Under the pieces are notes generated by a model. That model made no database searches. It was not told where the DNA came from and worked only from the letters and a program-made list of their open reading frames with translations. Source: Paeniglutamicibacter psychrophenolicus (GTDB lineage: Bacteria > Actinomycetota > Actinomycetes > Actinomycetales > Micrococcaceae). Taken from it: a stretch of DNA of 64,000 nucleotides. Where the stretch lies: positions 1-64,000 of the forward strand of contig NZ_JAUSSH010000017.1 of NCBI RefSeq assembly GCF_030812255.1, in the 5' to 3' direction. The position numbers and the translations under genes were made by a program. This document shows, in pieces, positions 1-64,000 of the stretch; the stretch's first letter is position 1, and each line of letters opens with the position of its first letter.

Positions 1-80
1 GCCCCCCCCCCGCCCCCCCCGCCCCCCCGGAGCCCGGCCCGCCGGCGCCGCCCCGGCCGGGGGCCCCCGCCCCCGCCCGA
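1..80. other. GC-only low-complexity edge
   Basis: These bases are almost exclusively G and C, dominated by C runs, with hardly an A or T before position 78. No reading frame here has the composition of the neighbouring genes. The position at the very edge of the window suggests a contig end or a poorly resolved homopolymer stretch rather than a biological element. Confidence 0.6.
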
Positions 81-117
81 CTGGGTGCCGCGAAAGTCCT
101 GCTCTGCCACGGGGTTC

Positions 118-165
118 CTCACGTTTTCGGTGTCCGCGTACTCGGTGCCCAGGTTCATGGTGCGG
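118..165 (-). pseudogene. MetQ-like C-terminal fragment
   Basis: On the minus strand this stretch reads NLGTEYADTENV, nearly the same as IGTEYADTENV near the C-terminus of the MetQ-type protein encoded at 3489-4403. At DNA level, 120-149 matches 3588-3617 with a single mismatch. The similarity stops on both sides and the reading continues into the GC-only edge. It may be the remnant of a second NlpA-family binding protein or an assembly chimera. The similarity is seen directly; the interpretation is inference. Confidence 0.35.
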
Positions 166-201
166 GGGAGGATGGCCGGGCCCAAGTCCCCGGTGGGAGA
201 G

Positions 202-252
202 GATGAGCCCCTGCAGGGCAACCGGTTTCCGGTTGACCTGCAGGGGCTCATC
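202..252 (-). terminator. Hairpin terminator of the P-type ATPase gene
   Basis: A perfect 16-bp inverted repeat (202-217 with 237-252) encloses a second short stem, ACCGG/CCGGT (221-225 with 229-233). It starts 13 bases past the stop codon of the ATPase gene. There is no strong T run, so it may be an actinobacterial L-shaped terminator. Confidence 0.75.
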
Positions 253-264
253 CGCAACTCGGTG

Positions 265-2199
265 CTATGCCCCGGCGCGTTCGAGCTCGCGCTCGGGGTC
301 CCCGTCCCCGGCGGCGGAGATGGCCAACGACTTGCCGGGTGTGATGGCTTCGGACTTCCTGTCGCGGTACTTCACCAAACGCACGGCATTGATGATCACC
401 ACCAGCACGCTGATCTCGTGGACCAGCATGCCCGTGGACATGAAGACCTTCTGGAACAGGACGCCGGTGAGCAGCAGCACCACGGTGCCCACGGCAATGA
501 AGGTGTTTTGCTTCATGTTGCGCACCGTGGCCTTGGCCAGCGAGAACGAGTGCACCAACTGGTCAAAGCGGTTGCCCATCAAGATCACGTCGGCGGTCTG
601 GATGGAGACGTCGGTGCCCGCACCCATGGCCATGCCGACATCCGCGGTGGCGATCGCCGGGGCGTCGTTGATCCCGTCGCCGATCATCGCGACCTTGTGC
701 CCTTCGGCCTTCAGCTGCTTGACGATCTCGACCTTGTCCGCAGGCATCAGCTCGGCGTGGACCGCGTCCAGGCCCAGCTGCCGGCCGACAAGCTCCGCGG
801 TGTGCCGGTTGTCGCCGGTGAGCATCATGACCTGCTTGATGCCGCGGGCGCGCAACGCCGCAATGGCATCGGCAGCCTCGGGTCGGATCTTGTCGGCAAT
901 TGAGAGGATGCCGGACAGTTTCCCATTGATCGAGGCGAAGACCACGGTGTTTCCGGCCTGTTCGCGCGCAACGGCGTAGGACTCGAACTCATCGGAGATC
1001 TCGGTGCCGACAATGGCCAGGACCTTGCGGGTTCCCACCACGACCTCGTGGGCGTCCACGGTGCCGCGGATGCCGCCGCCCTTGATGACCTCCACGTCGG
1101 CCGGCTGCACACCAAGTTCCAGGTCGGCTTCGGTGGCTGCCTCCACGATGGTGCGACCCAGCGGGTGCTCGGAGGCCAGTTCCAGCTGGGCCGACAATCG
1201 CAGGGTCCAGTTGGCGTCGGCACCGTTGGCTGCCTTTATCTCGGTCAGTCGTGGCTTGCCCTCGGTGAGCGTTCCGGTCTTGTCGACCACCAAGGTGTCG
1301 ACCTTGGACATCTGTTCCAGTGCGTCGCCGCCCTTGACCAGCACGCCGTGGCGGGCGCCGTTGCCGAGCCCTGCGACCATGGACACTGGGGTGGAGATCA
1401 CCAGGGCGCCGGGGCAGGCGATGACCAGGAAGGTCAGCGCGAATTCCACGTTGCGGCTGAAGACCAGCACCAGGATGGAGAGCACCACGATGGAGGGCGT
1501 GTAGATGTTGGCGAAACGGTCAAGGAAACGTTGGGCGCGGGTCTTGGTTTCCTGGGCCTCTTCCACGAGTTCAATGATTTGGGCGAAGGTGGTGTCGTCC
1601 CCGACATGCTCGGCCTTCACGTGCACGAATCCGGTGTCGAGGATCGTTCCGGTGTAGACGCCATCGCCGGTGGACTTGGACACCGGGACCGATTCGCCGG
1701 TGATGGCGGCCTCGTTGAGCAGGCCGCGTCCGGAGACGATGGGTCCGTCGACGGGGACCTTGCCGCCCGAATGAATGACGATGATCTCGCCTTCGGCGAT
1801 GTCGTCGACGGGGACGGTGAGGGTTTCCCCGTTGCGAATGACCTGTGCCTCGGCGGGAGCCATGTCGACGAGGTCACGCAGGGAACGCCGGGTTTTTTCC
1901 AGGGTCCGGGCCTCGAGCCAGGCGCCGAAAATGAAGAGGAACGCAACGACGGAGGCCTCGACGTATTCGCCGATGATCAGTGCGCCAGTCACCGCGATGG
2001 TCACCAGCAAGTCGATGCTGAAGGCCTTGGCGCGCAGGCCTTGGAAGGCCCGGATCGCCGTGGGAATCCCCGCAATCACGGCGGTGGCGAACAATGTGAT
2101 GTCACGAGGGAGTTCCAGGGAGAGAAAGTGGAATCCGAGGGCGAGGATCAGCATGGCGCCGGTGAGCGCCGCGAACCACGCCTTGGTTTTGCCCGTCAT
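265..2199 (-). CDS. P1B-type heavy-metal-translocating ATPase, CPG variant
   Basis: An integral membrane pump of about 644 residues that should export a metal cation using ATP. P-type hallmarks are all present: TGES (actuator), DKTGTLTEGKP with the phosphorylated Asp, SEHPLG, MLTGDN and GDGINDAP. The transmembrane metal motif is IACPGALVIS, i.e. CPG where Cu/Zn/Cd pumps have CPC and P1B-4 pumps have SPC. The last helix carries HEISVLVVIINAVRL, which recalls the HEGG(S/T) motif of P1B-4 pumps. There is no N-terminal metal-binding domain; the separate HMA protein at 3155-3376 could supply that function. The start at 2199 has AAGGAG five bases upstream; longer readings to 2295 lack a ribosome site. 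An FNR-like palindrome lies at 2281-2296. Substrate (Zn, Co, Fe, Cu or other) cannot be read from sequence. Confidence 0.92.
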   Translation of the reverse strand: MTGKTKAWFAALTGAMLILALGFHFLSLELPRDITLFATAVIAGIPTAIRAFQGLRAKAFSIDLLVTIAVTGALIIGEYVEASVVAFLFIFGAWLEARTLEKTRRSLRDLVDMAPAEAQVIRNGETLTVPVDDIAEGEIIVIHSGGKVPVDGPIVSGRGLLNEAAITGESVPVSKSTGDGVYTGTILDTGFVHVKAEHVGDDTTFAQIIELVEEAQETKTRAQRFLDRFANIYTPSIVVLSILVLVFSRNVEFALTFLVIACPGALVISTPVSMVAGLGNGARHGVLVKGGDALEQMSKVDTLVVDKTGTLTEGKPRLTEIKAANGADANWTLRLSAQLELASEHPLGRTIVEAATEADLELGVQPADVEVIKGGGIRGTVDAHEVVVGTRKVLAIVGTEISDEFESYAVAREQAGNTVVFASINGKLSGILSIADKIRPEAADAIAALRARGIKQVMMLTGDNRHTAELVGRQLGLDAVHAELMPADKVEIVKQLKAEGHKVAMIGDGINDAPAIATADVGMAMGAGTDVSIQTADVILMGNRFDQLVHSFSLAKATVRNMKQNTFIAVGTVVLLLTGVLFQKVFMSTGMLVHEISVLVVIINAVRLVKYRDRKSEAITPGKSLAISAAGDGDPERELERAGA

Positions 2200-2280
2200 G
2201 ATGCTCCTTGTCAATGCTGGGACCGGCAACGGTGCCAGTCCGCCGTAAGGACCATTACATCGACAAATCCGGATCCGCGC

Positions 2281-2296
2281 CTTGACGCGGATCAAG
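2281..2296. promoter_or_regulatory. FNR-like operator upstream of the metal ATPase
   Basis: CTTGACGCGGATCAAG is an inverted repeat of the form TTGAC-N4-ATCAA, matching the half-site spacing of FNR-family sites (TTGAT-N4-ATCAA). It sits about 80 bp upstream of the ATPase start and just beyond the end of the Crp/Fnr gene. A near-identical site occurs at 3447-3462. Confidence 0.65.
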
Positions 2297-2334
2297 AACC
2301 GTCAATCATTCGGTTTTGTGGACGGTGATCCCCG

Positions 2335-3039
2335 TTACAAGAGGGACAGTGCCCGTGTGTCAAGCAGTTCGATGTCCCGGCCACGGTGCAGGGTGATCCA
2401 GCCGGCTTCCTCGAAGGCGGCGAGCTTGCGGCTGAAGGTCTCGGGGGTCAGCCCGAGCAGCGAAGCGACGTCCTTCTTGGCGATGCCCAGGCGGATCCGC
2501 TCGGTGCCGGCCGCGGCAGAGGCCTCCAGCAGATAGGTGGCAACCCGGTGGTCTGCGTCGTCCCCGGCCACCGAACTGAGTTGGTGCTCGGTCTCGGCCA
2601 GGCGCCGTGAGAGGGTTTCAAGCATCTTGAACGCGACCCCCGGAAAGGTCAGCACGTAGGAGTGCAGGTCGTCATGGTGCAGCGCGCAGATGTCGGACTT
2701 TTCAAGCGTGACGGCGAAATGGTCGACAGCGGAACGGTCGATGAAGGTGGACTCGCCCAAGAAGTCGCCCGGTCCCAGGATCCTGATGACCTGTTCATGG
2801 CCGGCGTCGGTGATGCGGTAGACCTTCACCAGGCCGCTGTGGATGATCATCAGGTTGGCATTGTGTTCCCCCGCCCCATAGAGCTGGGCGTTGCGCGGGA
2901 AGCTGCGCGGTGTCACGCGCCTGGCAACTTCGCCCAGTTCCGCATCGGAAAGTTGGGAAAAGAGCGGGATGCGCGCCACGAGCTGCTCGAGCGCGTTCTC
3001 CCCTTCGGGGTGGCCAAGGTGTTGGTGCATGCCACCCAT
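2335..3039 (-). CDS. Crp/Fnr-family transcriptional regulator
   Basis: A 234-residue protein with an N-terminal cyclic-nucleotide-binding-type beta-roll (PLFSQLSDAEL... GPGDFLGESTFIDRSA, about residues 20-145) and a C-terminal Crp-type helix-turn-helix (VASLLGLTPETFSRKLAAFEE, about 190-215). The recognition helix contains E-T-F-S-R, the E-x-x-S-R pattern that FNR uses to read TTGAT half-sites. Only one cysteine is present (SDICALHH), so it lacks the cysteine set of an oxygen-sensing Fe-S FNR. It lies between the ATPase and HMA genes on the same strand, and both have FNR-like palindromes upstream, so it probably controls this metal module. ATG codons at 3039 and 3030 are both possible; no strong ribosome site decides between them. 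The effector is unknown. Confidence 0.88.
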   Translation of the reverse strand: MGGMHQHLGHPEGENALEQLVARIPLFSQLSDAELGEVARRVTPRSFPRNAQLYGAGEHNANLMIIHSGLVKVYRITDAGHEQVIRILGPGDFLGESTFIDRSAVDHFAVTLEKSDICALHHDDLHSYVLTFPGVAFKMLETLSRRLAETEHQLSSVAGDDADHRVATYLLEASAAAGTERIRLGIAKKDVASLLGLTPETFSRKLAAFEEAGWITLHRGRDIELLDTRALSLL

Positions 3040-3154
3040 CTAACCAGCGATTTCACCGGCGGCTGGCAAGGGGGGAGCACAAACGGGGCCCGGACGGCGA
3101 CCGAATGGCCGCTGCCCGGACCCCCCCGAGACCCGTGCGGGTTGCCCCGAAAGG

Positions 3155-3376
3155 CTAGGCGACCTTCTGCGAAAGCACCGGGTAGCCCAGGCCGCTGATG
3201 GTCTTGGCGATCTCCTCTGCCTTGACGATGTTCTCGTCGAAGCCGACCTTGACCTTGTTGGAATTGAACATCACCTGGGTGGTTTCAACGCCCTCCAACT
3301 TGCCGACGACGCCCTCGATCTTCTTGATGCAGGAGGGACAGGTGAACGGTTCGGTTTCAAACTTGGCGGTCTTCAT
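3155..3376 (-). CDS. Small HMA-domain metallochaperone (CopZ-like)
   Basis: A 73-residue single HMA domain with the metal-binding loop FTCPSCIKKIEGVV near residue 10, followed by the usual beta-alpha-beta pattern and a C-terminal GLGYPV. The motif is CPSC rather than the common MxCxxC with a preceding Met. Proteins of this type bind a soft or transition metal in the cytosol and pass it to a P1B ATPase. The neighbouring ATPase lacks its own HMA domain, which makes delivery in trans plausible. An FNR-like palindrome lies 71-86 bp upstream of the chosen start. The start at 3376 gives the standard domain N-terminus; upstream in-frame codons would add an atypical extension. Confidence 0.85.
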   Translation of the reverse strand: MKTAKFETEPFTCPSCIKKIEGVVGKLEGVETTQVMFNSNKVKVGFDENIVKAEEIAKTISGLGYPVLSQKVA

Positions 3377-3446
3377 GGTTGTGATCCACGCTTTCAGGCT
3401 TGGTGCGGATGGTTCCACCATTACACCGCTTGTGCGCGCTGCACGC

Positions 3447-3462
3447 CTTGACCTGGGTCAAG
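3447..3462. promoter_or_regulatory. FNR-like operator upstream of the HMA gene
   Basis: CTTGACCTGGGTCAAG is a perfect palindrome around a TG centre (TTGAC-N4-GTCAA). It shares the outer half-sites of the element at 2281-2296 and sits at a similar distance from its target gene. It is a candidate binding site for the Crp/Fnr protein encoded at 2335-3039. Confidence 0.68.
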
Positions 3463-3488
3463 TACCGCGAAATAACTTCGCAGGCAAG

Positions 3489-4403
3489 CTATTTGGCGTC
3501 GATGGGCACCAGCAGGTCCTTGACGGACGGGTCGGTGCGCAGGAATTCCTGGACCGCGGGGTCCTTGAACGCCTTCACCAGGTTTTGCACGTTCTCGGTG
3601 TCCGCGTACTCGGTGCCAATGGTCAGCTGCCCGGCGAACTCGTCGGGCGCGGCCGGGGCGAAGATCTGCTGCGACAGCGGAACCTTGGCCGAGACGTAGT
3701 ACTCGGTGTAGCCCACCGCGGCGTCAAGGTCCGGAAGGGAACGCGACTGGGCCGCGAAGTCCAGCAGCTTGAACTTGATGCCCTTGGGGTTTTCCGCGAT
3801 GTCCTTTTGCGTCGCTTTCCACTTGTCAACCGAGGGGTCGAGCTTGATCAGCCCGGCGCGCTCCAGCAGCCACAGTCCCTGGGCCTCGTTGGCCGGGTCC
3901 GAGTAGAGGGAAATGGTCGCCCCGTCAGGGATCTGGTCGACGGATTTGTACTTCTCGCTCCAGATCCCGAAGCCCCAGCGGAAGACCGGCGTGGCCGCAG
4001 CGAGCTTGAAGTCGGGATTGGCCTCCAGCACCTGGGAAAGCCAGAGCTTGTGCTGGTAGATGGTTCCGGCGACCTCGCCGGTGGACACCGCCCGGTTCAG
4101 CGTCGTCGAATCGGCCAGCCCCTTGAAGGCCACCTTGATGCCGTACTTGGGAGCGATTTCCTCCGCCACGAAGTCCACCAGGGCCTGCTCGGCGTGGTTG
4201 CCCTCCGCGGTAACCACCGTCAGCGTGGCACCGGCAACGGTGTTCGGCGACTCGGTGCCCGAGTTGGAACCGATGACTGCACCCGCCGTGATGGCTCCGG
4301 CCAGGGCGATGGCGGCGAGGGTCCAGGGCCACTTCTTGTGCTTTTGGATGGTGAAGCCGTGGGAATCGGTCACTGGCTTGGTCTCGGGATCTGTGATGGT
4401 CAT
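3489..4403 (-). CDS. metQ: MetQ/NlpA-family substrate-binding protein, membrane anchored
   Basis: A 304-residue solute-binding protein of the NlpA (MetQ) family, which captures methionine or related compounds for the MetNI importer. The mature domain starts near residue 58 (ATLTVVTAEGNHAEQAL) and contains the family's ENPKGIKFKLLDFAAQSRSLPDLDAAVG segment in the middle. The N-terminus is unusual: about 22 cytoplasmic residues, a KHKKWPW boundary, then one hydrophobic helix (TLAAIALAGAITAGAVIG). There is no lipobox and no cysteine in the protein, so anchoring is by an uncleaved helix rather than lipid. It is the last gene of the metN-metI-metQ order, 97 bp after metI. Confidence 0.9.
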   Translation of the reverse strand: MTITDPETKPVTDSHGFTIQKHKKWPWTLAAIALAGAITAGAVIGSNSGTESPNTVAGATLTVVTAEGNHAEQALVDFVAEEIAPKYGIKVAFKGLADSTTLNRAVSTGEVAGTIYQHKLWLSQVLEANPDFKLAAATPVFRWGFGIWSEKYKSVDQIPDGATISLYSDPANEAQGLWLLERAGLIKLDPSVDKWKATQKDIAENPKGIKFKLLDFAAQSRSLPDLDAAVGYTEYYVSAKVPLSQQIFAPAAPDEFAGQLTIGTEYADTENVQNLVKAFKDPAVQEFLRTDPSVKDLLVPIDAK

Positions 4404-4500
4404 GGGGGAACCGCCTTTCGGGCGCGGGAGTGGGGAAACGAATGTTGGTCGGGGGCAGGAGGAATGTCCGGGCCCGGGTGCGGCGGGGTGCCGGGGGTGG

Positions 4501-5220
4501 CTAGGCGCGGCGGCGCAGGTGCGGTGTGGTGGCCTTGACCAGGGCGTCTCCGCCGAGCTGGACGATGGTGACCATCGCGATCAGCAGCAGCACGGTGGCC
4601 AGCATGACCGTCTGGTCGAAGCGCTGGTAGCCGTAGGTAACGGCGACGTAGCCAATGCCGCCGGCGCCGATGGTTCCGGCGATGGCCGAGTATTCGATCA
4701 TCGCGATGGTGTTGATGGTCAGCCCGCCCAGGATTGCCGGGACTGCCTCGCCCAGCTGCGCGGTGCGGATGATCTGCAGCGGGGAGCCGCCCGAGGCGCG
4801 GGCCGCGGCGGTGACCGACCGCGGGACATCGCGCAAACAGTTCTCCACCAGCCGGGCGAAGAACGGGATGCCGGCCAGCGACATGGGAACCACGGCGGCG
4901 GCAATGCCGATGTTGGTGCCGGTGACGAAGCGGGTGAACGGGACGATCGCGGCCATCAGCACCAGGAAGGGCAGGGACCGGCCGATGTTCACGATCCAGC
5001 TGAGCACCGAATAGGTGCCGCGGTGCTCGAAGAGCCCGCCGGGTGCCATGTTGTGCAAGGCGACGGCGATCGGGGTGCCCAGGGAAACGACGATCAGCAT
5101 CACGATGCCGACCATGGCCAGGGTCTCGCCCAGGGCCGGGACCAGCAACGCCGGAAGCTCCGGCAGGGGAGTGTCGGCCAGGGCGCGGATCTGCACCGCG
5201 GCGGAAATGTTCAGGCCCAT
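4501..5220 (-). CDS. metI: MetI-type ABC transporter permease
   Basis: A 239-residue integral membrane permease with about five helices and the ABC permease EAA-like loop (ARASGGSPLQIIRTAQLGEA, about residues 140-160), which contacts the ATPase. Typical MetI features include NIGRSLPFLVLMAAIVPFTR and SAIAGTIGAGGIGYVA. Its start overlaps the end of metN by 10 bases, indicating translational coupling. With MetN and MetQ it forms a D/L-methionine-type importer. Confidence 0.93.
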   Translation of the reverse strand: MGLNISAAVQIRALADTPLPELPALLVPALGETLAMVGIVMLIVVSLGTPIAVALHNMAPGGLFEHRGTYSVLSWIVNIGRSLPFLVLMAAIVPFTRFVTGTNIGIAAAVVPMSLAGIPFFARLVENCLRDVPRSVTAAARASGGSPLQIIRTAQLGEAVPAILGGLTINTIAMIEYSAIAGTIGAGGIGYVAVTYGYQRFDQTVMLATVLLLIAMVTIVQLGGDALVKATTPHLRRRA

Positions 5221-6251
5221 TGGAGTTCCTCCGTGGCTCGTGGGACGGCGGTGGACACGGGGTCGGGACCTGCGGTGCGCACGGGCACCGCGTGCAGGCC
5301 CTGCCGGGCAAAGGCCGCGGCGGCCTGGTGGGCCGGGGCGCGCAGCCCCACGGTCGCGGTGCCGGTGCTGGTGCCGTCGATGCTTTGGATGCTTGCCGCC
5401 AACAGGGCCAGCGGTTCGCCGAGTTCGGCCGAAACCCGCTGCAGCCAGTCTGCCGGTACAGCGCGCGAATCGTAGCTCAGCGCCCAGGGTGTCGAGCCGG
5501 GGGCGGGGGCGGCCGCTGCGGGCCGTGGTTGCAGGGCCCGGCCAAGGACCGAGTCGTGGTCGGTGACCAGATCCACCAGCCGGCCCTGTTCCACGATGCG
5601 CCCGTCCTCCAGGCGCGCCGCGGTGTCCGCCACATGCAGCACGGTGTCCATTTCATGGGTGACGAACACGACCGCGAGGTCCAGGTCGTCGCGCAGCTGG
5701 CGCAGCAGTGCCACCATGGACAACGTGGTTTCCGGGTCGAGGCCCGAGGTTGCCTCGTCGGAGAGCAGCACCGAGGGGCGCAACGCCAGGGCGCGGGCGA
5801 TGCCCACGCGCTGCCGCTGGCCGCCGGAGAGTTCGAAGGGGTAGTGGTCGGCGCGGTGCGCGAGCCCGACGCGCTCGAGCAGTTCCGCAACCCGTGCCTT
5901 CGTCTCTGCCGGGGTGACGCCCAGGTACTGGAGCGGCAGGGCCACGTTCTGCGCCGCGGTGCTGCGCGAGAGCAGGCTGGCGGACTGGAAGATGGTGCCG
6001 ATGCGCCGCCGTGCGACGCGCAGCCTGCGTTCGGGCAGGGACGCAAGGTCCTCGCCGTTGACGATGACCTGCCCGGAAGTGGGCCGTTCGAGCAGGCCGA
6101 TGCACTGGGCGAGGGTGGACTTGCCGGCTCCGGAGGGGCCTGTGACGGCGAGGATCTCGCCGGGGGCGACCTCGATGTCGAGGTTGTCCAAGACCGTCAG
6201 GGCACCTGGCCCGTTTCCGTAGACCTTGGTGAGTTTTTTCAGGGTGATCAT
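5211..6251 (-). CDS. metN: MetN-type ABC transporter ATP-binding protein
   Basis: A 346-residue cytoplasmic ATPase. Walker A is GPSGAGKSTL, the signature is LSGGQRQRVGIARA, and Walker B leads into DEATSGLDPETT. A C-terminal extension of about 75 residues (from roughly residue 265) corresponds to the NIL/ACT-like regulatory domain through which methionine inhibits transport in MetN proteins. The start at 6251 is preceded by GGAGAA at a suitable distance; the longer frame to 6359 begins with non-coding-like sequence. It is first in the metN-metI-metQ operon. Confidence 0.94.
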   Translation of the reverse strand: MITLKKLTKVYGNGPGALTVLDNLDIEVAPGEILAVTGPSGAGKSTLAQCIGLLERPTSGQVIVNGEDLASLPERRLRVARRRIGTIFQSASLLSRSTAAQNVALPLQYLGVTPAETKARVAELLERVGLAHRADHYPFELSGGQRQRVGIARALALRPSVLLSDEATSGLDPETTLSMVALLRQLRDDLDLAVVFVTHEMDTVLHVADTAARLEDGRIVEQGRLVDLVTDHDSVLGRALQPRPAAAAPAPGSTPWALSYDSRAVPADWLQRVSAELGEPLALLAASIQSIDGTSTGTATVGLRAPAHQAAAAFARQGLHAVPVRTAGPDPVSTAVPRATEELQWA

Positions 6252-6274
6252 GCGTTGTTTCTCCGTGCTGGAGT

Positions 6275-6313
6275 GGCACCGGGGTGGTGCCGCAGGGGGC
6301 GTGAAGCCCCTGC
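6275..6313 (-). promoter_or_regulatory. Paired hairpins in the metN leader
   Basis: Two adjacent inverted repeats occur within 65 bases of the metN start: GGCACC/GGTGCC (6275-6280 with 6286-6291), and a GC-rich stem formed by 6292-6300 with 6306-6313. I could not match the region to a SAM riboswitch consensus. The hairpins may affect leader stability or translation, but no switching alternative is evident. Confidence 0.35.
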
Positions 6314-6620
6314 CCGGTGATCCGGTGAAGGGGCGATGAACCATTTTGTGCCGTAGCAATGCCCTGAATCCATGCCCCTGTCACCCGGTGGCACGCGGCG
6401 ACATGGTGCGTCATCCGGAGCGGGCAACCCCGGTCTTTGTTGCCTGCCGTGACGCAGGTGCACGGCCCGCAGCGACGCCGCGCGTCATCTGCGCGGCAGG
6501 TTTTCGGCGGGCGTGGTATCTCGGAGCGCGGGTTCCCCATGGGGCGAAACACGGCCGCGGACCACGACTCCCGACCTTTGTCATTTCAGGTGAGGCAGAC
6601 GGCCCCGGTTTTCCGCGGTT

Positions 6621-6926
6621 GCCTCGGGTGTTGTGGAACGAAACCCCGAATTCCATTCCACTACACCCGAGGCAAATCGGCATTTGGCTGGGTTCGCGGT
6701 GGTGTGATGGTTTCGCTGAGGCCGTTTGATGTTGGAATTTCGGATTGAAGGATCGAGGTTTCGGTCGGCCCAAGTGAGATGGGAAGTTTCCTCAGGCGAA
6801 GTAAGGCGGAACGGACCAATTGCCTCGGGTGTAGTGAGGCAGAAGCGTTTATGCCTCGGGTGTAGTGAGACAGAATCACCTAATGCCTCGGGTGTAGTGA
6901 GATTGCCTCACCTGTAGTGAGACAGG
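6621..6926. repeat. Intergenic GCCTCGGGTGTAGTG repeat cluster
   Basis: The core GCCTCGGGTGTAGTGAG occurs directly at 6822, 6853 and 6885, with a variant GCCTCACCTGTAGTGAG at 6905. Spacings are 31, 32 and 20 bases. Further copies at 6621 (one change, TTGTGG) and 6653-6673 (inverted) form an imperfect 18-bp inverted repeat with a 17-base loop. A degenerate copy lies near 6790. Single units can fold, as TGCCTC/GAGGCA flank the first copy. No coding frame spans the cluster. It lies between the divergent metN and paaA genes and ends 26 bp before the paaA promoter. It could be a dispersed intergenic repeat or a multi-site operator. Confidence 0.75.
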
Positions 6927-6951
6927 ACAACGACTCCCGGCAGCACCGTGA

Positions 6952-6995
6952 TTGACGAAAAGGTGATCGTCCGCATATCCTGAACGAACGGTCAG
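6952..6995 (+). promoter_or_regulatory. paa promoter with TetR-type operator
   Basis: A sigma-70-like promoter, TTGACG (6952-6957), 18-bp spacer, TATCCT (6976-6981), runs directly into the imperfect palindrome CTGAACGAACGGTCAG (6980-6995). The palindrome therefore covers the predicted transcription start, the usual arrangement for a repressor. Its CTGAnCGwwCGnTCAG form resembles TetR-family sites, including actinobacterial PaaR sites. No regulator gene lies next to it in this window. Confidence 0.65.
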
Positions 6996-7028
6996 TAAAT
7001 AACTTTTTGTCACAGTGAGGTGAGCACT

Positions 7029-8018
7029 ATGGCTGCACAGCAAGAAAGCGGCGGATCGCTATCCGCAGTACTTTCTCCTGAGGAGCAAGCAGGGCAGGAT
7101 CGGTTCAACCAGATCATTGCCGAGGATTCGCGCATCGAACCGCGCGACTGGATGCCGGAGGCGTACCGCAAGACGCTGACGCGGCAGATGTCGCAGCACG
7201 CGCACTCCGAGATCATCGGCATGCAGCCCGAGGCCAACTGGATCACCAGGGCCCCGTCGCTGAAGCGCAAGGCCATCCTGATGGCCAAGGTGCAGGACGA
7301 AGCGGGCCACGGCCTGTACCTGTACTCGGGCACCGAGACCCTCGGCACCCCGCGCGATGTCCTCAACGACCAGTTGATGACGGGCAAGGCCAAATACTCC
7401 TCGATCTTCAACTACCCGGCACGTTCCTGGGCCGACATGGGAGCAATCGGCTGGCTGGTTGACGGCGCCGCAATCGCCAACCAGGTCCCGCTGTGCCGCG
7501 CCTCCTACGGCCCGTACGGCCGCGCCATGGTGCGCATCTGCAAGGAAGAATCCTTCCACCAGCGCCAGGGTTTCGAGATCCTGCTGGAACTGGCCGGCGG
7601 CACCGAGGCACAGAAGAAGATGGCGCAGGACGCCATCAACCGCTTCTACGCCCCGTCGCTGATGATGTTCGGACCCCCGGATGCCGATTCGCCGAACTCC
7701 AAGCAGTCCACCGCCTGGAAGATCAAGCGCTTCTCCAACGACGAACTGCGCCAGCGCTTCGTCGGCATGATCGCCGAGCAGGTCAAGGTCCTGGGCCTGA
7801 CCCTTCCGGACCCGGAGCTGCGCTTCGACGAGGAATCCGGCACCTGGATCCACATGGACCTGGACTGGGAAGAATTCAAGGCAGTCATCGCCGGCAACGG
7901 CCCCTGCAACGCCCAGCGCCTGCAGCGCCGCAACGATGCACACAACGAAGGCGCCTGGGTGCGCGAAGCTGCCGCTGCATACGCGGCAAATATGGCTCGA
8001 AAGACCGAGGTTGCATAA
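7029..8018 (+). CDS. paaA: Phenylacetyl-CoA 1,2-epoxidase subunit A
   Basis: The catalytic subunit (329 residues) of the multicomponent diiron oxygenase that epoxidises the ring of phenylacetyl-CoA. Ferritin-like iron ligands are visible in EAGHGLYLY and [13 protein letters not shown], the two ExxH motifs. ATG at 7029 follows GAGGTGA by six bases and is preferred over the GTG at 7020. It is the first gene of paaABCDE, in the usual order, with paaB three bases downstream. Confidence 0.97.
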
Positions 8019-8021
8019 ATC

Positions 8022-8315
8022 ATGACCGAAACACACGGCACCTGGCCGCTCTGGGAAGTATTCGTCCGTTCCTCCCGCGGGCTCTCGCACGTGCACGCCG
8101 GTTCGCTGCACGCACCGGACGCGGAAATGGCATTGAAGAACGCCCGCGACCTGTACACCCGCCGCAACGAGGGCATCTCGCTGTGGGTCGTTGCGAGCAC
8201 CGACATCATTGCCTCGGACCCCGACGCGAAGGGCATGTACTTCGAGTCCCCGCAGGGCAAGGACTACCGCCATGCCACTTACTACACCAAGTCCGAGGGC
8301 GTGAAGCACCTGTGA
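8022..8315 (+). CDS. paaB: Phenylacetyl-CoA epoxidase subunit B
   Basis: A 97-residue small subunit with the family pattern WPLWEVFVRSSRGLSHVHAGS near the N-terminus and DARDLYTRRNEG-like helix in the middle (here NARDLYTRRNEGISLWVV). PaaB helps assemble the PaaABC(E) epoxidase complex and has no catalytic residues of its own. It starts three bases after paaA and its stop overlaps the GTG start of paaC. Confidence 0.96.
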   Translation: MTETHGTWPLWEVFVRSSRGLSHVHAGSLHAPDAEMALKNARDLYTRRNEGISLWVVASTDIIASDPDAKGMYFESPQGKDYRHATYYTKSEGVKHL

Positions 8316-9172
8316 GCGCACACGACATCGACCACTCGCTGGATTCCTTCGGTGACGCCAGCGCCTCGGCCACCCGCGTCACCCCGGGCAACGCACTGCG
8401 CCCCGAGGACATCGCGATCCAGCAGGAGAAGCCGACCGACCTGGTCGCGCAGTACGCACTGCGCCTGGGCGACGACGCCTTGATCCTGGCCCAGCGTCTC
8501 TCGCACTGGATCTCCCGTGGCCCGGAGCTGGAGGAAGACATCGCCCTGGGCAATATCGCCCTGGACCAGTTGGGCCATGCCCGCTCCTTCCTCACCTACG
8601 CCGGCAAGGCCTGGGATAAGACCGAGGACGATTTGGCCTACTGGCGCGAGGAAGAGGACTTCCGCTCGCTGCACATCGTCGAACAGCCCAACGGCGACTT
8701 CGGCGTCACCATCATGCGCCAGCTGATCATCTCCATCTACCAGCACCTGCTCTACACCGAGCTGCTTCAGTCCTCCGACCCGACGATCGCGGCGATTTCC
8801 GCCAAGGCCGTCAAGGAGGTCGACTACCACCGCGACCACGCCATCGCCTGGACCCTGCGCCTGGGGATGGGCACCGAGGAATCGGCCCGACGCATGCGCC
8901 ACGCCCTGGCGGTGCTCTGGCCCTACGTGGGGGAGATCTTCGAGGACGAGGACCTGCACACCGCCCTCGGCGACGTCGCCGTGGCGCCCTCGACCCTGCG
9001 CGCCGCCTGGGACGAGGAATTCGCCTCCGTCCTGGCCGACGCCGGGCTCGAGGTACCAACCGTTCCGTACGCAATGGCCCGGGGCCGGCGCGGCGAGCAT
9101 TCCGAGCACCTTGGCTTCATCCTGGCCGAGATGCAGGTGCTTGCCCGCAAGCACCCCGGCGCCACCTGGTAA
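8312..9172 (+). CDS. paaC: Phenylacetyl-CoA epoxidase subunit C
   Basis: The structural partner (286 residues) of PaaA in the epoxidase core, with a ferritin-like four-helix fold. Recognisable segments are LAQRLSHWISRGPELEEDIA, NIALDQLGHARSFL and EVDYHRDHAIAW. The start is the GTG inside the GTGA overlap with the paaB stop; the open frame extends much further upstream but has no coding character there. The N-terminal ~30 residues before the conserved region are an extension of low complexity. Confidence 0.95.
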   Translation: MSAHDIDHSLDSFGDASASATRVTPGNALRPEDIAIQQEKPTDLVAQYALRLGDDALILAQRLSHWISRGPELEEDIALGNIALDQLGHARSFLTYAGKAWDKTEDDLAYWREEEDFRSLHIVEQPNGDFGVTIMRQLIISIYQHLLYTELLQSSDPTIAAISAKAVKEVDYHRDHAIAWTLRLGMGTEESARRMRHALAVLWPYVGEIFEDEDLHTALGDVAVAPSTLRAAWDEEFASVLADAGLEVPTVPYAMARGRRGEHSEHLGFILAEMQVLARKHPGATW

Positions 9173-9188
9173 GCAAAGGACACAAGAC

Positions 9189-9674
9189 ATGATTGCCACC
9201 ATCGCCGAGCTCCGAGAGATCGCCTCGCGCGTCACCGATCCCGAGATCCCGGTACTCACCATCGCGGACCTGGGGATCCTGCGGGACGTGGACATGGAGG
9301 GTGACACAGTGGTTGTCACCATCACCCCCACCTACTCCGGGTGCCCGGCGATGGACGCAATCACCGAGGACCTCGGAATCGTCTTCAAGGAATCCGGATA
9401 CGACAATGTCCGGGTCAACCTGGTCCTTTCCCCGGCCTGGAGCACCGACTGGATGACCGAGTCGGGCAAGACCAAGCTGGAGGCCTACGGCATTGCCCCG
9501 CCCACGGGCACCGGACACCGCGGCCCGGTGACCCTGGGCATGGCCGTGAAATGCCCGCAGTGCCATTCGCTCAATACCAAAGAACTTTCCCGCTTTGGTT
9601 CCACCGCCTGCAAGTCCATGTACCAATGCAAGGACTGCCTGGAACCCTTCGACTACTTCAAGGTGCTCTCATGA
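9189..9674 (+). CDS. paaD: PaaD, Fe-S assembly-type protein for the epoxidase
   Basis: A 161-residue protein with an N-terminal MIP18/DUF59 domain (TDPEIPVLTIADLGIL... PTYSGCPAMDAI) and a C-terminal cysteine cluster, CPQC, C, CKDC, that probably binds metal. PaaD is required for a functional epoxidase and is thought to help load or repair the metal centres. AAAGGA precedes the start by eight bases. Its stop overlaps the paaE start in an ATGA. Confidence 0.95.
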   Translation: MIATIAELREIASRVTDPEIPVLTIADLGILRDVDMEGDTVVVTITPTYSGCPAMDAITEDLGIVFKESGYDNVRVNLVLSPAWSTDWMTESGKTKLEAYGIAPPTGTGHRGPVTLGMAVKCPQCHSLNTKELSRFGSTACKSMYQCKDCLEPFDYFKVLS

Positions 9675-10867
9675 CAGACACGACTGCCTCCCTGCCCACC
9701 GACGGGGGCGTTGATCCCGAGGTCCCGGGCCGCCGCCGGACCACGTTCCACACCCTCACCGTTGCCGAGGTCCGCAGGCTCACCGCCGACGCCATCGAGG
9801 TGACCTTCGCGGTCCCCGCCGAACTGGCCGGACAGTACGACTACCTGCCGGGCCAATACGTGGCCCTGCGCAAGGAGCTCGAGGACCTCGACGGCAACAT
9901 GGTCGAGCTGCGCCGCAGCTACTCGATCTGCGCCGAGCCCACGGACGGCGAGATCCACGTGGCCATCAAGCGCGACATCGGCGGGATCTTCTCCACCTGG
10001 GCCAACGAGTCGCTGGTCGCCGGGGACACCATGGATGTCATGAGCCCCACCGGCGGCTTCATCTCCAAGCACAAGATGACCGGGATGAACGACCCCGAGT
10101 CCATCGACGTGGAAAACGAGGACACGTTCGTGGCGGTGGCCGCCGGCTCGGGCATCACCCCGGTCATGGCGATCGCCCGCACGGTGCTGGCAGCCAACAA
10201 AAACGTCCACTTCGACCTGGTCTACGCGAACAAGGCAGCCATGGACGTGATGTTCCTGGAGGAACTGGCCGACCTCAAGGACCGCTACCCGGCCCGCTTT
10301 GCGCTGCACCACGTACTGAGCCGCGAACAGCGCATCTCCCCGCTGCTCTCGGGCCGCATCGACTCCGAGAAGCTGAACAAGCTGCTCGGCGCGGTCATCC
10401 GCACCGACCAGGTCGACGAATGGTTCCTCTGCGGGCCCTTCGAACTGGTCCAGCTGGTGCGCGACAATCTCGCCGCCCAGGGCGTCCCTGCCGAGAAGGT
10501 CCGCTACGAGCTGTTCACCACCGGCGAGCCGAACCGCCCCGAGGGCAACATCGGCCGCCCGGTGCTCATCGATGAATCCGATGAGACCTACTCGATCGGA
10601 TTCAAGCTCGATGGCCTGCAGGGCGAGGTCAAGAGCCCGGTGAATGCACGCGAAACCGTCCTCAATGCGGCGCTGCGGGTCCGCCCGGATGTCCCGTTTG
10701 CCTGCGCCGGCGGCGTGTGCGGCACCTGCCGCGCCAAGGTCGTCGAAGGCGCGGTGGAAATGGATGAGAACTACGCGCTGGAACCGGACGAGATCGAGCG
10801 TGGTTACGTGCTGACCTGCCAGTCGCGTCCCACCACCGAACGCGTCCTGGTCGACTACGACGCCTAG
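9671..10867 (+). CDS. paaE: Phenylacetyl-CoA epoxidase reductase subunit E
   Basis: A 398-residue electron-transfer protein passing electrons from NADPH to the PaaA diiron centre. Domains in order: FAD-binding (RRSYSICAEP, about residues 80-90), NAD(P)-binding (AAGSGITPVMAIA, about 157-170), and a C-terminal plant-type 2Fe-2S ferredoxin domain with CAGGVCGTC and a final LTCQSRP cysteine. The ATG overlaps the paaD stop. It ends the tightly packed paaABCDE block; a hairpin follows 15 bases later. Confidence 0.96.
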   Translation: MTDTTASLPTDGGVDPEVPGRRRTTFHTLTVAEVRRLTADAIEVTFAVPAELAGQYDYLPGQYVALRKELEDLDGNMVELRRSYSICAEPTDGEIHVAIKRDIGGIFSTWANESLVAGDTMDVMSPTGGFISKHKMTGMNDPESIDVENEDTFVAVAAGSGITPVMAIARTVLAANKNVHFDLVYANKAAMDVMFLEELADLKDRYPARFALHHVLSREQRISPLLSGRIDSEKLNKLLGAVIRTDQVDEWFLCGPFELVQLVRDNLAAQGVPAEKVRYELFTTGEPNRPEGNIGRPVLIDESDETYSIGFKLDGLQGEVKSPVNARETVLNAALRVRPDVPFACAGGVCGTCRAKVVEGAVEMDENYALEPDEIERGYVLTCQSRPTTERVLVDYDA

Positions 10868-10881
10868 TCACAAGCAACACC

Positions 10882-10920
10882 GGCAAGGATCCATCCGCAC
10901 CCAGCGGGTGGATCCTTGCC
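10882..10920 (+). terminator. Hairpin after paaE
   Basis: A 12-bp perfect outer stem (GGCAAGGATCCA with TGGATCCTTGCC) is extended by partly matching CCG/CGG pairs around a short loop. No T run follows. It may terminate or attenuate transcription between paaE and the hydratase gene, giving the latter a lower level. Confidence 0.6.
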
Positions 10921-10955
10921 GTAGGACCCGAAAATCCCCAGTGAACGGACCAACG

Positions 10956-11735
10956 ATGATTGAACTGAATATCTCCGACGGCGTGGCGGAGATCGTGCTC
11001 AACGCCCCGCAAAAGATGAACTCGCTGAACGAGGCGGCGTTGGCGGAATTGGAAGCCGCCTATGACAAGGCCGCCGAGGGTGTGGAAACCGGCGAGGTGC
11101 GCGCGCTGCTGCTGCGCGGGGAGGGCCGCGGCTTCTGCGCCGGCCGCGACATCTCCGGGGTGGTCCCCGCCGACGACGACGTCATGGGCTACCTGGGCGG
11201 AAAGGTCCAGCCGCTGCTGGCCAAGATGTCCTCCTTCCCGGCCCCCACCTTTGCTGCCGTGCACGGCGCGTGCCTCGGGGTCGGGCTGGGCCTGGCCATC
11301 GCCACCGATGTGGTTTACGTGGCGGATAATGCGAAAATCGGTTCCCCCTTCGCCAACCTGGGTGCGACCCTGGATTCGGGCGGGCACTGGCTGTTCACCG
11401 AACGCCTGGGCACGCACCGCACGCTGGATTTGATCTACACTGCCGAGTTGATCAGCGGTGCCGATGCGGTGGCCTCGGGGCTCTTCTCCCGCGCCATGCC
11501 GGCAGACACGCTGCTGGAGACGACGCGGGGGATCGTCGCGAAGGTCGCCACCGGCGCCACCGGGGCGTTCCGCGCCTCCAAGGAACTGGTCGCCGAGATC
11601 CGCGACGCCCGACTGGGCCTGTGGGACTCGATGGCCAACGAAAACCAGGCCCAGGCCGACCTGTGCGCCACCGAGGACTACGCCGAGGGTTTCCTGGCCT
11701 TCCAGGAAAAGCGCAAGCCCGCCTTCAAGGGCTGA
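10956..11735 (+). CDS. Enoyl-CoA hydratase/isomerase family protein (PaaG-like)
   Basis: A 259-residue crotonase-fold protein. The CoA-binding and oxyanion-hole region reads RGFCAGRDISG and HGACLGVGLGLAIATD, followed by SPFANLGATLDSGGHWLF. The acidic residue normally found in hydratase active sites is replaced in PaaG-type isomerases by an Asp in the second conserved helix (compatible with LDSGG here). Its place right after paaE suggests isomerisation of the ring epoxide-CoA to the oxepin-CoA or hydration in the same route. A GTG upstream at 10941 would add five residues; ATG 10956 gives the standard N-terminus. Confidence 0.85.
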   Translation: MIELNISDGVAEIVLNAPQKMNSLNEAALAELEAAYDKAAEGVETGEVRALLLRGEGRGFCAGRDISGVVPADDDVMGYLGGKVQPLLAKMSSFPAPTFAAVHGACLGVGLGLAIATDVVYVADNAKIGSPFANLGATLDSGGHWLFTERLGTHRTLDLIYTAELISGADAVASGLFSRAMPADTLLETTRGIVAKVATGATGAFRASKELVAEIRDARLGLWDSMANENQAQADLCATEDYAEGFLAFQEKRKPAFKG

Positions 11736-11754
11736 GATTCCCGAATGCATGACA

Positions 11755-11793
11755 GCGGCGCCCCTGCCACGAGCGGGGGCGCCGCCGTTTTTG
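11755..11793 (+). terminator. Rho-independent terminator of the paa region
   Basis: A 10-bp GC-only stem (GCGGCGCCCC with GGGGCGCCGC) is followed by CGTTTTTG. It lies 20 bases after the hydratase stop. Confidence 0.85.
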
Positions 11794-12218
11794 CCACGGC
11801 GCGCCGTTCTCGGGCGGGGCGTGAGGCCTGGGCGCAAGCCCGCATCCGTGGGGCGTCTGGTCCGCGTGTGATCGTTTATCCGGCATCGGCCGGCCGTGCG
11901 GGGGAGCGAAACACCGCCGTGGCGCTCCGCGGCGAGGCGGTTCTCCAGGCAAGTGCATGGCGTTCCCGCAGCGCGGCGCGAACCAACCGCAGGCGTGGGA
12001 AACTCCCGGGGGAGGAATCGCAGCTGATCGCCGTCGGTGGTGCCTTGCGGCAGCGGCGTGGCCAAGGCACCGTGACCACCCGACCCACCGTCCCGGGCCC
12101 GGAATAACGCGCGCGCTGGTCCCGGGTGCGCGGGATCCGCGTATCAACCAAAGGATTGAGATGGTTTTCAACCGGTTGTCCGATGTGTGGTGGCAGGCCC
12201 TCTTGATTGACTGAAGCC
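11794..12218. other. Gene-free interval before the MMPL gene
   Basis: About 425 bases without a convincing coding frame on either strand. The final 60 bases are less GC-rich and should hold the MMPL promoter; TTGAGATGGTTTTCAA (12156-12171) has TTGA/TCAA ends but poor internal symmetry. I see no clear -35/-10 pair. Confidence 0.5.
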
Positions 12219-14360
12219 ATGTCCAATTTTCGGCTTCGTTCCTCCCTGCCCCAACGACTGACCTCCCGTCGAGGCGCCTGGGTTTCGCTTGTCCTGGTGC
12301 TCCTGTGCGTTGTTGCCCTCTTTGGGCTACTCCGTTCCGCCGAAGCACCGGCCTCAAATGCGATTTCTCCGGATACTTCCGAGTCGGCCGAGGTCAACGC
12401 CCTGGCTGAGCAGTTCCCCGGCAGCGACGAAGGATCGGTGCTGATCGTGGCCACGCACCAGGACGGGACGCGGCTTTCCGAGGCAGACATGGCCGATCTG
12501 GCCGCGCTGGCACCGGCCATCGATGACACCACCGGGCACCAGGCCTTCCGGCCGTTCGTCAGCGAAGACGGGAAGGCCGCCGTCATCCAGACCGCAATCA
12601 CCTTGGGTGAAGACAACACGGCCACTGCCCAAACAGTGAAGGACGTGCGCAACACCCTGGCGCAGAACCCCATCGCCGGAATCTCCCTGCAGGTCACCGG
12701 GGGATCCGCCTTCGGCGCCGATATCGCAGCATCCTTCGAGGGCGCCGACTTCACATTGCTGTTGGTCACCATCGGGATCGTTGCGGTGTTGCTGATCCTC
12801 ACCTACCGTTCCCCGGTCCTATGGCTGATCCCGTTGGTGGTGGTGGCCATCGCGGACCAGATTGCCGGGATGGCCACGGCGGCACTCGGCAGCGCCTTCG
12901 ATCTGCAATTCGATGCGGGGATCATCAGCGTCCTGGTCTTCGGTGCCGGAACGAACTATGCCCTGCTCTTGATCTCGCGCTACCGCGAAGAACTCATGGA
13001 TACCCGGGACCATCGCCTGGCCATGGCAAACGCCTGGCGCGGCACGGCTCCGGCCATTGTGGCCTCGAACGTGACCGTTGTACTCTCCCTGGCCACCCTG
13101 GTTCTGGCCGTCATCCCCGGAACCCGGGGATTGGGCATTTCCTCGGCCGTGGGGCTCATCATCGCCCTGGTTGCCGTGCTCTTTGCGTTGCCGCCCTTGC
13201 TGGTGGTGTGCGGGCGCAGGATCTTCTGGCCGTTTATTCCCCGCCCGGAACAGCCGCAGGGCCGTCAGCGCATGTGGGGAGTGATCGCCGGCAAGGTGGT
13301 GCGCCGCCCGGTGGTGGCACTGCTGGCCGGTGGTGCCTTGCTGGCCGTCATGGCCAGCGGCCTGTTTGGCACGTCCATTGGCTTGACACAGACCGAGAAG
13401 TTCCGCGTGGCCTCCGAATCGGCAGCCGGGTTGGAGACACTTGGCGAACACTTCCCGCCCGGTGAATCCCAGCCGATGTTCCTGATTGCCAAGAGCTCGA
13501 AGATCGACCAGGTACAGTCGGCAGCCCGGGACGTCGCAGGAGTATTGCGCGTGACGCCGCTGGGTGCATCCGAGAACGGGGAGCTTGAAAAACTGATGGT
13601 CACCGGGGAACCGGGCCCCGGAACCCCCGAGAGCCTGGCCCTGGTGGAGGAACTGCGCGAGGCGGTGCATGCCGTCGCGGGTGCCGACGCGATTGTTGGC
13701 GGCGCAGTGGCCGAGGACGTCGATGCCCGTGCCGGGAACATGCGCGACCTGCTGCTGATCGCACCGTTGGTCTTGGCGGTGAGCTTCCTGGTGCTGTTGG
13801 CACTGTTGCGTTCGATGGTGGCCCCGGCCTTGCTGCTGGTGGTCAATGTGTTCAGCGCGCTGGCCGCCATCGGTGCGGGGTCGTGGCTCAGCCAAAGGTT
13901 TTTCGGCCAGGACTCGCTGGATCTGCAGGTGCCGTTGCTCGCGTTCCTGTTCCTGGTCGCCTTGGGCATCGACTACACGATATTCCTGGTCCACCGGGCC
14001 AGAAGCGAGGCCGAGGTCCATGGCACCAGGCAGGGCATGGTCCGTGCGGTTGCCAGCACCGGAGGTGTGATCACCAGCGCCGGCATTGTCCTGGCCGCGG
14101 TGTTTGCCGCCTTGGGCATGCTGCCGTTGGTGACCCTGGGCCAGCTGGGCCTGATTGTGGGACTGGGCGTGTTGGTCGATACCTTGGTCGTACGCACGGT
14201 GATCGTTCCGGCCATCTTCAGCGTGGTTGGAGACCGCATTTGGTGGCCCTCCCCGCCGCCCCACGCCCGGCACACGGATGGGGGCGTGGCGGCAACGGAC
14301 TCCGAGGAGGGAGAATCAGGTCATGGCGCTTATTCCAGTGGAGTCTCCCTTACCCGCTAG
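12219..14360 (+). CDS. MMPL-family RND transporter
   Basis: A 713-residue inner-membrane transporter with two repeats, each with a first helix, a large external domain and five helices. The MMPL signature pairs are visible as VFGAGTNYALLLISRYREEL in the first half (about residues 245-265) and VALGIDYTIFLVHRARSEA in the second (about 580-600). MMPL proteins export lipids, siderophores or hydrophobic toxicants driven by the proton gradient. ATG at 12219 is chosen over TTG 12207; neither has a strong ribosome site. The 3' end overlaps the next gene by 38 bases. The substrate is not evident; no lipid-synthesis genes are adjacent. Confidence 0.9.
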   Translation: MSNFRLRSSLPQRLTSRRGAWVSLVLVLLCVVALFGLLRSAEAPASNAISPDTSESAEVNALAEQFPGSDEGSVLIVATHQDGTRLSEADMADLAALAPAIDDTTGHQAFRPFVSEDGKAAVIQTAITLGEDNTATAQTVKDVRNTLAQNPIAGISLQVTGGSAFGADIAASFEGADFTLLLVTIGIVAVLLILTYRSPVLWLIPLVVVAIADQIAGMATAALGSAFDLQFDAGIISVLVFGAGTNYALLLISRYREELMDTRDHRLAMANAWRGTAPAIVASNVTVVLSLATLVLAVIPGTRGLGISSAVGLIIALVAVLFALPPLLVVCGRRIFWPFIPRPEQPQGRQRMWGVIAGKVVRRPVVALLAGGALLAVMASGLFGTSIGLTQTEKFRVASESAAGLETLGEHFPPGESQPMFLIAKSSKIDQVQSAARDVAGVLRVTPLGASENGELEKLMVTGEPGPGTPESLALVEELREAVHAVAGADAIVGGAVAEDVDARAGNMRDLLLIAPLVLAVSFLVLLALLRSMVAPALLLVVNVFSALAAIGAGSWLSQRFFGQDSLDLQVPLLAFLFLVALGIDYTIFLVHRARSEAEVHGTRQGMVRAVASTGGVITSAGIVLAAVFAALGMLPLVTLGQLGLIVGLGVLVDTLVVRTVIVPAIFSVVGDRIWWPSPPPHARHTDGGVAATDSEEGESGHGAYSSGVSLTR

Positions 14361-15141
14361 ACCCGGGTCCCCCTCCCAAACCGGCAAGGCGCCGGGAGAA
14401 GGAAACCGTGCCTCGAACTTGACGATCCGTACGATGCGGGTGGGGTTGCACCTACTCACGGCCGCGCTGGTGGTGATCTCCGTGGCCCGGGCGCTGATGA
14501 GCGGGACCCCGCTGGTTTTGGCGCTGGGCAGCGGCGTGGCAATTTTTGTTTGGTACCTGGCCGGGATGCTGGTGGCCGGGCCGCAACGAGTCGCCTCGAG
14601 TGCCGGCTGGTGGCTGCTGGGCCTTGCCCTGCTCTGGATCGGGGCGGTGATCGTCTCACCGGAGTACCTTTGGCTGGCCTTTGCCCTGTGGCTGCTGGCC
14701 GGCTATGTCCTGCGTTGGCGCTGGGCCGTTCTCTTCTCTGTGGTGGTTTACGCCATGGTTGCGGTTGCCCCGATTCTGGAATTCGGGTCCACCACCTTTG
14801 CCGGTGTGATCGGACCACTGCTTGGCGGGGTCTTTGCCCTGAGCATCGCCCGGGGATACCTCGAGGACCTGGAGCAGGGCCGCTTCTCCATGAACGTGCG
14901 CATGTTGGCCCATCCCTCCGACCGAGGCTACCTCACGGGGTTGTTCCAACAACTCGTCGTGGCGGTGTTGGCCGGGGCCGCAGTGCTTGGGGCGATCATC
15001 CTGATCGTTGCCAATGAGGGGCCCCTGGTCGCGGGGGACATCCACCTTTACGCGGTCTTTGGCTTCGCCTTGCTCTTTGGAGGTTTTGTGTTGGGCATGC
15101 GCAGCCTGATGCTGGTGTTCAAGCGCGATCAGGACGGGTAA
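14323..15141 (+). CDS. Chimeric membrane protein: sensor-kinase N-half plus AarF/UbiB tail
   Basis: A 272-residue polytopic membrane protein. Residues about 20-178 look like the membrane sensor half of an actinobacterial NarL-type histidine kinase: MRVGLHLLTAALVVISVARA, WYLAGMLVAG, SPEYLWLAFALWLLAGYVLRW and VIGPLLGGVFALSIARGY. There the family continues into the dimerisation/His domain, but here the frame passes into LEQGRFSMNVRMLAHPSDRG, YLTGLFQQLVVAVLAGA and a second helix, which resembles the C-terminal two-helix tail of AarF/UbiB (ABC1) kinases. Both catalytic cores are absent. The start at 14323 has GAGGGAG upstream and lies inside the MMPL gene, so the upstream junction is intact. An internal deletion fusing two genes fits best, with the joint near 14858-14885. 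Family assignments are from memory of the folds. Confidence 0.65.
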   Translation: MALIPVESPLPARPGSPSQTGKAPGEGNRASNLTIRTMRVGLHLLTAALVVISVARALMSGTPLVLALGSGVAIFVWYLAGMLVAGPQRVASSAGWWLLGLALLWIGAVIVSPEYLWLAFALWLLAGYVLRWRWAVLFSVVVYAMVAVAPILEFGSTTFAGVIGPLLGGVFALSIARGYLEDLEQGRFSMNVRMLAHPSDRGYLTGLFQQLVVAVLAGAAVLGAIILIVANEGPLVAGDIHLYAVFGFALLFGGFVLGMRSLMLVFKRDQDG

Positions 15142-15690
15142 TGATGCCGGCGGCGAGGGCCCATCGAGCACCTGGCATTGTTCAAAGCCACTTTGCCCAC
15201 CAGCCGCGGAGCCAGGACTCCAGCCGAATGGCGGTGTAGAACGCTCCGCGCAGTTCGCTGAGCCTGGACCCGTATCCGTGGACCCGGATCCAGCGGCACC
15301 CGAGTTGGCCAGGAGCGCATTTCACGGTCGGGCGGCTTGGGCCGAAGCGGATGTCGCGGGTTTTCCGTGTGCGTTGAATTCGCCGCCGGACGGATCCTTG
15401 AGGGGGGTGCGAATTGGAGACGATGCGGGAGGCCGTGGCCGGCCACGAGTGGTTCTGGCGGGATTCCACCGGAGCGACCTCGGCGGGTTCCGGCGGGTCG
15501 GGAGCGGTTGGCCGGACAGGACGGCAGGGGAGCTGTAACGCATGGCCCGTGATCCGGGTATGCGGGTTTGGGAAAAACCACGTACTTCACGGGGAAATGT
15601 CGATTTGCGGTAGGCGCAACACCGAGCCGGTGCGCCATGGGCAGGACGTCGTCTTCGTCCACTCTGCTTTCCCGGGCGATTGCCATGTCA
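15142..15690. other. Gene-free, possibly decayed interval
   Basis: About 550 bases without a convincing full gene. On the minus strand, 15183-15258 reads SELRGAFYTAIRLESWLRGW and then ends, which looks like the C-terminus of a real protein whose upstream part degenerates. I do not recognise the family. The interval follows the chimeric gene, so it may belong to the same deletion scar. Confidence 0.4.
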
Positions 15691-15693
15691 AAA

Positions 15694-15750
15694 AATCTTT
15701 ACATTGATCTATCATGGACCTAGGCTCTAAAGTAAAGAATCTTTGACATT
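15694..15750 (+). promoter_or_regulatory. AT-rich promoter with duplicated AATCTTT-ACATT element
   Basis: AATCTTTACATT (15694-15705) and AATCTTTGACATT (15738-15750) are near-identical direct repeats 44 bases apart. The second overlaps the 11-bp palindrome AAAGAATCTTT (15734-15744). Both lie just upstream of the membrane protein/XRE pair, and the region is conspicuously AT-rich against its surroundings. These are candidate autoregulatory sites for the XRE protein. Confidence 0.5.
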
Positions 15751-15765
15751 TAGGGGTTGGTGGAC

Positions 15766-16197
15766 GTGTCCAGCGAAGAACGTGTTGCCTGGGTGGGCGT
15801 CGCTTCCGGCAGTGCTGGAATGCTGGTATTTGTCGCGCTGGCGCTGATTCATGCGCTGGGAGACGGCCGCCTGGCGGGGCAAAACTACACTATTCCGATG
15901 ATCCTCTGTGTCTTCGTCATGGTGGCCCCGGTGTGGATAGTGCGCGGACTTCTGGCCAGGGGCCGCAAAAAGACGGACCTTGGTCCAGATGAGCGGGATC
16001 GCGACATTGCACGCCGCGCCGACCAGGCCAAGTTCCAGGTCCTCTTGTTCGCCTGCGTGGTCGTCTTGTCCATGGCCTTCACCGGCACCGAACATTTCTG
16101 GATCGCTTCGACGGTCTTTGCCGGTTTGGGATTCTCCCTCCTCGTGGGTGCCGGGGTGCAGATTGCCGGCTACCGCCGTGGCGTACCAACGTGGTGA
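15766..16197 (+). CDS. Small four-helix membrane protein paired with an XRE regulator
   Basis: A 143-residue protein with four predicted helices: [54 protein letters not shown] and [19 protein letters not shown]. Between helices 2 and 3 is a charged cytoplasmic stretch ([20 protein letters not shown]) reminiscent of DUF2178-type proteins. GTG 15766 is used, with AGGGG nine bases upstream; GTG 15760 and TTG 15757 are alternatives. The stop overlaps the start of a one-domain XRE regulator, a recurrent pairing in Firmicutes and Actinobacteria. The function of such pairs is unknown to me. Confidence 0.7.
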
Positions 16198-16430
16198 ACC
16201 GCGGGCGGCTCGGCAACTCCATCCGGGAACTCAGGGCAGGCAAAAACAACATGACCCAGGCCGAACTCGGCGCTCTGGTCGGGGTGACGCGCCAAACCAT
16301 CATCGCCATCGAACAGGGGAAATACTCGCCCTCCCTGGAATCGGCATTCCGGATCGCCCACGCGCTGAACCTCCCCATCACCGAGGTCTTCAGGTACGAG
16401 TTCGAGACGACGGTGGGCGAGGGAGACTAA
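16194..16430 (+). CDS. Small XRE-family regulator
   Basis: A 78-residue protein consisting of one helix-turn-helix XRE domain: [56 protein letters not shown]. The GTG start lies in a GTGA overlap with the preceding membrane-protein gene, so the two are translationally coupled. The gene ends in a 3-4 base convergent overlap with the MFS gene. It probably controls its own operon through the repeats at 15694-15750. Confidence 0.88.
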
Positions 16431-17713
16431 GCTTCCTCACGAGTCTTGCCACGCAGCAGGGCCAGCAGGGGCAGGGCCGCAAAGGCCGTCAGGCCCACCC
16501 AGATCCACATGGCGTTTTGCAGGCCCAGCGCGTCCCCGACTAGGCCGCCGACGATGCCCAGGATCGGCACCGGTCCCATGGTGAACACCAGCCGGAATCC
16601 CTGTTGGCGCCCCATCATCCCATCCGGGGTGGAACCGGCCAGCAGCCCGTAGGCAGTGGCGTTGTAGGAAACCATCAGCGCGTTGTAGAGCACAGAATGG
16701 CCGATGACCACCCATACGGCCCCGGTGCCGGCGAGCGCGGCCAGGGGGACCAGCGCCACGGCCAGCGGCAGGAGGAAGATGGACAGGGCCAGGACCCGGT
16801 ATTCTCCCCATTTGCCCACGAGGGACGGGACCAACAGCGAGCCGAGCAGCCCTCCGACGGCGATGGTGGAAATGACCAAGCCGATGGCCGGGGGTGTGAA
16901 ACCCAGAACCTTGACGAAGTACAAGGTCTCCAGCGCCGATCCGAACGCCAATCCCATGTTGGTGATTGCCGACGACGTTACCAGAGCGCGGATGACGGGG
17001 TTCGTGAGTGTGAAGCGAAGCCCCTCGCCGAAGGAATCCCGGAAGCCGATCCGCGGTGTCGATTCCGCGGATGGCACCGATCGTCCCGGCTTCCTGCGAA
17101 ATCCCCAAAGCAAGGTGGCTGCGGCGAGCAGATTGGCGGTTCCGGCGACGAGCAGGGTAAAGGGCGCTGACATGACGGCGACCAGCACGCCGGCCAACCC
17201 GGGGGAAGCGATCCCGACCGAAGTCTCGACGGTTTCCTTGCGTGCATAGGCCGTGGATACCAGATCCCGTCCCACCGTCGAAGGCAGCGCCGATCCGGCA
17301 CCCATGTTCCACAACATTCCTGCCACTCCCACGAGGAACGAAACACAGACCAGCTGCAGGTAGCCCAGGGCACCCATCGACCAGGCCAGCGGCACCGAGA
17401 AAATGGCCAGACCCGCCGCCAGCTGCGCCCACATCATGGTCCCGATCCGGTTGACGCGGTCCAGCATGATTCCCGCGGGGATCGCCAGGAATAAAAACGC
17501 CACCGATTCGGAGGCATTGAGGATTCCGATCTGGGTCGCGTTGGCGCCCAGGGCATAGATGGCGACCAAATCGTTGGCCACATTCAGGATGCCCGTCGAC
17601 AGGGCGCCAAACGCAACGGAAAACAGCAGCGCCTGGAATCCGGGACGGTTGCGCAGAAGCCGATTCGGCACTGCCGCGTCGAGGTCGGAACCCGCCGCAG
17701 TGTCCTTGTCCAT
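16427..17713 (-). CDS. MFS transporter
   Basis: A 428-residue major facilitator protein with about twelve helices. Cytoplasmic loop 2-3 reads [15 protein letters not shown], the MFS motif A position. The start at 17713 is preceded by GGGGAA; the longer upstream frame overlaps the Lrp gene and is unlikely. It lies 62 bp downstream of, and on the same strand as, the Lrp-type regulator, so the pair may be co-transcribed. The substrate is unknown; the fold is closest to EntS/MFS_3-type exporters. Confidence 0.85.
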
Positions 17714-17775
17714 GGATTCCCCGTTCGACTGCCTCGACTCAAGCCATTGGGAAGAGTCTATGGGGTCCGTGGTGA

Positions 17776-18225
17776 CTAGCGGGTGTCGACATCCTCGAAA
17801 ACCAGGAACGTCTGGGTATCCAGCACTCCCGGCATGGACTGCAGCTGGTCGAAGACCACGCGGCGCAGGTCGACGTTGTCGCGTGCCCGCACCAACAGGA
17901 TCACGTCGAAGTTGCCGCCCACCAGGCCAATGTGGTGCACCTCGGGTATCGCGGAGAGGCGTTCGCGCATTTCCCTCCAGGAGTGTTGGCGCAATTTCAG
18001 GGTCACGTAGGCGCTGGCCCGGAGCCCGGCACGCAACGGGTCGATGACCGCGGTGTAGCGGGTGATGACACCCTCGTCCTGGAGTCGATTGATCCGCGAA
18101 TAGGCGTGTGCCCGCGAAATATGGACCTTCTGCGCGACGGTGGTCACCGACTGGCGGCCGTCCTTGGTGAGCTCCTCCAGGATCCGGCGATCCACCTCGT
18201 CGAGCCGTGCCGGGGGAGTTTCCAT
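17776..18225 (-). CDS. Lrp/AsnC-family regulator (BkdR-like)
   Basis: A 149-residue protein with an N-terminal winged helix-turn-helix (LDEVDRRILEELTKDGRQSV, KVHISRAHAYSRINRLQDEG) and a C-terminal RAM/ligand-binding domain (SAYVTLKL... VGGNFDVILLV). The start at 18225 has GGAAAG upstream; extension to 18261 has none. It is divergent from the branched-chain 2-oxoacid dehydrogenase operon. Lrp-type BkdR proteins activate or repress bkd genes in response to branched-chain amino acids or keto acids, so this role is likely here. Confidence 0.88.
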   Translation of the reverse strand: METPPARLDEVDRRILEELTKDGRQSVTTVAQKVHISRAHAYSRINRLQDEGVITRYTAVIDPLRAGLRASAYVTLKLRQHSWREMRERLSAIPEVHHIGLVGGNFDVILLVRARDNVDLRRVVFDQLQSMPGVLDTQTFLVFEDVDTR

Positions 18226-18441
18226 GAAGAGCCACTTTCCGCTTTGTCCAAAAACCACCATGTTGCGGCGGTCACACTGTTGATTTGTCTACAAGAATAC
18301 CGCTTTGAAGCGCACTATTCCAGAATTTTCCCGGATGATGGATACGTTTCATCAAAAATACCCATAATTAAGACAAGAAGTGACGTTCTCCGGCCAAGCC
18401 CGGGCCCCGGCGTCAGGAACAACAGCAGAAAGGCGTGACCC
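18226..18441. promoter_or_regulatory. Divergent bkdR-bkdA control region
   Basis: About 215 bases between the Lrp gene and the E1-alpha gene, clearly AT-richer than the flanking genes. It contains TTGTCTACAA (near 18284-18293, TTGT/ACAA symmetry) and TGATGGATACGTTTCATCA (TGATG/CATCA ends). These short palindromes fit the loose 15-bp sites Lrp proteins use. I cannot assign a definite promoter hexamer pair. Confidence 0.5.
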
Positions 18442-19611
18442 GTGACGACCACAGAACCACGCGACGCAATCGAGCAGGTGAGCAGCAAGTTCGGGATCAC
18501 CCCCGAGGACTACATGCTCCCGGCTCGCACCGAAATCCACATGCTCGACGTCAATGGCAAGCTGCACCCCTCGGGCCAGCAAGGCGCCGAACCCGGCCAC
18601 GAATACCCGTTGCCGAGCCCAAAGGCGCTCGTTGACGCCTACGAGCAGCTGGTCATCGGACGCCGCGTCAACGACCAGAACTCGGCACTGGTGCGCCAGG
18701 GTCGCATGGCCGTCTACCCCTCCAGCCACGGTCAGGAGGCCTGCCAGGTGGCAGCCGCCCTGTGCCTGGCCGAGGGCGACTGGATGTTCCCCACCTATCG
18801 AGACACCGTTGCGGTCATGGCCAAGGGTGTGGCCCCCATGGAGGTCATGGCCGGGTTCCGTGGCGAATGGCACAGCGGATATGACCCAAAGCAGTACAAG
18901 GTATCCATCCAGTCCACGCCGCTGACCACGCAGTTGCTGCACGCGGTCGGCGTCGCCCACGCGGCCAAGCTGCGCGGCGAAGACACGGTGGTGCTGGCGA
19001 TGTGCGGTGACGGAGCCACCTCGGAGGGCGACTTCCACGAAGCACTGAACTTCGCCGCCGTCTTCAACCTGCCGGTGATCTTCTTCGTGCAGAACAACCA
19101 GTACGCGATTTCCGTTCCGCTGTCCCAGCAGTCGGTGGCGCCGTCGCTGGCGCACAAGGCGGTCGGCTACGGCATGGCCGGCGAGCGTGTCGACGGCAAC
19201 GACCTGGTTGCCCTGATGGCTGTGCTGGGCCGCGCGGTGCGCCTGGCCCGCGAGGGCAACGGTCCGCTGCTGGTCGAGGCCCACACCTACCGCATGCAGG
19301 CCCACACCAACGCCGACGACGCCACTCGCTACCGGCAGGACGACGAGGTCCAAGCCTGGATCGCCAAGGACCCGGTCACCCGCATGCGTGCGTACCTGGC
19401 CGATGCCGGCCTGTTGCCCGAAGAGACCGAGGCGCGGATCGCGGCCAGTGCCGAAGCGGTGGCCACGACCCTGCGCGACGGCATGAACGCGGAGAACAAC
19501 CCGGACCCGTCGGAGCTCTTCGCCCACGTCTATTCCACACCCACCACCCAGATGGCCGAGCAGGCCGCGATGCTGGCCGACGAACTCGCCCGCGAGGAGG
19601 ACGCAAAATGA
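18442..19611 (+). CDS. bkdA: Branched-chain 2-oxoacid dehydrogenase E1 alpha subunit
   Basis: The thiamine diphosphate-binding alpha chain (389 residues) of the E1 decarboxylase, acting in the cytosol on 2-oxoisovalerate and related acids from Val/Leu/Ile breakdown. The cofactor motif GDG...N is seen as MCGDGATSEGDFHEALNFAA (about residue 190) ending in VQNNQYAIS. The phosphorylation-loop-like segment EAHTYRMQAHTNADD follows. The GTG start has AGAAAGG eight bases upstream. Stop and next start overlap (ATGA). A pyruvate dehydrogenase-type role cannot be fully excluded, but the Lrp partner favours branched-chain substrates. Confidence 0.9.
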   Translation: MTTTEPRDAIEQVSSKFGITPEDYMLPARTEIHMLDVNGKLHPSGQQGAEPGHEYPLPSPKALVDAYEQLVIGRRVNDQNSALVRQGRMAVYPSSHGQEACQVAAALCLAEGDWMFPTYRDTVAVMAKGVAPMEVMAGFRGEWHSGYDPKQYKVSIQSTPLTTQLLHAVGVAHAAKLRGEDTVVLAMCGDGATSEGDFHEALNFAAVFNLPVIFFVQNNQYAISVPLSQQSVAPSLAHKAVGYGMAGERVDGNDLVALMAVLGRAVRLAREGNGPLLVEAHTYRMQAHTNADDATRYRQDDEVQAWIAKDPVTRMRAYLADAGLLPEETEARIAASAEAVATTLRDGMNAENNPDPSELFAHVYSTPTTQMAEQAAMLADELAREEDAK

Positions 19612-20708
19612 GCCCCACGGTAACCACGTCTTCGGCGGCCAACGGCAATGTTTCCGCCGCCACTGCCGCTGCGGCGGCACGGACCGCCGACGCCGGAACC
19701 CAGCCGGTCACCTTTGCCAAGGCACTGAACAGCGCCCTGGCCGATGCCATGGCCCTGGAGGATTCGGTCCTGGTCTTCGGCGAGGACGTCGGGGTCCTTG
19801 GCGGGGTCTTCCGCATCACCGACGGACTGACCAAGCGCTTCGGCTCGGAGCGCTGCTTCGACACCCCGCTGGCCGAGTCCGGCATCGTGGGCATGGCCAT
19901 CGGCATGGCGATGAACGGCATGCGTCCGGTCATCGAAATGCAGTTCGACGCCTTCGCCTACCCGGCCTTCGAGCAGATCGCCTCGCACGTGGCCAAGATG
20001 CACAACCGCACCAAGGGCCGCGTGCCCCTGCCGATGGTCATCCGCATCCCGTACGCCGGCGGCATCGGGGGAGTTGAGCACCACTGCGATTCCTCCGAAA
20101 GCTATTACGCGCACACCCCGGGACTGAAGGTCTTCACCCCGGCCACGGTCCGCGACGCATACCTGATGCTGCGCGAGGCCATCGACTCCCCGGACCCGGT
20201 CATCTTCATGGAACCCAAGAAGCTGTACTGGTCCAAGGAACAGGTGGACCTGGAAGCGCTGCGGCTCTCGCACGAGACCGACGCGGTGCCGCCGACCGAG
20301 GGGCGCGCCGCGGTGGCCCGCTCGGGCACCGACGCGACGCTGATCGCCTACGGTCCCTCCGTGTCCACCGCCATGGCCGCGGCCGAGGCAGCAGCCCTGG
20401 AGGGCCGCAGCCTCGAGGTCATCGACGTGCGCACCATCGTCCCGCTCGACGACGCAACGATCTGTGAGTCCGTCCGCAAGACCGGGCGCGCCGTGGTCAT
20501 CGCCGAGGCGCCGGGCTTCGCCTCGGTCTCCAGCGAGATCGTCGCCCGGATCCAGGAGCGGTGCTTCCACTCGCTCGCGGCCCCGGTGCTGCGTGTGACC
20601 GGGTTCGACACCCCGTACCCGGCGCCGAAACTCGAAAAGTACTACCTGCCATCCGTTGACCGCATCCTGGATGCCGTGGATGCGCTGCAATGGGAGGAAG
20701 GGGCATGA
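19608..20708 (+). CDS. bkdB: Branched-chain 2-oxoacid dehydrogenase E1 beta subunit
   Basis: The 366-residue beta chain of E1, pairing with the product upstream. Conserved segments: SVLVFGEDVGVLGGVFRIT, TPLAESGIVGMAIGMAMNG, EMQFDAFAYPAFEQI and the C-terminal transketolase domain with EVIDVRTIVPLDDATI. The N-terminal ~35 residues are an Ala/Thr-rich extension. It overlaps the genes on both sides by the ATGA arrangement. Confidence 0.92.
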   Translation: MSPTVTTSSAANGNVSAATAAAAARTADAGTQPVTFAKALNSALADAMALEDSVLVFGEDVGVLGGVFRITDGLTKRFGSERCFDTPLAESGIVGMAIGMAMNGMRPVIEMQFDAFAYPAFEQIASHVAKMHNRTKGRVPLPMVIRIPYAGGIGGVEHHCDSSESYYAHTPGLKVFTPATVRDAYLMLREAIDSPDPVIFMEPKKLYWSKEQVDLEALRLSHETDAVPPTEGRAAVARSGTDATLIAYGPSVSTAMAAAEAAALEGRSLEVIDVRTIVPLDDATICESVRKTGRAVVIAEAPGFASVSSEIVARIQERCFHSLAAPVLRVTGFDTPYPAPKLEKYYLPSVDRILDAVDALQWEEGA

Positions 20709-22138
20709 GCGTGAAGACCTTTTTGCTGCCGGACCTCGGTGAGGGATTGACCGAGGCCGAGCTGGTCAAGTGGCTGGTTGCCGTGGGCGACACCGTGGTC
20801 ATCGACCAGCCGATCGCCGAGGTGGAAACCGCCAAGTCGATGGTGGAGGTGCCCAGCCCCTATGCCGGGACCGTGCACGAGCTGCACGGAGCCGAGGGCC
20901 AGATGATGCTCGTTGACGCTCCGCTGTTCTCCGTGCTGGAGGAAGGCGCGGTGGCCCCGGCAGCGCCCGCCGCGGAACCCAAGTCCGGCATCCCGGAGCG
21001 CGAGGTCGCCCAAAGCTACCGCGAGGAGGAACGAGCCGGAGCCAAGGCTCCGGCGAGCGAAGGCTCGGGCAACGTGCTCATCGGCTACGGAACCCCGGAG
21101 GGGCTCTCGGCCAAGGCACGCAAGCGCCGCCCGCGCACCGATGCCGGCACCGCACCGGCCACCGCCAGCGGGGTGCCCGCCGCCGCGCCGCGCCGTGCCC
21201 CTCTGGTGATCTCGCCATTGGTGCGCAAACTGGCCCGGGACCACGGCATCGACATCGCCACGCTCAACGGCAGCGGTGCCGGCGGGCTGGTCCTGCGCTC
21301 GGACATCGAGGCGGCTGCCGCCGCAACCACTGCAGCGCCGGTGGCGCGGACCGCGGCACCGGACGTCGAACCGGTGCGCGCGGCTGCCCCGGCATCCGCG
21401 GCCGAGGGCTCAATCGATGCGCGCTCGGGCCTGGGAATTTCCACCAGGACCCCGATCAACGGCGTGCGCAAGACCATCGCCCAGGCCATGAGCCGGTCGC
21501 GCAGCGAGATCCCCGAGGCCACCGTGTGGGTGGAGGTGGACGCCACCAACCTGGTGCGGATGCGTTCGGCCATGAAGGGAACCGACCCGGAGAACACCCC
21601 GGGGCTGCTGGCCTTCATTGCGCGCTTCGTGGTTGCCGGGCTGCAGAAGTACCCGGCGCTCAACTCCCGCATCGAGCACAACGCGCAGGGCGAAGCCGAG
21701 ATCGTGGGCTTCGAGGGCATCAACCTGGGCATTGCCGCGCAGACCGAACGGGGCTTGATGGTCCCGTCCATCCGCAACGCCCAGCAGCTCAGCGCCCGCG
21801 GGCTGAATGCCGAACTGGCACGGCTGACCGAGGTCACCCGTTCCGGCAAGGCCACGGTCGCCGAGCTCACCAGCGGCACCTTCACCCTGAACAACTACGG
21901 GGTCTTTGGCGTCGACGGTTCCGCGGCGATCATCAACTACCCGGAGGTTGCGATCCTCGGTGTCGGGCGGATCATCGACAAGCCCTGGGTTGTGGACGGC
22001 GAGCTCGCGGTCCGCAAGGTCACCGAGTTGACGCTGGCCTTCGACCATCGGGTCTGCGACGGCGCCACGGCCGCGGGCTTCCTGCGCTTCGTGGCCGACG
22101 CAATGGAAAACCCGGCCTCGGTGCTGGCGGACCTGTAA
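20705..22138 (+). CDS. bkdC: 2-oxoacid dehydrogenase E2 (dihydrolipoyl acyltransferase)
   Basis: A 477-residue core enzyme that transfers the acyl group from lipoate to CoA. One lipoyl domain (residues 1-80) carries the lipoylated Lys in EVETAKSMVEV. A peripheral subunit-binding domain (SPLVRKLARDHGIDIATLNG, about 168-200) binds E1 or E3. The catalytic domain ends with AFDHRVCDGATAAGF, containing the active-site His. Ala/Pro-rich linkers join the domains. No E3 gene is adjacent, so a shared E3 elsewhere must serve the complex. Confidence 0.93.
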   Translation: MSVKTFLLPDLGEGLTEAELVKWLVAVGDTVVIDQPIAEVETAKSMVEVPSPYAGTVHELHGAEGQMMLVDAPLFSVLEEGAVAPAAPAAEPKSGIPEREVAQSYREEERAGAKAPASEGSGNVLIGYGTPEGLSAKARKRRPRTDAGTAPATASGVPAAAPRRAPLVISPLVRKLARDHGIDIATLNGSGAGGLVLRSDIEAAAAATTAAPVARTAAPDVEPVRAAAPASAAEGSIDARSGLGISTRTPINGVRKTIAQAMSRSRSEIPEATVWVEVDATNLVRMRSAMKGTDPENTPGLLAFIARFVVAGLQKYPALNSRIEHNAQGEAEIVGFEGINLGIAAQTERGLMVPSIRNAQQLSARGLNAELARLTEVTRSGKATVAELTSGTFTLNNYGVFGVDGSAAIINYPEVAILGVGRIIDKPWVVDGELAVRKVTELTLAFDHRVCDGATAAGFLRFVADAMENPASVLADL

Positions 22139-22164
22139 CGGTTTCCCGTATCGCGGCCAGGCAC

Positions 22165-22208
22165 GTGCCCGCGGCGAGAGGTGCTTCATGGAACCTCGCC
22201 GCGGGCAC
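22165..22208 (+). terminator. Hairpin after the bkd operon
   Basis: A 14-bp perfect stem, GTGCCCGCGGCGAG with CTCGCCGCGGGCAC, separated by 16 bases. No T run follows. It starts 27 bases past the E2 stop. Confidence 0.7.
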
Positions 22209-22315
22209 CTGCGCATCCGCCGCCGGGGCCCAGGGATGCTGCCGCTGGCGCATGATTCGCCTTGCCATCGCCAACCGCCTTGGCCGAGGCCCGGATCAGC
22301 TTCCCACCACCCCTA

Positions 22316-22342
22316 TTGAAAGCGGCGACGACCAACTATCCT
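22316..22342 (+). promoter_or_regulatory. Promoter of the 66-residue ORF
   Basis: TTGAAA (22316-22321) and TATCCT (22337-22342) are separated by 15 bp, shorter than ideal. The -10 ends seven bases before the ATG at 22349, which would give a leaderless mRNA. Confidence 0.45.
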
Positions 22343-22348
22343 GATGCC

Positions 22349-22549
22349 ATGGAAAAGCTACCTGCTGAATACGAGCATTACCTTCTAGGCAAGGACGAAC
22401 TCCACATCGAAACGATCATGCCGATCTTCCGGGAGTCCGTGGCCGAAGGCAAGTACGGGGTTCACATCCGCGGACTCGGCGGCCATTCCGAACAGGCCTT
22501 CGTTGACGAGACCGTCCCCTTCGGGAAGATCAAGATCACCGTTCCCTAG
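22349..22549 (+). CDS. Small hypothetical protein, 66 aa
   Basis: A short acidic protein (MEKLPAEYEHYLLGKDELHI... KYGVHIRGLGGHSEQAFVDE... FGKIKITVP) with no signal peptide or membrane helix and no family I recognise. It has good codon bias, its own candidate promoter and a strong terminator, so it is probably expressed as a single gene. No ribosome site precedes the ATG; leaderless translation is likely. It lies between the bkd operon and a metallo-beta-lactamase gene without overlap to either. Confidence 0.7.
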   Translation: MEKLPAEYEHYLLGKDELHIETIMPIFRESVAEGKYGVHIRGLGGHSEQAFVDETVPFGKIKITVP

Positions 22550-22576
22550 CACCTGCCGTTCCACGGTGGTGCGACC

Positions 22577-22619
22577 CGATTCCCCGGCATGCCCCTGCGG
22601 TCTCCGGGGAATCGGTTTT
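22577..22619 (+). terminator. Rho-independent terminator after the small ORF
   Basis: A 12-bp perfect stem (CCGATTCCCCGG with CCGGGGAATCGG) followed by TTTTG. Confidence 0.85.
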
Positions 22620-22699
22620 GCCCGGACTGATTTTCATGCAGAATGTGGATATCGCCAAAACACCGGCACCGCCCGGCACCGAGGAAATGGGGACCCGCC

Positions 22700-23536
22700 A
22701 TGAAGCAGCCATTGGTACCCAGCGTGGAACAGCTTGCCCCGCATTGCTGGCGACTGCTCAACCACGGATTTTCCATGAATACCGGCCTGATCGTGGGCCA
22801 GGACCGCGCCGTTGTGATCGACACCGGCTCCGGGCCGCGGGAAGCGAAGGGCCTGTATGCGGCCATCCGCAAGATCACCGGTCTCCCCTTGCTTGTGGTG
22901 AACACCCATGCCCATGGCGACCACGTCTTTGGCAACGACTACTTTGCCGCGCAGGGCGTGGAAGGCTTTCACGCCACGGCAGCGGCGATCGAGCACCTGC
23001 GCCGCAACGGGGAGGCCGAGCGCCAGCTGGTGCGCTTCCTGGAACCCGAAATGGCCCTGCGCCAGGGAGAGCACTCGGGCATCGTCGTGCCAGGCAACAT
23101 CGTCACGGAAACCGGGGGCACGCTGGACCTTGGCGGTGTCACCGCGCAGCTCTTTGGCCTGGGCCCCGGGCACACCAGCGGAGACCTGCTCGTGCGCTGC
23201 GGCAAGGTGTTGTTCACCGGCGACCTGGTCGAGGAGGGCGGACCGCCGAACTTCGAGGATTCGAACCCCTATCTCTGGGCGGAGTTGCTGGGCCGGCTCG
23301 TGCGCGAATGCGACGACGACGTGGTGGTGGTGCCCGGGCACGGAGACCCGGTGGACCTGGAATTCGTGCGCCGGCAGCACCGCGAAATGCTGGCCGCAAT
23401 CCTGGAAGGGGAAACCATCGTGCGCTCCTGGCCGACCGGAAGCTTCGACCCCACCGCCCACCAATTGGAAGTGCTGCCCTACGGCCCCGAACAATCCACG
23501 ATCTTCCTGCAAAGGCTGAGCAAAACCATGCCATAG
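22700..23536 (+). CDS. Metallo-beta-lactamase-fold hydrolase
   Basis: A 278-residue MBL-fold protein. The dinuclear metal motif is THAHGDHVFGN (HxHxDH, about residues 73-80), with further ligands in GPGHTSGDL and FTGDLVEE, and a final VPGHGDPVDL. The family includes glyoxalase II-like thioesterases, lactonases and quinolone-synthesis proteins; the substrate is not evident. The start at 22700 has GGGGAC upstream. Neighbouring genes do not suggest a pathway. Confidence 0.88.
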   Translation: MKQPLVPSVEQLAPHCWRLLNHGFSMNTGLIVGQDRAVVIDTGSGPREAKGLYAAIRKITGLPLLVVNTHAHGDHVFGNDYFAAQGVEGFHATAAAIEHLRRNGEAERQLVRFLEPEMALRQGEHSGIVVPGNIVTETGGTLDLGGVTAQLFGLGPGHTSGDLLVRCGKVLFTGDLVEEGGPPNFEDSNPYLWAELLGRLVRECDDDVVVVPGHGDPVDLEFVRRQHREMLAAILEGETIVRSWPTGSFDPTAHQLEVLPYGPEQSTIFLQRLSKTMP

Positions 23537-23557
23537 CCGGTTCAGTAGGATGAACAC

Positions 23558-24757
23558 ATGAGTGAACAACCTTTCAGCCTGCGTAGGATCGCGGTGAAAG
23601 TGTATTCACCTTCCCTGCTGTACGGCCTGGGGCTGGGTGCGGTCACGCCCATCATTGCCCTGTCTGCCCTGGACCGCGGGGCCAACCTGGCCACGGCCGC
23701 ACTGGTCGTCACGCTGGTCGGCGTCGGTTCCCTGGTTTCCAATGTCCCCGCCGCGGTGCTGACCACGAAAGTCGGCGAACGCCTGGCCATGGTCTTCGCT
23801 GCAGGGTGGGCGGCCCTGGGCATGGTGCTGGGCATCGTCCCCTCGAACCTCGGCCTCTTTGCCGTGGGGGTGATGATGCTGGGCATGGCCGGGGCCGTGT
23901 TCAACTTGGCCCGGCAGACCTATCTGGCCGAGGCCGTCCCGCTGGAATTCAGGGCCAGGGCCATGTCAACCCTGGGCGGGGTGATGCGCATCGGGGTGTT
24001 CATCGGACCCTTCGCCGCCACCCTGGCCATGAAGTGGCTCGGCATCGCCGGGGCCTACTGGGTGGGCATGGTGGCCATGGCCATTGCCACGGTCGTATGC
24101 CTGTGGATTCCGGATCTCGAGACCCGGGCGCCGGTTGAAGCGGGCCAAAGCCGCGCCGGCGGATCGATGCTCTCCATTGCCAAGGACCAGTGGCGGATCC
24201 TGCTGGGGATCGGGCTGGGCATTGTCTGCATCTCCGCGGTGCGCTCAACCCGCCAGGTCGTGCTTCCCCTGTGGGGCGAAAACATCGGGTTGGATGCGGC
24301 CACGATCTCGCTGGTCTACGGGTTCTCCGGGGCCATTGACATGCTGATCTTCTACCCCGCGGGCAAGGTCATGGACAAGCGCGGCCGGGCCTGGGTCGCG
24401 GTGCCGTGCATGGCGGTCATGTCGTTGGCGCTGTTCCTGCTGCCGCTGACCCACTCCATGCCCACGATGCTGGCCGTGGCCATGGTGCTGGGATTCGGCA
24501 ACGGCATCGGGTCGGGCATCGTGATGACCCTGGGAGCCGACTACTCGCCGGTGGCCGGGCGGCCCAAGTTCCTGGGGCTGTGGCGCCTGCTGTCCGACAC
24601 CGGCGCCATGGCCGGACCGGTGCTGCTCTCGGTCCTGGTGGCCGTGGCGACGCTGGGCGCCGGGGTGATGGCGATCGGCGGGATTTCGCTGCTGGGAGCG
24701 GGGATCTTCGGTTATTTCATTCCCCGGACCAACCGGCGGCGGATGGGAGCCCCGTAA
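23558..24757 (+). CDS. MFS transporter
   Basis: A 399-residue transporter with about twelve helices. The motif-A-like loop reads TTKVGERLAMV, and helix 4-5 carries ARAMSTLGGVMRIGVFIGPF. It begins 21 bp after the MBL gene on the same strand and could share its transcript. Its 3' end overlaps the convergent PAP2 gene by 46 bases. Probably an exporter of small molecules; substrate unknown. Confidence 0.87.
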   Translation: MSEQPFSLRRIAVKVYSPSLLYGLGLGAVTPIIALSALDRGANLATAALVVTLVGVGSLVSNVPAAVLTTKVGERLAMVFAAGWAALGMVLGIVPSNLGLFAVGVMMLGMAGAVFNLARQTYLAEAVPLEFRARAMSTLGGVMRIGVFIGPFAATLAMKWLGIAGAYWVGMVAMAIATVVCLWIPDLETRAPVEAGQSRAGGSMLSIAKDQWRILLGIGLGIVCISAVRSTRQVVLPLWGENIGLDAATISLVYGFSGAIDMLIFYPAGKVMDKRGRAWVAVPCMAVMSLALFLLPLTHSMPTMLAVAMVLGFGNGIGSGIVMTLGADYSPVAGRPKFLGLWRLLSDTGAMAGPVLLSVLVAVATLGAGVMAIGGISLLGAGIFGYFIPRTNRRRMGAP

Positions 24758-25641
24758 CGGGCAAAAAGCCCATGAATGAACCAGCCCGAGACCATGGCGG
24801 TGCCCAGGACCAATGCCAGGCCCACGGCCAGGAAGACGAACAGGGCGCCGTTGCGCACGGTACCGATCGCCGGGTGGTCCATGGCCAGCGCGAGTGCCAA
24901 GGCCGCTGCCGCAGCCACTGCGCCCACCACTGCCGACGCGCGCAAGAGCCGCTCGGGAACCGTCCTGGATCCGGCGGCCGTGGTGCGGGGCCCGGGACCG
25001 CTCCCGTGGGCATGGCGCAGGAACAGCCCTGCCAGCACGCTCCACCAGGCAACCACCAGATAGGCGGCAAGCACGTCGCTGGGGCGGTGCCAGCCCAGCA
25101 CCAGCGTCGAGGCCCCGGCCACCGCGGCGTAGGCCCAGCCCAGCAGGGCCACCGGCGACCGGTGCGCCACGGGGGCGACGATGAAGATCGCGGCCATGGC
25201 TGCGGCGGCGAACGTCGTGTGCCCCGAGGGGAACGAGTTCATCGAGGCACCCGAAATGTTCAAATCCGGCCGCACCAGCAACACATGCTTGAGCAATTGG
25301 GTGGATCCGGCGGCACCCAGCAGCAGGGCCCCGGCCACCGCGGGGCGCAGGAAATCGCGCCTGCGAACCAGTGCGAAGAGGATGAATCCGCCGGCCAGCA
25401 GCGCCGAGGCCGCCGGCATGTGGTCCAGGAAGGCCAGCGCGGGGCCCCGGGTCTTGTCCGCAGCCAGGAAGGCCTCGCCGCCCAGCAGCGCCGCCTCGTC
25501 GATCCATTGGCCGAGCTTGGTCATGACGAAGAAGCTGTAGCAGGCCCAAAAGAGGGCAGCCAGCAGCACCAACGAGCCGTACCAGGGGAGCAGGGCGCTG
25601 CCCGTTGATTGGCTGGGCGGGGGCTTGGAGGAAAAGCTCAT
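24712..25641 (-). CDS. PAP2-family phosphatase
   Basis: A 309-residue membrane protein with six or more helices and the three-part PAP2 active site: KHVLLVRPDL, SFPSGHTTF and LGWHRPSDVLAA. The second and third motifs contain the catalytic His residues. Such enzymes dephosphorylate lipid phosphates (phosphatidic acid, undecaprenyl diphosphate) at the outer membrane face. The C-terminal third has extra helices after a Pro/Gly/Thr linker. The start at 25641 gives a short hydrophilic N-terminus before helix 1. It overlaps the convergent MFS gene. Confidence 0.87.
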   Translation of the reverse strand: MSFSSKPPPSQSTGSALLPWYGSLVLLAALFWACYSFFVMTKLGQWIDEAALLGGEAFLAADKTRGPALAFLDHMPAASALLAGGFILFALVRRRDFLRPAVAGALLLGAAGSTQLLKHVLLVRPDLNISGASMNSFPSGHTTFAAAAMAAIFIVAPVAHRSPVALLGWAYAAVAGASTLVLGWHRPSDVLAAYLVVAWWSVLAGLFLRHAHGSGPGPRTTAAGSRTVPERLLRASAVVGAVAAAAALALALAMDHPAIGTVRNGALFVFLAVGLALVLGTAMVSGWFIHGLFARYGAPIRRRLVRGMK

Positions 25642-25767
25642 TGCCAACAGGGTTTCACACAATCCTTGCCGGTGGCCCGGAACGTGGGCTTTCTCCCATG
25701 GATTCGCCAAGCCCGCGCACGGGGGAGGACGCAGAGCGGTCGCGGGTTTCCGGTCGGCACCGACCTA

Positions 25768-25796
25768 TTGACAAATTAATTTGTCAGTGAAATTCT
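25768..25796 (+). promoter_or_regulatory. Promoter and palindromic operator of the arsR-type gene
   Basis: TTGACA (25768-25773) serves as -35, with AATTCT 17 bp downstream as a weak -10. The 18-bp perfect palindrome TGACAAATTAATTTGTCA (25769-25786) covers the -35 and most of the spacer, so a bound repressor would block RNA polymerase. The likely ligand-responsive binder is the ArsR-family protein encoded 18 bases downstream. Confidence 0.75.
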
Positions 25797-25803
25797 TTGA
25801 AGC

Positions 25804-26397
25804 ATGTTGGACCTCGAAGTGATCGAAGACCCGCGGGCAGCGGCGGCAACGCTGGACCCGATGCGCCAGCGGCTGCTGGCCGAGCTCGCCGAACCGGCCT
25901 CGGCAAGCATGCTGGCGGCCAGGCTGGAGATCCCGCGCCAGAAAATCACCTACCACCTGAACCAAATGGCCGAACTCGGGCTGCTGGCCCAGGTGGAATT
26001 GCGCCACAAGGGCATCATGACCGAACGGCTCATGCAGGCAACCGCGGCGTCCTACGTGATCTCGCCGCAAACCCTTGCCGCCCTCAGCCCGGCACCAGCG
26101 GACCTGCGGAACGAATTCTCCGCAACCTGGCTGCTGGCCCTGGCCGCACGGACCATACGCGAGGTCGGGGCCCTGCTTATCGGCGCACGCAAGGCCCGCA
26201 AGGGCTTCGGAACCTTCGCCATCGACGCTGACATTGTCTTTGCCTCCGCCCGCGAACGGGCGGAATTCAGCGCAGAGCTCGGCCTCGCGATCGCCCGGCT
26301 CGCCACCAAGTACCACGACAACACCAACGCACCCGCCGCCCGGGCCCACCGCCTGGTCGTGGCCCTGCACCCCACCTTGAAGGAAGGCACGCCATGA
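25804..26397 (+). CDS. ArsR-type helix-turn-helix regulator
   Basis: A 197-residue protein with an N-terminal winged helix domain (LDPMRQRLLAELAEPASASML, LEIPRQKITYHLNQMAELGL, about residues 18-62) followed by about 120 residues of helical unknown domain. No metal-binding cysteines are present, so it is not a metal sensor. It is coupled by ATGA overlap to an SRPBCC (AHSA1) gene, a widespread pairing. Expected to repress its own operon at the 18-bp palindrome upstream. The start has no good ribosome site and may be leaderless. Confidence 0.87.
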   Translation: MLDLEVIEDPRAAAATLDPMRQRLLAELAEPASASMLAARLEIPRQKITYHLNQMAELGLLAQVELRHKGIMTERLMQATAASYVISPQTLAALSPAPADLRNEFSATWLLALAARTIREVGALLIGARKARKGFGTFAIDADIVFASARERAEFSAELGLAIARLATKYHDNTNAPAARAHRLVVALHPTLKEGTP

Positions 26398-27080
26398 GCA
26401 AGGAATTCGAGATCGTCGAAGAACTGGTGATCGACAGCACACCGGAACGGATCTGGGAAGCTGTCACCAACGGCACCGCCGCCTGGATGTTCCCCACGGA
26501 CCAGTGGCCCTCGGTGCGCACGGTGGACGAGTACCCCACGCACCTGGTTACCCGGATGGACGGACCCGACGGCTGGTACAACCAGCTGGAGCACGTGCTG
26601 ACCCCGGACGAGAACGGCACCGCGCTGCGCTACGTCCACTCGGGGATCTTCGTCGACGACTGGGACAACCAATACGACGGGGCCTCCAAGCACACCGTCT
26701 TCTACCTGCATACCCTGGGCGAGTACCTGCGCCACTTCGATGGGCTCCCGGTGGCCTTCAGCGACATCCAGGGACCCGAGGCCTCGAAGGCCCCGGACGC
26801 ACTGGAAACCTGGCTTTCGGCCCTGGGCCTGGCCGACGCCGCGGCCGGCGCCGAACTGGAACTCGAACTGCCCGGGCGCGGAACCACCCGCGCCACCGTG
26901 GACTTCCGCAACGAGAACTTCGTGGGGCTGCGCACCACCGACGCACTGGTGCGGATCTTTGGCCGCAACGCCTTCGGCGGCCCCGTTGGGGTGATCGTCC
27001 ACGACTTCGCCCACGGCGCCGATGCCCGGGCCAACACGGCCGCCTGGCAGGAAGCGCTCGACGCCGCCTACCGGAGCTGA
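26394..27080 (+). CDS. SRPBCC/AHSA1-domain protein
   Basis: A 228-residue protein. The N-terminal ~150 residues have the START-like helix-grip pattern (EIVEELVIDSTPERIWEAVT, WYNQLEHVLTPDENGTALRY, FYLHTLGEYLRHF). The C-terminal ~75 residues (ELELELPGRGTTRATVDFR...) form a second small domain. Such proteins bind hydrophobic ligands or act as stress-related chaperone partners. The ATGA overlap with the ArsR-type gene implies joint expression. Confidence 0.85.
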   Translation: MSKEFEIVEELVIDSTPERIWEAVTNGTAAWMFPTDQWPSVRTVDEYPTHLVTRMDGPDGWYNQLEHVLTPDENGTALRYVHSGIFVDDWDNQYDGASKHTVFYLHTLGEYLRHFDGLPVAFSDIQGPEASKAPDALETWLSALGLADAAAGAELELELPGRGTTRATVDFRNENFVGLRTTDALVRIFGRNAFGGPVGVIVHDFAHGADARANTAAWQEALDAAYRS

Positions 27081-27107
27081 ACCAGAAGGGAAGATAGGCT
27101 GGAACCC

Positions 27108-28106
27108 ATGAACCAGCTGCCGGACCTTGACGAGCTAATCAATGCCTCACATGTGGTTTCCCTGCCCATGACCGTGCAGTTCCGCGGGGTGCGGCACCGC
27201 GAGGCGATGCTCTTGCACGGCCCGGCAGGCTGGGGTGAGTTCTCGCCCTTCCTGGAATACGGCCCGGCCGAGGCCTCCGCCTGGCTGCGCTCGGCCATCG
27301 AGGCCGCCTGGGACGGATACCCGGATCCGGTGCGCCAAGCCATTCCCGTCAACGCCACGCTCCCGGCCGTGGGCCCGGAGCGGGTCGAAGCGGTCCTGGC
27401 CTCCTACGACGCGGCGCACACCATCAAGGTCAAGGTCGCCGAAACCGGCCAGGACCTCGCCCAGGACGTGGCCCGGGTGGCCGAGGTCCGCCGGCTGTTT
27501 CCCGACGCCGCGATCCGCATCGACGCCAACGCCGGGTGGGACCACGATCAGGCTATGGCGGCGCTGGAGGCACTGGCCGGCTACGGGCTGCAATACGCCG
27601 AACAGCCCGTGGCGGGAATCGACGGCCTGGTGCGGGTGCGCGAGGAAGTCGCGCGCCGCGGACTCGGGGTGCTGATCGCCGCCGACGAATCGGTGCGCAA
27701 GGAATCGGACCCGCTGGCGGTGGCCCGCGCCGGGGCCGCGGACCTGATCGTGATCAAGGCCCAGCCGCTGGGCGGGGTCCGGCGGGCGCTGCAGGTGGTG
27801 CGCGACGCCGGATTGCCGGCGGTGGTTTCCTCCGCCCTGGACACCTCCATCGGCCTGCGCCAGGGAGCAGCCCTGGCCGCCGCGCTGCCGGATCTGCCCT
27901 ACGCCTGCGGGCTGGCCACCGGTTCGCTCTTTTCCTCCGACATCACCACGGACAGGTTTCTGGCCGTGGGCGGGGAACTTCGCTTGCGGGACATCGCCGC
28001 CGACCCGGATCTCCTCCGCAAACACGAGGTCAACGCCGAACGCCGCACCTGGTGGCACCAGCGCCTGGCCGACTGCCACCGGGAACTGCTCACTGCCCGC
28101 CGCTAG
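27108..28106 (+). CDS. menC: o-Succinylbenzoate synthase
   Basis: A 332-residue enolase-superfamily enzyme dehydrating SHCHC to o-succinylbenzoate in menaquinone synthesis. Active-site residues are visible: Lys in TIKVKVAE (KxK), metal ligands in RIDANAGWD, AEQPV and AADES, and the second catalytic Lys in VIKAQPLGG. This is the short actinobacterial MenC form. AGAAGGGAAG lies ahead of the ATG. The other men genes are at 32.3-40.3 kb, interrupted by unrelated genes. Confidence 0.94.
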   Translation: MNQLPDLDELINASHVVSLPMTVQFRGVRHREAMLLHGPAGWGEFSPFLEYGPAEASAWLRSAIEAAWDGYPDPVRQAIPVNATLPAVGPERVEAVLASYDAAHTIKVKVAETGQDLAQDVARVAEVRRLFPDAAIRIDANAGWDHDQAMAALEALAGYGLQYAEQPVAGIDGLVRVREEVARRGLGVLIAADESVRKESDPLAVARAGAADLIVIKAQPLGGVRRALQVVRDAGLPAVVSSALDTSIGLRQGAALAAALPDLPYACGLATGSLFSSDITTDRFLAVGGELRLRDIAADPDLLRKHEVNAERRTWWHQRLADCHRELLTARR

Positions 28107-28301
28107 GCAGGGCATGCCTTTGCCGTCGCAGAAGCCGGATCCGGCCCGATCCCGTGACCCGGGCCACAAAGTGGCCCCCGCGCCACGAAACCGACACCCT
28201 GCGGTAGCCTGCCGTTAACCTGGTGGCGGCCGGACGCTCACCGGTGGCTGGAACGCTGGGAATCGAAGTCATCCACTCGATAGCGTTGCACGGAGAAAAC
28301 C

Positions 28302-30377
28302 ATGAGCCTCACACGTACCTTCCTTCCCATGCTCGGCCACACCCGCGGCAATCGCGACGCGGCCACCTGCCACTTCAAGTGCGGCGACGCCTGTGCCAAG
28401 GACGTCTGCAACACCAGCTCCAACAGCTACTTCCGCGACATCGCCGACGCCGCCCTGAGCCGCCGCTCCATCCTGGGCATCGGTGCCGTGGCCTCCGCGG
28501 CACTGGTCGTGGGTGTCGAGACGGTCGGGGCCACCGCTGCCCACGCCGACACCGTCGTCGCCCCGAACGGCGGCGGCAAGCTGTCCTTCCAGGCCATTGC
28601 CCCGGTGCCGCGCACGGTCGATGCCATGACCGTTCCCGAGGGCTACGACTGGGCCCCGATCATCCGCTGGGGCGACCCGCTGTTCAACCACGCCCCGAAG
28701 TTCGACATCACCAAGCAGAGCGCCAAGCGTCAGGCCGGCCAGTTCGGCTACAACAACGACTACCTGAACATCATCGTGGACAAGTACTCCGGACGCTCCG
28801 GCGTGCTGGTGGCCAACCACGAATACACCAACGAAGACCTGATGTTCGACCCCACCTGGTTCCAGGCGAACAAGGCCGAGGCCGCGAAGATCGCCATGGC
28901 CGCCCACGGGTTCTCCGTGGTCGAGGTCAAACGCGTGAAGGCCGGCACGCCGTGGACCTACGTCCGCGGGGGCGAGCGCAACCGCCGCATCACCGCCACC
29001 ACGGCCTTTGCCATCGACGGCCCGGCCGCCGGGTCCGAGCTGCTCAAGACCGTCGCGGACCCCACGGGCCGCAAGGCGCTGGGCACCCTGAACAACTGCG
29101 CCGGCGGCACCACCCCGTGGGGCACCGTGCTCTCCGGGGAGGAAAACTTCAACCAGTACTTCCGCGGCACCGGCTCGGAGACCGACGCCCGCTACGGCAT
29201 CGCCGACAAGGCCACCGAACGCGGCTGGGAGGACGTGGACCCGCGCTTCTCCGCCCATAATCCCGGATACGAGAACGAGATCAACCGCTTCGGCTGGATC
29301 GTGGAGATCGACCCGCAAAACCCGGATTCGACCCCGGTGAAGCACACCGCGCTGGGCCGCTTCAAGCACGAGGGAGCCAACGTCCTCATCGCCGACGACG
29401 GGCGCGTCGTGGCCTACTCGGGCGACGACGAGCGCTTCGACTACGTCTACAAGTTCGTCTCCAAGGCCAAGTACCGCCGCGGGGACCGCAAGCACAACAT
29501 GACGCTGCTCTCGGAAGGCGACCTCTACGTCGCCAAGTTCTCCGGCAACTCCCCGGCCTCCCAGATCGACGGGTCGGCCGCCGTTCCAGCCGACGGTTCC
29601 TTCGACGGCGCCGGAACCTGGATTCCACTGGTCAAGGACGGCGCCTCCAAGGTGCCGGGCATGAGCCTGGAAGAAGTACTCGTCTACACGCGCCTGGCCG
29701 GCGACAAGGTCGGGGCCACCAAGATGGACCGCCCCGAGGACGTCGAGCCGAGCCCTGTCACCGGCAAGCTCTACATCGCCCTGACCAACAACACCCAGCG
29801 CGACACCACCGGCAAGGCAACCGTGGACGAGGCCAACCCGCGCACCCGGAACCGCGACGGCCACGTCATCGAGCTGACCGAACGCAACAACAATGCGACG
29901 GGCACTGCGTTCGCCTGGAACATCCTGCTGGTCGCCGGGGATCCGTCCAAGGACGCGAGCACCTACTTCTCCGGTTACCCCAAGGACAAGGTCTCGCCGA
30001 TTTCCTGCCCGGACAACCTGGCGTTCGACTCCAAGGGCAACCTGTGGATCTCCACCGACGGGCAGCCGGGCACCATCGGGTACTGCGACGCCCTGCACAA
30101 GGTCACCCTGACCGGGGCGGAGCGAGGGAAGGTCGAGCAGTTCCTGGCGGTCCCGGCCGGCGCCGAGACCTGCGGCCCGCTGATCCACGACCGCGACGGC
30201 TCGGTGTTCGTGGCCGTGCAGCACCCCGGCGAGGGCGGCACCTTTGCCGACCCGATCTCGTTCTTCCCGGACTACGTGCTGAACCCCTCCAAGGCCAAGC
30301 GCGGCGAGGTCTACGGCCCCCGCCCCTCGGTGGTCCAGGTCTTCACCTCGGCCAAGGGCCACGGTCCCAAGAAGTAG
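28302..30377 (+). CDS. phoX: PhoX-family alkaline phosphatase
   Basis: A 691-residue exported protein of the PhoX (DUF839) family, Ca/Fe-dependent phosphomonoesterases that release phosphate from organic esters. It has the family's odd N-terminus with a cysteine-bearing segment (CHFKCGDACAKDVCNTSSNS) ahead of the Tat signal SRRSILGIGAVASAALVVG (about residues 53-72). Conserved blocks include ATTAFAIDGPAAGSELLKT, NNCAGGTTPWGTVLSGEENF, FKHEGANVLIADDGRVVAYS, YSGDDERFDYVYKF and RPEDVEPSPVTGKLYIALTN. GGAGAAAA precedes the ATG. It is a single gene closed by a very strong terminator. No PhoB-type box is obvious. Confidence 0.94.
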   Translation: MSLTRTFLPMLGHTRGNRDAATCHFKCGDACAKDVCNTSSNSYFRDIADAALSRRSILGIGAVASAALVVGVETVGATAAHADTVVAPNGGGKLSFQAIAPVPRTVDAMTVPEGYDWAPIIRWGDPLFNHAPKFDITKQSAKRQAGQFGYNNDYLNIIVDKYSGRSGVLVANHEYTNEDLMFDPTWFQANKAEAAKIAMAAHGFSVVEVKRVKAGTPWTYVRGGERNRRITATTAFAIDGPAAGSELLKTVADPTGRKALGTLNNCAGGTTPWGTVLSGEENFNQYFRGTGSETDARYGIADKATERGWEDVDPRFSAHNPGYENEINRFGWIVEIDPQNPDSTPVKHTALGRFKHEGANVLIADDGRVVAYSGDDERFDYVYKFVSKAKYRRGDRKHNMTLLSEGDLYVAKFSGNSPASQIDGSAAVPADGSFDGAGTWIPLVKDGASKVPGMSLEEVLVYTRLAGDKVGATKMDRPEDVEPSPVTGKLYIALTNNTQRDTTGKATVDEANPRTRNRDGHVIELTERNNNATGTAFAWNILLVAGDPSKDASTYFSGYPKDKVSPISCPDNLAFDSKGNLWISTDGQPGTIGYCDALHKVTLTGAERGKVEQFLAVPAGAETCGPLIHDRDGSVFVAVQHPGEGGTFADPISFFPDYVLNPSKAKRGEVYGPRPSVVQVFTSAKGHGPKK

Positions 30378-30416
30378 CCGCGCTTTGCCGCATGCGTGCG
30401 GCGTTGATGCACCACC

Positions 30417-30466
30417 AAGCGCCCTTGGCGGCAACGAGAAGGTTCGTTGCCGCCAAGGGCGCTTTT
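30417..30466 (+). terminator. Strong terminator of phoX
   Basis: A perfect 21-bp inverted repeat (30417-30437 with 30444-30464), six-base loop, followed by TTTT. The best intrinsic terminator of this part of the window. Confidence 0.95.
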
Positions 30467-30563
30467 GCCTGCCCGGAAGGTTTTCGGTTTCCCCATGTCA
30501 GGAACGCCCCGATGGCGGAAATAGATAGGGTGTAAGACTTACCATCGAGATCGAGGGAGGCCC

Positions 30564-32156
30564 ATGCAACCGGATGCAAGGTTGCTGGAGGGCGAACACG
30601 GACCCCCAAGCGCACCCGAAGAGCGGTTCAGCAATTTCTACCGGCAACATTATTGGCTGGTGCTGGCCTATGCCCAACGCCGGATAAACAACCACGAGAC
30701 CGCGCGCGACCTGGCCAGCGAGACCTTCAGGGTGGCCTGGTCCAAGTTCGAGCAGGCCGAGCACCTGGGCTTGGCCTTTCTCTACCAGACCTGCAAGAAC
30801 CTCATCGGCAACGAGTACCGGCGCCAGCTCCGGGTTGCCGCACTCGAGGTCAAGCTGCAGCACTGCCCCGAACGCCATGCCGGGGACGAACACTCCCTCC
30901 AGCTGCGCGAGGCCATGCTGGGCATGCGGGATGCCGAACGCGAAATCCTGTACCTGACCTACTGGGAGCAGCTCAGCGCCCAACAACTGGCCAACGTCCT
31001 GGGCTGCTCCCAGGAAGCGGCCTGGGCACGGGTCAGCCGCGCGCGCAAGTCACTCAAGACATCCTACGAAGCGGGGTCCACCATGCCTAAGCAACTTTTC
31101 GAGGACGACAGCACGCTCGATGCAGGGATCCGGAATGCCAACCCGTTCCCCGTCGAACAGACCCCGGAGCTGGATCAGCGAGCCCTGGACGACCTGGCCT
31201 CCATACTGGCCACACCAGCCACAACGAATGCTTCAACCGACCCTTTCGCGGAGCCGGCCGCAAGGGCAGCCGGGGAACCGGCACCGAGCAACGTCGTGGC
31301 GCTGGATGCCAAGCGCAAGACCACGCGCAGGCGGGTGCTCGGAGCCCTGGCCGCAGTCGCCGCCGGAGTGCTCGTGGCCGTGCCGCTGGGCGTATCGCTG
31401 AACGGATTGGGCAAGGCCGTGGCGGCGCCCCTGCCTCTGACGAGCATCAAACCAGCCACGATGAGCACCGGTGAGGCGGTCTCCGCGCTGGTTGCGGCGG
31501 CACGGAAAAACCCCGATCCTGCGGACTTCAACCCCGGACACCTTAAGGTGGGGCACTGGGAGGCCGGCTCCATGTTTGTGCCCCTGGCCGTGCAGTACGC
31601 AGAACCTGTCGTTCTCGAGGACGGTTCGGGTACGATCACGCTGATCGAGGGCGACTTCGACGAACGGATCTCCATCCCCACGGTGACCGAGACCCGGCGG
31701 GAGAAGGATCTCAGCGGCAGCATCAAGCAGACGATGGGCGACCCGTTTTCGATCACGGGTGAAACCGTCAAGTTTGTGCCCTTCGACGGGAACCAAGTCC
31801 CTGGCAGCGTCGACACCATCGATTTCAACCCCGGGGAGATGCAGCCTTGGTTCAAGACATCCCCAAGTGACGAACCAACAAAGCTCTTCAAACAGATCCA
31901 GAAGTTCCAGCTGTCCCATGGAGCCGCTGTCGGAGACAGCTCCGAGGGGTTCGTTCAAAGCGTGGGGTTCATGCTGACGGATTGGAAACTGAACCAGTCC
32001 CAAAGCGTGACGATGTTAAGGATGCTGCCCGCGGTCAAGGGCCTGGAATACTTGGGTACGAGCACCGACAGGTGGGATCGCAAGACGATGGTCTTCGGCG
32101 TAAACACCCCCCGGCATGGGCGGCACCCACCAGACCATGTTGATGTTCAACCCTGA
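30564..32156 (+). CDS. Sigma-70 (ECF-type) factor fused to a CU044_5270-like membrane protein
   Basis: One uninterrupted frame of 530 codons. Residues 1-170 are an ECF sigma factor: region 2 with FYRQHYWLVLAYAQRRIN and DLASETFRVAWSKF, region 4 with REILYLTYWEQLSAQQLANV and CSQEAAWARVSRARKSL. From about residue 174 (internal ATG 31083, MPKQLFEDDSTLDAG) it becomes a separate-looking protein: helical N-terminal segment LDQRALDDLASILATP, a membrane helix at about 260-278 (VLGALAAVAAGVLVAVPLG), then an extracytoplasmic domain of the CU044_5270 type. These are normally two adjacent genes. The C-terminus is cut: a run of six C at 32107-32112 shifts the frame and the last residues (RHGRHPPDHVDVQP) are spurious. 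GGAGG precedes the ATG. The second domain may act as an anti-sigma or sensor. Confidence 0.8.
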   Translation: MQPDARLLEGEHGPPSAPEERFSNFYRQHYWLVLAYAQRRINNHETARDLASETFRVAWSKFEQAEHLGLAFLYQTCKNLIGNEYRRQLRVAALEVKLQHCPERHAGDEHSLQLREAMLGMRDAEREILYLTYWEQLSAQQLANVLGCSQEAAWARVSRARKSLKTSYEAGSTMPKQLFEDDSTLDAGIRNANPFPVEQTPELDQRALDDLASILATPATTNASTDPFAEPAARAAGEPAPSNVVALDAKRKTTRRRVLGALAAVAAGVLVAVPLGVSLNGLGKAVAAPLPLTSIKPATMSTGEAVSALVAAARKNPDPADFNPGHLKVGHWEAGSMFVPLAVQYAEPVVLEDGSGTITLIEGDFDERISIPTVTETRREKDLSGSIKQTMGDPFSITGETVKFVPFDGNQVPGSVDTIDFNPGEMQPWFKTSPSDEPTKLFKQIQKFQLSHGAAVGDSSEGFVQSVGFMLTDWKLNQSQSVTMLRMLPAVKGLEYLGTSTDRWDRKTMVFGVNTPRHGRHPPDHVDVQP

Positions 32157-32268
32157 CACCGGACGCCCCATCGACTACGTCGAGGAATTCCACGTGGACA
32201 GGACTGCCAACGCCCAGGGCGGGGATTCCACCGATCTGGTCACCCGCTACATCGCCATCTCCGAATAA
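32101..32268 (+). pseudogene. Frameshifted C-terminus of the sigma/CU044 fusion
   Basis: One base out of frame with the preceding ORF, this stretch reads PGMGGTHQTMLMFNPDTG, then RPIDYVEEFHVDRTANAQGG, and ends VTRYIAISE at a TAA (32266-32268). That is the expected C-terminus of a CU044_5270-like domain. Five instead of six C residues at 32107-32112 would restore a single frame through 32268. It may be a sequencing error, a phase-variable site or a fixed mutation. Confidence 0.8.
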
Positions 32269-32311
32269 GCCGAAAGAGGTTCTGGTCGGGGACGGAATTA
32301 GGATGGTACCC

Positions 32312-34009
32312 ATGCCCTCCGATTCCGTCCCCGAACTTTCCTCCATGGAAGTCGCCCGCCTGTTGCTTGCCGCGCTGCAGACCCACGGTGTCCGCGACGT
32401 GGTGATTTGCCCCGGATCACGCAGCGCCCCGCTGGCCTACGCCCTGGCCGAGGCGGAAGCCGCAGGAACCATTCGCCTGCATGTGCGCATCGACGAACGC
32501 GTTGCCGGGTTCACCGCGCTGGGGCTAGCCCTGGCCGGCGGCGGTCCGGTTCCGGTGCTGACCACCTCGGGCACCGCGGTGGGGGAGCTGCTGCCGGCAG
32601 TAATGGAGGCCAACCACGTTGGGGTCAAGCTGGTGGTCCTCTCGGCCGACCGTCCCGCCGAACTCCACGGGACCGGAGCTAACCAGACCACCAACCAGGT
32701 CGACCTGTTCGGTGCACATGTGCGCGGCGCCGTCACCATTCCCGCCGGAACGCACCCCGATGCCCTGGTGGCCGAAGCCATGGCCTTCGCGCGGGGCACC
32801 GCCTCGGTGGCGCCGGGCCCGGTTCAGATCAATGTGGCCTTCCGGGATCCGCTGGTTCCGGCACCCGGGGACAGGTTGCCGGAATTCGGAGCCAACATCA
32901 CCCACCCACCCGTCGCGCTCGCATCCGACAACGACCCGGGATGGCGGAACCACATTCCCGTGACCGAACGCCGAACCGTGGTGGTGGCCGGCCACGGTGC
33001 CGGCCCCGAGGCCGAGGGCTTCGCCCGGGCGCTGGGCCTGCCGCTCTTTGCCGAGCCAAGTTCCAACGCGCGATTCGGGCCCAACGCCATTGGCCCGTAC
33101 CGGACGCTGCTGAGCAGTCACATGGCACGGATCGAGCGCGTGGTCCTCTTCGGCCGTCCCACCCTGACCCGTCCCGTGGGCAGGCTGCTGGCAGACCCGG
33201 ACATCGTTTCGGCGCTGTGGGCCCCGGCCCCCGCCCCGTGGTTTGAACCGGGACGCCGGCGCGAGCAGGCCATGGCAGACCCCGCCGCATTGGCACAGTT
33301 CGCCGGGGTCGGGCCCGAAGGCTGGCTGGGGCAGTGGCAGGAGCTGGGGCGGCAGGCCGAGGAAGCCATCGAGCAGGCCCTGGCGGCGGACGGCGGCCTG
33401 GACGGACCGGCGGTTGCACGCGAAACCTGGGCGTTGTCCCGCGGGAACCTGGTCCTGGGATCCTCCAACGTCATCCGCGACGCCGACCTCTGCGGACGCC
33501 CCGCACCCCATCCCGCTGCAACGGTCTACGCGAACCGGGGACTGGCCGGGATCGACGGAACGCTGGCCACCGCTACGGGCATCGCCCAGGCGCGCGGCGG
33601 GCGCAAGACCACGCTGCTGGTCGGGGACGTGACATTCCTGCATGACGTGGGAGCGCTGCTGATCGGCGAGGGTGAAGCCGCACCGGAGATGGATGTCGTG
33701 GTCCTCAACGATTCGGGCGGGGCCATTTTCTCCACCCTGGAACACGGTGCGGTGGCCGAATCCGGGCGCTACGCCAACGCCGTCGAGCGTCTCTTTGCCA
33801 CACCGCACCGGGTCAAAATCCAGCCGCTGGCCCAGGCCTACGGCTGGGAATACCTGGCCGTGGACACCGTGGACGAGTTGCGGGACGTGCTGCAGCGCCC
33901 CGGGACCCGTCGCATCATCGAGGTGGCCGTGACGAGGTCCGGTCTGCGTGCCCTGCATGCGGGCATCGCGGCACAGACCGGAGAACTGGCCTGGCCACCA
34001 ATCCGCTAG
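32312..34009 (+). CDS. menD: SEPHCHC synthase MenD
   Basis: A 565-residue thiamine diphosphate enzyme that joins isochorismate and 2-oxoglutarate, the first committed menaquinone step. The ThDP-activating Glu lies in IDERVAGFTALGLALAG; the cofactor-binding motif is GDVTFLHDVGALL ... VLNDSGGAIFSTLEHG. CPGSRSAPLAYALAEA at the N-terminus is typical. ATG 32312 has AGGATGG upstream; ATG 32303 is the alternative. It lies 44 bp after the true end of the sigma fusion gene and is followed by a bidirectional terminator. Confidence 0.95.
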   Translation: MPSDSVPELSSMEVARLLLAALQTHGVRDVVICPGSRSAPLAYALAEAEAAGTIRLHVRIDERVAGFTALGLALAGGGPVPVLTTSGTAVGELLPAVMEANHVGVKLVVLSADRPAELHGTGANQTTNQVDLFGAHVRGAVTIPAGTHPDALVAEAMAFARGTASVAPGPVQINVAFRDPLVPAPGDRLPEFGANITHPPVALASDNDPGWRNHIPVTERRTVVVAGHGAGPEAEGFARALGLPLFAEPSSNARFGPNAIGPYRTLLSSHMARIERVVLFGRPTLTRPVGRLLADPDIVSALWAPAPAPWFEPGRRREQAMADPAALAQFAGVGPEGWLGQWQELGRQAEEAIEQALAADGGLDGPAVARETWALSRGNLVLGSSNVIRDADLCGRPAPHPAATVYANRGLAGIDGTLATATGIAQARGGRKTTLLVGDVTFLHDVGALLIGEGEAAPEMDVVVLNDSGGAIFSTLEHGAVAESGRYANAVERLFATPHRVKIQPLAQAYGWEYLAVDTVDELRDVLQRPGTRRIIEVAVTRSGLRALHAGIAAQTGELAWPPIR

Positions 34010-34148
34010 ACCGGAGCCGCCGGAAACGTACGGGCTCCCTGCGGGGGAAAGCTTGGCCCATCGTCTAACCGGGCGGGTCCCGTTCGCGAAAGCTCGGCTG
34101 AAGGGGCAGCTACGGCCGCAGGAGCGCCGCTTGCGGTGCGGTTAAGGA

Positions 34149-34194
34149 CCGAGGGGCGGTTTGGCATCCGAGTGGATGCCAAACCGCCCCTCGG
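34149..34194. terminator. Bidirectional terminator between menD and the amino-acid ABC operon
   Basis: A perfect 21-bp inverted repeat (34149-34169 with 34174-34194) with a four-base loop, placed between convergent operons. GGTTT follows on the plus strand and the minus-strand side ends in CCTTAAC, so it likely stops both. Confidence 0.88.
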
Positions 34195-34213
34195 GGTTTC
34201 CGGTGTGCGGGAC

Positions 34214-35002
34214 CTACTCTGCGATCTCCACGTGGGTGGGATCGAGCACGCGCTTGAGGAAGTCCTGGGTGCGCGGCTGCTGCGGGTTGCCGATGACCTC
34301 CTTGGCGGGCCCCTGCTCGACGACGACGCCGCCGTCCATGAAGATCACCCGGTCTGCGACCTCTTTGGCGAAGGACATCTCGTGGGTCACCACCAGCATG
34401 GTCATGCCGCCCTTGGCCAACGAGCGCATGATGGCCAGCACCTCGCCCACGGTCTCCGGGTCCAACGCGGAGGTCGGCTCGTCAAAGAGCATCAGGGTCG
34501 GATCCATCGACAGCGCACGGGCGATGGCCACGCGCTGTTGCTGCCCGCCGGAGAGCTGGTCGGGGTAGCGGTCGCCGAAGTCCCCCAGGCCCACACGGTT
34601 GAGGTTCTTCTGGGCGGTTTCCTTGGCCTGCGCCGCCGGCCGCTTCAGGACCTTGGTCTGTGCAACGGTGCAGTTTTGCAGGACCGTCAGGTGCGGGAAC
34701 AGGTTGAACTGCTGGAAGACCATGCCAACCTTTTGGCGCATCTTGTCCAGATCCACATCGAGGTCGGTGGCGTCGAATCCGCCGACATGGATGACGCCGG
34801 CATTCGGCTGTTCCAGGAGGTTGACGCAGCGCAGCAACGTCGATTTCCCCGAGCCCGAGGGGCCGATGAGGCATACGACCTCTCCGGGCTTGACCTCCAG
34901 GTCAATGCCCTTGAGGACTTCGTTGTCGCCGTAGGACTTGTGCAGGCCGCGGATATCCACGCCTGATGCCTTGAAAGTGGTTTGGGTGTTGTTGTCAGAC
35001 AT
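34214..35002 (-). CDS. Polar amino-acid ABC transporter ATP-binding protein (GlnQ-like)
   Basis: A 262-residue ATPase. Walker A is [13 protein letters not shown], the signature [14 protein letters not shown], Walker [13 protein letters not shown], and the H-loop [15 protein letters not shown]. The sequence is typical of the glutamine/polar amino acid (PAAT) subfamily. AGGGAAG lies six bases ahead of the ATG. Last gene of the binding protein-permease-ATPase operon, 11 bp after the permease. Confidence 0.94.
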
Positions 35003-35013
35003 GAGGTACTTCC

Positions 35014-35808
35014 CTAACGCTTCGTCCGTGCAGAACGGGATTCAAACTTTCGAGCGATCAGGCTCAAAGGAATGGTGATGACGAGGTAGAACGCACCGGC
35101 CACGATCAATGGGGTGATGCCGGCACCGAGGGAGGTGATGCCGTCTCGACCGATCTTGGTCATTTCGTACTGTGCCATGCTCGCCCCCAAGATGAAGGCC
35201 AGGGACGAGTCCTTGGTCAGCAAGATGATTTCGTTGGTCATCGGCGGGAGGACGATCTTGAACGCCTGGGGGATCACGATGGTGACCATGGCGCGCCACG
35301 CGGGCATGCCCAGCGACCTGGCGGCTTCGATCTGTCCCTTGGGTACGGCTTGCAGGCCCGCGCGCAGGGTCTCGGCGATGTAGGCCGCTGATACCAGGCC
35401 AAGGGAAACCATGACCACCACCGGTTGCGGCCAGCTCGTGCCGGGGAAGGCGGTGGGCACGCCGTAGCCAAAGGCGATCAGGACCAGGATTGCGGGAACC
35501 CCGCGGAAGAACTCGATGAATCCGGTCGCGAACCAGCGGTACGGAGCGAAGCTGGCCATCTTCATGAGCGCCAGGAGCAGACCCAGGGCCAATCCGAAGG
35601 CAAAGGAGATGACCGTGTAGTACAGGGTGTTCTTCAGGCCGACCGTGATCAGCTCGGGGAAGATGGGGCCCAGCTTGTCGAACGCGAAGAAATTGTCGCC
35701 GAGGATCCTCCAGTCGACTTGGAGCACCACCGCCACGATGACGCCGAGGAAGATGACGATCTGAATGATTTTGCTTAATCGGGCGCGTTGACGAGTGGTC
35801 ATGGCCAT
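35014..35808 (-). CDS. Polar amino-acid ABC transporter permease (GlnP-like)
   Basis: A 264-residue permease of the HisMQ/GlnP type with an N-terminal helix, then [21 protein letters not shown] and [20 protein letters not shown], and the EAA loop [20 protein letters not shown]. Only one permease gene is present, so a homodimer is likely. The start at 35808 has GGAAGG ten bases upstream; ATG 35802 is an alternative. Confidence 0.93.
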
Positions 35809-35833
35809 GGGATTGAAGCCTTCCGTGAAAGAT

Positions 35834-35872
35834 GGCGAGGCCCCGGTTCCGATCGGGAGCCAGGGCCTCGCC
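35834..35872 (-). terminator. Intra-operon hairpin after the binding-protein gene
   Basis: GGCGAGGCCC with GGGCCTCGCC forms a 10-bp stem around a partially paired loop, in the gap between the binding-protein and permease genes. This is the usual place for an attenuator or 3' stabiliser that keeps the binding protein in excess. Confidence 0.7.
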
Positions 35873-35900
35873 TGTGTGCCTGCATCAAATGGGGTTGACG

Positions 35901-36692
35901 TTAGTTGGTGGTGCCGAACCAGGTCGCGGTGAACTTGGCGAGTGAACCGTCATCGGTCAGGCGCTTGAGCGTGGTGTTGACCTGGTCGAGCATCGGGGTC
36001 GCACCCTTGGGAACTGCAACACCCAGCTGTTCGCCGGTCTTGAAATCGGCAACGCGCTTGAGCGTGGGGTCATCCTTGATGGCGTAGCCCAGCACCGACT
36101 GGTTTCCCAAGGTTGCAACGGTGGTTCCCGCCTTGAGCGAGGCGAGCTGGAGACCCGAGTCCTCGTAGCCGATGGCGTCAAGTCCGTTTTCCTTGGCGAA
36201 CTTCGCACCGGTGGTGGCCTGCTGTACGCCGACCTTCTTGCCCTTGGCCGACTCCAGGTCGGTGACGCCCGAGCCTTCCTTGGCGACGAGGGTCAGGTCG
36301 TCATCCATGTACGGGGTGGAGAAATCCATGTTTCCCTTGCGCGCGTCGGTGATGGACACCGAGGAAATGGCGATATCGCACTGCGTTTTGAACAGCCCCG
36401 ACTCGATGGCGTCGAAGCTGGAATCGATCACGGTGAGTTCGACCTTCATGTCCTTGGCGATCTCGGCGGCGATGTCCATGTCGAAGCCGACGTTCTTGCC
36501 GTCCTTGACGAATTCGAACGGCTCGTACGGGATGTCGGAGCAAACGGTGAGCTTGCCGGCATTGATGAGCTTAAGCGCGTTGGCGTCCGTCGAGGATGCA
36601 GCAGGGGTTTCGCTGCTGCCGCAGGCAGTCAAGGCCAAGGCCCCCACGGCCGCTACTGCCAATGACTTGAGCACGGTTGATGTAATCCGCAT
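35901..36692 (-). CDS. Polar amino-acid ABC transporter substrate-binding lipoprotein
   Basis: A 263-residue family-3 solute-binding protein. The signal peptide ends in a lipobox (VGALALTACGSSE, Cys near residue 24), so it is lipid-anchored outside the membrane. The binding domain includes GKLTVCSDIPYEPFEFVKDG, VGFDMDIAAEIAKDM and LFKTQCDIAISSVSITDARK. Probable ligands are glutamine, glutamate or cystine. AAGGATC precedes the ATG. First gene of the operon, with two palindromes in its promoter region. Confidence 0.93.
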   Translation of the reverse strand: MRITSTVLKSLAVAAVGALALTACGSSETPAASSTDANALKLINAGKLTVCSDIPYEPFEFVKDGKNVGFDMDIAAEIAKDMKVELTVIDSSFDAIESGLFKTQCDIAISSVSITDARKGNMDFSTPYMDDDLTLVAKEGSGVTDLESAKGKKVGVQQATTGAKFAKENGLDAIGYEDSGLQLASLKAGTTVATLGNQSVLGYAIKDDPTLKRVADFKTGEQLGVAVPKGATPMLDQVNTTLKRLTDDGSLAKFTATWFGTTN

Positions 36693-36743
36693 GGAGTGTG
36701 ATCCTTCTCTAGGTGAACGCTCGCAGGTTTTGCGTTGAAGATC

Positions 36744-36825
36744 ATTCTAACCGGCAGCGCAGCCCTTGTGAGATGTGCCTCACAGGCTACATTGTTTTTC
36801 TCATGGTAAACAAGTTTCGTTGTTT
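36744..36825 (-). promoter_or_regulatory. Promoter and palindromes of the amino-acid ABC operon
   Basis: On the minus strand TAGAAT (36744-36749) can serve as -10, with CTCACA 17 bp upstream as a poor -35. That -35 is one arm of the palindrome TGTGAGATGTGCCTCACA (36767-36784). A second palindrome, AAACAAGTTTCGTTGTTT (36808-36825), lies further upstream. The first could bind a repressor, the second an activator or a second copy of another regulator. The N6-plus-one-pair spacing differs from CRP/GlxR sites (TGTGA-N6-TCACA). Confidence 0.6.
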
Positions 36826-36857
36826 AATCGTTGTACGACGTGGGCTTGCCCAAAAAC

Positions 36858-38195
36858 CTAGATGCCCAGTGCCTCGCGCATGGGGCGCATCTTGGCCCAG
36901 GACTCGGCAAGCTCGGCCACCGGATCGGAAGCGGCAACCACGCCGCACCCGGCGTAGAGCCTAACCGAGGTGGGTGATTCGATGACTCCACCACGCAGGG
37001 CAATGCCGAACTCGCCGTTTCCGCGGGTATCGATCCATCCCACGGGTCCTGCGTACGGCCCGCGGTCCATGCCCTCAAGCTCGCGCAGGATCCGGCCCGC
37101 CTCCTTGGTGGGAGTCCCGCACACGGCGGCCGTCGGGTGGAAGACCTCGGCCAAATCAAGCACGCTGGGCACCGAACCGTCGGCCCTGGCCGCGAGGGAC
37201 GCCTTGACGTCCGAGGCCAGGTGCCAGACGTTGGGCAGCTGCAGTACAAAGGGTTCGTCAGGGGCGTCCATGCCCGAGGAAAGCGGGCCGAGCTGCTCGG
37301 TGAGCGAGTCGATGGCCAACTGGTGCTCGTGGCGCTGCTTCTCGTCCTCGATCAGCATGCGGTGGGCGTAGCGGGAATCCCCGCTCGGGGCAGTGGCTCG
37401 GTCAAGGGTCCCGGCCAGGACCCTGGCCTCGGCAATCTCCCCGCGCACGCGCACCAACATTTCGGGTGTGGCTCCGATGAGCCCGTCCACCGAGTAGGTC
37501 CAGCAGTCGTCGTAGCGCAGCACCAGCTGGCGCAGGACCTGGGCCACGGCGATCGGGGAAGCGAGCTCGGCCACCGCGTCGCGGGCGAGCACCAGCTTGG
37601 TCGCGGCACCGGATTCGATGACCGCAACACCCTTGCGCACCGAGTCCTTGTATTCCTGCTCCGAGATTTGCCCGGCCACGAGCCGGTCGAGGCCCTCGCC
37701 CAGCTCGTGCTCGGGGGAGTAGTCCTCCAGCAAGTCAGCCAGTTCCGCCTCGGCCGCCTCCGCGCTCAGTTCCGTCTCGGGGTCCGCCACCGTGTAGGTG
37801 ATCCAGCTGCAGGTCTCGTTGCGGCCCACCACGATCCGCGGCACGATCAAGCGTGAGGAGTAGGTGCTGGAAAACGAGAAGGCGAACGCCCCGAAGGCGA
37901 TCAGGCCGGTGCCCGGTAAATCCAGCGGGTCACTTACCTGCGCCGCATCGGAAACCGCATCCCACCACGCGTGTGCCAGGGCGAAGCGCTCCGGGCCCGT
38001 GGATTCGAACCTCGCCACCTGGCCAAAACCGATGGTTCCCTCGCCATGTCGGGACCACACCAGGGAATCGTCGCGGGTGATGTAGTCGAGCAGGCCGTGC
38101 TCGCTCATGGCCGGCCGCTGGACGGTGATCGAACGCAGGAGCGGGACGGTGCCCGGGACGGGGGTCCCCACGGCGGCGGAAAGTTGCGAAGTCAT
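36858..38195 (-). CDS. menF: Isochorismate synthase
   Basis: A 445-residue chorismate-utilising enzyme that opens the menaquinone branch. Conserved segments: SGAATKLVLARDAV (catalytic Lys region), DGLIGATPEMLVRV, EVFHPTAAVCGTPT and GMDRGPYAGPVGWID, with a final GIALRGGVIESPTSVRLYAGCGVV. The absence of an anthranilate- or salicylate-type partner next door and the men gene context favour MenF. It is divergent from menG. Confidence 0.92.
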   Translation of the reverse strand: MTSQLSAAVGTPVPGTVPLLRSITVQRPAMSEHGLLDYITRDDSLVWSRHGEGTIGFGQVARFESTGPERFALAHAWWDAVSDAAQVSDPLDLPGTGLIAFGAFAFSFSSTYSSRLIVPRIVVGRNETCSWITYTVADPETELSAEAAEAELADLLEDYSPEHELGEGLDRLVAGQISEQEYKDSVRKGVAVIESGAATKLVLARDAVAELASPIAVAQVLRQLVLRYDDCWTYSVDGLIGATPEMLVRVRGEIAEARVLAGTLDRATAPSGDSRYAHRMLIEDEKQRHEHQLAIDSLTEQLGPLSSGMDAPDEPFVLQLPNVWHLASDVKASLAARADGSVPSVLDLAEVFHPTAAVCGTPTKEAGRILRELEGMDRGPYAGPVGWIDTRGNGEFGIALRGGVIESPTSVRLYAGCGVVAASDPVAELAESWAKMRPMREALGI

Positions 38196-38313
38196 GATCT
38201 GCCTAGCTTACCGCCGCGGAACGGGCCCCATGGGGCGGTAGTGGCCCCGCTCACCCGGGCGTCGGAGCCGCAAGGGTTTTCCCGATGCCGGTGAACTTTG
38301 CAACAATGAAACG

Positions 38314-39012
38314 GTGAGCCGTGCATCGCTGGAAAAGCGCCCCGAAGAAGTCCAAGCCATGTTTGATGATGTCGCCCCGCGTTACGACGTGATGAACGAT
38401 GTCCTCTCCCTGGGCCAGACCCGGCGATGGCGAAAGGTCGTCGTCGACGCGGTGGGCGCCAAGCGCGGCCAGCGGGTCCTTGACCTGGCTGCCGGCACCG
38501 GCACCTCCTCCGAACCGTACGCGGATGCCGGAATCGGCGTCGTGGCGTGCGACTTCTCCCAGGGCATGCTCAAGGTCGGCAAACGCCGCCGCCCCGACAT
38601 CGACTTCGTCGCCGGGGACGCCACCAACCTGCCCTTCGTCGACGACAGCTTCGACGCCTCCACCATCAGCTTCGGGCTGCGCAACGTCAACGAGCCCAAG
38701 AAGGCGCTGGCGGAAATGCTGCGCGTGACCAAACCCGGCGGAACACTGGTCGTAGCCGAGTTCTCGCACCCCTCCTTCGCCCCGTTCCGCACCGTGTACT
38801 CCGAGTACCTGATGCGGGCGTTGCCGCCGGTGGCCACCAAGCTTTCCTCCAACCCCGCCGCCTACGTCTACCTGGCCGAATCCATCCGCGCCTGGCCCAC
38901 CCAGGATGGGCTGGCCGCGTGGATCGAGGAAGCCGGTTGGGAAAATTGCCGTTACCGAAACCTCTCCGGAGGGATCGTGGCGGTGCACCGGGCCACCAAA
39001 CCGAAGGCCTGA
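38314..39012 (+). CDS. menG: Demethylmenaquinone methyltransferase
   Basis: A 232-residue class I SAM methyltransferase (UbiE/MenG family), making menaquinone from demethylmenaquinone. Recognisable: [20 protein letters not shown], the SAM motif [18 protein letters not shown], and [23 protein letters not shown] start with no clear ribosome site. It diverges from menF over a 118-bp gap and precedes the polyprenyl synthase gene that supplies the quinone side chain. Confidence 0.93.
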
Positions 39013-39198
39013 GAACGGCCAATCGCGACCTCCCGGGGTCCTCGACCTGCGGCGATCCCGGCACAAAGGATGCCCGCGCGGTGAATGGCGATAGAGTGAA
39101 CCTTGTACTTGAGCAGCTGGTGCCAACCGACCAGCACCCAGAATCGGCCACACGCCGCACCTGGAGCCGACCGTCGAGAGATAGTAAGTCTTAGAACA

Positions 39199-40296
39199 GT
39201 GACCGATTCCCAGACAAACTGGACAGCTGCCGGACACGGCGTGCACGACTCCTTCGATTTGAACCCGGAAACCAGCGTGCTGGCCGCCGCGGTCAACCTT
39301 CCCGGCGGTTTTGGGCTCATCGCCCAGGACCCCGAGTTCGGTCCCGCCATCGCCACCGGGCTGGCCAAGGTCGAGAAGCTGCTGCGCGATGCGATCGCCA
39401 ATTCCGACCCGCTGATCGATGCCACCAGCCGCCACCTGGTCGAGGCCGGGGGCAAGCGCATCCGGCCCCTGTTGGTGATTCTCACGTCCCTGCTGGGCGA
39501 CGGCGTGACGGAGGACGTCATCAAGGCAGCGGCCATCGTGGAACTGACCCACCTGGCCACGCTTTACCACGACGATGTCATGGACTCGGCGCCGCTGCGC
39601 CGCGGGGCACCCACCGCCCACGAGGTCTGGGGCAACTCGGTCGCGATCCTCACCGGCGACCTGATCTTCGCCCGCGCCTCGGTGATCGGCGCGGAGCTGG
39701 GCCCGGAGGCCGTGTCCATGCAGGCGCGCACCTTCGAGCGACTGTGCCTGGGCCAGCTGCACGAATCCGTCGGCCCGCGCGAGGACGACGACCCGATCGA
39801 GCACCACCTGAACGTGATCGCCGACAAGACGGCATCGCTGCTGGCCACCTCCGGTGCCTTCGGCGCGCTCTTTGGCGGCGTGGCGCAGTATGTGGAGGTG
39901 CTGCGTTCCTACGGCGAGAAGGTCGGTGTGGCCTTCCAGGTCGCCGACGACGTCATCGACGTCACCGGCGCGCAGGTCCGTTCGGGCAAGACCCCGGGCA
40001 CCGACCTGCGCGAGGGCGTCCCGACGCTGCCGATCCTGCTGATGCGCGATGCGGCCGCGGCCGGAGACACCGCTGCAGCGAAGGTGCTGGAGCTGGTGGA
40101 CGGGGACCTGACCGAGGATGCCGCGCTGGCCAGCGCCGTTGCCGCGGTGGCCTCAAACCCCGCGACCAACCAGGCCTGGGACGTGGCCCGGCACTGGGCC
40201 GATGCCGCCATCGAGGCACTGGCTCCGCTGCCGGAGGGAACCGTCAAGGAATCCCTGGCCGCCTTTGCCGACGCCGTGGTCACCCGCGAGCTCTAA
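39199..40296 (+). CDS. Long-chain polyprenyl diphosphate synthase
   Basis: A 365-residue trans-isoprenyl synthase making the C35-C45 chain for menaquinone. The first aspartate-rich motif is YHDDVMDSAPLRRG, the second QVADDVIDVTGA; GGKRIRPLLVILTSLLG is also typical. GTG 39199 gives a short N-terminus; the open frame continues upstream to 39103 without a ribosome site. TAGTAA 11-16 bases upstream suggests a near-leaderless mRNA. Many relatives have a geranylgeranyl reductase-type gene between menG and this gene; none is present here. Confidence 0.92.
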   Translation: MTDSQTNWTAAGHGVHDSFDLNPETSVLAAAVNLPGGFGLIAQDPEFGPAIATGLAKVEKLLRDAIANSDPLIDATSRHLVEAGGKRIRPLLVILTSLLGDGVTEDVIKAAAIVELTHLATLYHDDVMDSAPLRRGAPTAHEVWGNSVAILTGDLIFARASVIGAELGPEAVSMQARTFERLCLGQLHESVGPREDDDPIEHHLNVIADKTASLLATSGAFGALFGGVAQYVEVLRSYGEKVGVAFQVADDVIDVTGAQVRSGKTPGTDLREGVPTLPILLMRDAAAAGDTAAAKVLELVDGDLTEDAALASAVAAVASNPATNQAWDVARHWADAAIEALAPLPEGTVKESLAAFADAVVTREL

Positions 40297-40316
40297 GCCG
40301 GGTTGGAAACCAAGAA

Positions 40317-40832
40317 CTAATAACCGAATCCGTCGGGGGAATCTCCCCAAAGATTTGCTTCGTCAAGGGCCGCCCGCAACCGGGCGGCCTTTTGCGCGCG
40401 TTCTTCAACCGATACGCGGTGGCGCAGGTGCCCGTAGAGGTTGTCGCCGGGGAAGCGCGGGAAGACATGCTGGTGGTAGTGCCAGACGTGCTGGTTCCCG
40501 GCCGGCTCATTGTGCTGGCGGGTGCTGGTCCCTTCCGGGTTCCAAGCATGCTTCATGGCCAGGGCGATGCGCCTGGTCTCGAACATGATGTTCGCGGCGA
40601 CCTCGTCCGGCAGGTCGTAGAGCGCCTCATGGTGCTGCACCGGGATGACCATCGCATGCCCGCCGTAGGGGCCGAAACCGTCGCAGGCCATGATCACGGC
40701 GACGGATTCGGTGCGGTAGATCAGGTCGGTGGGTACGCAGAGGTTTCCCTCCGAGAGTGGGCCGCCGGCCAGCAGCTCGCAAAACGGGCAGGCGTAACCC
40801 TGCGGAGCATGCGATTTCCACAATCCGCCCAT
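40317..40832 (-). CDS. HIT-domain protein (galT/DUF4931-like)
   Basis: A 171-residue protein of the HIT superfamily. It has CPFCELLAGG (zinc-type CxxC near residue 14), VMACDGFGPYGGHAMVIPVQHHEAL, and the nucleotide-binding histidines in NQHVWHYHQHVFPRF (HxHxH-like). HIT proteins are nucleotide hydrolases or transferases. The start at 40832 lies ten bases after the stop of the SUKH-like gene, so the two are probably one operon. Its 3' coding region hosts the terminator of the convergent gene. Confidence 0.88.
   Translation of the reverse strand: MGGLWKSHAPQGYACPFCELLAGGPLSEGNLCVPTDLIYRTESVAVIMACDGFGPYGGHAMVIPVQHHEALYDLPDEVAANIMFETRRIALAMKHAWNPEGTSTRQHNEPAGNQHVWHYHQHVFPRFPGDNLYGHLRHRVSVEERAQKAARLRAALDEANLWGDSPDGFGY
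40368..40393 (+). terminator. Terminator of the polyprenyl synthase, inside the HIT gene
   Basis: GGCCGCCCG-CAAC-CGGGCGGCC followed by TTTT, an ideal intrinsic terminator on the plus strand. It lies within the coding sequence of the convergent HIT gene, where it encodes part of RVSVEERAQKAARLRAALDE. Confidence 0.85.
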
Positions 40833-40842
40833 GGGCCGCGCG

Positions 40843-41277
40843 TTAGTTGTTGAGCTCGGGGGAAAGCTCGTCGAACACCCAGCTGAACATGTCCAGGACG
40901 TACTCGCTGAAGGTGCCTTCCTCGGACTTCCAGATGCCGCGGGCATTCTGCCGGCGGTACACGATCGGGTCCGGGACCTCGAGCTGGTCCACGCGGATGC
41001 CCCATACGTACTTTTCCTCTTCGTCCTCCAGGAACAAGAGGTAGCCGTCTTCAACCTCGAGCTCGTCCGGGTCGAAGAAGTAGTGGTAGGCCTCCATGAG
41101 GTCCTCGCAGCCGCCCAGGGCCAGGTAGAACTCGCGCAAGACCAGCGGGATGGGGGAGCCGACCTCGGACAGGGCATCTTCGATTTCGGACTCGGTCAGT
41201 CCATCTTCAACTTGCCACTCGTCCTCGAGGTAAAGCGGAACCAGCGAACGGAACTTCTCAAGGAACATTTCAGCCAT
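40843..41277 (-). CDS. SMI1/KNR4 (SUKH)-like protein
   Basis: A 144-residue acidic protein. The pattern LTESEIEDALSEVGSPIPLV followed by LREFYLALGGCEDLM, LLFLEDEEEKYVWGI and VYRRQNARGIWKSEEGTFSE matches the SUKH superfamily. Many members are immunity proteins against contact-dependent or polymorphic toxins, but no toxin gene is adjacent. The start at 41277 is preferred; ATG 41286 would add three residues. It is 26 bp downstream of the pucR stop on the same strand and ahead of the HIT gene. Confidence 0.8.
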   Translation of the reverse strand: MAEMFLEKFRSLVPLYLEDEWQVEDGLTESEIEDALSEVGSPIPLVLREFYLALGGCEDLMEAYHYFFDPDELEVEDGYLLFLEDEEEKYVWGIRVDQLEVPDPIVYRRQNARGIWKSEEGTFSEYVLDMFSWVFDELSPELNN

Positions 41278-41303
41278 GCCAACCATCTTAGTAGGCCAGC
41301 GCC

Positions 41304-42710
41304 CTAGTTCAGGTCCATCGCGGTCAACGCCAGCCACAATTGCACCCGGTCCGCGGTGGTCGTGGGGTCGTAGCCGGAGAGCTCGCTGATTTGCTGCAGC
41401 CGGTAGCGCACGGTGTTCCGGTGCAACCCCAGGGCTTCGGCCACCGCCCCGACACTGCCGTCGAGTTCCAGGTAGCTGCGCAATGTGCCCAACAACTCGG
41501 CCGAGTGTTTCTTGTCAAAGACCTGCAGCGGTTCCAGGGCCTCTTGCGCCAGGGCCTGCAGCGGCACGTCGCGGGCGGCCAGCAGCAGCGAGGTCAGCGA
41601 CAGCTTGGAGGGGGTGTTGATCCGTTCGCCGTGGCGCAGCGCCTCGATGGCCTCGAAGAAGCTCCAACGCAGTCCGTTGGGTTGGGTGTAGCCGCCGCCG
41701 AACCCGACACGGGCCCCGATGCCTGCACCCTGGAGGTAGCGGTCGATCCCGTCGGCCACCTCGGTGCCGTCGTTGCGTGCCACCACCAGCGCCAGCCGGT
41801 CCTCGACAATGGCCGAGACGATGTGCTCGAATTGCGGCGGGATGGGCAGGGTGCGCAGGGCATTTTCCTGCCCCGGGGATGCAGCGACCAGCACCACCGA
41901 GTGCGGCTGGCTGGGGACAACCCCGATGCCCTGGAGCCTCGCGTTGGCCTCCGAGCCCTTGAGGGTTCCGCCCATGAGGTCGGAGAACGCCTGCCCGGCG
42001 ACCAGGCGGGTGGATTCGCGCAGCCTGGCCTGGTTGGCCAGTTCCAGGCCGATCAGGCCCTGGGCGTAGTGCACCAGGCCGTCGTGCTCGTAGGGCTCGG
42101 ACAGGTACAGGGTGCATTTGTCCCGCAGCCCGGTGGCGATGGGAACCTCGTGCCAGGTGTCGTCGCCCAATTCGGGTCCGTGGATCCGGGCGGCATATTG
42201 GGTCAGGGCCACGGCGGTGCCCAGCATCCGGGACAGCTCGCTGAGCATCGCGCGCAGGCCACCGGTGAGCAGGGTGGAGGCGAGCTTCTGGTGGCCCTGG
42301 AGCAGCTGCTCGAGGCGCCTGAGGTGGTCGTCGTTCAACGCATCCGCGATGAGCTTGGTGATGGCCATGAACGGTGTTTCGTAGGGGACTTCGAAGACCG
42401 GCAGTCCCAGCTCGGTGGCCTTGCGGACCACCGCGGCCGGGACGCCGCGGTGGCTCAGCCCGGTCCCGTAGCCCAGCGCCAGGGCGCCGGCACCGTGGAC
42501 CGTGGCGACGAAGGCCTCCTGGTTGGCAATCGTGTTTTGCCGCAGACCCGTGGTGAGCACGATTTCACCTCCGCTGAGGAAGGGGGAGGGGTCGCGCAGC
42601 TCGGTGACGGCCGCCCACTCGATGGGTTTGTGTCCCACCCCGGAGATGTCGGTGTGGGCCTTGAGTCCAAGGGTGCGGGACTCAAGAAGGTTCAGCAGAG
42701 TGATGGCCAT
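41304..42710 (-). CDS. PucR-family transcriptional regulator
   Basis: A 468-residue regulator. Order: N-terminal PucR domain (LLNLLESRTLGLKAHTDISG ... PSPFLSGGEIVLTTGLR), a central GGDEF-like region (about 260-380, GARVGFGGGYTQPNGLRWSF), and the C-terminal HTH_30 (VGAVAEALGLHRNTVRYRLQQISEL). PucR proteins activate purine or amine catabolism; a PucR-type GabR activates gab genes in Corynebacterium. Divergent from the NSS transporter and near gabT, so GABA or a related amino acid is a likely signal. TAGTAT six bases upstream of the ATG suggests a leaderless transcript. Confidence 0.88.
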   Translation of the reverse strand: MAITLLNLLESRTLGLKAHTDISGVGHKPIEWAAVTELRDPSPFLSGGEIVLTTGLRQNTIANQEAFVATVHGAGALALGYGTGLSHRGVPAAVVRKATELGLPVFEVPYETPFMAITKLIADALNDDHLRRLEQLLQGHQKLASTLLTGGLRAMLSELSRMLGTAVALTQYAARIHGPELGDDTWHEVPIATGLRDKCTLYLSEPYEHDGLVHYAQGLIGLELANQARLRESTRLVAGQAFSDLMGGTLKGSEANARLQGIGVVPSQPHSVVLVAASPGQENALRTLPIPPQFEHIVSAIVEDRLALVVARNDGTEVADGIDRYLQGAGIGARVGFGGGYTQPNGLRWSFFEAIEALRHGERINTPSKLSLTSLLLAARDVPLQALAQEALEPLQVFDKKHSAELLGTLRSYLELDGSVGAVAEALGLHRNTVRYRLQQISELSGYDPTTTADRVQLWLALTAMDLN

Positions 42711-42750
42711 GCACTAATACTATGAGTACCTTTGTGCATTCGTACTACGA
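42709..42750. promoter_or_regulatory. Palindromes between pucR and the NSS gene
   Basis: ATGCAC (42709-42714) and GTGCAT (42734-42739) form a wide inverted repeat that includes the pucR start codon. Directly next to it TCGTACTACGA (42740-42750) is an 11-base palindrome. Both are candidate sites for PucR autoregulation and for control of the divergent transporter. Confidence 0.55.
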
Positions 42751-42820
42751 CGATGGCCGAAAGCTGCCGTTTATGGGATTCACTTCACAAAGAGCCACAC
42801 AATTTGGGTAACGTTGCAGC

Positions 42821-44398
42821 ATGACCACTCCATCTTCAGCCTCGGGCGTAAAACCCGCTTCGGCAAGTCGAGAGACTTTCTCAACTCGCAAACTCTTCAT
42901 TCTCTCGGCCATCGGCTCCGCCGTCGGCCTGGGGAACATCTGGCGCTTCCCGTACATCGCCTATGACAACGGCGGCGGCGCCTTCCTGATCCCGTATTTG
43001 GCGGCGCTTCTGAGCGCCGGCATTCCGCTGCTCTTTCTTGACTACGCCATCGGACACAAGTTCCGCGGTTCGGCGCCGCTGGCCTACAGGCGCCTGCACC
43101 GCGGTGCGGAGGTCCTGGGCTGGTGGCAGGTGCTGGTGTGCTTCATCATCGCCATCTATTACGCGGTGATCATCGCATGGGCTGCCATGTACACCTGGTT
43201 CTCGGTCACCAAGGCCTGGGGGGACGACGCGGCCGGCTTCCTGATGGGGGACTTCCTGAAAGTCGCCGACGTCCCGGGGGTGAAGCTCGAGTATGTTCCG
43301 GGTATCTTCTGGCCGCTGCTGGTGGTCTGGATCGTGACCATCGTGATCATGGTTGCGGGCGTGCGCAAGGGCATTTCGCGGGCCAACGGCATCTTCCTCC
43401 CGCTGCTGGTGGTCATGTTCGTGCTGCTCGTGGTGCAGTCACTGTTCCTGCCCGGCGCAATTGACGGACTGAACGCCTTCTTCACTCCGAACTGGGAAGC
43501 CCTGGGCGACCCGGGCGTGTGGGCCGCCGCCTACGGCCACATCTTCTTCTCCCTCTCGGTGGCCTTCGGCATCATGATCACCTACTCCTCGTACCTCAAG
43601 CGCAAGACCGACCTCACGGGCTCCGGCATGGTCGTCGCGTTCGCCAACTCGGGGTTCGAGATCCTTGCCGGCATTGGCGTTTTCGCGGCGCTGGGCTTCA
43701 TGGCCCAGGCCGCCGGCAGCGCCATCGACGAGGTGGCCACGGCCGGCGTCGGGTTGGCGTTCATCGCCTTCCCGACCATCGTCTCGGAGGCCCCGTTCGG
43801 TGCGTTGATGGGCGTGCTCTTCTTCGGCTCGCTGGTCTTCGCCGGCATGACCTCGCTGATCTCCATCCTGGAGGTCATCGTGGCGGCCGTGCAAGACAAG
43901 TTGGGCTGGAGCCGCATCGCCTCGGCACTTGCCGTGTGTGTTCCGGTCGCGGTGATCTCCACCGTGCTCTTCCCGACGGTGACCGGACTGTACCTGCTGG
44001 ACACCTTCGACGCCTTCGTCAACAGCTTCGGCATCCTCGCCGGCGCGTTGGTGGCCGTGGTGCTGATCTCCTGGGTGTTCCGCAAGCTCCCGACGCTTTC
44101 GGTGCACCTCAACCGGTCCTCCTCGATCAAGATGCGTCGCACCTGGATGGTACTGGTCGGAGTCGTCGCACCGCTGGCCTTGGCCTACATGCTCTACAAC
44201 GAGTTTGTCACCAAGATCACCGAGCCCTACGAGGGCTACCCGGTGGAGTTCCTGGCCATTTACGGGTGGGGCATGGCCGGAGCCCTCGTCATCGTCGCGG
44301 TCATCCTGACGCTCGTGCCCTGGAGCCGGAAGTCCAAGGTCGACGACCCCGAATACGCGGCGATTGCCGCACGTGAAAATGAGGAAACAACACCATGA
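42821..44398 (+). CDS. NSS-family sodium-dependent amino-acid transporter (MetP-like)
   Basis: A 525-residue neurotransmitter:sodium symporter homologue. The helix-1 sodium/substrate motif is SAIGSAVGLGNIWRFPYIAYDNGGGAFLIPYL (quoted in parts: GNIWRFPYIAYDNGGGAF). Eleven to twelve helices are seen. The gene overlaps (ATGA) a 45-residue small-subunit gene, as in the methionine/alanine importer MetPS of Corynebacterium. The neighbouring pucR and gabT genes raise GABA as an alternative substrate. Confidence 0.9.
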   Translation: MTTPSSASGVKPASASRETFSTRKLFILSAIGSAVGLGNIWRFPYIAYDNGGGAFLIPYLAALLSAGIPLLFLDYAIGHKFRGSAPLAYRRLHRGAEVLGWWQVLVCFIIAIYYAVIIAWAAMYTWFSVTKAWGDDAAGFLMGDFLKVADVPGVKLEYVPGIFWPLLVVWIVTIVIMVAGVRKGISRANGIFLPLLVVMFVLLVVQSLFLPGAIDGLNAFFTPNWEALGDPGVWAAAYGHIFFSLSVAFGIMITYSSYLKRKTDLTGSGMVVAFANSGFEILAGIGVFAALGFMAQAAGSAIDEVATAGVGLAFIAFPTIVSEAPFGALMGVLFFGSLVFAGMTSLISILEVIVAAVQDKLGWSRIASALAVCVPVAVISTVLFPTVTGLYLLDTFDAFVNSFGILAGALVAVVLISWVFRKLPTLSVHLNRSSSIKMRRTWMVLVGVVAPLALAYMLYNEFVTKITEPYEGYPVEFLAIYGWGMAGALVIVAVILTLVPWSRKSKVDDPEYAAIAARENEETTP

Positions 44399-44532
44399 CA
44401 CCCATCGCCATCACCATGTTGGTCATCGCCCTGCTGACCATTTGGGGCGGGCTCGCGCTCTCCCTGGTCAACCTGTCCCGGCACCCCGAGGACGAGGGCA
44501 ACCTGCCCGAAGACATCGCGCCGGAACTCTAG
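44395..44532 (+). CDS. MetS-like small subunit of the NSS transporter
   Basis: A 45-residue protein: one membrane helix (IAITMLVIALLTIWGGLALSL) followed by an acidic tail NLSRHPEDEGNLPEDIAPEL. This matches MetS-type small subunits that are required for activity of the MetP transporter. The ATG overlaps the stop of the large subunit and GAGGAAAC lies six bases upstream. A strong hairpin follows 21 bases after the stop. Confidence 0.85.
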   Translation: MTPIAITMLVIALLTIWGGLALSLVNLSRHPEDEGNLPEDIAPEL

Positions 44533-44553
44533 TTCCGACAAGCCGCACCGCAC

Positions 44554-44596
44554 GCGGGCCCGTGCCCCGGGAACAGACCCCGGGGCACGGGCCCGC
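44554..44596 (+). terminator. Terminator of the NSS operon
   Basis: An 18-bp perfect stem (44554-44571 with 44579-44596) with a seven-base loop, entirely GC-rich. No T run, so possibly of the L-shaped actinobacterial type. Confidence 0.85.
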
Positions 44597-44807
44597 GCCC
44601 GTATCGGGGCCGGTGCTGCGCTGTGCAACTGCACTGCGCCGCGGGAACGGAACTGTGCCAAATTCACTGGCGGGCGCCGAACGCCACAACATAGGCTTCG
44701 AGGTAGAGAACACCACCACATCACCGGGTCTCCCCGCGCGCCTTCGTCGCCATTGCCGCCGCACGGCGCAACCAGGGGAACCCGGCCCGGGAAAGGACTG
44801 AACGTTC

Positions 44808-46148
44808 ATGGCCATCACCTACCGCATTGAACAAAAACGACAGATCAACGGCGCATTCCCCGGACCGAAGTCGGTGGCGCTGGCGGCACGCCGCACCAAC
44901 GCCGTCGCCGCCGGCGTGGCCTCCGCCCTGCCGGTGTACGTCGCGGATGCCGACGGCGGCATCATCGTCGATGTCGACGGCAACTCGATCATCGACCTGG
45001 GCTCAGGCATCGCCGTGACGTCCGTGGGTGCCTCAAATGAGAAGGTCGCCGCAGCGGTCGCGGCCCAGGCCGCCAGCTTCACCCACACCTGTTTCATGGT
45101 CACACCGTACGAGGGATACGTCGAGCTGGCCGAGAAGCTTGCCGAAATCACCCCGGGCACCCACGCCAAGAAGGCCGTCTTCTTCAACTCCGGTTCCGAG
45201 GCCGTGGAGAACGCCATCAAGGTTGCCCGCGTGGCCACCGGCCGCCAGGCGGTTGTCGCCTTCGACCACGCCTACCACGGCCGCACCAACCTCACCATGG
45301 GCCTGACCGCCAAGGCGGCCCCATACAAGCGCGGCTTCGGCCCGCTGGCACCGGAAATCTACCGCATGCCGATGAGCTACCCGTACCGCGAGGAAAACCC
45401 GAACATCTCGGGCAAGGAAGCCGCCGAGCGCGCCATCCTGGCCATGGAGAAACAGATCGGCGGCGACCAGATCGCAGCCATCATCATCGAGCCGATCCAG
45501 GGCGAGGGCGGCTTCATCGTCCCGGCCGAGGGCTTCCTGGGCCGCATTGCCGAGTGGGCCAAGGAGCAGGGCATCGTCTTCGTCGCCGACGAGGTGCAGG
45601 CCGGCTTCTGCCGCGCCGGTGCCTGGTTCGCCTCCGACCTCGAAGGGATCGTCCCGGACATCATCACCGTGGCCAAGGGCATTGCCGGCGGCATGCCGCT
45701 GTCGGGCATCGTGGGACGCGCCGAACTGCTCGACTCGGTCCACCCCGGCGGGCTGGGCGGCACCTACGGCGGCAACCCGGTTGCCGTCGCCGCAGCACTG
45801 GAAACCATCAAGTACATGGAAGAGCACGACCTTGCGGCGCGCGCCCGCGAGATCGAAGAGCAGTTCTTCACCCGCATGCGCAAGATCGCTTCCGAGGTGT
45901 CGGTCATCGGTGACATCCGCGGCCGCGGCGCCATGGTCGCCATCGAGCTGGTCAAGGCCGGGGGCACCGAGCCGGATGCGGAGATCACCAAGAAGATCGC
46001 CGCCGACTGCCTGGCCGCCGGAGTGCTGATCCTCACCTGCGGCACCTACGGCAACGTCATCCGCCTGCTGCCGCCGCTGGTCATCGGCGACGAGCTGCTG
46101 GCCGAGGCCTTCGAGGTCCTCGAGGGTGCGATCCGCGCCAACGCCTAG
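44808..46148 (+). CDS. gabT: 4-aminobutyrate aminotransferase
   Basis: A 446-residue class III PLP aminotransferase converting GABA and 2-oxoglutarate to succinate semialdehyde and glutamate. The PLP Lys is in ITVAKGIAGGMPLSGIVGRA; FNSGSEAVENAIKVAR and EPIQGEGGFIVPAEGFL are also typical. AAAGGA lies ten bases ahead of the ATG. The semialdehyde dehydrogenase gene (gabD) is not in the window. The upstream gap of 211 bp after the NSS terminator should hold its own promoter. Confidence 0.95.
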   Translation: MAITYRIEQKRQINGAFPGPKSVALAARRTNAVAAGVASALPVYVADADGGIIVDVDGNSIIDLGSGIAVTSVGASNEKVAAAVAAQAASFTHTCFMVTPYEGYVELAEKLAEITPGTHAKKAVFFNSGSEAVENAIKVARVATGRQAVVAFDHAYHGRTNLTMGLTAKAAPYKRGFGPLAPEIYRMPMSYPYREENPNISGKEAAERAILAMEKQIGGDQIAAIIIEPIQGEGGFIVPAEGFLGRIAEWAKEQGIVFVADEVQAGFCRAGAWFASDLEGIVPDIITVAKGIAGGMPLSGIVGRAELLDSVHPGGLGGTYGGNPVAVAAALETIKYMEEHDLAARAREIEEQFFTRMRKIASEVSVIGDIRGRGAMVAIELVKAGGTEPDAEITKKIAADCLAAGVLILTCGTYGNVIRLLPPLVIGDELLAEAFEVLEGAIRANA

Positions 46149-46176
46149 CCCAGGGGCTGGCGCCACACCACGAAAT

Positions 46177-46220
46177 GGACCGATCCGGTCGTCCAGGGCA
46201 CTGGACAACCGGATCGGTCC
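46177..46220. terminator. Bidirectional terminator between gabT and rarD
   Basis: Two nested stems: GGACCGATCCGGT with ACCGGATCGGTCC (46177-46189, 46208-46220), enclosing GTCCAG/CTGGAC (46191-46196, 46201-46206). CTTT follows on the plus strand. The genes on both sides converge here. Confidence 0.9.
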
Positions 46221-46295
46221 CTTTCCCTGGTCCCGTATCCGGGTGCCCCGGATCCGCCACGACGGCCACGCCGAAATCCCGGGTGCGGAAGCCGG

Positions 46296-47255
46296 CTAGG
46301 AAACCCGTGTCGGGGTGAGCCTGCGCGGCAGTCGGGCCATGTCGATGCACAGCATGGCCACCGCGACCCAGACCAGTGCAAAACCAATCAGCCGCTCCAC
46401 CGGCATGGGTTCATTAAAGACCACCAGGGCCACGATGAACTGCAGGATCGGGGCCAGGAACTGCAAGGTCCCCAGCGTCGTCAGCGGCAGGCGTCGTGCC
46501 GCGGCCCCGAAGAGCAGCAACGGGACGGCGGTGATGATTCCGCTGGCGGCCAGCAGCCAGAAGTGTGCCGGCCCGGCGGAAAGAACGGTGTCGTTGTTCG
46601 AGGCAACCAACCAGATTAGGAACCCCAGGGCGGGGAGGGCGAGGATCGCCGTTTCCATGCTCAGGGACGTCAGCGCCGTGGCGGTGCGGCCCACGCGGTT
46701 CTTCACAAAGCCGTAGAAGCCGAAGGAAAATGCCAGGATCAGCGCGATGTAGGGGACGTTGCCGTAGGCAAAGGTGAGCGTGATGACCGCTGCCAGCCCG
46801 AACCCGATGGCCACCCACTGCAGCTTGCGCAGTTTTTCCTTCAGGAAGATCACGCCCAGGGCAATGGAGACCAGCGGGTTGATGAAGTATCCCAGCGCCG
46901 CCTCCGCCGCGTGCCCGTTGAGCACCGCATAGGTGTAGGTCAACCAGTTCACCGCGATGAGCACCGAGGCCACCGACAGGCGAACCATGGCCCGGCGGTC
47001 ACGGCCCAGCGTGAGGAACCGGCCCCAGTTCCTGGTCACGCTCAACAGGATCGCGCAGAAAACCAGCGACCAAACGATGCGGCTGGCAACGATCTCCCAG
47101 GGGGAGGCCAGCGCGATGGTCAGGAAGTACAGCGGCAGCAGTCCCCACAGGCCGTACGCACCCAAGCCCTGGATCAGGCCCGCCGTGCGTTCGGCGGCTG
47201 GCCCGCCAGCGCCGGCCGTGGCGGTGGTCGTGGCCGTGGACGGGGTTTGGGTCAT
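46296..47255 (-). CDS. rarD: EamA-family permease RarD
   Basis: A 319-residue drug/metabolite-transporter superfamily protein with ten helices and RarD-specific segments: GLGAYGLWGLLPLYFLTIA, ASRIVWSLVFCAILL, NWLTYTYAVLNGHAAEAALG and FINPLVSIALGVIFLKEKLR. The N-terminal 25 residues are a Thr/Ala/Gly-rich cytoplasmic extension. Function is export or uptake of a small metabolite; RarD was named for chloramphenicol sensitivity. Confidence 0.9.
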   Translation of the reverse strand: MTQTPSTATTTATAGAGGPAAERTAGLIQGLGAYGLWGLLPLYFLTIALASPWEIVASRIVWSLVFCAILLSVTRNWGRFLTLGRDRRAMVRLSVASVLIAVNWLTYTYAVLNGHAAEAALGYFINPLVSIALGVIFLKEKLRKLQWVAIGFGLAAVITLTFAYGNVPYIALILAFSFGFYGFVKNRVGRTATALTSLSMETAILALPALGFLIWLVASNNDTVLSAGPAHFWLLAASGIITAVPLLLFGAAARRLPLTTLGTLQFLAPILQFIVALVVFNEPMPVERLIGFALVWVAVAMLCIDMARLPRRLTPTRVS

Positions 47256-47612
47256 GATCGACTCAACAGGGCGTGCATCGTTTCCATTCCGGGCGCGCGA
47301 TCCCGTCGGGGATTCGCGCAGGTCTTGGGGCGGTCGGGCGCCGGTTCACGATGCTCACGGGTAGCATGGGTGTCTGGCGTCGTGTTGGGGCATGGTTTGC
47401 CCCTTCCAGGTGAGCCTATCGCGGGCCCGCGCCCGCCGGAGGCCCGGCGGCAGTGTCGGAACGTGCTGATTGCCCACCGCAAGCCGGGGCTGACCGCCCA
47501 GGGCGTGAGCATCCCCACAATGGTTCACGTTCGGCCACCGGCGCCAATTAGACTAGTTGGGTGTGCGCTATTTGCGCGGTCCAGTGATCATTCTCCGGAA
47601 GGAACCCCCCTC
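47256..47612. other. Divergent interval before fprA
   Basis: About 355 bases between the divergent rarD and fprA genes. I see no gene. TAGACT at about 47551-47556 could be a -10 for fprA. The open plus-strand frame from 46911 into fprA has no coding character upstream of the GTG at 47613. Confidence 0.5.
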
Positions 47613-49010
47613 GTGTCCGATTCAGCAGTACGCCCGCTCCGTGTCGCCATTATCGGGGCAGGTCCGGCGGGAGTCTATGCTGCCGACATCCTCACCAAGG
47701 CGGAGCGCGAGTTCGAGGTCAGCATCGACCTGCTCGACGCCTACCCGGCCCCCTACGGTTTGATCCGCTACGGCGTCGCCCCGGACCATCCGCGCATCAA
47801 GGGCATCGTCAATGCCCTGCACAAGGTGCTTGACCGCGGCGACATCCGCTTCCTGGGCAATGTGACCTACGGCCGGGACCTGACGCTGCGCGACATCCGC
47901 GACATGTACGACGCGGTCATTTTTGCCACCGGCGCCATCAAGGACGCCCGCATGGACATCCCGGGAATCGAGCTTGAGGGATCCTTCGGCGCGGCCGACT
48001 TCGTCTCCTGGTACGACGGCCAACCGGATGTGCCGCGCACCTGGCCGCTGGAGGCCAAGCAGATCGCGGTGCTGGGCAACGGCAACGTGGCCCTGGACGT
48101 GGCCCGCGTGCTCTCCAAGCATGCCGAGGACCTCCTCGTCACCGAAATCCCCGACAACGTCTTCGAGGGCCTGAAGGCCTCGCCCGTCACGGACGTGCAC
48201 ATCTTCGGCCGCCGCGGTCCGGCGCAGGTGAAGTTCACCCCGCTGGAACTGCGCGAGCTGTCCCACAGCCGCGATGTGGACATCGTGCTCTATCCCGAGG
48301 ACTTCGAGTTCGACGAGGCCTCCGACGCCCTGATCAAGTCCAACAACCAGGTCAAGACGATGGTCAACACGCTGACCAACTGGATCGTCGAGGAGCAGGA
48401 CACCGGCGCCTCGCGCCGCCTGCACCTGCACTTCCTGCACAACCCCGTCGAGATCATGGGCGAGGACGGCAAGGTTGCCGGCATCAAGTTCGAGCGCCAG
48501 GAACTCGACGGCACCGGCAACGTGCGCGGCACCGGCGAGTTCATCGACTACCCGGTCCAGGCCGTCTACCGCGCCATTGGCTACCTCGGCTCGGAACTGG
48601 CGGAGCTCGAATTCGACGAACGCCGCGGTGTCATTCCCAACGAGGGTGGGCGTGTGCTTGACGCCGCCGGCACCCACGTTCCGGGTCTCTACGCCACGGG
48701 TTGGATCAAGCGCGGCCCCGTCGGCCTGATCGGCCACACCAAGGGCGATGCCCTCGAGACCATCGGAAACCTGCTCGAGGACCGCCTTTCGCTGCCGGTG
48801 GCAAGCCACCCGGGCGAGGACGAGATCATCAAGCTGCTGGAATCCCGCGGCGTTGAGTACACGACCTGGGACGGCTGGAAAAAGCTGGACGCACACGAGA
48901 TTTCCCTGGGTACCGCGGCCTCCCCGGCACAGACCTCAAACGGTCCGGTTGACCGTGCCCGCGTGAAGGTTGTGGAGCGCGAGGACATGGTCAAGATTTC
49001 CCGCGGTTAG
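47613..49010 (+). CDS. fprA: Ferredoxin-NADP reductase (FprA/adrenodoxin reductase type)
   Basis: A 465-residue FAD enzyme moving electrons between NADPH and ferredoxin. FAD site: IIGAGPAGVYAADIL (residues about 14-28); family motif YGLIRYGVAPDHPRIKGI; NADPH site VLGNGNVALDVARVLSKH; and the C-terminal ATGWIKRGPVGLIGHTKGDA. The GTG start has GGAAGGA upstream. Useful partner for P450s, Fe-S assembly or desaturases; none of these is adjacent. A strong terminator begins 11 bases after the stop. Confidence 0.95.
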   Translation: MSDSAVRPLRVAIIGAGPAGVYAADILTKAEREFEVSIDLLDAYPAPYGLIRYGVAPDHPRIKGIVNALHKVLDRGDIRFLGNVTYGRDLTLRDIRDMYDAVIFATGAIKDARMDIPGIELEGSFGAADFVSWYDGQPDVPRTWPLEAKQIAVLGNGNVALDVARVLSKHAEDLLVTEIPDNVFEGLKASPVTDVHIFGRRGPAQVKFTPLELRELSHSRDVDIVLYPEDFEFDEASDALIKSNNQVKTMVNTLTNWIVEEQDTGASRRLHLHFLHNPVEIMGEDGKVAGIKFERQELDGTGNVRGTGEFIDYPVQAVYRAIGYLGSELAELEFDERRGVIPNEGGRVLDAAGTHVPGLYATGWIKRGPVGLIGHTKGDALETIGNLLEDRLSLPVASHPGEDEIIKLLESRGVEYTTWDGWKKLDAHEISLGTAASPAQTSNGPVDRARVKVVEREDMVKISRG

Positions 49011-49021
49011 ACTGTATAGCG

Positions 49022-49070
49022 CAAGGGCCTGTGTTTTCCGAAGTAGCGGAGAACATGGGCCCTTGTTTTT
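49022..49070 (+). terminator. Terminator of fprA
   Basis: CAAGGGCC at 49022-49029 pairs with GGCCCTTG at 49058-49065; an inner stem TCCG/CGGA extends it. TTTTT follows immediately. Confidence 0.92.
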
Positions 49071-49342
49071 GCCTGGTTCCAGAGGGTTCCCGGCAGCCGT
49101 GGAAGCGCCCGTACGTCCACTGGCACCGGCTCGACATCCAGATGCAGGCCCTGTCCGGGGACGCCACGGCTTTCCAGCATCAGCTCGCGCTCCAAGCCCG
49201 ACGCATCGAAACCGCGGGAAGGGCGCAGCTCCCCTTCAACGAGCAGGGACCCGTTCTCCGTCGAGGGGACACCGGTGCCCGGGACCGCGTTGGTGCTCCG
49301 GGCGACCCGGGCCGCGCCGCGCGAACGTGGATGCCGCCTGGG
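49071..49342 (-). pseudogene. Possible decayed coding segment
   Basis: The minus-strand frame here has actinobacterial codon bias (third positions mostly G/C) and reads plausible protein such as ENGSLLVEGELRPSRGFDAS and GLERELMLESRGVPGQGLHL, ending through the fprA terminator. No convincing start, ribosome site or family is seen, and the upstream part is Arg-rich and shadow-like. It may be a gene remnant or a chance reading. Confidence 0.3.
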
Positions 49343-49374
49343 CCAGGTGCCCTCAAGGACCGGAGGGCACCTGG
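49343..49374. terminator. Hairpin downstream of katA (outer)
   Basis: A 12-bp perfect stem (CCAGGTGCCCTC with GAGGGCACCTGG) with an eight-base loop. It lies next to a second hairpin and probably reinforces termination of katA. Confidence 0.65.
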
Positions 49375-49378
49375 AAAC

Positions 49379-49421
49379 GGCTCGGCCCGGCCTCCCCACC
49401 GGGGGGAAGCCGGGCCGAACC
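49379..49421 (-). terminator. Terminator of katA
   Basis: A 13-bp stem with one mismatch (49379-49391 with 49409-49421) extended by inner CCCC/GGGG pairing. It begins 30 bases after the katA stop on the minus strand. Confidence 0.8.
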
Positions 49422-49450
49422 GGTATTACTTGGTGGATGCCAGGGGCGGG

Positions 49451-50947
49451 TTAGGCCTTGCCGGCCATTTCTGCTGCACCGTCGGTGGAGCCCACAACGC
49501 CGGCTGCGTAGCCGTCGCGCAGGAGCGCACCGAGGTTCGCATCGACGTTGCCCCAGTACTGGAAGAAGCGCTCACGGATGTCATCACGGGTGATGCCGTT
49601 GGCCTGGCCCAGCAGGGTTGCGTGGAAGCGTTCCTTCGACTCGGCGCTGTAGACGTCGCGGTACAGCGTGCCTGCCTGGCCGAAGTCGGAGTCCTCGGAG
49701 CGCAGGGTCTGCGCGGCGCGCACCAACTCGCCGTCGTTCTCCCAGCTGCCTTCGGCGGCACGGGTCGGATCGGCTGCCGGTCCACCGTAGGAGTTCGGGG
49801 TGTAGACGCGCGCATCGGTGTCGTTGAAGTGGTACTGCATGCTGCCTTCGTGCATGTAGGTGGTCACCTTGGACGCGTGCGGCTGGTTCACCGGCAGCTG
49901 GTTGTAGTTGGTGCCGATGCGGTTGCGCTGGGCATCCGGGTAGGAGAACACGCGGGCCATCAGCATCTTGTCGGGGCTGATGTCGATGCCCGGGACCAGG
50001 TTCGACGGCGAGAAGGCTGCCTGCTCGATCTCGGCGAAGAAGTTGCGCGGATTGCGGTTCAGCGTGAAGTGGCCAACCGGGATCAACGGGTAGTCGGCGT
50101 GCGGCCAGACCTTGGTGATGTCGAACGGGTTGAAGCGGTAGGTCTTGCCCTCTTCGTACGGCATGATCTGCACGGAGACGTCCCAGGTCGGGAAGTTTCC
50201 GGCCTCGATGTTCTCGTACAGGTCGCGGCGGTAGTAGTCCGCGTCGGAGCCGGCAAGCTTCTCGGCTTCCTCGTTGGACATGTTGTGCACGCCCTGGCGG
50301 GAGTGGAAGTGGTACTGCACCCAGAAGCGCTCGCCCTCGGCGTTGATCCACTGGTAGGTGTGCGAGCCGTAGCCGTTCATCTCGCGCCAGGAGGTCGGCA
50401 GGCCGCGGTCGCCCATGACGTAGGTGACCTGGTGGGCCGACTCCGGGGAGAGGGTCCAGAAGTCCCACTGCATGTCGGCGTCACGCAGGGCGGAGCCGCC
50501 CAGGCGCTTCTGCGAGTGGATGAAGTCCGGGAACTTGATGCCGTCGCGGATGAAGAACACCGGGGTGTTGTTGCCCACGACGTCGTAGTTGCCCTCGGTG
50601 GTGTAGAAGCGAAGTGCGAAGCCACGCACGTCGCGCCAGGTGTCGGGGGAGCCCTGCTCGCCGGCAACCGAGGAGAAGCGCAGCAGCGTCTCGGACTTGG
50701 CGCCCGGCTGGAAGACGGCCGCGCGGGTGTACTTGGAAACGTCTTCGGTGACAACGAACTCGCCGAAGGCGCCGCCGCCCTTGGCGTGGGGGTTGCGCTC
50801 CGGCACGCGCTCGCGGTTGAACGAGGCCAGCTTTTCGACCAGGTAGCGGTCGTGGAGGGCGGTGATGCCGTCCGGACCGGCGGTCAGCGAGTGTGCGTCG
50901 CTTGCGACCGGGGCACCGGACTGGGTGGTGGTGAAGTTCTCGCTCAA
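49451..50947 (-). CDS. katA: Catalase (small-subunit, haem b)
   Basis: A 498-residue monofunctional catalase. The distal His region reads [18 protein letters not shown], the haem-ligand Tyr lies in [16 protein letters not shown], and [20 protein letters not shown] is typical. The start is TTG at 50947, seven bases after AAGGAG; no ATG with a ribosome site exists nearby. The gene follows the Fur-family gene on the same strand, 55 bp away, so peroxide-responsive co-regulation is likely. Confidence 0.96.
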
Positions 50948-51002
50948 GAGATTCTCCTTCTGTGTGGGTTGGTAACTCTTCTGCCGGAGTCCCGGAGCGC
51001 AG

Positions 51003-51431
51003 CTAGGCGGCGCCGGTCTTCCTGCAGTCTTCACAGATGCCCTGGTAAAGGACATCAGCAATCTGGATTTCCATGCCGTGGTTGTCCGAGGGGGTCAGGC
51101 AGGGGGCATGGCCCACCGCGCATTCCACATCCTCGATCCGGCCGCAGCTGGTGCATATGGCATGGTGGTGGTTGTCGTTCACGCGGGTCTCATAGAGGGC
51201 CGGTGAGTGCGGGGGACTGAAGCGGCGCAGCAAGCCCTGCTCCGTCAGATCATTAAGCACGTTGTAGACGGACTGGATGGAAACGTCGGGCAACTCGTGG
51301 TGGACCGCTTCGACAACCTTCTCCGCCGAGGAGTGCGGGTGTTCGTCCAGGACCTCGAGCACGGCAAGGCGGCCGCGGGTAACCCGCAGGCCGAGGTCCC
51401 GCATCTGTGCCGAATAGTCCATGTGATCCAT
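51003..51431 (-). CDS. Fur-family regulator (peroxide type)
   Basis: A 142-residue Fur/PerR-type protein with winged helix ([39 protein letters not shown]) and metal sites: [17 protein letters not shown] plus ICEDCRK supplies two CxxC pairs for structural zinc. Regulators of this type upstream of a catalase gene (furA-katG, catR-catA in other actinomycetes) act as peroxide sensors. AAGGGGG lies just ahead of ATG 51431; ATG 51422 is an alternative. TTGACATATTCAA in the promoter is a candidate operator. Confidence 0.9.
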
Positions 51432-51445
51432 TCCACCCCCTTATT

Positions 51446-51458
51446 TTGAATATGTCAA
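51446..51458 (-). promoter_or_regulatory. Fur-type operator/-35 of the fur-katA operon
   Basis: On the minus strand TTGACATATTCAA combines a consensus -35 (TTGACA) with an imperfect TTGA/TCAA inverted repeat, recalling the single site ahead of actinobacterial furA genes. It lies 15-27 bases upstream of the start codon, so a repressor here would sit close to the transcript start. Confidence 0.55.
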
Positions 51459-51502
51459 GATAGCGGTCGTTTCGGCGTGGCGCCTGTGGCTAGACTCGAT
51501 TC

Positions 51503-52783
51503 GTGGCACGACTCCTGGCTGACCTCAGCCCCTTGCGCGAAAGTCCCGCATTCAGGCGGCTGTGGATCGGCAATGCCCTCGCGGCGGTCGGCGGCCAACT
51601 CACCCTGGTGGCGGTCAGCCTCGAGGTCTACGCACTCACCGGTTCCAGCCTGCACGTCGGGCTGCTCGGAGCCTTCGCGCTGGTGCCGCTGGTGCTCACC
51701 GGGCTGTACGGCGGCTCGATCGCCGATGCACACGACCGGCGCAAGGTCGCCCTGGGCTCCGCGCTGGTGCTGTGGGCGGCCACCGCCGCCATCGCGGCCC
51801 AGGCCTGGCTGGGCATGGACAACGTCTGGGTGCTATACGGGCTGGTGGCCATCCACTCGGCGGCCGGCGGAATCAACCAGCCCACCCGCGGGGCCATCAT
51901 CCCGGCCATCGTGGGCCTGAAGCTGCTGCCGGCGGCGAACTCGCTGAACATGGTCACCTTTGGCATCGCCCAGATGGTCGGCCCGCTGCTCGGCGGTCTG
52001 CTGGTCGCCCAGGTCGGTTTCGGCTGGACCTATTCCATCGACGTGCTCACCTACGCCGCAGCCGTCTGGTCCGTCTACAAGCTGCCGTCGCTGCCTCCCT
52101 CCGGCACCCCGGCCAAGGCGGGGCTGCGCTCGGTCATCGAGGGATTCAGGTTCCTGGGTTCCCAGCCCAACGTGCGCATGACGTTCCTGATCGACCTGGC
52201 GGCCATGGTGCTGGCCGCGCCGCGCGCGCTGCTGCCGGCCATCGGCGCGGTGCTGATCGGCGGGGGCGAGCTGACCATGGGCCTGTTGCTCGCGGCAACC
52301 GCCATGGGCGCATTCCTGGCCGGAATGTTCTCCGGGCCGGTGGGCCGCATCCACCGCCAGGGGGTGGCGGTGTTCGTCTGCGTCAGCGTGTGGGGTGCCA
52401 GCATCGGCCTGTTCGGGGTCGTGGTCATCCTGGCCGCACGCACCCCGGTCCCGGCCGACGGCTCGGCCGGCGTGTGGCTCTGGCCCGCCGCCGCGGCCAT
52501 GGCGCTGGCCGGGGTGGCGGACGCGATTTCCTCGGTCTTCCGCACCACCATCTTGCAGACCGCAACACCCGACCACCTGCGCGGACGCCTGCAGGGCGTG
52601 TTCATCGTGGTGGTCGCCGGCGGGCCGCGGTTGGGGGAGATGCTCTCCGGGACCGTGGCCACCGGTCTGGGCGAGGGCGCCACGCTGCTGGCCGGCGGCG
52701 TCGCGTGCATCGTGGTTGCGGCCGCCTTGATGCGCTGGGAGCCGGGGTTCCTGCGTTACGATGCCAGGCACCCACGGTCCTGA
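51503..52783 (+). CDS. MFS exporter (EntS/MFS_3 type)
   Basis: A 426-residue transporter with twelve helices. The N-terminus PLRESPAFRRLWIGNALAAV, the loop SIADAHDRRKVALGSALVL and AAGGINQPTRGAIIPAIVGL are typical of the EntS-like MFS_3 group, which exports siderophores or drugs. GTG start. Divergent from the Fur-family gene. Its closeness to efeUOB (1.3 kb downstream) is suggestive but not proof of an iron role. Confidence 0.87.
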   Translation: MARLLADLSPLRESPAFRRLWIGNALAAVGGQLTLVAVSLEVYALTGSSLHVGLLGAFALVPLVLTGLYGGSIADAHDRRKVALGSALVLWAATAAIAAQAWLGMDNVWVLYGLVAIHSAAGGINQPTRGAIIPAIVGLKLLPAANSLNMVTFGIAQMVGPLLGGLLVAQVGFGWTYSIDVLTYAAAVWSVYKLPSLPPSGTPAKAGLRSVIEGFRFLGSQPNVRMTFLIDLAAMVLAAPRALLPAIGAVLIGGGELTMGLLLAATAMGAFLAGMFSGPVGRIHRQGVAVFVCVSVWGASIGLFGVVVILAARTPVPADGSAGVWLWPAAAAMALAGVADAISSVFRTTILQTATPDHLRGRLQGVFIVVVAGGPRLGEMLSGTVATGLGEGATLLAGGVACIVVAAALMRWEPGFLRYDARHPRS

Positions 52784-52889
52784 AAGAAGGGCACCAGCGG
52801 GAACAAAGCCGGCACACAGTAGGTTTAAGTACACTGGATGCAAGCATCGGTCCGGCATGTCCGGAACGTCTAACGAGGAGTGAACCGCA

Positions 52890-53762
52890 GTGCACAATCA
52901 CAACAACGGCCTGAAGACGGCGGGGTTGCTCGGCGGCCTGTTCGCGCTGCTGCTGGCCATTGGTGCCTTGCTGGCGTCGGGAACCGGAAGCAGCAGCTTC
53001 ATCTGGATCTTCGCACTCATCGGCGTGGCCACCACCGCCTACGGGTACTGGAATTCCGACAAGCTGGCCATCCGCTCGATGCAGGCCTACCCGGTCACCG
53101 AGGCGGAGCAGCCGGCCATGTACCGGATCGTGCACGAGCTCTCGGTGGCAGCCCAGCAGCCGATGCCGCGCCTCTACGTCTCACCGACCAACGCGCCCAA
53201 TGCCTTCGCCACCGGGCGCAACCCGGAAAACGCCGCGGTCTGCTGCACCGAGGGAATCCTGCAGCTGCTCAACGAGCGCGAGCTGCGCGGGGTGCTGGGC
53301 CACGAACTCATGCACGTGTACAACCGCGACATCCTCACCTCCTCGGTTGCCGCCGCCGTGGCCGGCGTCATCACCTCCGTGGCGCAGATGATGCTCTTCT
53401 TCGGCGGCGGGGACCGGCGCAATGCCAACCCCATCGCCCTGATTGCCATGTCGCTGCTGGCGCCGCTGGCTTCCACCGTCATCCAGATGGCCATCAGCCG
53501 CACCCGCGAATACGACGCGGACGAGGACGGGGCCAAGCTGACCAACGACCCGCTGGCCTTGGCCTCGGCCCTGCGCAAGCTCGAGAGCGGGGTGCAGCGC
53601 GCACCGCTGCCTGCCGACGACCAGCGCCTGGTAAACACCTCGCACCTGATGATCGCCAACCCCTTCCTGGGCGGTGCCAAGAAGCTCTTCGCCACCCACC
53701 CGCCGATGGACGACCGCGTTGCCCGGCTGGAGAAGATGGCGGGCCGGTCCCTGGGTTACTGA
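52890..53762 (+). CDS. htpX: Membrane zinc metalloprotease HtpX
   Basis: A 290-residue M48 peptidase that degrades misfolded membrane proteins. Two N-terminal helices precede the catalytic [11 protein letters not shown] (HExxH) and the third zinc ligand in [17 protein letters not shown] is ahead of the GTG start. Promoter-like TTTAAG/TACACT lies in the 100-bp gap upstream. It ends in a terminator. Confidence 0.93.
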
Positions 53763-53789
53763 CCCGACGGGCGCAATCGAACCGGCAAG

Positions 53790-53823
53790 CCAGAGGCGGT
53801 TCCCTGCGGGGAGCCGCCTCTGG
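53790..53823 (+). terminator. Terminator of htpX
   Basis: CCAGAGGCGGTTCCC (53790-53804) pairs with GGGGAGCCGCCTCTGG (53808-53823), one bulge, three- to four-base loop. Confidence 0.85.
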
Positions 53824-53989
53824 CGTGCCGCGACTTTTCACGCAATCTTAGGCAATCTGCATCTCCTCGGTCCTGAGCTGATCCGCCCACGTGAAAGACC
53901 ATTTTGTTGCCCGCGGGCGGCCGTGGCGCGGTGTGCGGTGCGCGTAGCGGGACGGATTTCGGCTTGCGGGGGGAACTAAGCCGGGCGTA

Positions 53990-54056
53990 ATCTCATTAGG
54001 CGATGGGCGTATGGCCTATTGAACCCAGTCACGCCTAAGTCCAGCCGATGGCCTGC
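53990..54056 (+). promoter_or_regulatory. Upstream region of efeU with repeated TTAGGC-like half-sites
   Basis: Several half-sites related to iron-box halves cluster here: CTAAGCC, ATTAGGC, GCCTATT and GCCTAAG within 70 bases, the middle pair as an inverted repeat ATTAGGC-N12-GCCTATT. A canonical 19-bp DtxR/IdeR box is not recognisable. Iron control of efeUOB is expected from the family, but the site is unproven. Confidence 0.4.
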
Positions 54057-54106
54057 ACCCGCAGGCCCTTGTGCGACCGGCGGTGAACCACGAAGGCGCC
54101 CCAGAC

Positions 54107-54952
54107 ATGACCGGAAACTTCCTCATCGGCCTGCGCGAAGGCCTCGAAGCGGTACTCCTTGTTGTCCTCCTGTTGGCCTACCTGCGCAAAAGCGGACGCA
54201 CCGCACTGATCCCGCGGATCTTCACCGGCGTCGCGGTCGCCATCGCCGTCTCCCTGGGATTCGGCGCGCTGCTGACCTTCGGGCCCCGGGGCCTGACCTT
54301 TGAGGCCCAGGAGGCCATCGGCGGCGGACTGTCGATCCTCGCCGTCGGATTCGTGACCTGGATGGTCTTCTGGATGGCGGGCGCGTCCAAGACGCTGGCC
54401 AGCGACCTGCGCGGGAAGGTCGACGGCGCCGCCGAAGGCTCGGGCTGGGCACTGGTGCTGGTCGCTGCCCTGGCCGTGGGGCGCGAGGGCCTGGAAACCG
54501 CGCTGTTCCTCTGGGCCGCGACGCGGGCCACCGGGGAAACCTGGCAGCCGCTGCTGGGCGCCACCCTGGGAATCCTGGTTGCCGTCGGGCTCGGTGCGCT
54601 GCTGCACCGCGGCGTGCTGCGCATCAACCTCTCGAAGTTCTTCACCTGGACCGGGGCCGCGCTGATCGTCGTCGCCGGCGGCGTCCTGGCCTACGGGATC
54701 CACGACCTGCAGGAGGCCGGCATCCTCCCGGGCCTGCACCACCTCGCCTTCGATGTCTCGCACCTCATCGCCCCCTCGGGCTTCCTTGGCACCCTGCTCA
54801 AGGGCATCTTCAATTTCTCGCCCGCCACCACCTGGATCGAGGCCATCGCCTGGGTCGCCTACGTCGTGCCGGTGACAATCCTTTATTTCCGCAAGATCCA
54901 CACCCACAATGGAGCCAAGCGGGCAACAACCCCGCAGCCGGTCTCCGCCTGA
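54107..54952 (+). CDS. efeU: Ferrous/ferric iron permease EfeU (FTR1 family)
   Basis: A 281-residue permease with seven helices and the two REXXE motifs: GLREGLEAVLLVVLL (about residue 9) and GREGLETALFLWAA (about 127). It moves iron across the membrane after peroxidase-assisted handling by EfeO and EfeB. The start at 54107 gives the standard N-terminus. It is followed 31 bp later by efeO. Confidence 0.93.
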   Translation: MTGNFLIGLREGLEAVLLVVLLLAYLRKSGRTALIPRIFTGVAVAIAVSLGFGALLTFGPRGLTFEAQEAIGGGLSILAVGFVTWMVFWMAGASKTLASDLRGKVDGAAEGSGWALVLVAALAVGREGLETALFLWAATRATGETWQPLLGATLGILVAVGLGALLHRGVLRINLSKFFTWTGAALIVVAGGVLAYGIHDLQEAGILPGLHHLAFDVSHLIAPSGFLGTLLKGIFNFSPATTWIEAIAWVAYVVPVTILYFRKIHTHNGAKRATTPQPVSA

Positions 54953-54983
54953 CACCATCTCGCACCCAACCACGAGGACCTTC

Positions 54984-56144
54984 ATGAAACCCGCTCGCCC
55001 GCTCCAGATCACGGCGGCACTGTCCGTGGCAGCCCTGTCCATCACCGGCTGCACCACCAACACGTCCGAGGCCTCGGGCGACGGGGCCATCGCGGTCACC
55101 AGCACCGCCGACACCTGCACGCTGTCCACCACCAGCGCCCCGGGAGGAACGGTCAAGTTCACCGTCAAGAACGAGGGAACCCAGGTCACCGAGTTCTACC
55201 TTTTGGCCCAGGACGGGCTGCGGATCATCGGAGAAGTCGAAAACATCGGCCCGGGCCTGAGCCGCGACCTGGTCGTGGTGGCTCCCGAGGGAAACTACAT
55301 CACCGCCTGCAAGCCGGGCATGGTCGGAGACGGCATCCGGACCGAGCTTGCCCTGGGTGCGGCACCGGCGGGCCAGACCGTCAGCACCGACCGGGCCGAA
55401 AAGCAGAAACAGGCCGTCACGCTGTATGCCGCCTACGTCAAGGACCAGACCGAGCAGCTGGTCACCGGCACCAAGGACTTTGCCCGGGCGTTCGCGGACG
55501 GGGACACCGCCACCGCCAAGGACCTCTACCCGTCCGTGCGCATGCACTGGGAGCGCATCGAGCCGGTCGCCGAATCCTTCGGCGACCTGGACCCGATCCT
55601 CGACGCCCGCGAAGCCGACTTGGAAAAGGGACAGGAATGGACCGGCTGGCACCGCGCGGAAAAGGACCTCTGGCCGCCGGCCAGCGGATACAAGGCCATG
55701 GGCGACGCCGAACGATCCGCCCTGGCCACCAAGATGGTCGCCGACACCGAGGAACTCTACGCACGCACCCGCGAGCTGACCTACACCCCGGACAAGCTCG
55801 CCAACGGCGCCAAGGAACTGCTCGACGAGGTAGCCACCGGCAAGGTCACCGGCGAGGAGGAAATCTGGTCGCACACCGATCTGTGGGACTTCCAGGCCAA
55901 CGTCGACGGCGCCCGCATCGCCTACGAGGACCTCAAGCCGCTGCTGACCGACTCCGACGCCGAACTCGACGCCACCTTGCAAAGGAACTTCGACGCCCTG
56001 CAGAAGCTGCTCGACGGGCACAAGAAGGGCCAGGGCTTCGTGTTCTACGACGAATTGGACCAGGCCCAGGTGCAGGAACTGAGCGCCGCGGTCGACGCAC
56101 TGGCCGAGCCGCTGTCCAAGTTGACCGCCGCCGTGGTGAAGTAG
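54984..56144 (+). CDS. efeO: Iron-uptake lipoprotein EfeO
   Basis: A 386-residue exported protein. Signal peptide with lipobox LSITGCTTN (Cys about residue 23), an N-terminal cupredoxin-like domain (about 35-125, EFYLLAQDGLRIIGEVENI), and the imelysin/M75 domain with the HxxE-type motif SVRMHWERIEPVAESFGDLD. GAGGA precedes the ATG. It captures iron for EfeU. Four bases separate its stop from efeB. Confidence 0.94.
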   Translation: MKPARPLQITAALSVAALSITGCTTNTSEASGDGAIAVTSTADTCTLSTTSAPGGTVKFTVKNEGTQVTEFYLLAQDGLRIIGEVENIGPGLSRDLVVVAPEGNYITACKPGMVGDGIRTELALGAAPAGQTVSTDRAEKQKQAVTLYAAYVKDQTEQLVTGTKDFARAFADGDTATAKDLYPSVRMHWERIEPVAESFGDLDPILDAREADLEKGQEWTGWHRAEKDLWPPASGYKAMGDAERSALATKMVADTEELYARTRELTYTPDKLANGAKELLDEVATGKVTGEEEIWSHTDLWDFQANVDGARIAYEDLKPLLTDSDAELDATLQRNFDALQKLLDGHKKGQGFVFYDELDQAQVQELSAAVDALAEPLSKLTAAVVK

Positions 56145-56149
56145 GAAGC

Positions 56150-57472
56150 ATGCTCGGCAGGAAGAATACCGGCGCCAAGGGCCCGGGCCAGGGGACCCCG
56201 ACGGACGCGGCCGCGCCCAAGGCCGCGCCGAGCCGCCGTTCGCTGCTGGTTGCCGCCGGGGCAGGCGGTCTCGGACTCGCCGTGGGGGCACTGGGGCATG
56301 CGGCCCTGGGCGCGGAGGCCTCGGGGGGCGCACAGGTCGATGACGTCGTTGCGTTCCACGGGCAGCACCAGGCCGGCATCGCCACGCCCATGCAGGACCG
56401 CATGCACATCGCCGCCTTCGACGTCACGGTCGACAGCCGGGACGAGCTCGTGGCCCTGCTGAAGGACTGGACGGCCGCCATCGAGCACCTGATGCAGGGC
56501 ACGGACGTCGGGGAGTTCGGCGCGACCGGCGGCAGCTACGATGCCCCGCCGGAAGACACCGGCGAGGCCATCGGGCTCTCGGCCAGCCACCTGAGCGTCA
56601 CCGTTGGCTTCGGGAGGACCCTCTTCGAGGATGCCAGCGGCCCGCGCTTCGGGCTGCAGGGGCGCATCCCCGACGCGCTCATCGACCTGCCGCATTTCCC
56701 CGGCGACGCATTGGAGGAGGCCCGCAGCGGGGGAGACCTCGTGCTCCAGGCCTGCGCCGACGACCCGCAGGTCGCGGTCCACGCCATCCGCAACCTGGCT
56801 CGCATAGGATTTGGCCGGGCCCGGGTGAGGTGGTCCCAGATCGGGTTCGGACGCACCTCCTCGACCTCCACCAGCCAGATGACCCCGCGGAACCTCTTCG
56901 GGTTCAAGGACGGCACGGCAAACCTGAAGGCCGAGGAACAAAAGACGCTGGACACGCATGTCTGGGTCGGCGGCAACACCGGAAACGAGGCATGGATGAA
57001 CGGGGGCACCTACCTGGTGGCCCGGCGCATCCGCATGCACATCGAAACCTGGGACCGGACGTCCCTGGGCGAACAGGAAACCATCTTCGGACGGACCAAG
57101 CGCGAGGGGGCGCCGCTGTCCGGCGGCACGGAGTTCTCCGAACCCGATTTCGCCATGCCCGGTCGCGGCGGACCGATCATGCCGGTGGATTCACACGTGG
57201 CCCTTGCCCATCCCTCGGCCAACGGCGGGGTGCAGATGCTGCGCCGCGGATTCAACTACACCGACGGATCCGACGGCCTGGGCCGGCTGGACGCCGGGCT
57301 TTTCTTCATCGCCTTCGTCATTGACCCGCGCACGCACTATGTGCCGATGCAAAACGCCATGGCCAAGAACGATGCTCTCGTGGAGTACCTGAAGCACACC
57401 GGATCCGGGCTCTTCGCGGTCCCTCCGGGAGTCGCCCAAGGCCAGTTCCTGGGGCAGTCCCTGTTTGCCTGA
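56150..57472 (+). CDS. efeB: Dye-decolorizing peroxidase EfeB
   Basis: A 440-residue Tat-exported haem peroxidase. The twin-arginine signal is SRRSLLVAAGAGGLGLAVG (about residues 28-46). The DyP motif GFKDGTAN contains the catalytic Asp, and the proximal haem His lies near HVALAHPSANGG. It completes EfeUOB, where it is thought to oxidise ferrous iron or release haem iron. A very strong hairpin follows. Confidence 0.94.
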   Translation: MLGRKNTGAKGPGQGTPTDAAAPKAAPSRRSLLVAAGAGGLGLAVGALGHAALGAEASGGAQVDDVVAFHGQHQAGIATPMQDRMHIAAFDVTVDSRDELVALLKDWTAAIEHLMQGTDVGEFGATGGSYDAPPEDTGEAIGLSASHLSVTVGFGRTLFEDASGPRFGLQGRIPDALIDLPHFPGDALEEARSGGDLVLQACADDPQVAVHAIRNLARIGFGRARVRWSQIGFGRTSSTSTSQMTPRNLFGFKDGTANLKAEEQKTLDTHVWVGGNTGNEAWMNGGTYLVARRIRMHIETWDRTSLGEQETIFGRTKREGAPLSGGTEFSEPDFAMPGRGGPIMPVDSHVALAHPSANGGVQMLRRGFNYTDGSDGLGRLDAGLFFIAFVIDPRTHYVPMQNAMAKNDALVEYLKHTGSGLFAVPPGVAQGQFLGQSLFA

Positions 57473-57511
57473 TGGCCCGAGGCCCGGCCCGGCACCCGTC
57501 GGGAATGCCAA

Positions 57512-57561
57512 AAGGGGAGGACGGGTGGAACCACCACGGTGGTTCCACCCGTCCTCCCCTT
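57512..57561. terminator. Bidirectional terminator between efeB and yajQ
   Basis: A perfect 24-bp inverted repeat (57512-57535 with 57538-57561) starting AAGGGGAGG and ending CCTCCCCTT, between convergent genes. Confidence 0.92.
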
Positions 57562-57596
57562 GCGTGCGGCAGTGCCGCGGGGATCGGAAGGTCCGC

Positions 57597-58085
57597 TTAG
57601 CGGAAGTTCACGAACTGCAGGTCCGCTTCATCGAAGCCGCGCAGCAACGCCATGGTGGTCTGCAGGTCGTCGCGGGACTTGGAGGAGACGCGCAGTTCGT
57701 CACCCTGGATGGTGGACTTCACGCCCTTGGGTGCCTCGTCGCGAATCAGCTTGTTGATCTTTTTCGCCACGTCCTGGGCAATGCCCTCCACGATGGACGC
57801 CTCGATGCGGTATTCCTTGCCCGAGGGGAACGGCTCGCCCGCGTCCAGGGACTTGAGCGAGATGTTGCGCTTGACCAATTTCGACTGGAAAACGTCGAGA
57901 ACGGCCTTGACCCGCTCCTCGGAGTTTGCCTTCATCAGGATCTTCTCGCCGCTGAAGTCGATCTCCGCGCCGATGCCCTTGAAATCGTAACGCTGGACGA
58001 TTTCCTTCTGCGCCTGGTTCAGTGCATTGGACACTTCCTGGCTGTCGACCTTGCTGACAACATCAAAAGTTGAATCGCTCGCCAT
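57597..58085 (-). CDS. YajQ-family nucleotide-binding protein
   Basis: A 162-residue protein of the UPF0234/YajQ family: STFDVVSKVDSQEVSNALNQ, EIVQRYDFKGIGAEIDF and GDELRVSSKSRDDLQTTMAL. It has two ferredoxin-like folds; some homologues bind cyclic di-GMP or RNA. AAGGAGG lies six bases before ATG 58085, deciding the start. The tRNA-Tyr gene is divergent 158 bp away. Confidence 0.93.
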   Translation of the reverse strand: MASDSTFDVVSKVDSQEVSNALNQAQKEIVQRYDFKGIGAEIDFSGEKILMKANSEERVKAVLDVFQSKLVKRNISLKSLDAGEPFPSGKEYRIEASIVEGIAQDVAKKINKLIRDEAPKGVKSTIQGDELRVSSKSRDDLQTTMALLRGFDEADLQFVNFR

Positions 58086-58186
58086 GTGAGCCTCCTTGGG
58101 TAGTGATTGTGCTTTGCCTACAAGAGTACCGGGGCGTCCCAAAAGCCCGGAGGAACCGTGTGCTGACGCGCCGCCGAACCCTCGAT

Positions 58187-58216
58187 TTGTACTCTTGGGA
58201 AAAAGTCAGGTAGAGT
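58187..58216 (+). promoter_or_regulatory. Promoter of tRNA-Tyr
   Basis: TTGTAC (58187-58192), 18-bp spacer, TAGAGT (58211-58216), 27 bases before the mature tRNA. Confidence 0.7.
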
Positions 58217-58243
58217 TTCTACTCGTTCCGAAGGGAACAATTC

Positions 58244-58325
58244 GGCAGATTACCCGAGCGGCCAAAGGGGGCTGACTGTAAATCAGCTGGCAACGCCTTC
58301 ACTGGTTCGAATCCAGTATCTGCCA
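58244..58325 (+). tRNA. tRNA-Tyr (GTA)
   Basis: The acceptor arm GGCAGAT pairs with ATCTGCC. Anticodon loop CTGTAAA carries GTA. The T arm has GGTTCGAATCC and a long variable arm (class II) is present between anticodon and T arms. Discriminator A is followed by CCG, so the CCA end is not encoded. Confidence 0.97.
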
Positions 58326-58335
58326 CCGAATGAAC

Positions 58336-58377
58336 AAAGCCCGTGTTCAAATCCCAGGATTTGAACACGGGCTTTTT
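58336..58377 (+). terminator. Terminator of tRNA-Tyr
   Basis: A 19-bp perfect inverted repeat (58336-58354 with 58357-58375) ending in a run of five T. It includes a TTCAAATCC segment like a T-arm. Confidence 0.93.
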
Positions 58378-58495
58378 CGTGCCCGGGCCCCGTTGCAGCA
58401 GGTGGGGACCGTATTGGAAGTCGGGCGACGGGCTTCGTCCAGGAATGTGACCCACTCAACATCCCCCAGGCGGGCGATACCCGCCGCCCAAGATC

Positions 58496-58909
58496 TCAGG
58501 CGGCCATCTTCTGGCTCATCGGAACCACGTAGATGTCCCAGAGCAACATGATGGAATCGCGTGGGGCCGACAACACCGCGTGATAGTGCGCCCACTGCCA
58601 TTCGGTGGCCCCGTTGTCTTCCAGCGGCTTGGGAGGGCACGATCCGGGAGTGAGCCACCGAGTCCCGTTCCAGATGGCCTGCAGCGGGCCAACGGACGTG
58701 GCCGCGGCCGAGATGTCTTCGAGCGGAACGGGAAAAGACACCCGTTCCTGGATCCGCAACGCGGGAGCGACAGCGAACGGGGTGGATTCAACGATGGCCA
58801 AATCCATGGGTAGCGCATCGACGTAGCGCTCGGCCAGCAGCATTCCCTCGGAGAGCGCCTTGCGTCCGGACCCTCCCGTTGTGACCAGCAACAATGTGCA
58901 GCGTGTCAT
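58496..58909 (-). CDS. Hypothetical protein, 137 aa
   Basis: A protein of unknown family: MTRCTLLLVTTGGSGRKALS at the N-terminus, LQAIWNGTRWLTPGSCPPKP in the middle and WQWAHYHAVLSAPRDSIMLL near the C-terminus. It is neither membrane-bound nor exported. The open frame extends to 59200, but the upstream part is rich in His/Pro/Arg and shadow-like; ATG 58909 is the first sensible start, without a good ribosome site. Flanked by the tRNA-Tyr terminator and the divergent trxA. Confidence 0.55.
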   Translation of the reverse strand: MTRCTLLLVTTGGSGRKALSEGMLLAERYVDALPMDLAIVESTPFAVAPALRIQERVSFPVPLEDISAAATSVGPLQAIWNGTRWLTPGSCPPKPLEDNGATEWQWAHYHAVLSAPRDSIMLLWDIYVVPMSQKMAA

Positions 58910-59256
58910 GTTCTTGTTGGCATCCGGTCGCGTTCCCGTTCGGTGGGGGCACTGCGGATGCATCCTTCCTGTGATCCGTCGAACCGGTGCTCCCGGCAGG
59001 GGAGCTGGGCTGTGTGGCGAACCCGATTCGGCCGCGAAGCCGGGGGTTCCGTGGTGGTGCGGTCGATGGCTGCCTCCTTGGGTGGTGAAGAGGAGTCCTT
59101 CGAGCATAGGGGTGTGGGAAAGCCCTCGGGGGCAAGGTCGCGAATCTGTGGATAAGTTTTGATGGGCGGCACCCTGACGCCGTGGGAAGGGACCATGCAC
59201 GCCGAAAATCGGATGCCGACTGCGGCGCCAACGGCATCACGCGGTACCGTTGGTAC

Positions 59257-59628
59257 ATGGCTACTATCAATATCACCGAGTCTGAGTTCACGACGACGCT
59301 GGAAGAAAATGACATTGTCTTCGTAGACTTCTGGGCAGCGTGGTGCGGACCTTGCCGCCAATTTGCCCCGGTTTACGACGCAATCTCCGAGAAATACACC
59401 GACGTGAAGTTCGCCAAGGTGGACACCGAAGCCGAACAGGGCTTGGCGCGCGCCGCGAACATCACCTCCATCCCCACGCTGATGGCGTTCCGCGACAAGG
59501 TGCTGGTCTTCTCGCAGCCCGGCGCCATGAATGCCTCGCAGCTGGACGACCTCGTGGTCGCCGTCAAGGGCATCGACATGCAGCAGGTCCACGCACAGAT
59601 CGCCCAGCAGGAAGCCGAAGCGAAGTAG
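59257..59628 (+). CDS. trxA: Thioredoxin
   Basis: A 123-residue thioredoxin with the active site FWAAWCGPCRQFAP (residues about 26-39) and the cis-Pro in ITSIPTLMAF. The C-terminal QAE-rich tail (AQIAQQEAEAK) is longer than in E. coli TrxA. The start at 59257 fits the family; GGTACC/GGTAC repeats lie just upstream but no clear ribosome site. It converges with the glycosylase gene. Confidence 0.94.
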   Translation: MATINITESEFTTTLEENDIVFVDFWAAWCGPCRQFAPVYDAISEKYTDVKFAKVDTEAEQGLARAANITSIPTLMAFRDKVLVFSQPGAMNASQLDDLVVAVKGIDMQQVHAQIAQQEAEAK

Positions 59629-59641
59629 CTTCCGCACCGGC

Positions 59642-60634
59642 CTAGCGGCGTCGATGGTCCATGGGCGCCAGCCGGGGACCGAAGGACTGCTTGCGCTGCC
59701 CGGAGAGGCCGATCAGTCGCACCACGCGCTGGCGGTGCCCGCTGAAGGGCGCCAGCAACTCCAGCATCCCGGCATCATCCACCCGACGCCCGGTGAGCAC
59801 CTGGCCGACGAATGCCGCCAGATGGTAGTCGCCCACCGACACATGGTCGGGTGCGCCATGGGTGCGCTGCAGCACCTCGGCAATGCTCCACGGTCCCACC
59901 CCGGGAATCGATCCCAGCGCGGCGGCCAGGGTCCCTTCCCCCATCACGTTTTCCCGCACGGCCCCCAGCTCCAGCAGCGCCCAGCGTTCGAGGCTTGCGG
60001 CGGCCGCCGCAGCACGAACCGCGGTGGCCGCTCTCTTGGAATCCACGCGCGCCTGGTGCCATTGCCACGGCTGCAACGCACGGACCGCCGCCGGGGACGG
60101 CGGCAACCGCATGTCCGCCGGTGCAGGGCCCGGAGGGATCTCGCCAACCGCCCGGCACAGGTAGCGCCAGGCGAAGTGGGCCTCGATGATGGTGACCTTC
60201 TGCTCGAGGATGGCCGGCAGCAGGGCGTCGAACACGCGCCCGGTGGACGGGAACCGCAGCCCCGGGTTGAACTTCCTGCTTTGGGCCACCACCGGGTGCA
60301 GCAACGCCGAGGTTTCCGGGGCGTCGAAGGCGCGCCAGTCGTCGTAGGCGCCAAGCAGGTGCAGTCCGCGCTCCACCGCATGCTCCGCGCCCGGGCCCCA
60401 GGCCTTGAGGAAAACCTCGGTGCCGCGACCGGCAGGGTGCCCGGCCAGCAGCGTCACCGGTCCGCGCGGGGAGTGGAAGCACAACCAGGCCGCGGAGTCC
60501 GTGACCTTGGCGGTCGGGTCGCCGGCACCGCGTTGCAGGATGCCCAGGGACTGGCGCAGCGAATAGGTGCCGTGCGGCTTCCACGAGGCCTGCGCATCGC
60601 ACCCCGGCAAGGCTGTTGCACTCGAATCGGGCAT
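59642..60634 (-). CDS. AlkA-type DNA-3-methyladenine glycosylase (HhH-GPD)
   Basis: A 330-residue DNA repair protein that removes alkylated bases. The helix-hairpin-helix is LGSIPGVGPWSIAEVLQRTH and the catalytic Asp is in VSVGDYHLAAFVG. About 110 N-terminal residues form the usual AlkA-like domain. ATG 60634 has GGAGGT directly adjacent, too close for an ideal ribosome site; GTG 60658 is a possible upstream start. Confidence 0.88.
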   Translation of the reverse strand: MPDSSATALPGCDAQASWKPHGTYSLRQSLGILQRGAGDPTAKVTDSAAWLCFHSPRGPVTLLAGHPAGRGTEVFLKAWGPGAEHAVERGLHLLGAYDDWRAFDAPETSALLHPVVAQSRKFNPGLRFPSTGRVFDALLPAILEQKVTIIEAHFAWRYLCRAVGEIPPGPAPADMRLPPSPAAVRALQPWQWHQARVDSKRAATAVRAAAAAASLERWALLELGAVRENVMGEGTLAAALGSIPGVGPWSIAEVLQRTHGAPDHVSVGDYHLAAFVGQVLTGRRVDDAGMLELLAPFSGHRQRVVRLIGLSGQRKQSFGPRLAPMDHRRR

Positions 60635-60717
60635 ACCTCCATACTCCCACCGGGGCACGGCATTTCGGTGCATGAAGATTCACTACGAACGGCGTCTTCA
60701 ATGTGACGGCGCGCCGG

Positions 60718-60730
60718 TAGAGTGGCGCCA
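60718..60730 (+). promoter_or_regulatory. -10 element of a leaderless cbs mRNA
   Basis: TAGAGT (60718-60723) ends six bases before the cbs ATG, so transcription should start at or next to the start codon. No ribosome site is present, in line with a leaderless message. The -35 is weak. Confidence 0.55.
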
Positions 60731-62106
60731 TGAAGTATGCGCGCACAGTCCTGGACCTGATCGGCAACACGCCGCTGGTCAAGCTAAATTCGGTCACCGC
60801 AGGCATCGAGGCCACGGTCTTGGCCAAGCTGGAATACCTGAACCCCGGCGGGTCCATCAAGGACCGGATCGCCCTGAAGATGGTGGAGAACGCCGAGGCC
60901 GACGGGCAGCTGCTGCCCGGGGGCACGATCGTGGAACCCACCAGCGGCAACACCGGGGTGGGTCTGGCCATGGTCGGCCAGCTCAAGGGCTACAAGACCA
61001 TCTTCGTGACCCCCGACAAGGTCGGCGAGGAAAAGCGGGACGTGCTGCGCGCCTACGGGGCCGAGGTCGTGGTGACCCCCACCGCGGTCGCCCCCGATTC
61101 CCCCGAGTCCTACTACGGCGTCTCGGACCGCCTGGTCCGCGAGATCCCCGGGGCCTACAAGCCCGACCAGTTCTCCAACCCCGCAGCCCCGGAAAGCCAC
61201 TACGAAACCACCGGCCCGGAAATCTGGAACGATACCGACGGCACGCTGACCCACGTGGTCATCAGCGCCGGCACCGGCGGCACCATCACCGGCACCGGCC
61301 GCTACCTCAAGGACGTCTCCGCCGACCGCGCCTCCGGCCCGGTGAAGGTCATCGGCGTGGACCCGGACGGCTCGGTCTACTCCGGGGGCACCGGCCGGCC
61401 CTACTTCGTCGAGGGCGTCGGCGAGGACATGTGGCCGGGGAACTACGACCCGAAGGTCCCCGACGAGGTCATCGCCGTGAGTGACGCGGACGCGTTCGAG
61501 ATGACCCGCCGCCTGGCCAAGGAGGAGGGCCTGCTGGTCGGCGGTTCCTCGGGCATGGCCGTGGTAGCCGCCCTGCAGGCGGCCAAGGACCTTCCTGCCG
61601 AGGCCGTCGTCGTGGTGATCATGCCCGACGGCGGGCGCGGCTACCTGGGCAAGATCTTCAACGACGCCTGGATGCGCTCCTACGGCTTTTTGCGCGACAA
61701 CGCCACGGACACCGTCGGTGCGCTGCTGGCAGCCAAGCCCGCCGGCCTGCCGGCGCTGGTCCACACCCACCCCAACGAGTCGGTCCGCGACGCGATCGGC
61801 ATCATGGGCGAATACGGGGTCTCGGCCCTGCCGGTGCTCTCCGCCGAACCCCCGGTGCGCCTGGGCGAGGTCCGCGGCTACATCGACGAACGCACGCTGA
61901 CCGAGCGGCTCTTCCGCAACGAGATCTCGCTGACCGACCCGGTGGGCCCGCTGGTGACCACCGCGCTGCCGCTGATCGGCATCCACGAAACCATTGACCG
62001 GGCCAAGGAGCAACTCTCCACGCATGACGCCCTGCTGGTCACCGACGACGGGGCGGCGGCCGGGGTCCTCACCCGCCACGACCTGCTCACCTACCTCACC
62101 CACTAA
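60730..62106 (+). CDS. cbs: Cystathionine beta-synthase
   Basis: A 458-residue PLP enzyme joining serine (or acetylserine) and homocysteine to cystathionine. The PLP Lys is in NPGGSIKDRIALKM; the PLP-phosphate loop is SAGTGGTITGTG, and TSGNTGVGLAMV binds substrate. The last ~120 residues are a CBS-domain pair (PNESVRDAIGIMGEYGVSAL ... STHDALLVTDDGAAAGVLTR), a likely regulatory module. With the gamma-synthase/lyase 18 bp downstream it forms a transsulfuration unit. Probably leaderless. Confidence 0.94.
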   Translation: MKYARTVLDLIGNTPLVKLNSVTAGIEATVLAKLEYLNPGGSIKDRIALKMVENAEADGQLLPGGTIVEPTSGNTGVGLAMVGQLKGYKTIFVTPDKVGEEKRDVLRAYGAEVVVTPTAVAPDSPESYYGVSDRLVREIPGAYKPDQFSNPAAPESHYETTGPEIWNDTDGTLTHVVISAGTGGTITGTGRYLKDVSADRASGPVKVIGVDPDGSVYSGGTGRPYFVEGVGEDMWPGNYDPKVPDEVIAVSDADAFEMTRRLAKEEGLLVGGSSGMAVVAALQAAKDLPAEAVVVVIMPDGGRGYLGKIFNDAWMRSYGFLRDNATDTVGALLAAKPAGLPALVHTHPNESVRDAIGIMGEYGVSALPVLSAEPPVRLGEVRGYIDERTLTERLFRNEISLTDPVGPLVTTALPLIGIHETIDRAKEQLSTHDALLVTDDGAAAGVLTRHDLLTYLTH

Positions 62107-62124
62107 GAAAGTTGGCTCCCAGAC

Positions 62125-63282
62125 ATGAGTGAAAACACCCAAGGATTCAACACCCGCGCCGTCCACGCCGGGCAGGCGTTCGAGCCCCGCACCGGGGCCG
62201 TGGTCCCGCCGCTGCACTTCTCCTCCACCTACGCCCAGGACGGCATCGGAAACCTGCGCGCCGGCTACGAATACGGCCGCGGCGGCAACCCCACCCGCGA
62301 CGCCCTGCAGGAACAGCTCGCCGCCGTGGAGAACGGCACCCACGCCTACTCGTTCTCCTCGGGCCTAGCCGCCGAGGACTCGCTGATCCGCGCGCTGGCA
62401 GAACCCGGGGACCACATCGTGCTGGGCAACGACGCCTACGGCGGCACCTACCGGCTGATTTCCAAGGTCCTGGGCGGCTGGGGCATCGGCAACACCCCGG
62501 TGGACATGTCCGACCACGCCGCGCTGAAGGCCGCGATCGCGGCCAACAAGACCCGCCTGGTCTGGGTGGAAACCCCCTCGAACCCGATGATGCGCATCAC
62601 CGACATCGCCGCCGTCGCGGCCATCGCCCACGAGGCCGGCGCGCTGCTGGTGGTCGACAACACCTTCGCCTCCCCGGCGCTGCAGCGGCCGCTGGACCTG
62701 GGTGCCGACGTGGTGGTGCACTCCACCACCAAATACATCGGCGGGCACTCCGACGTGGTCGGCGGCGCCATCGTGGTCAAGGACCCGGTGCTGGCCGAGG
62801 CCATCGGATTCATCCAGTTCGCCGTCGGCGCGGTCTCCGGCCCGATGGACGCGTTCTTGACCACGCGCGGGCTCAAGACCCTGGGCGTGCGCATGCGCAC
62901 CCACTCGGAGAACGCGATGGCCGTGGCCAGCTGGCTGGCGCAGCGCCCCGAGGTCGAGGCCGTGCACTACCCGGGCCTGGAGTCCCACCCGGAGCACGAG
63001 CTGGCCAAGAAGCAGATGAGCGGTTTCGGCGGCATGGTCTCGGTGCAGTTCGCCGGCGGCGAGGACGCGGCACGCATCGTGGCCGAGGCCACCCGCGTGT
63101 TCACCCTGGCCGAGTCCCTGGGCGGCATCGAATCGCTGATGAACTACCCCTCGGAGATGACCCACGCCTCGGTCAAGGGCACCGAGCTGGCAGTGCCGGT
63201 GAACCTGCTGCGCCTCTCGGTGGGCATCGAGGACATCGCCGACCTGATCGCCGATCTCGAGCAGGCCTTCGCCAAGCTGTAG
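62125..63282 (+). CDS. metB: Cystathionine gamma-synthase/lyase
   Basis: A 385-residue PLP enzyme of the Cys/Met metabolism family. The PLP Lys is in HSTTKYIGGHSDVVGG; SFSSGLAAEDSLIRAL and VVDNTFASPALQRPL are typical. After cbs, a gamma-lyase role (cystathionine to cysteine) is as likely as gamma-synthase; sequence alone does not separate them. It ends with a strong terminator. Confidence 0.93.
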   Translation: MSENTQGFNTRAVHAGQAFEPRTGAVVPPLHFSSTYAQDGIGNLRAGYEYGRGGNPTRDALQEQLAAVENGTHAYSFSSGLAAEDSLIRALAEPGDHIVLGNDAYGGTYRLISKVLGGWGIGNTPVDMSDHAALKAAIAANKTRLVWVETPSNPMMRITDIAAVAAIAHEAGALLVVDNTFASPALQRPLDLGADVVVHSTTKYIGGHSDVVGGAIVVKDPVLAEAIGFIQFAVGAVSGPMDAFLTTRGLKTLGVRMRTHSENAMAVASWLAQRPEVEAVHYPGLESHPEHELAKKQMSGFGGMVSVQFAGGEDAARIVAEATRVFTLAESLGGIESLMNYPSEMTHASVKGTELAVPVNLLRLSVGIEDIADLIADLEQAFAKL

Positions 63283-63304
63283 GCGCACGCGCAGCTGCAA
63301 CCTT

Positions 63305-63354
63305 CGCGGGGTGCGTGCCGCCGGGAGATCCCGGCGGGCACGCACCCCGCGTTT
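63305..63354 (+). terminator. Terminator of cbs-metB
   Basis: A long stem (63305-63325 with 63330-63351) with one bulge and an AGAT loop, followed by GTTTG. The convergent amidohydrolase gene ends 24 bases later, so it may serve both. Confidence 0.88.
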
Positions 63355-63377
63355 GTGGGTTCCGGACCCGCCGGCGC

Positions 63378-64000
63378 CTATTCGGGCACGACCTTGCGGG
63401 AGGCCACGACCGGGGTGCGGGTGGCCGCATCGTATTCCATGACCTGGACCCCGCCGATCCACACGCGCATGGCCCGGGAGAAGACATCGAGCGGATCCCC
63501 GCTCCAGAGCACCAGGTCCGCGTCCTTGCCGGCTTCCAGCGAGCCGATGCGCGCCTCCAGCCCCAGCACCTTCGCCGGGTGGATGGTCACGGCGCGCAGC
63601 GCGGTGTCCCGGTCCAGGCCCTCCTTCACCGCCAGGGTGCACTGGTGGATGAGGAAGTTGATCGGGATCACCGGATGGTCTGTGATGATCGAGATCTCCA
63701 CCCCGGCCTCGGCCAGCCGGCGCGGGTTGGCCAGCGAGCGGCCGCGCAGCTCCACCTTCGACTTGGTGGTGAACAGCGGGCCGATCAGCACCGGCACCCC
63801 GGCGGCGGCCACCACGTCGCCGATCACGTGCGCCTCGGTGCCGTGGTCCAGGACCAGCTCGTAGCCGAACTCCGCGGCCAGGCGCAGCGCGGTGGCCACG
63901 TCGTCGGTGCGGTGGGCGTGCTGGCGCCACGGGATCTCCCGGCGCAGCACCATCCCCAGGGCCTCGAGCCGCGCATCGCGCTTCTCCGGGTCGTTGGCGG
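63378..64000 (-). CDS. Amidohydrolase, C-terminal part (cut by window end)
   Basis: The frame runs off the window; the visible ~207 residues are the C-terminal part of an imidazolonepropionase/TIM-barrel-type amidohydrolase. Visible are LVLDHGTEAHVIGDVVAAA (metal-ligand His), ISIITDHPVIPINFLI with the catalytic Asp, and the C-terminal AVTIHPAKVLGLEARIGSLE, AGKDADLVLWSGDPLDVFSR and VWIGGVQVMEYD. Family members hydrolyse cyclic amides or peptides; the substrate is unclear. It converges with metB. Confidence 0.85.
   Translation of the reverse strand, partial: ANDPEKRDARLEALGMVLRREIPWRQHAHRTDDVATALRLAAEFGYELVLDHGTEAHVIGDVVAAAGVPVLIGPLFTTKSKVELRGRSLANPRRLAEAGVEISIITDHPVIPINFLIHQCTLAVKEGLDRDTALRAVTIHPAKVLGLEARIGSLEAGKDADLVLWSGDPLDVFSRAMRVWIGGVQVMEYDAATRTPVVASRKVVPE

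Follow-up and report, generated by a model that had tools for sequence, protein, structure and literature searches.

The window analysed here is a stretch of 64,000 nucleotides from Paeniglutamicibacter psychrophenolicus (C17:1-64000, part of a 105,944-bp contig), and the locus of interest is a fusion gene at 14323-15141 on the forward strand, defined by ORF calls and by homology to both of its parents. The frame runs from an ATG at 14323 to a stop at 15139-15141 and encodes 272 amino acids plus the stop, with 0 internal stops. By homology, residues 1-180 (14323-14861, forward strand) are the sensor (membrane) half of a histidine kinase, with six predicted helices, and the rest (14863-15138, same strand) is the C-terminal tail of an AarF/ABC1 protein, from residue 590 to the end in the ORF numbering of G001, one of two congeneric genomes (the other is G003) in which the parents are separate genes. 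A first-pass annotation, made from the letters alone, had described a NarL-type kinase sensor of about 178 residues joined to an AarF/UbiB tail of about 90, with frame and start intact, and the description holds up well: the head has 180 residues and matches the kinase frames of G003 and G001, the tail has 92 and matches their ABC1 proteins, and the frame is open throughout. Against Pfam and NCBIfam, the fusion ORF scored 0 families at E <= 1, evidently because neither catalytic core survives and no existing model covers the two halves that remain; its parentage is thus argued from direct matches to the parents' genes and not via profile models. The annotation had counted profiles matching neither parent as grounds for abandoning the chimera, and literally that is the outcome for the fusion, but the direct matches leave the parentage standing.

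The fusion start falls within the end of an intact MMPL-family transporter gene (12207-14360, forward strand; PF03176, E 7.5e-100; 82% identical to its G001 counterpart), in a start context like that of the relatives; the true MMPL start is perhaps the ATG at 12219. The two genes lie in an islet with outer limits at 11785-15683, between a gene at 10938-11732 that we take, by eye, to be enoyl-CoA-hydratase-like and the gene for a 146-aa protein. Homology to the other 14 congeneric loci breaks off at 11731-11784. In 12 of them it picks up again at 15684-16466; L103 and L116 have no match on the right-hand side. In G013, the left and right homology points are ~90 bp apart. G003 carries an intact block on its contig C1 and its own copy of this site on its contig C4, with ~500 bp between the matches. 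Relatives lack the block at this site and the G003 block lies elsewhere, so the block with the MMPL gene came to this site, by insertion or relocation, in the lineage of the P. psychrophenolicus genome. Upstream of the islet, window positions 7020-11735 hold a cluster that by eye looks like phenylacetate degradation (paa) genes.

Parent genes and the deletion junction

All 15 genus genomes, P. psychrophenolicus included, give some match to the fusion at E <= 0.001, and close matches to both halves were found only in G003 and G001 besides the genome itself. In these two relatives, residues 1-189 match a 474-aa open frame (67%, E 8e-74 in G003; 66%, E 3e-72 in G001), and residues 180-271 match a 694-aa open frame (87%, E 4e-46; 88%, E 4e-47) situated about 3.8 kb beyond the first. 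The gene order in both is MFS transporter (PF07690 in G003), MMPL, kinase, LuxR-type response regulator, DUF2871 (PF11070 in G001) and AarF. The parent kinases have HisKA_3 (9.9e-15) and HATPase_c domains, the G001 regulator has Response_reg and GerE, and the parent AarF proteins have ABC1 (PF03109; 6.7e-56 and 2.7e-57); HisKA_3, HATPase_c and ABC1 are absent from the fusion, as the claim that both catalytic cores are missing would have it. Aligned with 12 kinase heads, the fusion head shares 32 invariant columns. The annotation had presumed a response regulator gene between the parents and had looked to relatives with separate genes to settle the matter; the regulator is found there in G003 and G001, together with a DUF2871 gene that is likewise missing from the window.

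The window is collinear with G003 over 12142-14865 (79% DNA identity) and then over 14862-15146 (81%), and likewise with G001 (79% on the left, 80% on the right). With the left side collinear to the parents up to 14865 and the right side from 14862, there is a single breakpoint. Letter-by-letter comparison places the deletion junction at 14859-14866 (forward strand), within the 14850-14890 interval where it had been expected; the best break is 14862 against G001, 14862 and 14866 tie against G003, and the shared bases are about GAG. Computed from the alignment coordinates, 3811 bp are missing from the window relative to G003 and 3812 bp relative to G001, which together with the ancestral order in two relatives bears out the proposal of a deletion as origin. 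Microhomology at the junction amounts to only ~3-4 bp, and the junction has the look of joining without long homology. The fusion stays open because the codon frames of kinase and AarF happen to agree.

The fused form was sought at three taxonomic depths, in genome sets that overlap and hold one genome per species. Both halves were spanned in the P. psychrophenolicus genome only, whether among the 15 genus genomes (E <= 0.001), among the candidates scored from 295 family genomes (54 matching at E <= 1e-20) or among those scored from 396 order genomes (31 matching at E <= 1e-35). A scan of named genome contigs, from which records very near this genome were perhaps left out, gave 22 loci with the tail alone in all of them, and a protein search of a plasmid collection with a threshold of 1e-5 gave nothing. 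A conserved compact protein family, the finding in relatives that the annotation had thought would undo its proposal, is accordingly rejected, the fused form having been seen in one genome among the genus, family and order sets. In the portion surveyed of the literature on UbiB/ABC1 tails, histidine-kinase deletion fusions, DUF2871, MMPL two-component systems and the palindrome described below, the fusion is unmentioned, a silence that does not prove it unpublished.

The fate of aarF in relatives was surveyed in 17 loci plus the window. Most of these loci came from searches with the tail, and several were picked for their short frames, so that the numbers are no census. The gene is whole and without a stop in eight loci (L031, L032, L033, L041, L053, L054, L100 and L101), seven of them distinct, since L041 and L101 are apparently the same contig, and whole with one stop in L034. 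Elsewhere it is broken: L094 keeps residues 447-680 only, with two stops; L095 and L035, apparently the same contig, have it broken across three frames; L097 has three pieces; L052 has residues 10-215 with a stop and then 585-622; and L096 has 439-679, beside a whole copy elsewhere in its genome. In L098 and L099 only a 41-42% tail is kept. This aarF subfamily is clearly dispensable in some relatives. In L096, at 9996-11971, a 236-aa aarF remnant stands directly upstream of the MMPL, kinase and regulator genes, and the ORFs adjoining it resemble, by eye, an IS3-type transposase pair.

The transporter gene and its candidate operator

Upstream of the MMPL gene, at 12144-12159 on the forward strand, lies an operator-like imperfect palindrome, TCAACCAAAGGATTGA, of the class TCAACC-N4-GGTTGA. 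With at most 1 of the 12 positions mismatched, the class is found 62-119 bp upstream of the MMPL start in 9 of the 11 loci that have an MMPL gene, among them the window. This count rests partly on the data that suggested the pattern, which was derived from four aligned loci and then widened as more loci came into view; among the nine, L053, L054 and the window are closely related and not independent. At every one of these nine loci, the palindrome score was matched by 0-1 of 500 mononucleotide shuffles. L143 and L144 are without the palindrome, their best sites having 4 mismatches (reached by 226/500 shuffles) and 3 (45/500). Across 185,179 bases from 12 sources there are 12 sites of the class, 9 of them before MMPL: besides 12144-12159 in the window, these are at L053 3213, L054 3086, L096 9939, L138 6003, L139 2539, L140 8003, L141 1996 and L142 3374. 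The linked LuxR-type regulator probably has the palindrome as its operator. Eight further family loci (L138-L145), chosen from head matches among the family genomes, show the linkage itself: MMPL, kinase and regulator genes adjoin in 7 of the 8 (L138-L144), and L145, at a contig end, has kinase and regulator only. In several genera (L139, L140, L144, L053 and L054), the MMPL/two-component genes have a gene for a DUF2871 membrane protein next to them, which may belong to the module.

The window keeps the palindrome at 12144-12159 without a linked regulator. The nearest paralogous system in the genome has its kinase match at C2:19958 and its regulator at C2:21256, the latter 48% identical to the lost regulator; in its HTH, 33 of 65 residues are like those of the lost regulator, and the next best has 32 (8 of 39 matches compared). 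A site of the palindrome class, TCAACCATTCGGTGGA, at C2:19894-19909 (L002 1437-1452), lies 28 bp (from its start) to 12 bp (from its end) before the first possible ORF start of the paralogous kinase. A take-over of the MMPL promoter by this system is possible on such grounds. The idea is weakened by palindrome-class sites elsewhere in the genome: with at most 1 mismatch there are 28 places, vs 6 in a backward-read control, and a single site thus means little. Two exact copies of the palindrome are present, at C1:317077-317092 and C4:254603-254618, and by eye no MMPL or two-component gene was recognised among the ORFs at the former.

Origin and fate of the fusion

Whether selection has acted on the fusion was addressed with a codon model on four sequences. 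For the head on the window branch, omega was 0.27 (174 codons) vs a background of 0.11 (2dlnL 6.3), and omega = 1 was rejected (2dlnL 11.4). For MMPL on the same branch, omega was 0.12 (711 codons) vs 0.06 (2dlnL 7.3); since omega rises alike in the two, the head is at most slightly more relaxed. For the tail (89-91 codons, five outgroups), omega ran from 0.04 to the upper bound depending on the outgroup: it was 0.04-0.06 with G195, G221 and G124 (2dlnL 1.55-1.83), 0.13 with G230 and at the bound (7.4) with G246, and omega = 1 was rejected in none. With 0.05 substitutions per site, neutral simulations without indels left the frame open in 40-50% of runs; with 0.3, in 1-6%. The absence of stops hence tells little over short times; the data are compatible with a recent deletion as well as with selection on the fusion, and a long neutral past of the fusion is unlikely.

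An AlphaFold2 run whose alignment held 12 kinase heads only predicts that the head forms six helices, of which the last (159-184) crosses the junction, and that the tail forms two long ones (202-230 and 237-271). Mean pLDDT is 66.1, with ten-residue blocks at 63-93 over residues 31-180 and at 40-54 from 191 on, the tail half of the model being weak because of that alignment. The joined ends of both parents should face the cytoplasm, which makes a 6+2-helix topology of the fusion plausible in this model. By Pfam, no catalytic domain is left.

The explanation we hold to be likely is that the fusion is a deletion relic, an inert scar beside an orphaned transporter, left by a deletion of ~3.8 kb in the lineage of this genome. 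The ancestor would have carried the islet as MMPL, histidine kinase, response regulator, DUF2871 and AarF, the order shown in two relatives, and one deletion of ~3.8 kb, joined at the ~3-4 bp of microhomology, would have made the fusion; the missing stretch is shown, and that it went in a single event is what we infer. The joining would have been illegitimate, possibly by Ku-dependent end joining, and the genome has two Ku homologues (C20:3995-4531 and C20:13521-14054), about 9 kb apart. The deletion would have taken away the kinase core together with the response regulator and DUF2871 genes, as well as the first ~589 AarF residues, with one open frame left by a 1-in-3 chance. Because its start overlaps the MMPL gene end, the fusion is probably co-translated with MMPL. 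Its product would be a membrane protein of 8 helices, of which the sensor supplies six and the AarF tail two, and would lack any catalytic domain; such a product is most likely inert, and the fusion most likely recent. What counts most would be the effect on regulation: since the probable operator of the lost system still stands before the MMPL gene, the transporter would be either unregulated or taken over by a surviving paralogous system. The broken aarF of several relatives shows that the loss is tolerated, which fits the deletion relic. Against inertness, an open frame and a constrained head (omega 0.27) would also follow from selection on the fusion.

How firmly the deletion itself stands depends in part on the assembly, a 35-contig draft of 4.57 Mb; in such a draft a contig could be chimeric or collapsed while the real genome has an intact block, and collapse had been the annotation's alternative to deletion. 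We find this very hard to credit and reject collapse, since the junction, which lies ~14.9 kb inside its contig and shares only the ~3-4 bp, has no repeat long enough to mislead an assembler. When 321 bases spanning the junction were compared with the whole genome, the 39 further matches were all short, the longest being 40 bp (80%, E 0.008; 40 of 52 candidates scored). Moreover, completeness is 100 and contamination 0.39, and neither the missing response regulator nor the missing AarF has a close copy on any contig. The searches behind that statement also led us to reject the idea that the missing genes had moved to another place in the genome, with distant paralogues only in evidence: three other matches for the lost AarF (27-33%) and 39 for the lost regulator (the best-scoring at 48%). 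The fusion itself gives one full match in the genome plus one of 30% over residues 6-180, on C2. A repeat-driven event was rejected too, as none of the repeats listed for 11700-15800 covers 14862; an inverted-repeat arm of 22 nt lies near the junction at 14833-14854, 77% complementary to 15671-15692. More room must be left for a different order of events, which is all that separates it from the explanation above: the deletion may have come before or at the transfer of the islet, so that the block was acquired already fused. The block site does differ from that of G003, and there are relatives without the block at this site, but no donor with the fused block was found, and we regard this order as rather doubtful, less so than any other rival considered here.

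The rival that touches the protein and not its history has selection maintaining the fusion as a new membrane protein with a function of its own, for instance as a sensor acting on the adjoining MMPL transporter without phosphotransfer. The open frame, the kept start context and the overlap with MMPL speak for it, as do the coherent predicted topology, in which the last sensor helix (159-184) runs through the junction, a head omega below 1 and a tail 87-89% identical to the parents' tails. Yet it is found in one genome only, and a recent deletion explains the same data, with 40-50% of simulations still open at 0.05 neutral substitutions per site; the head evolves faster on the window branch (0.27 vs 0.11), though MMPL rises similarly (0.12 vs 0.06), and the tail half of the model is of low confidence (pLDDT blocks of 40-54). 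We consider such a protein unlikely. More improbable still is the bolder combination in which the fusion is a working new membrane protein, an AarF-hairpin-capped sensor bundle that binds the adjacent MMPL transporter and gates it directly, and the operator has been captured by the C2:19.9-21.9 kb system.

The locus is a clean, base-resolved case in which one deletion both creates a chimeric open frame and cuts a transporter off from its two-component system, and close relatives still show the ancestral state. As a protein family, the fusion is ordinary, being confined to one genome and having no catalytic domain. What lends itself to testing is the operator, with its possible capture, and the conserved palindrome before MMPL genes would give a direct handle on paralogous take-over of an orphaned promoter.

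Among known systems, the nearest are the parents themselves. The fusion resembles the MMPL-linked NarL/DesK-type kinases (HisKA_3 plus HATPase_c) of G003 and G001 in its sensor half (residues 1-180, 66-70% identical), its start context and its overlap with the MMPL gene, but it has no phosphoacceptor or ATPase domain and no adjoining response regulator. With the AarF/UbiB/ABC1 proteins (PF03109) of the same genomes it shares the two-helix C-terminal tail (last 92 residues, 87-89% identical), but nothing is left of the ABC1 kinase-like domain or of the N-terminal helices. More generally, chromosomal deletions in bacteria leave gene fusions or pseudogene remnants, with a short-homology junction, loss of the intervening genes and a chance in-frame join. 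The present parent pair differs from that class in being fused in no other genome searched, and it is like the class in all three of these marks.
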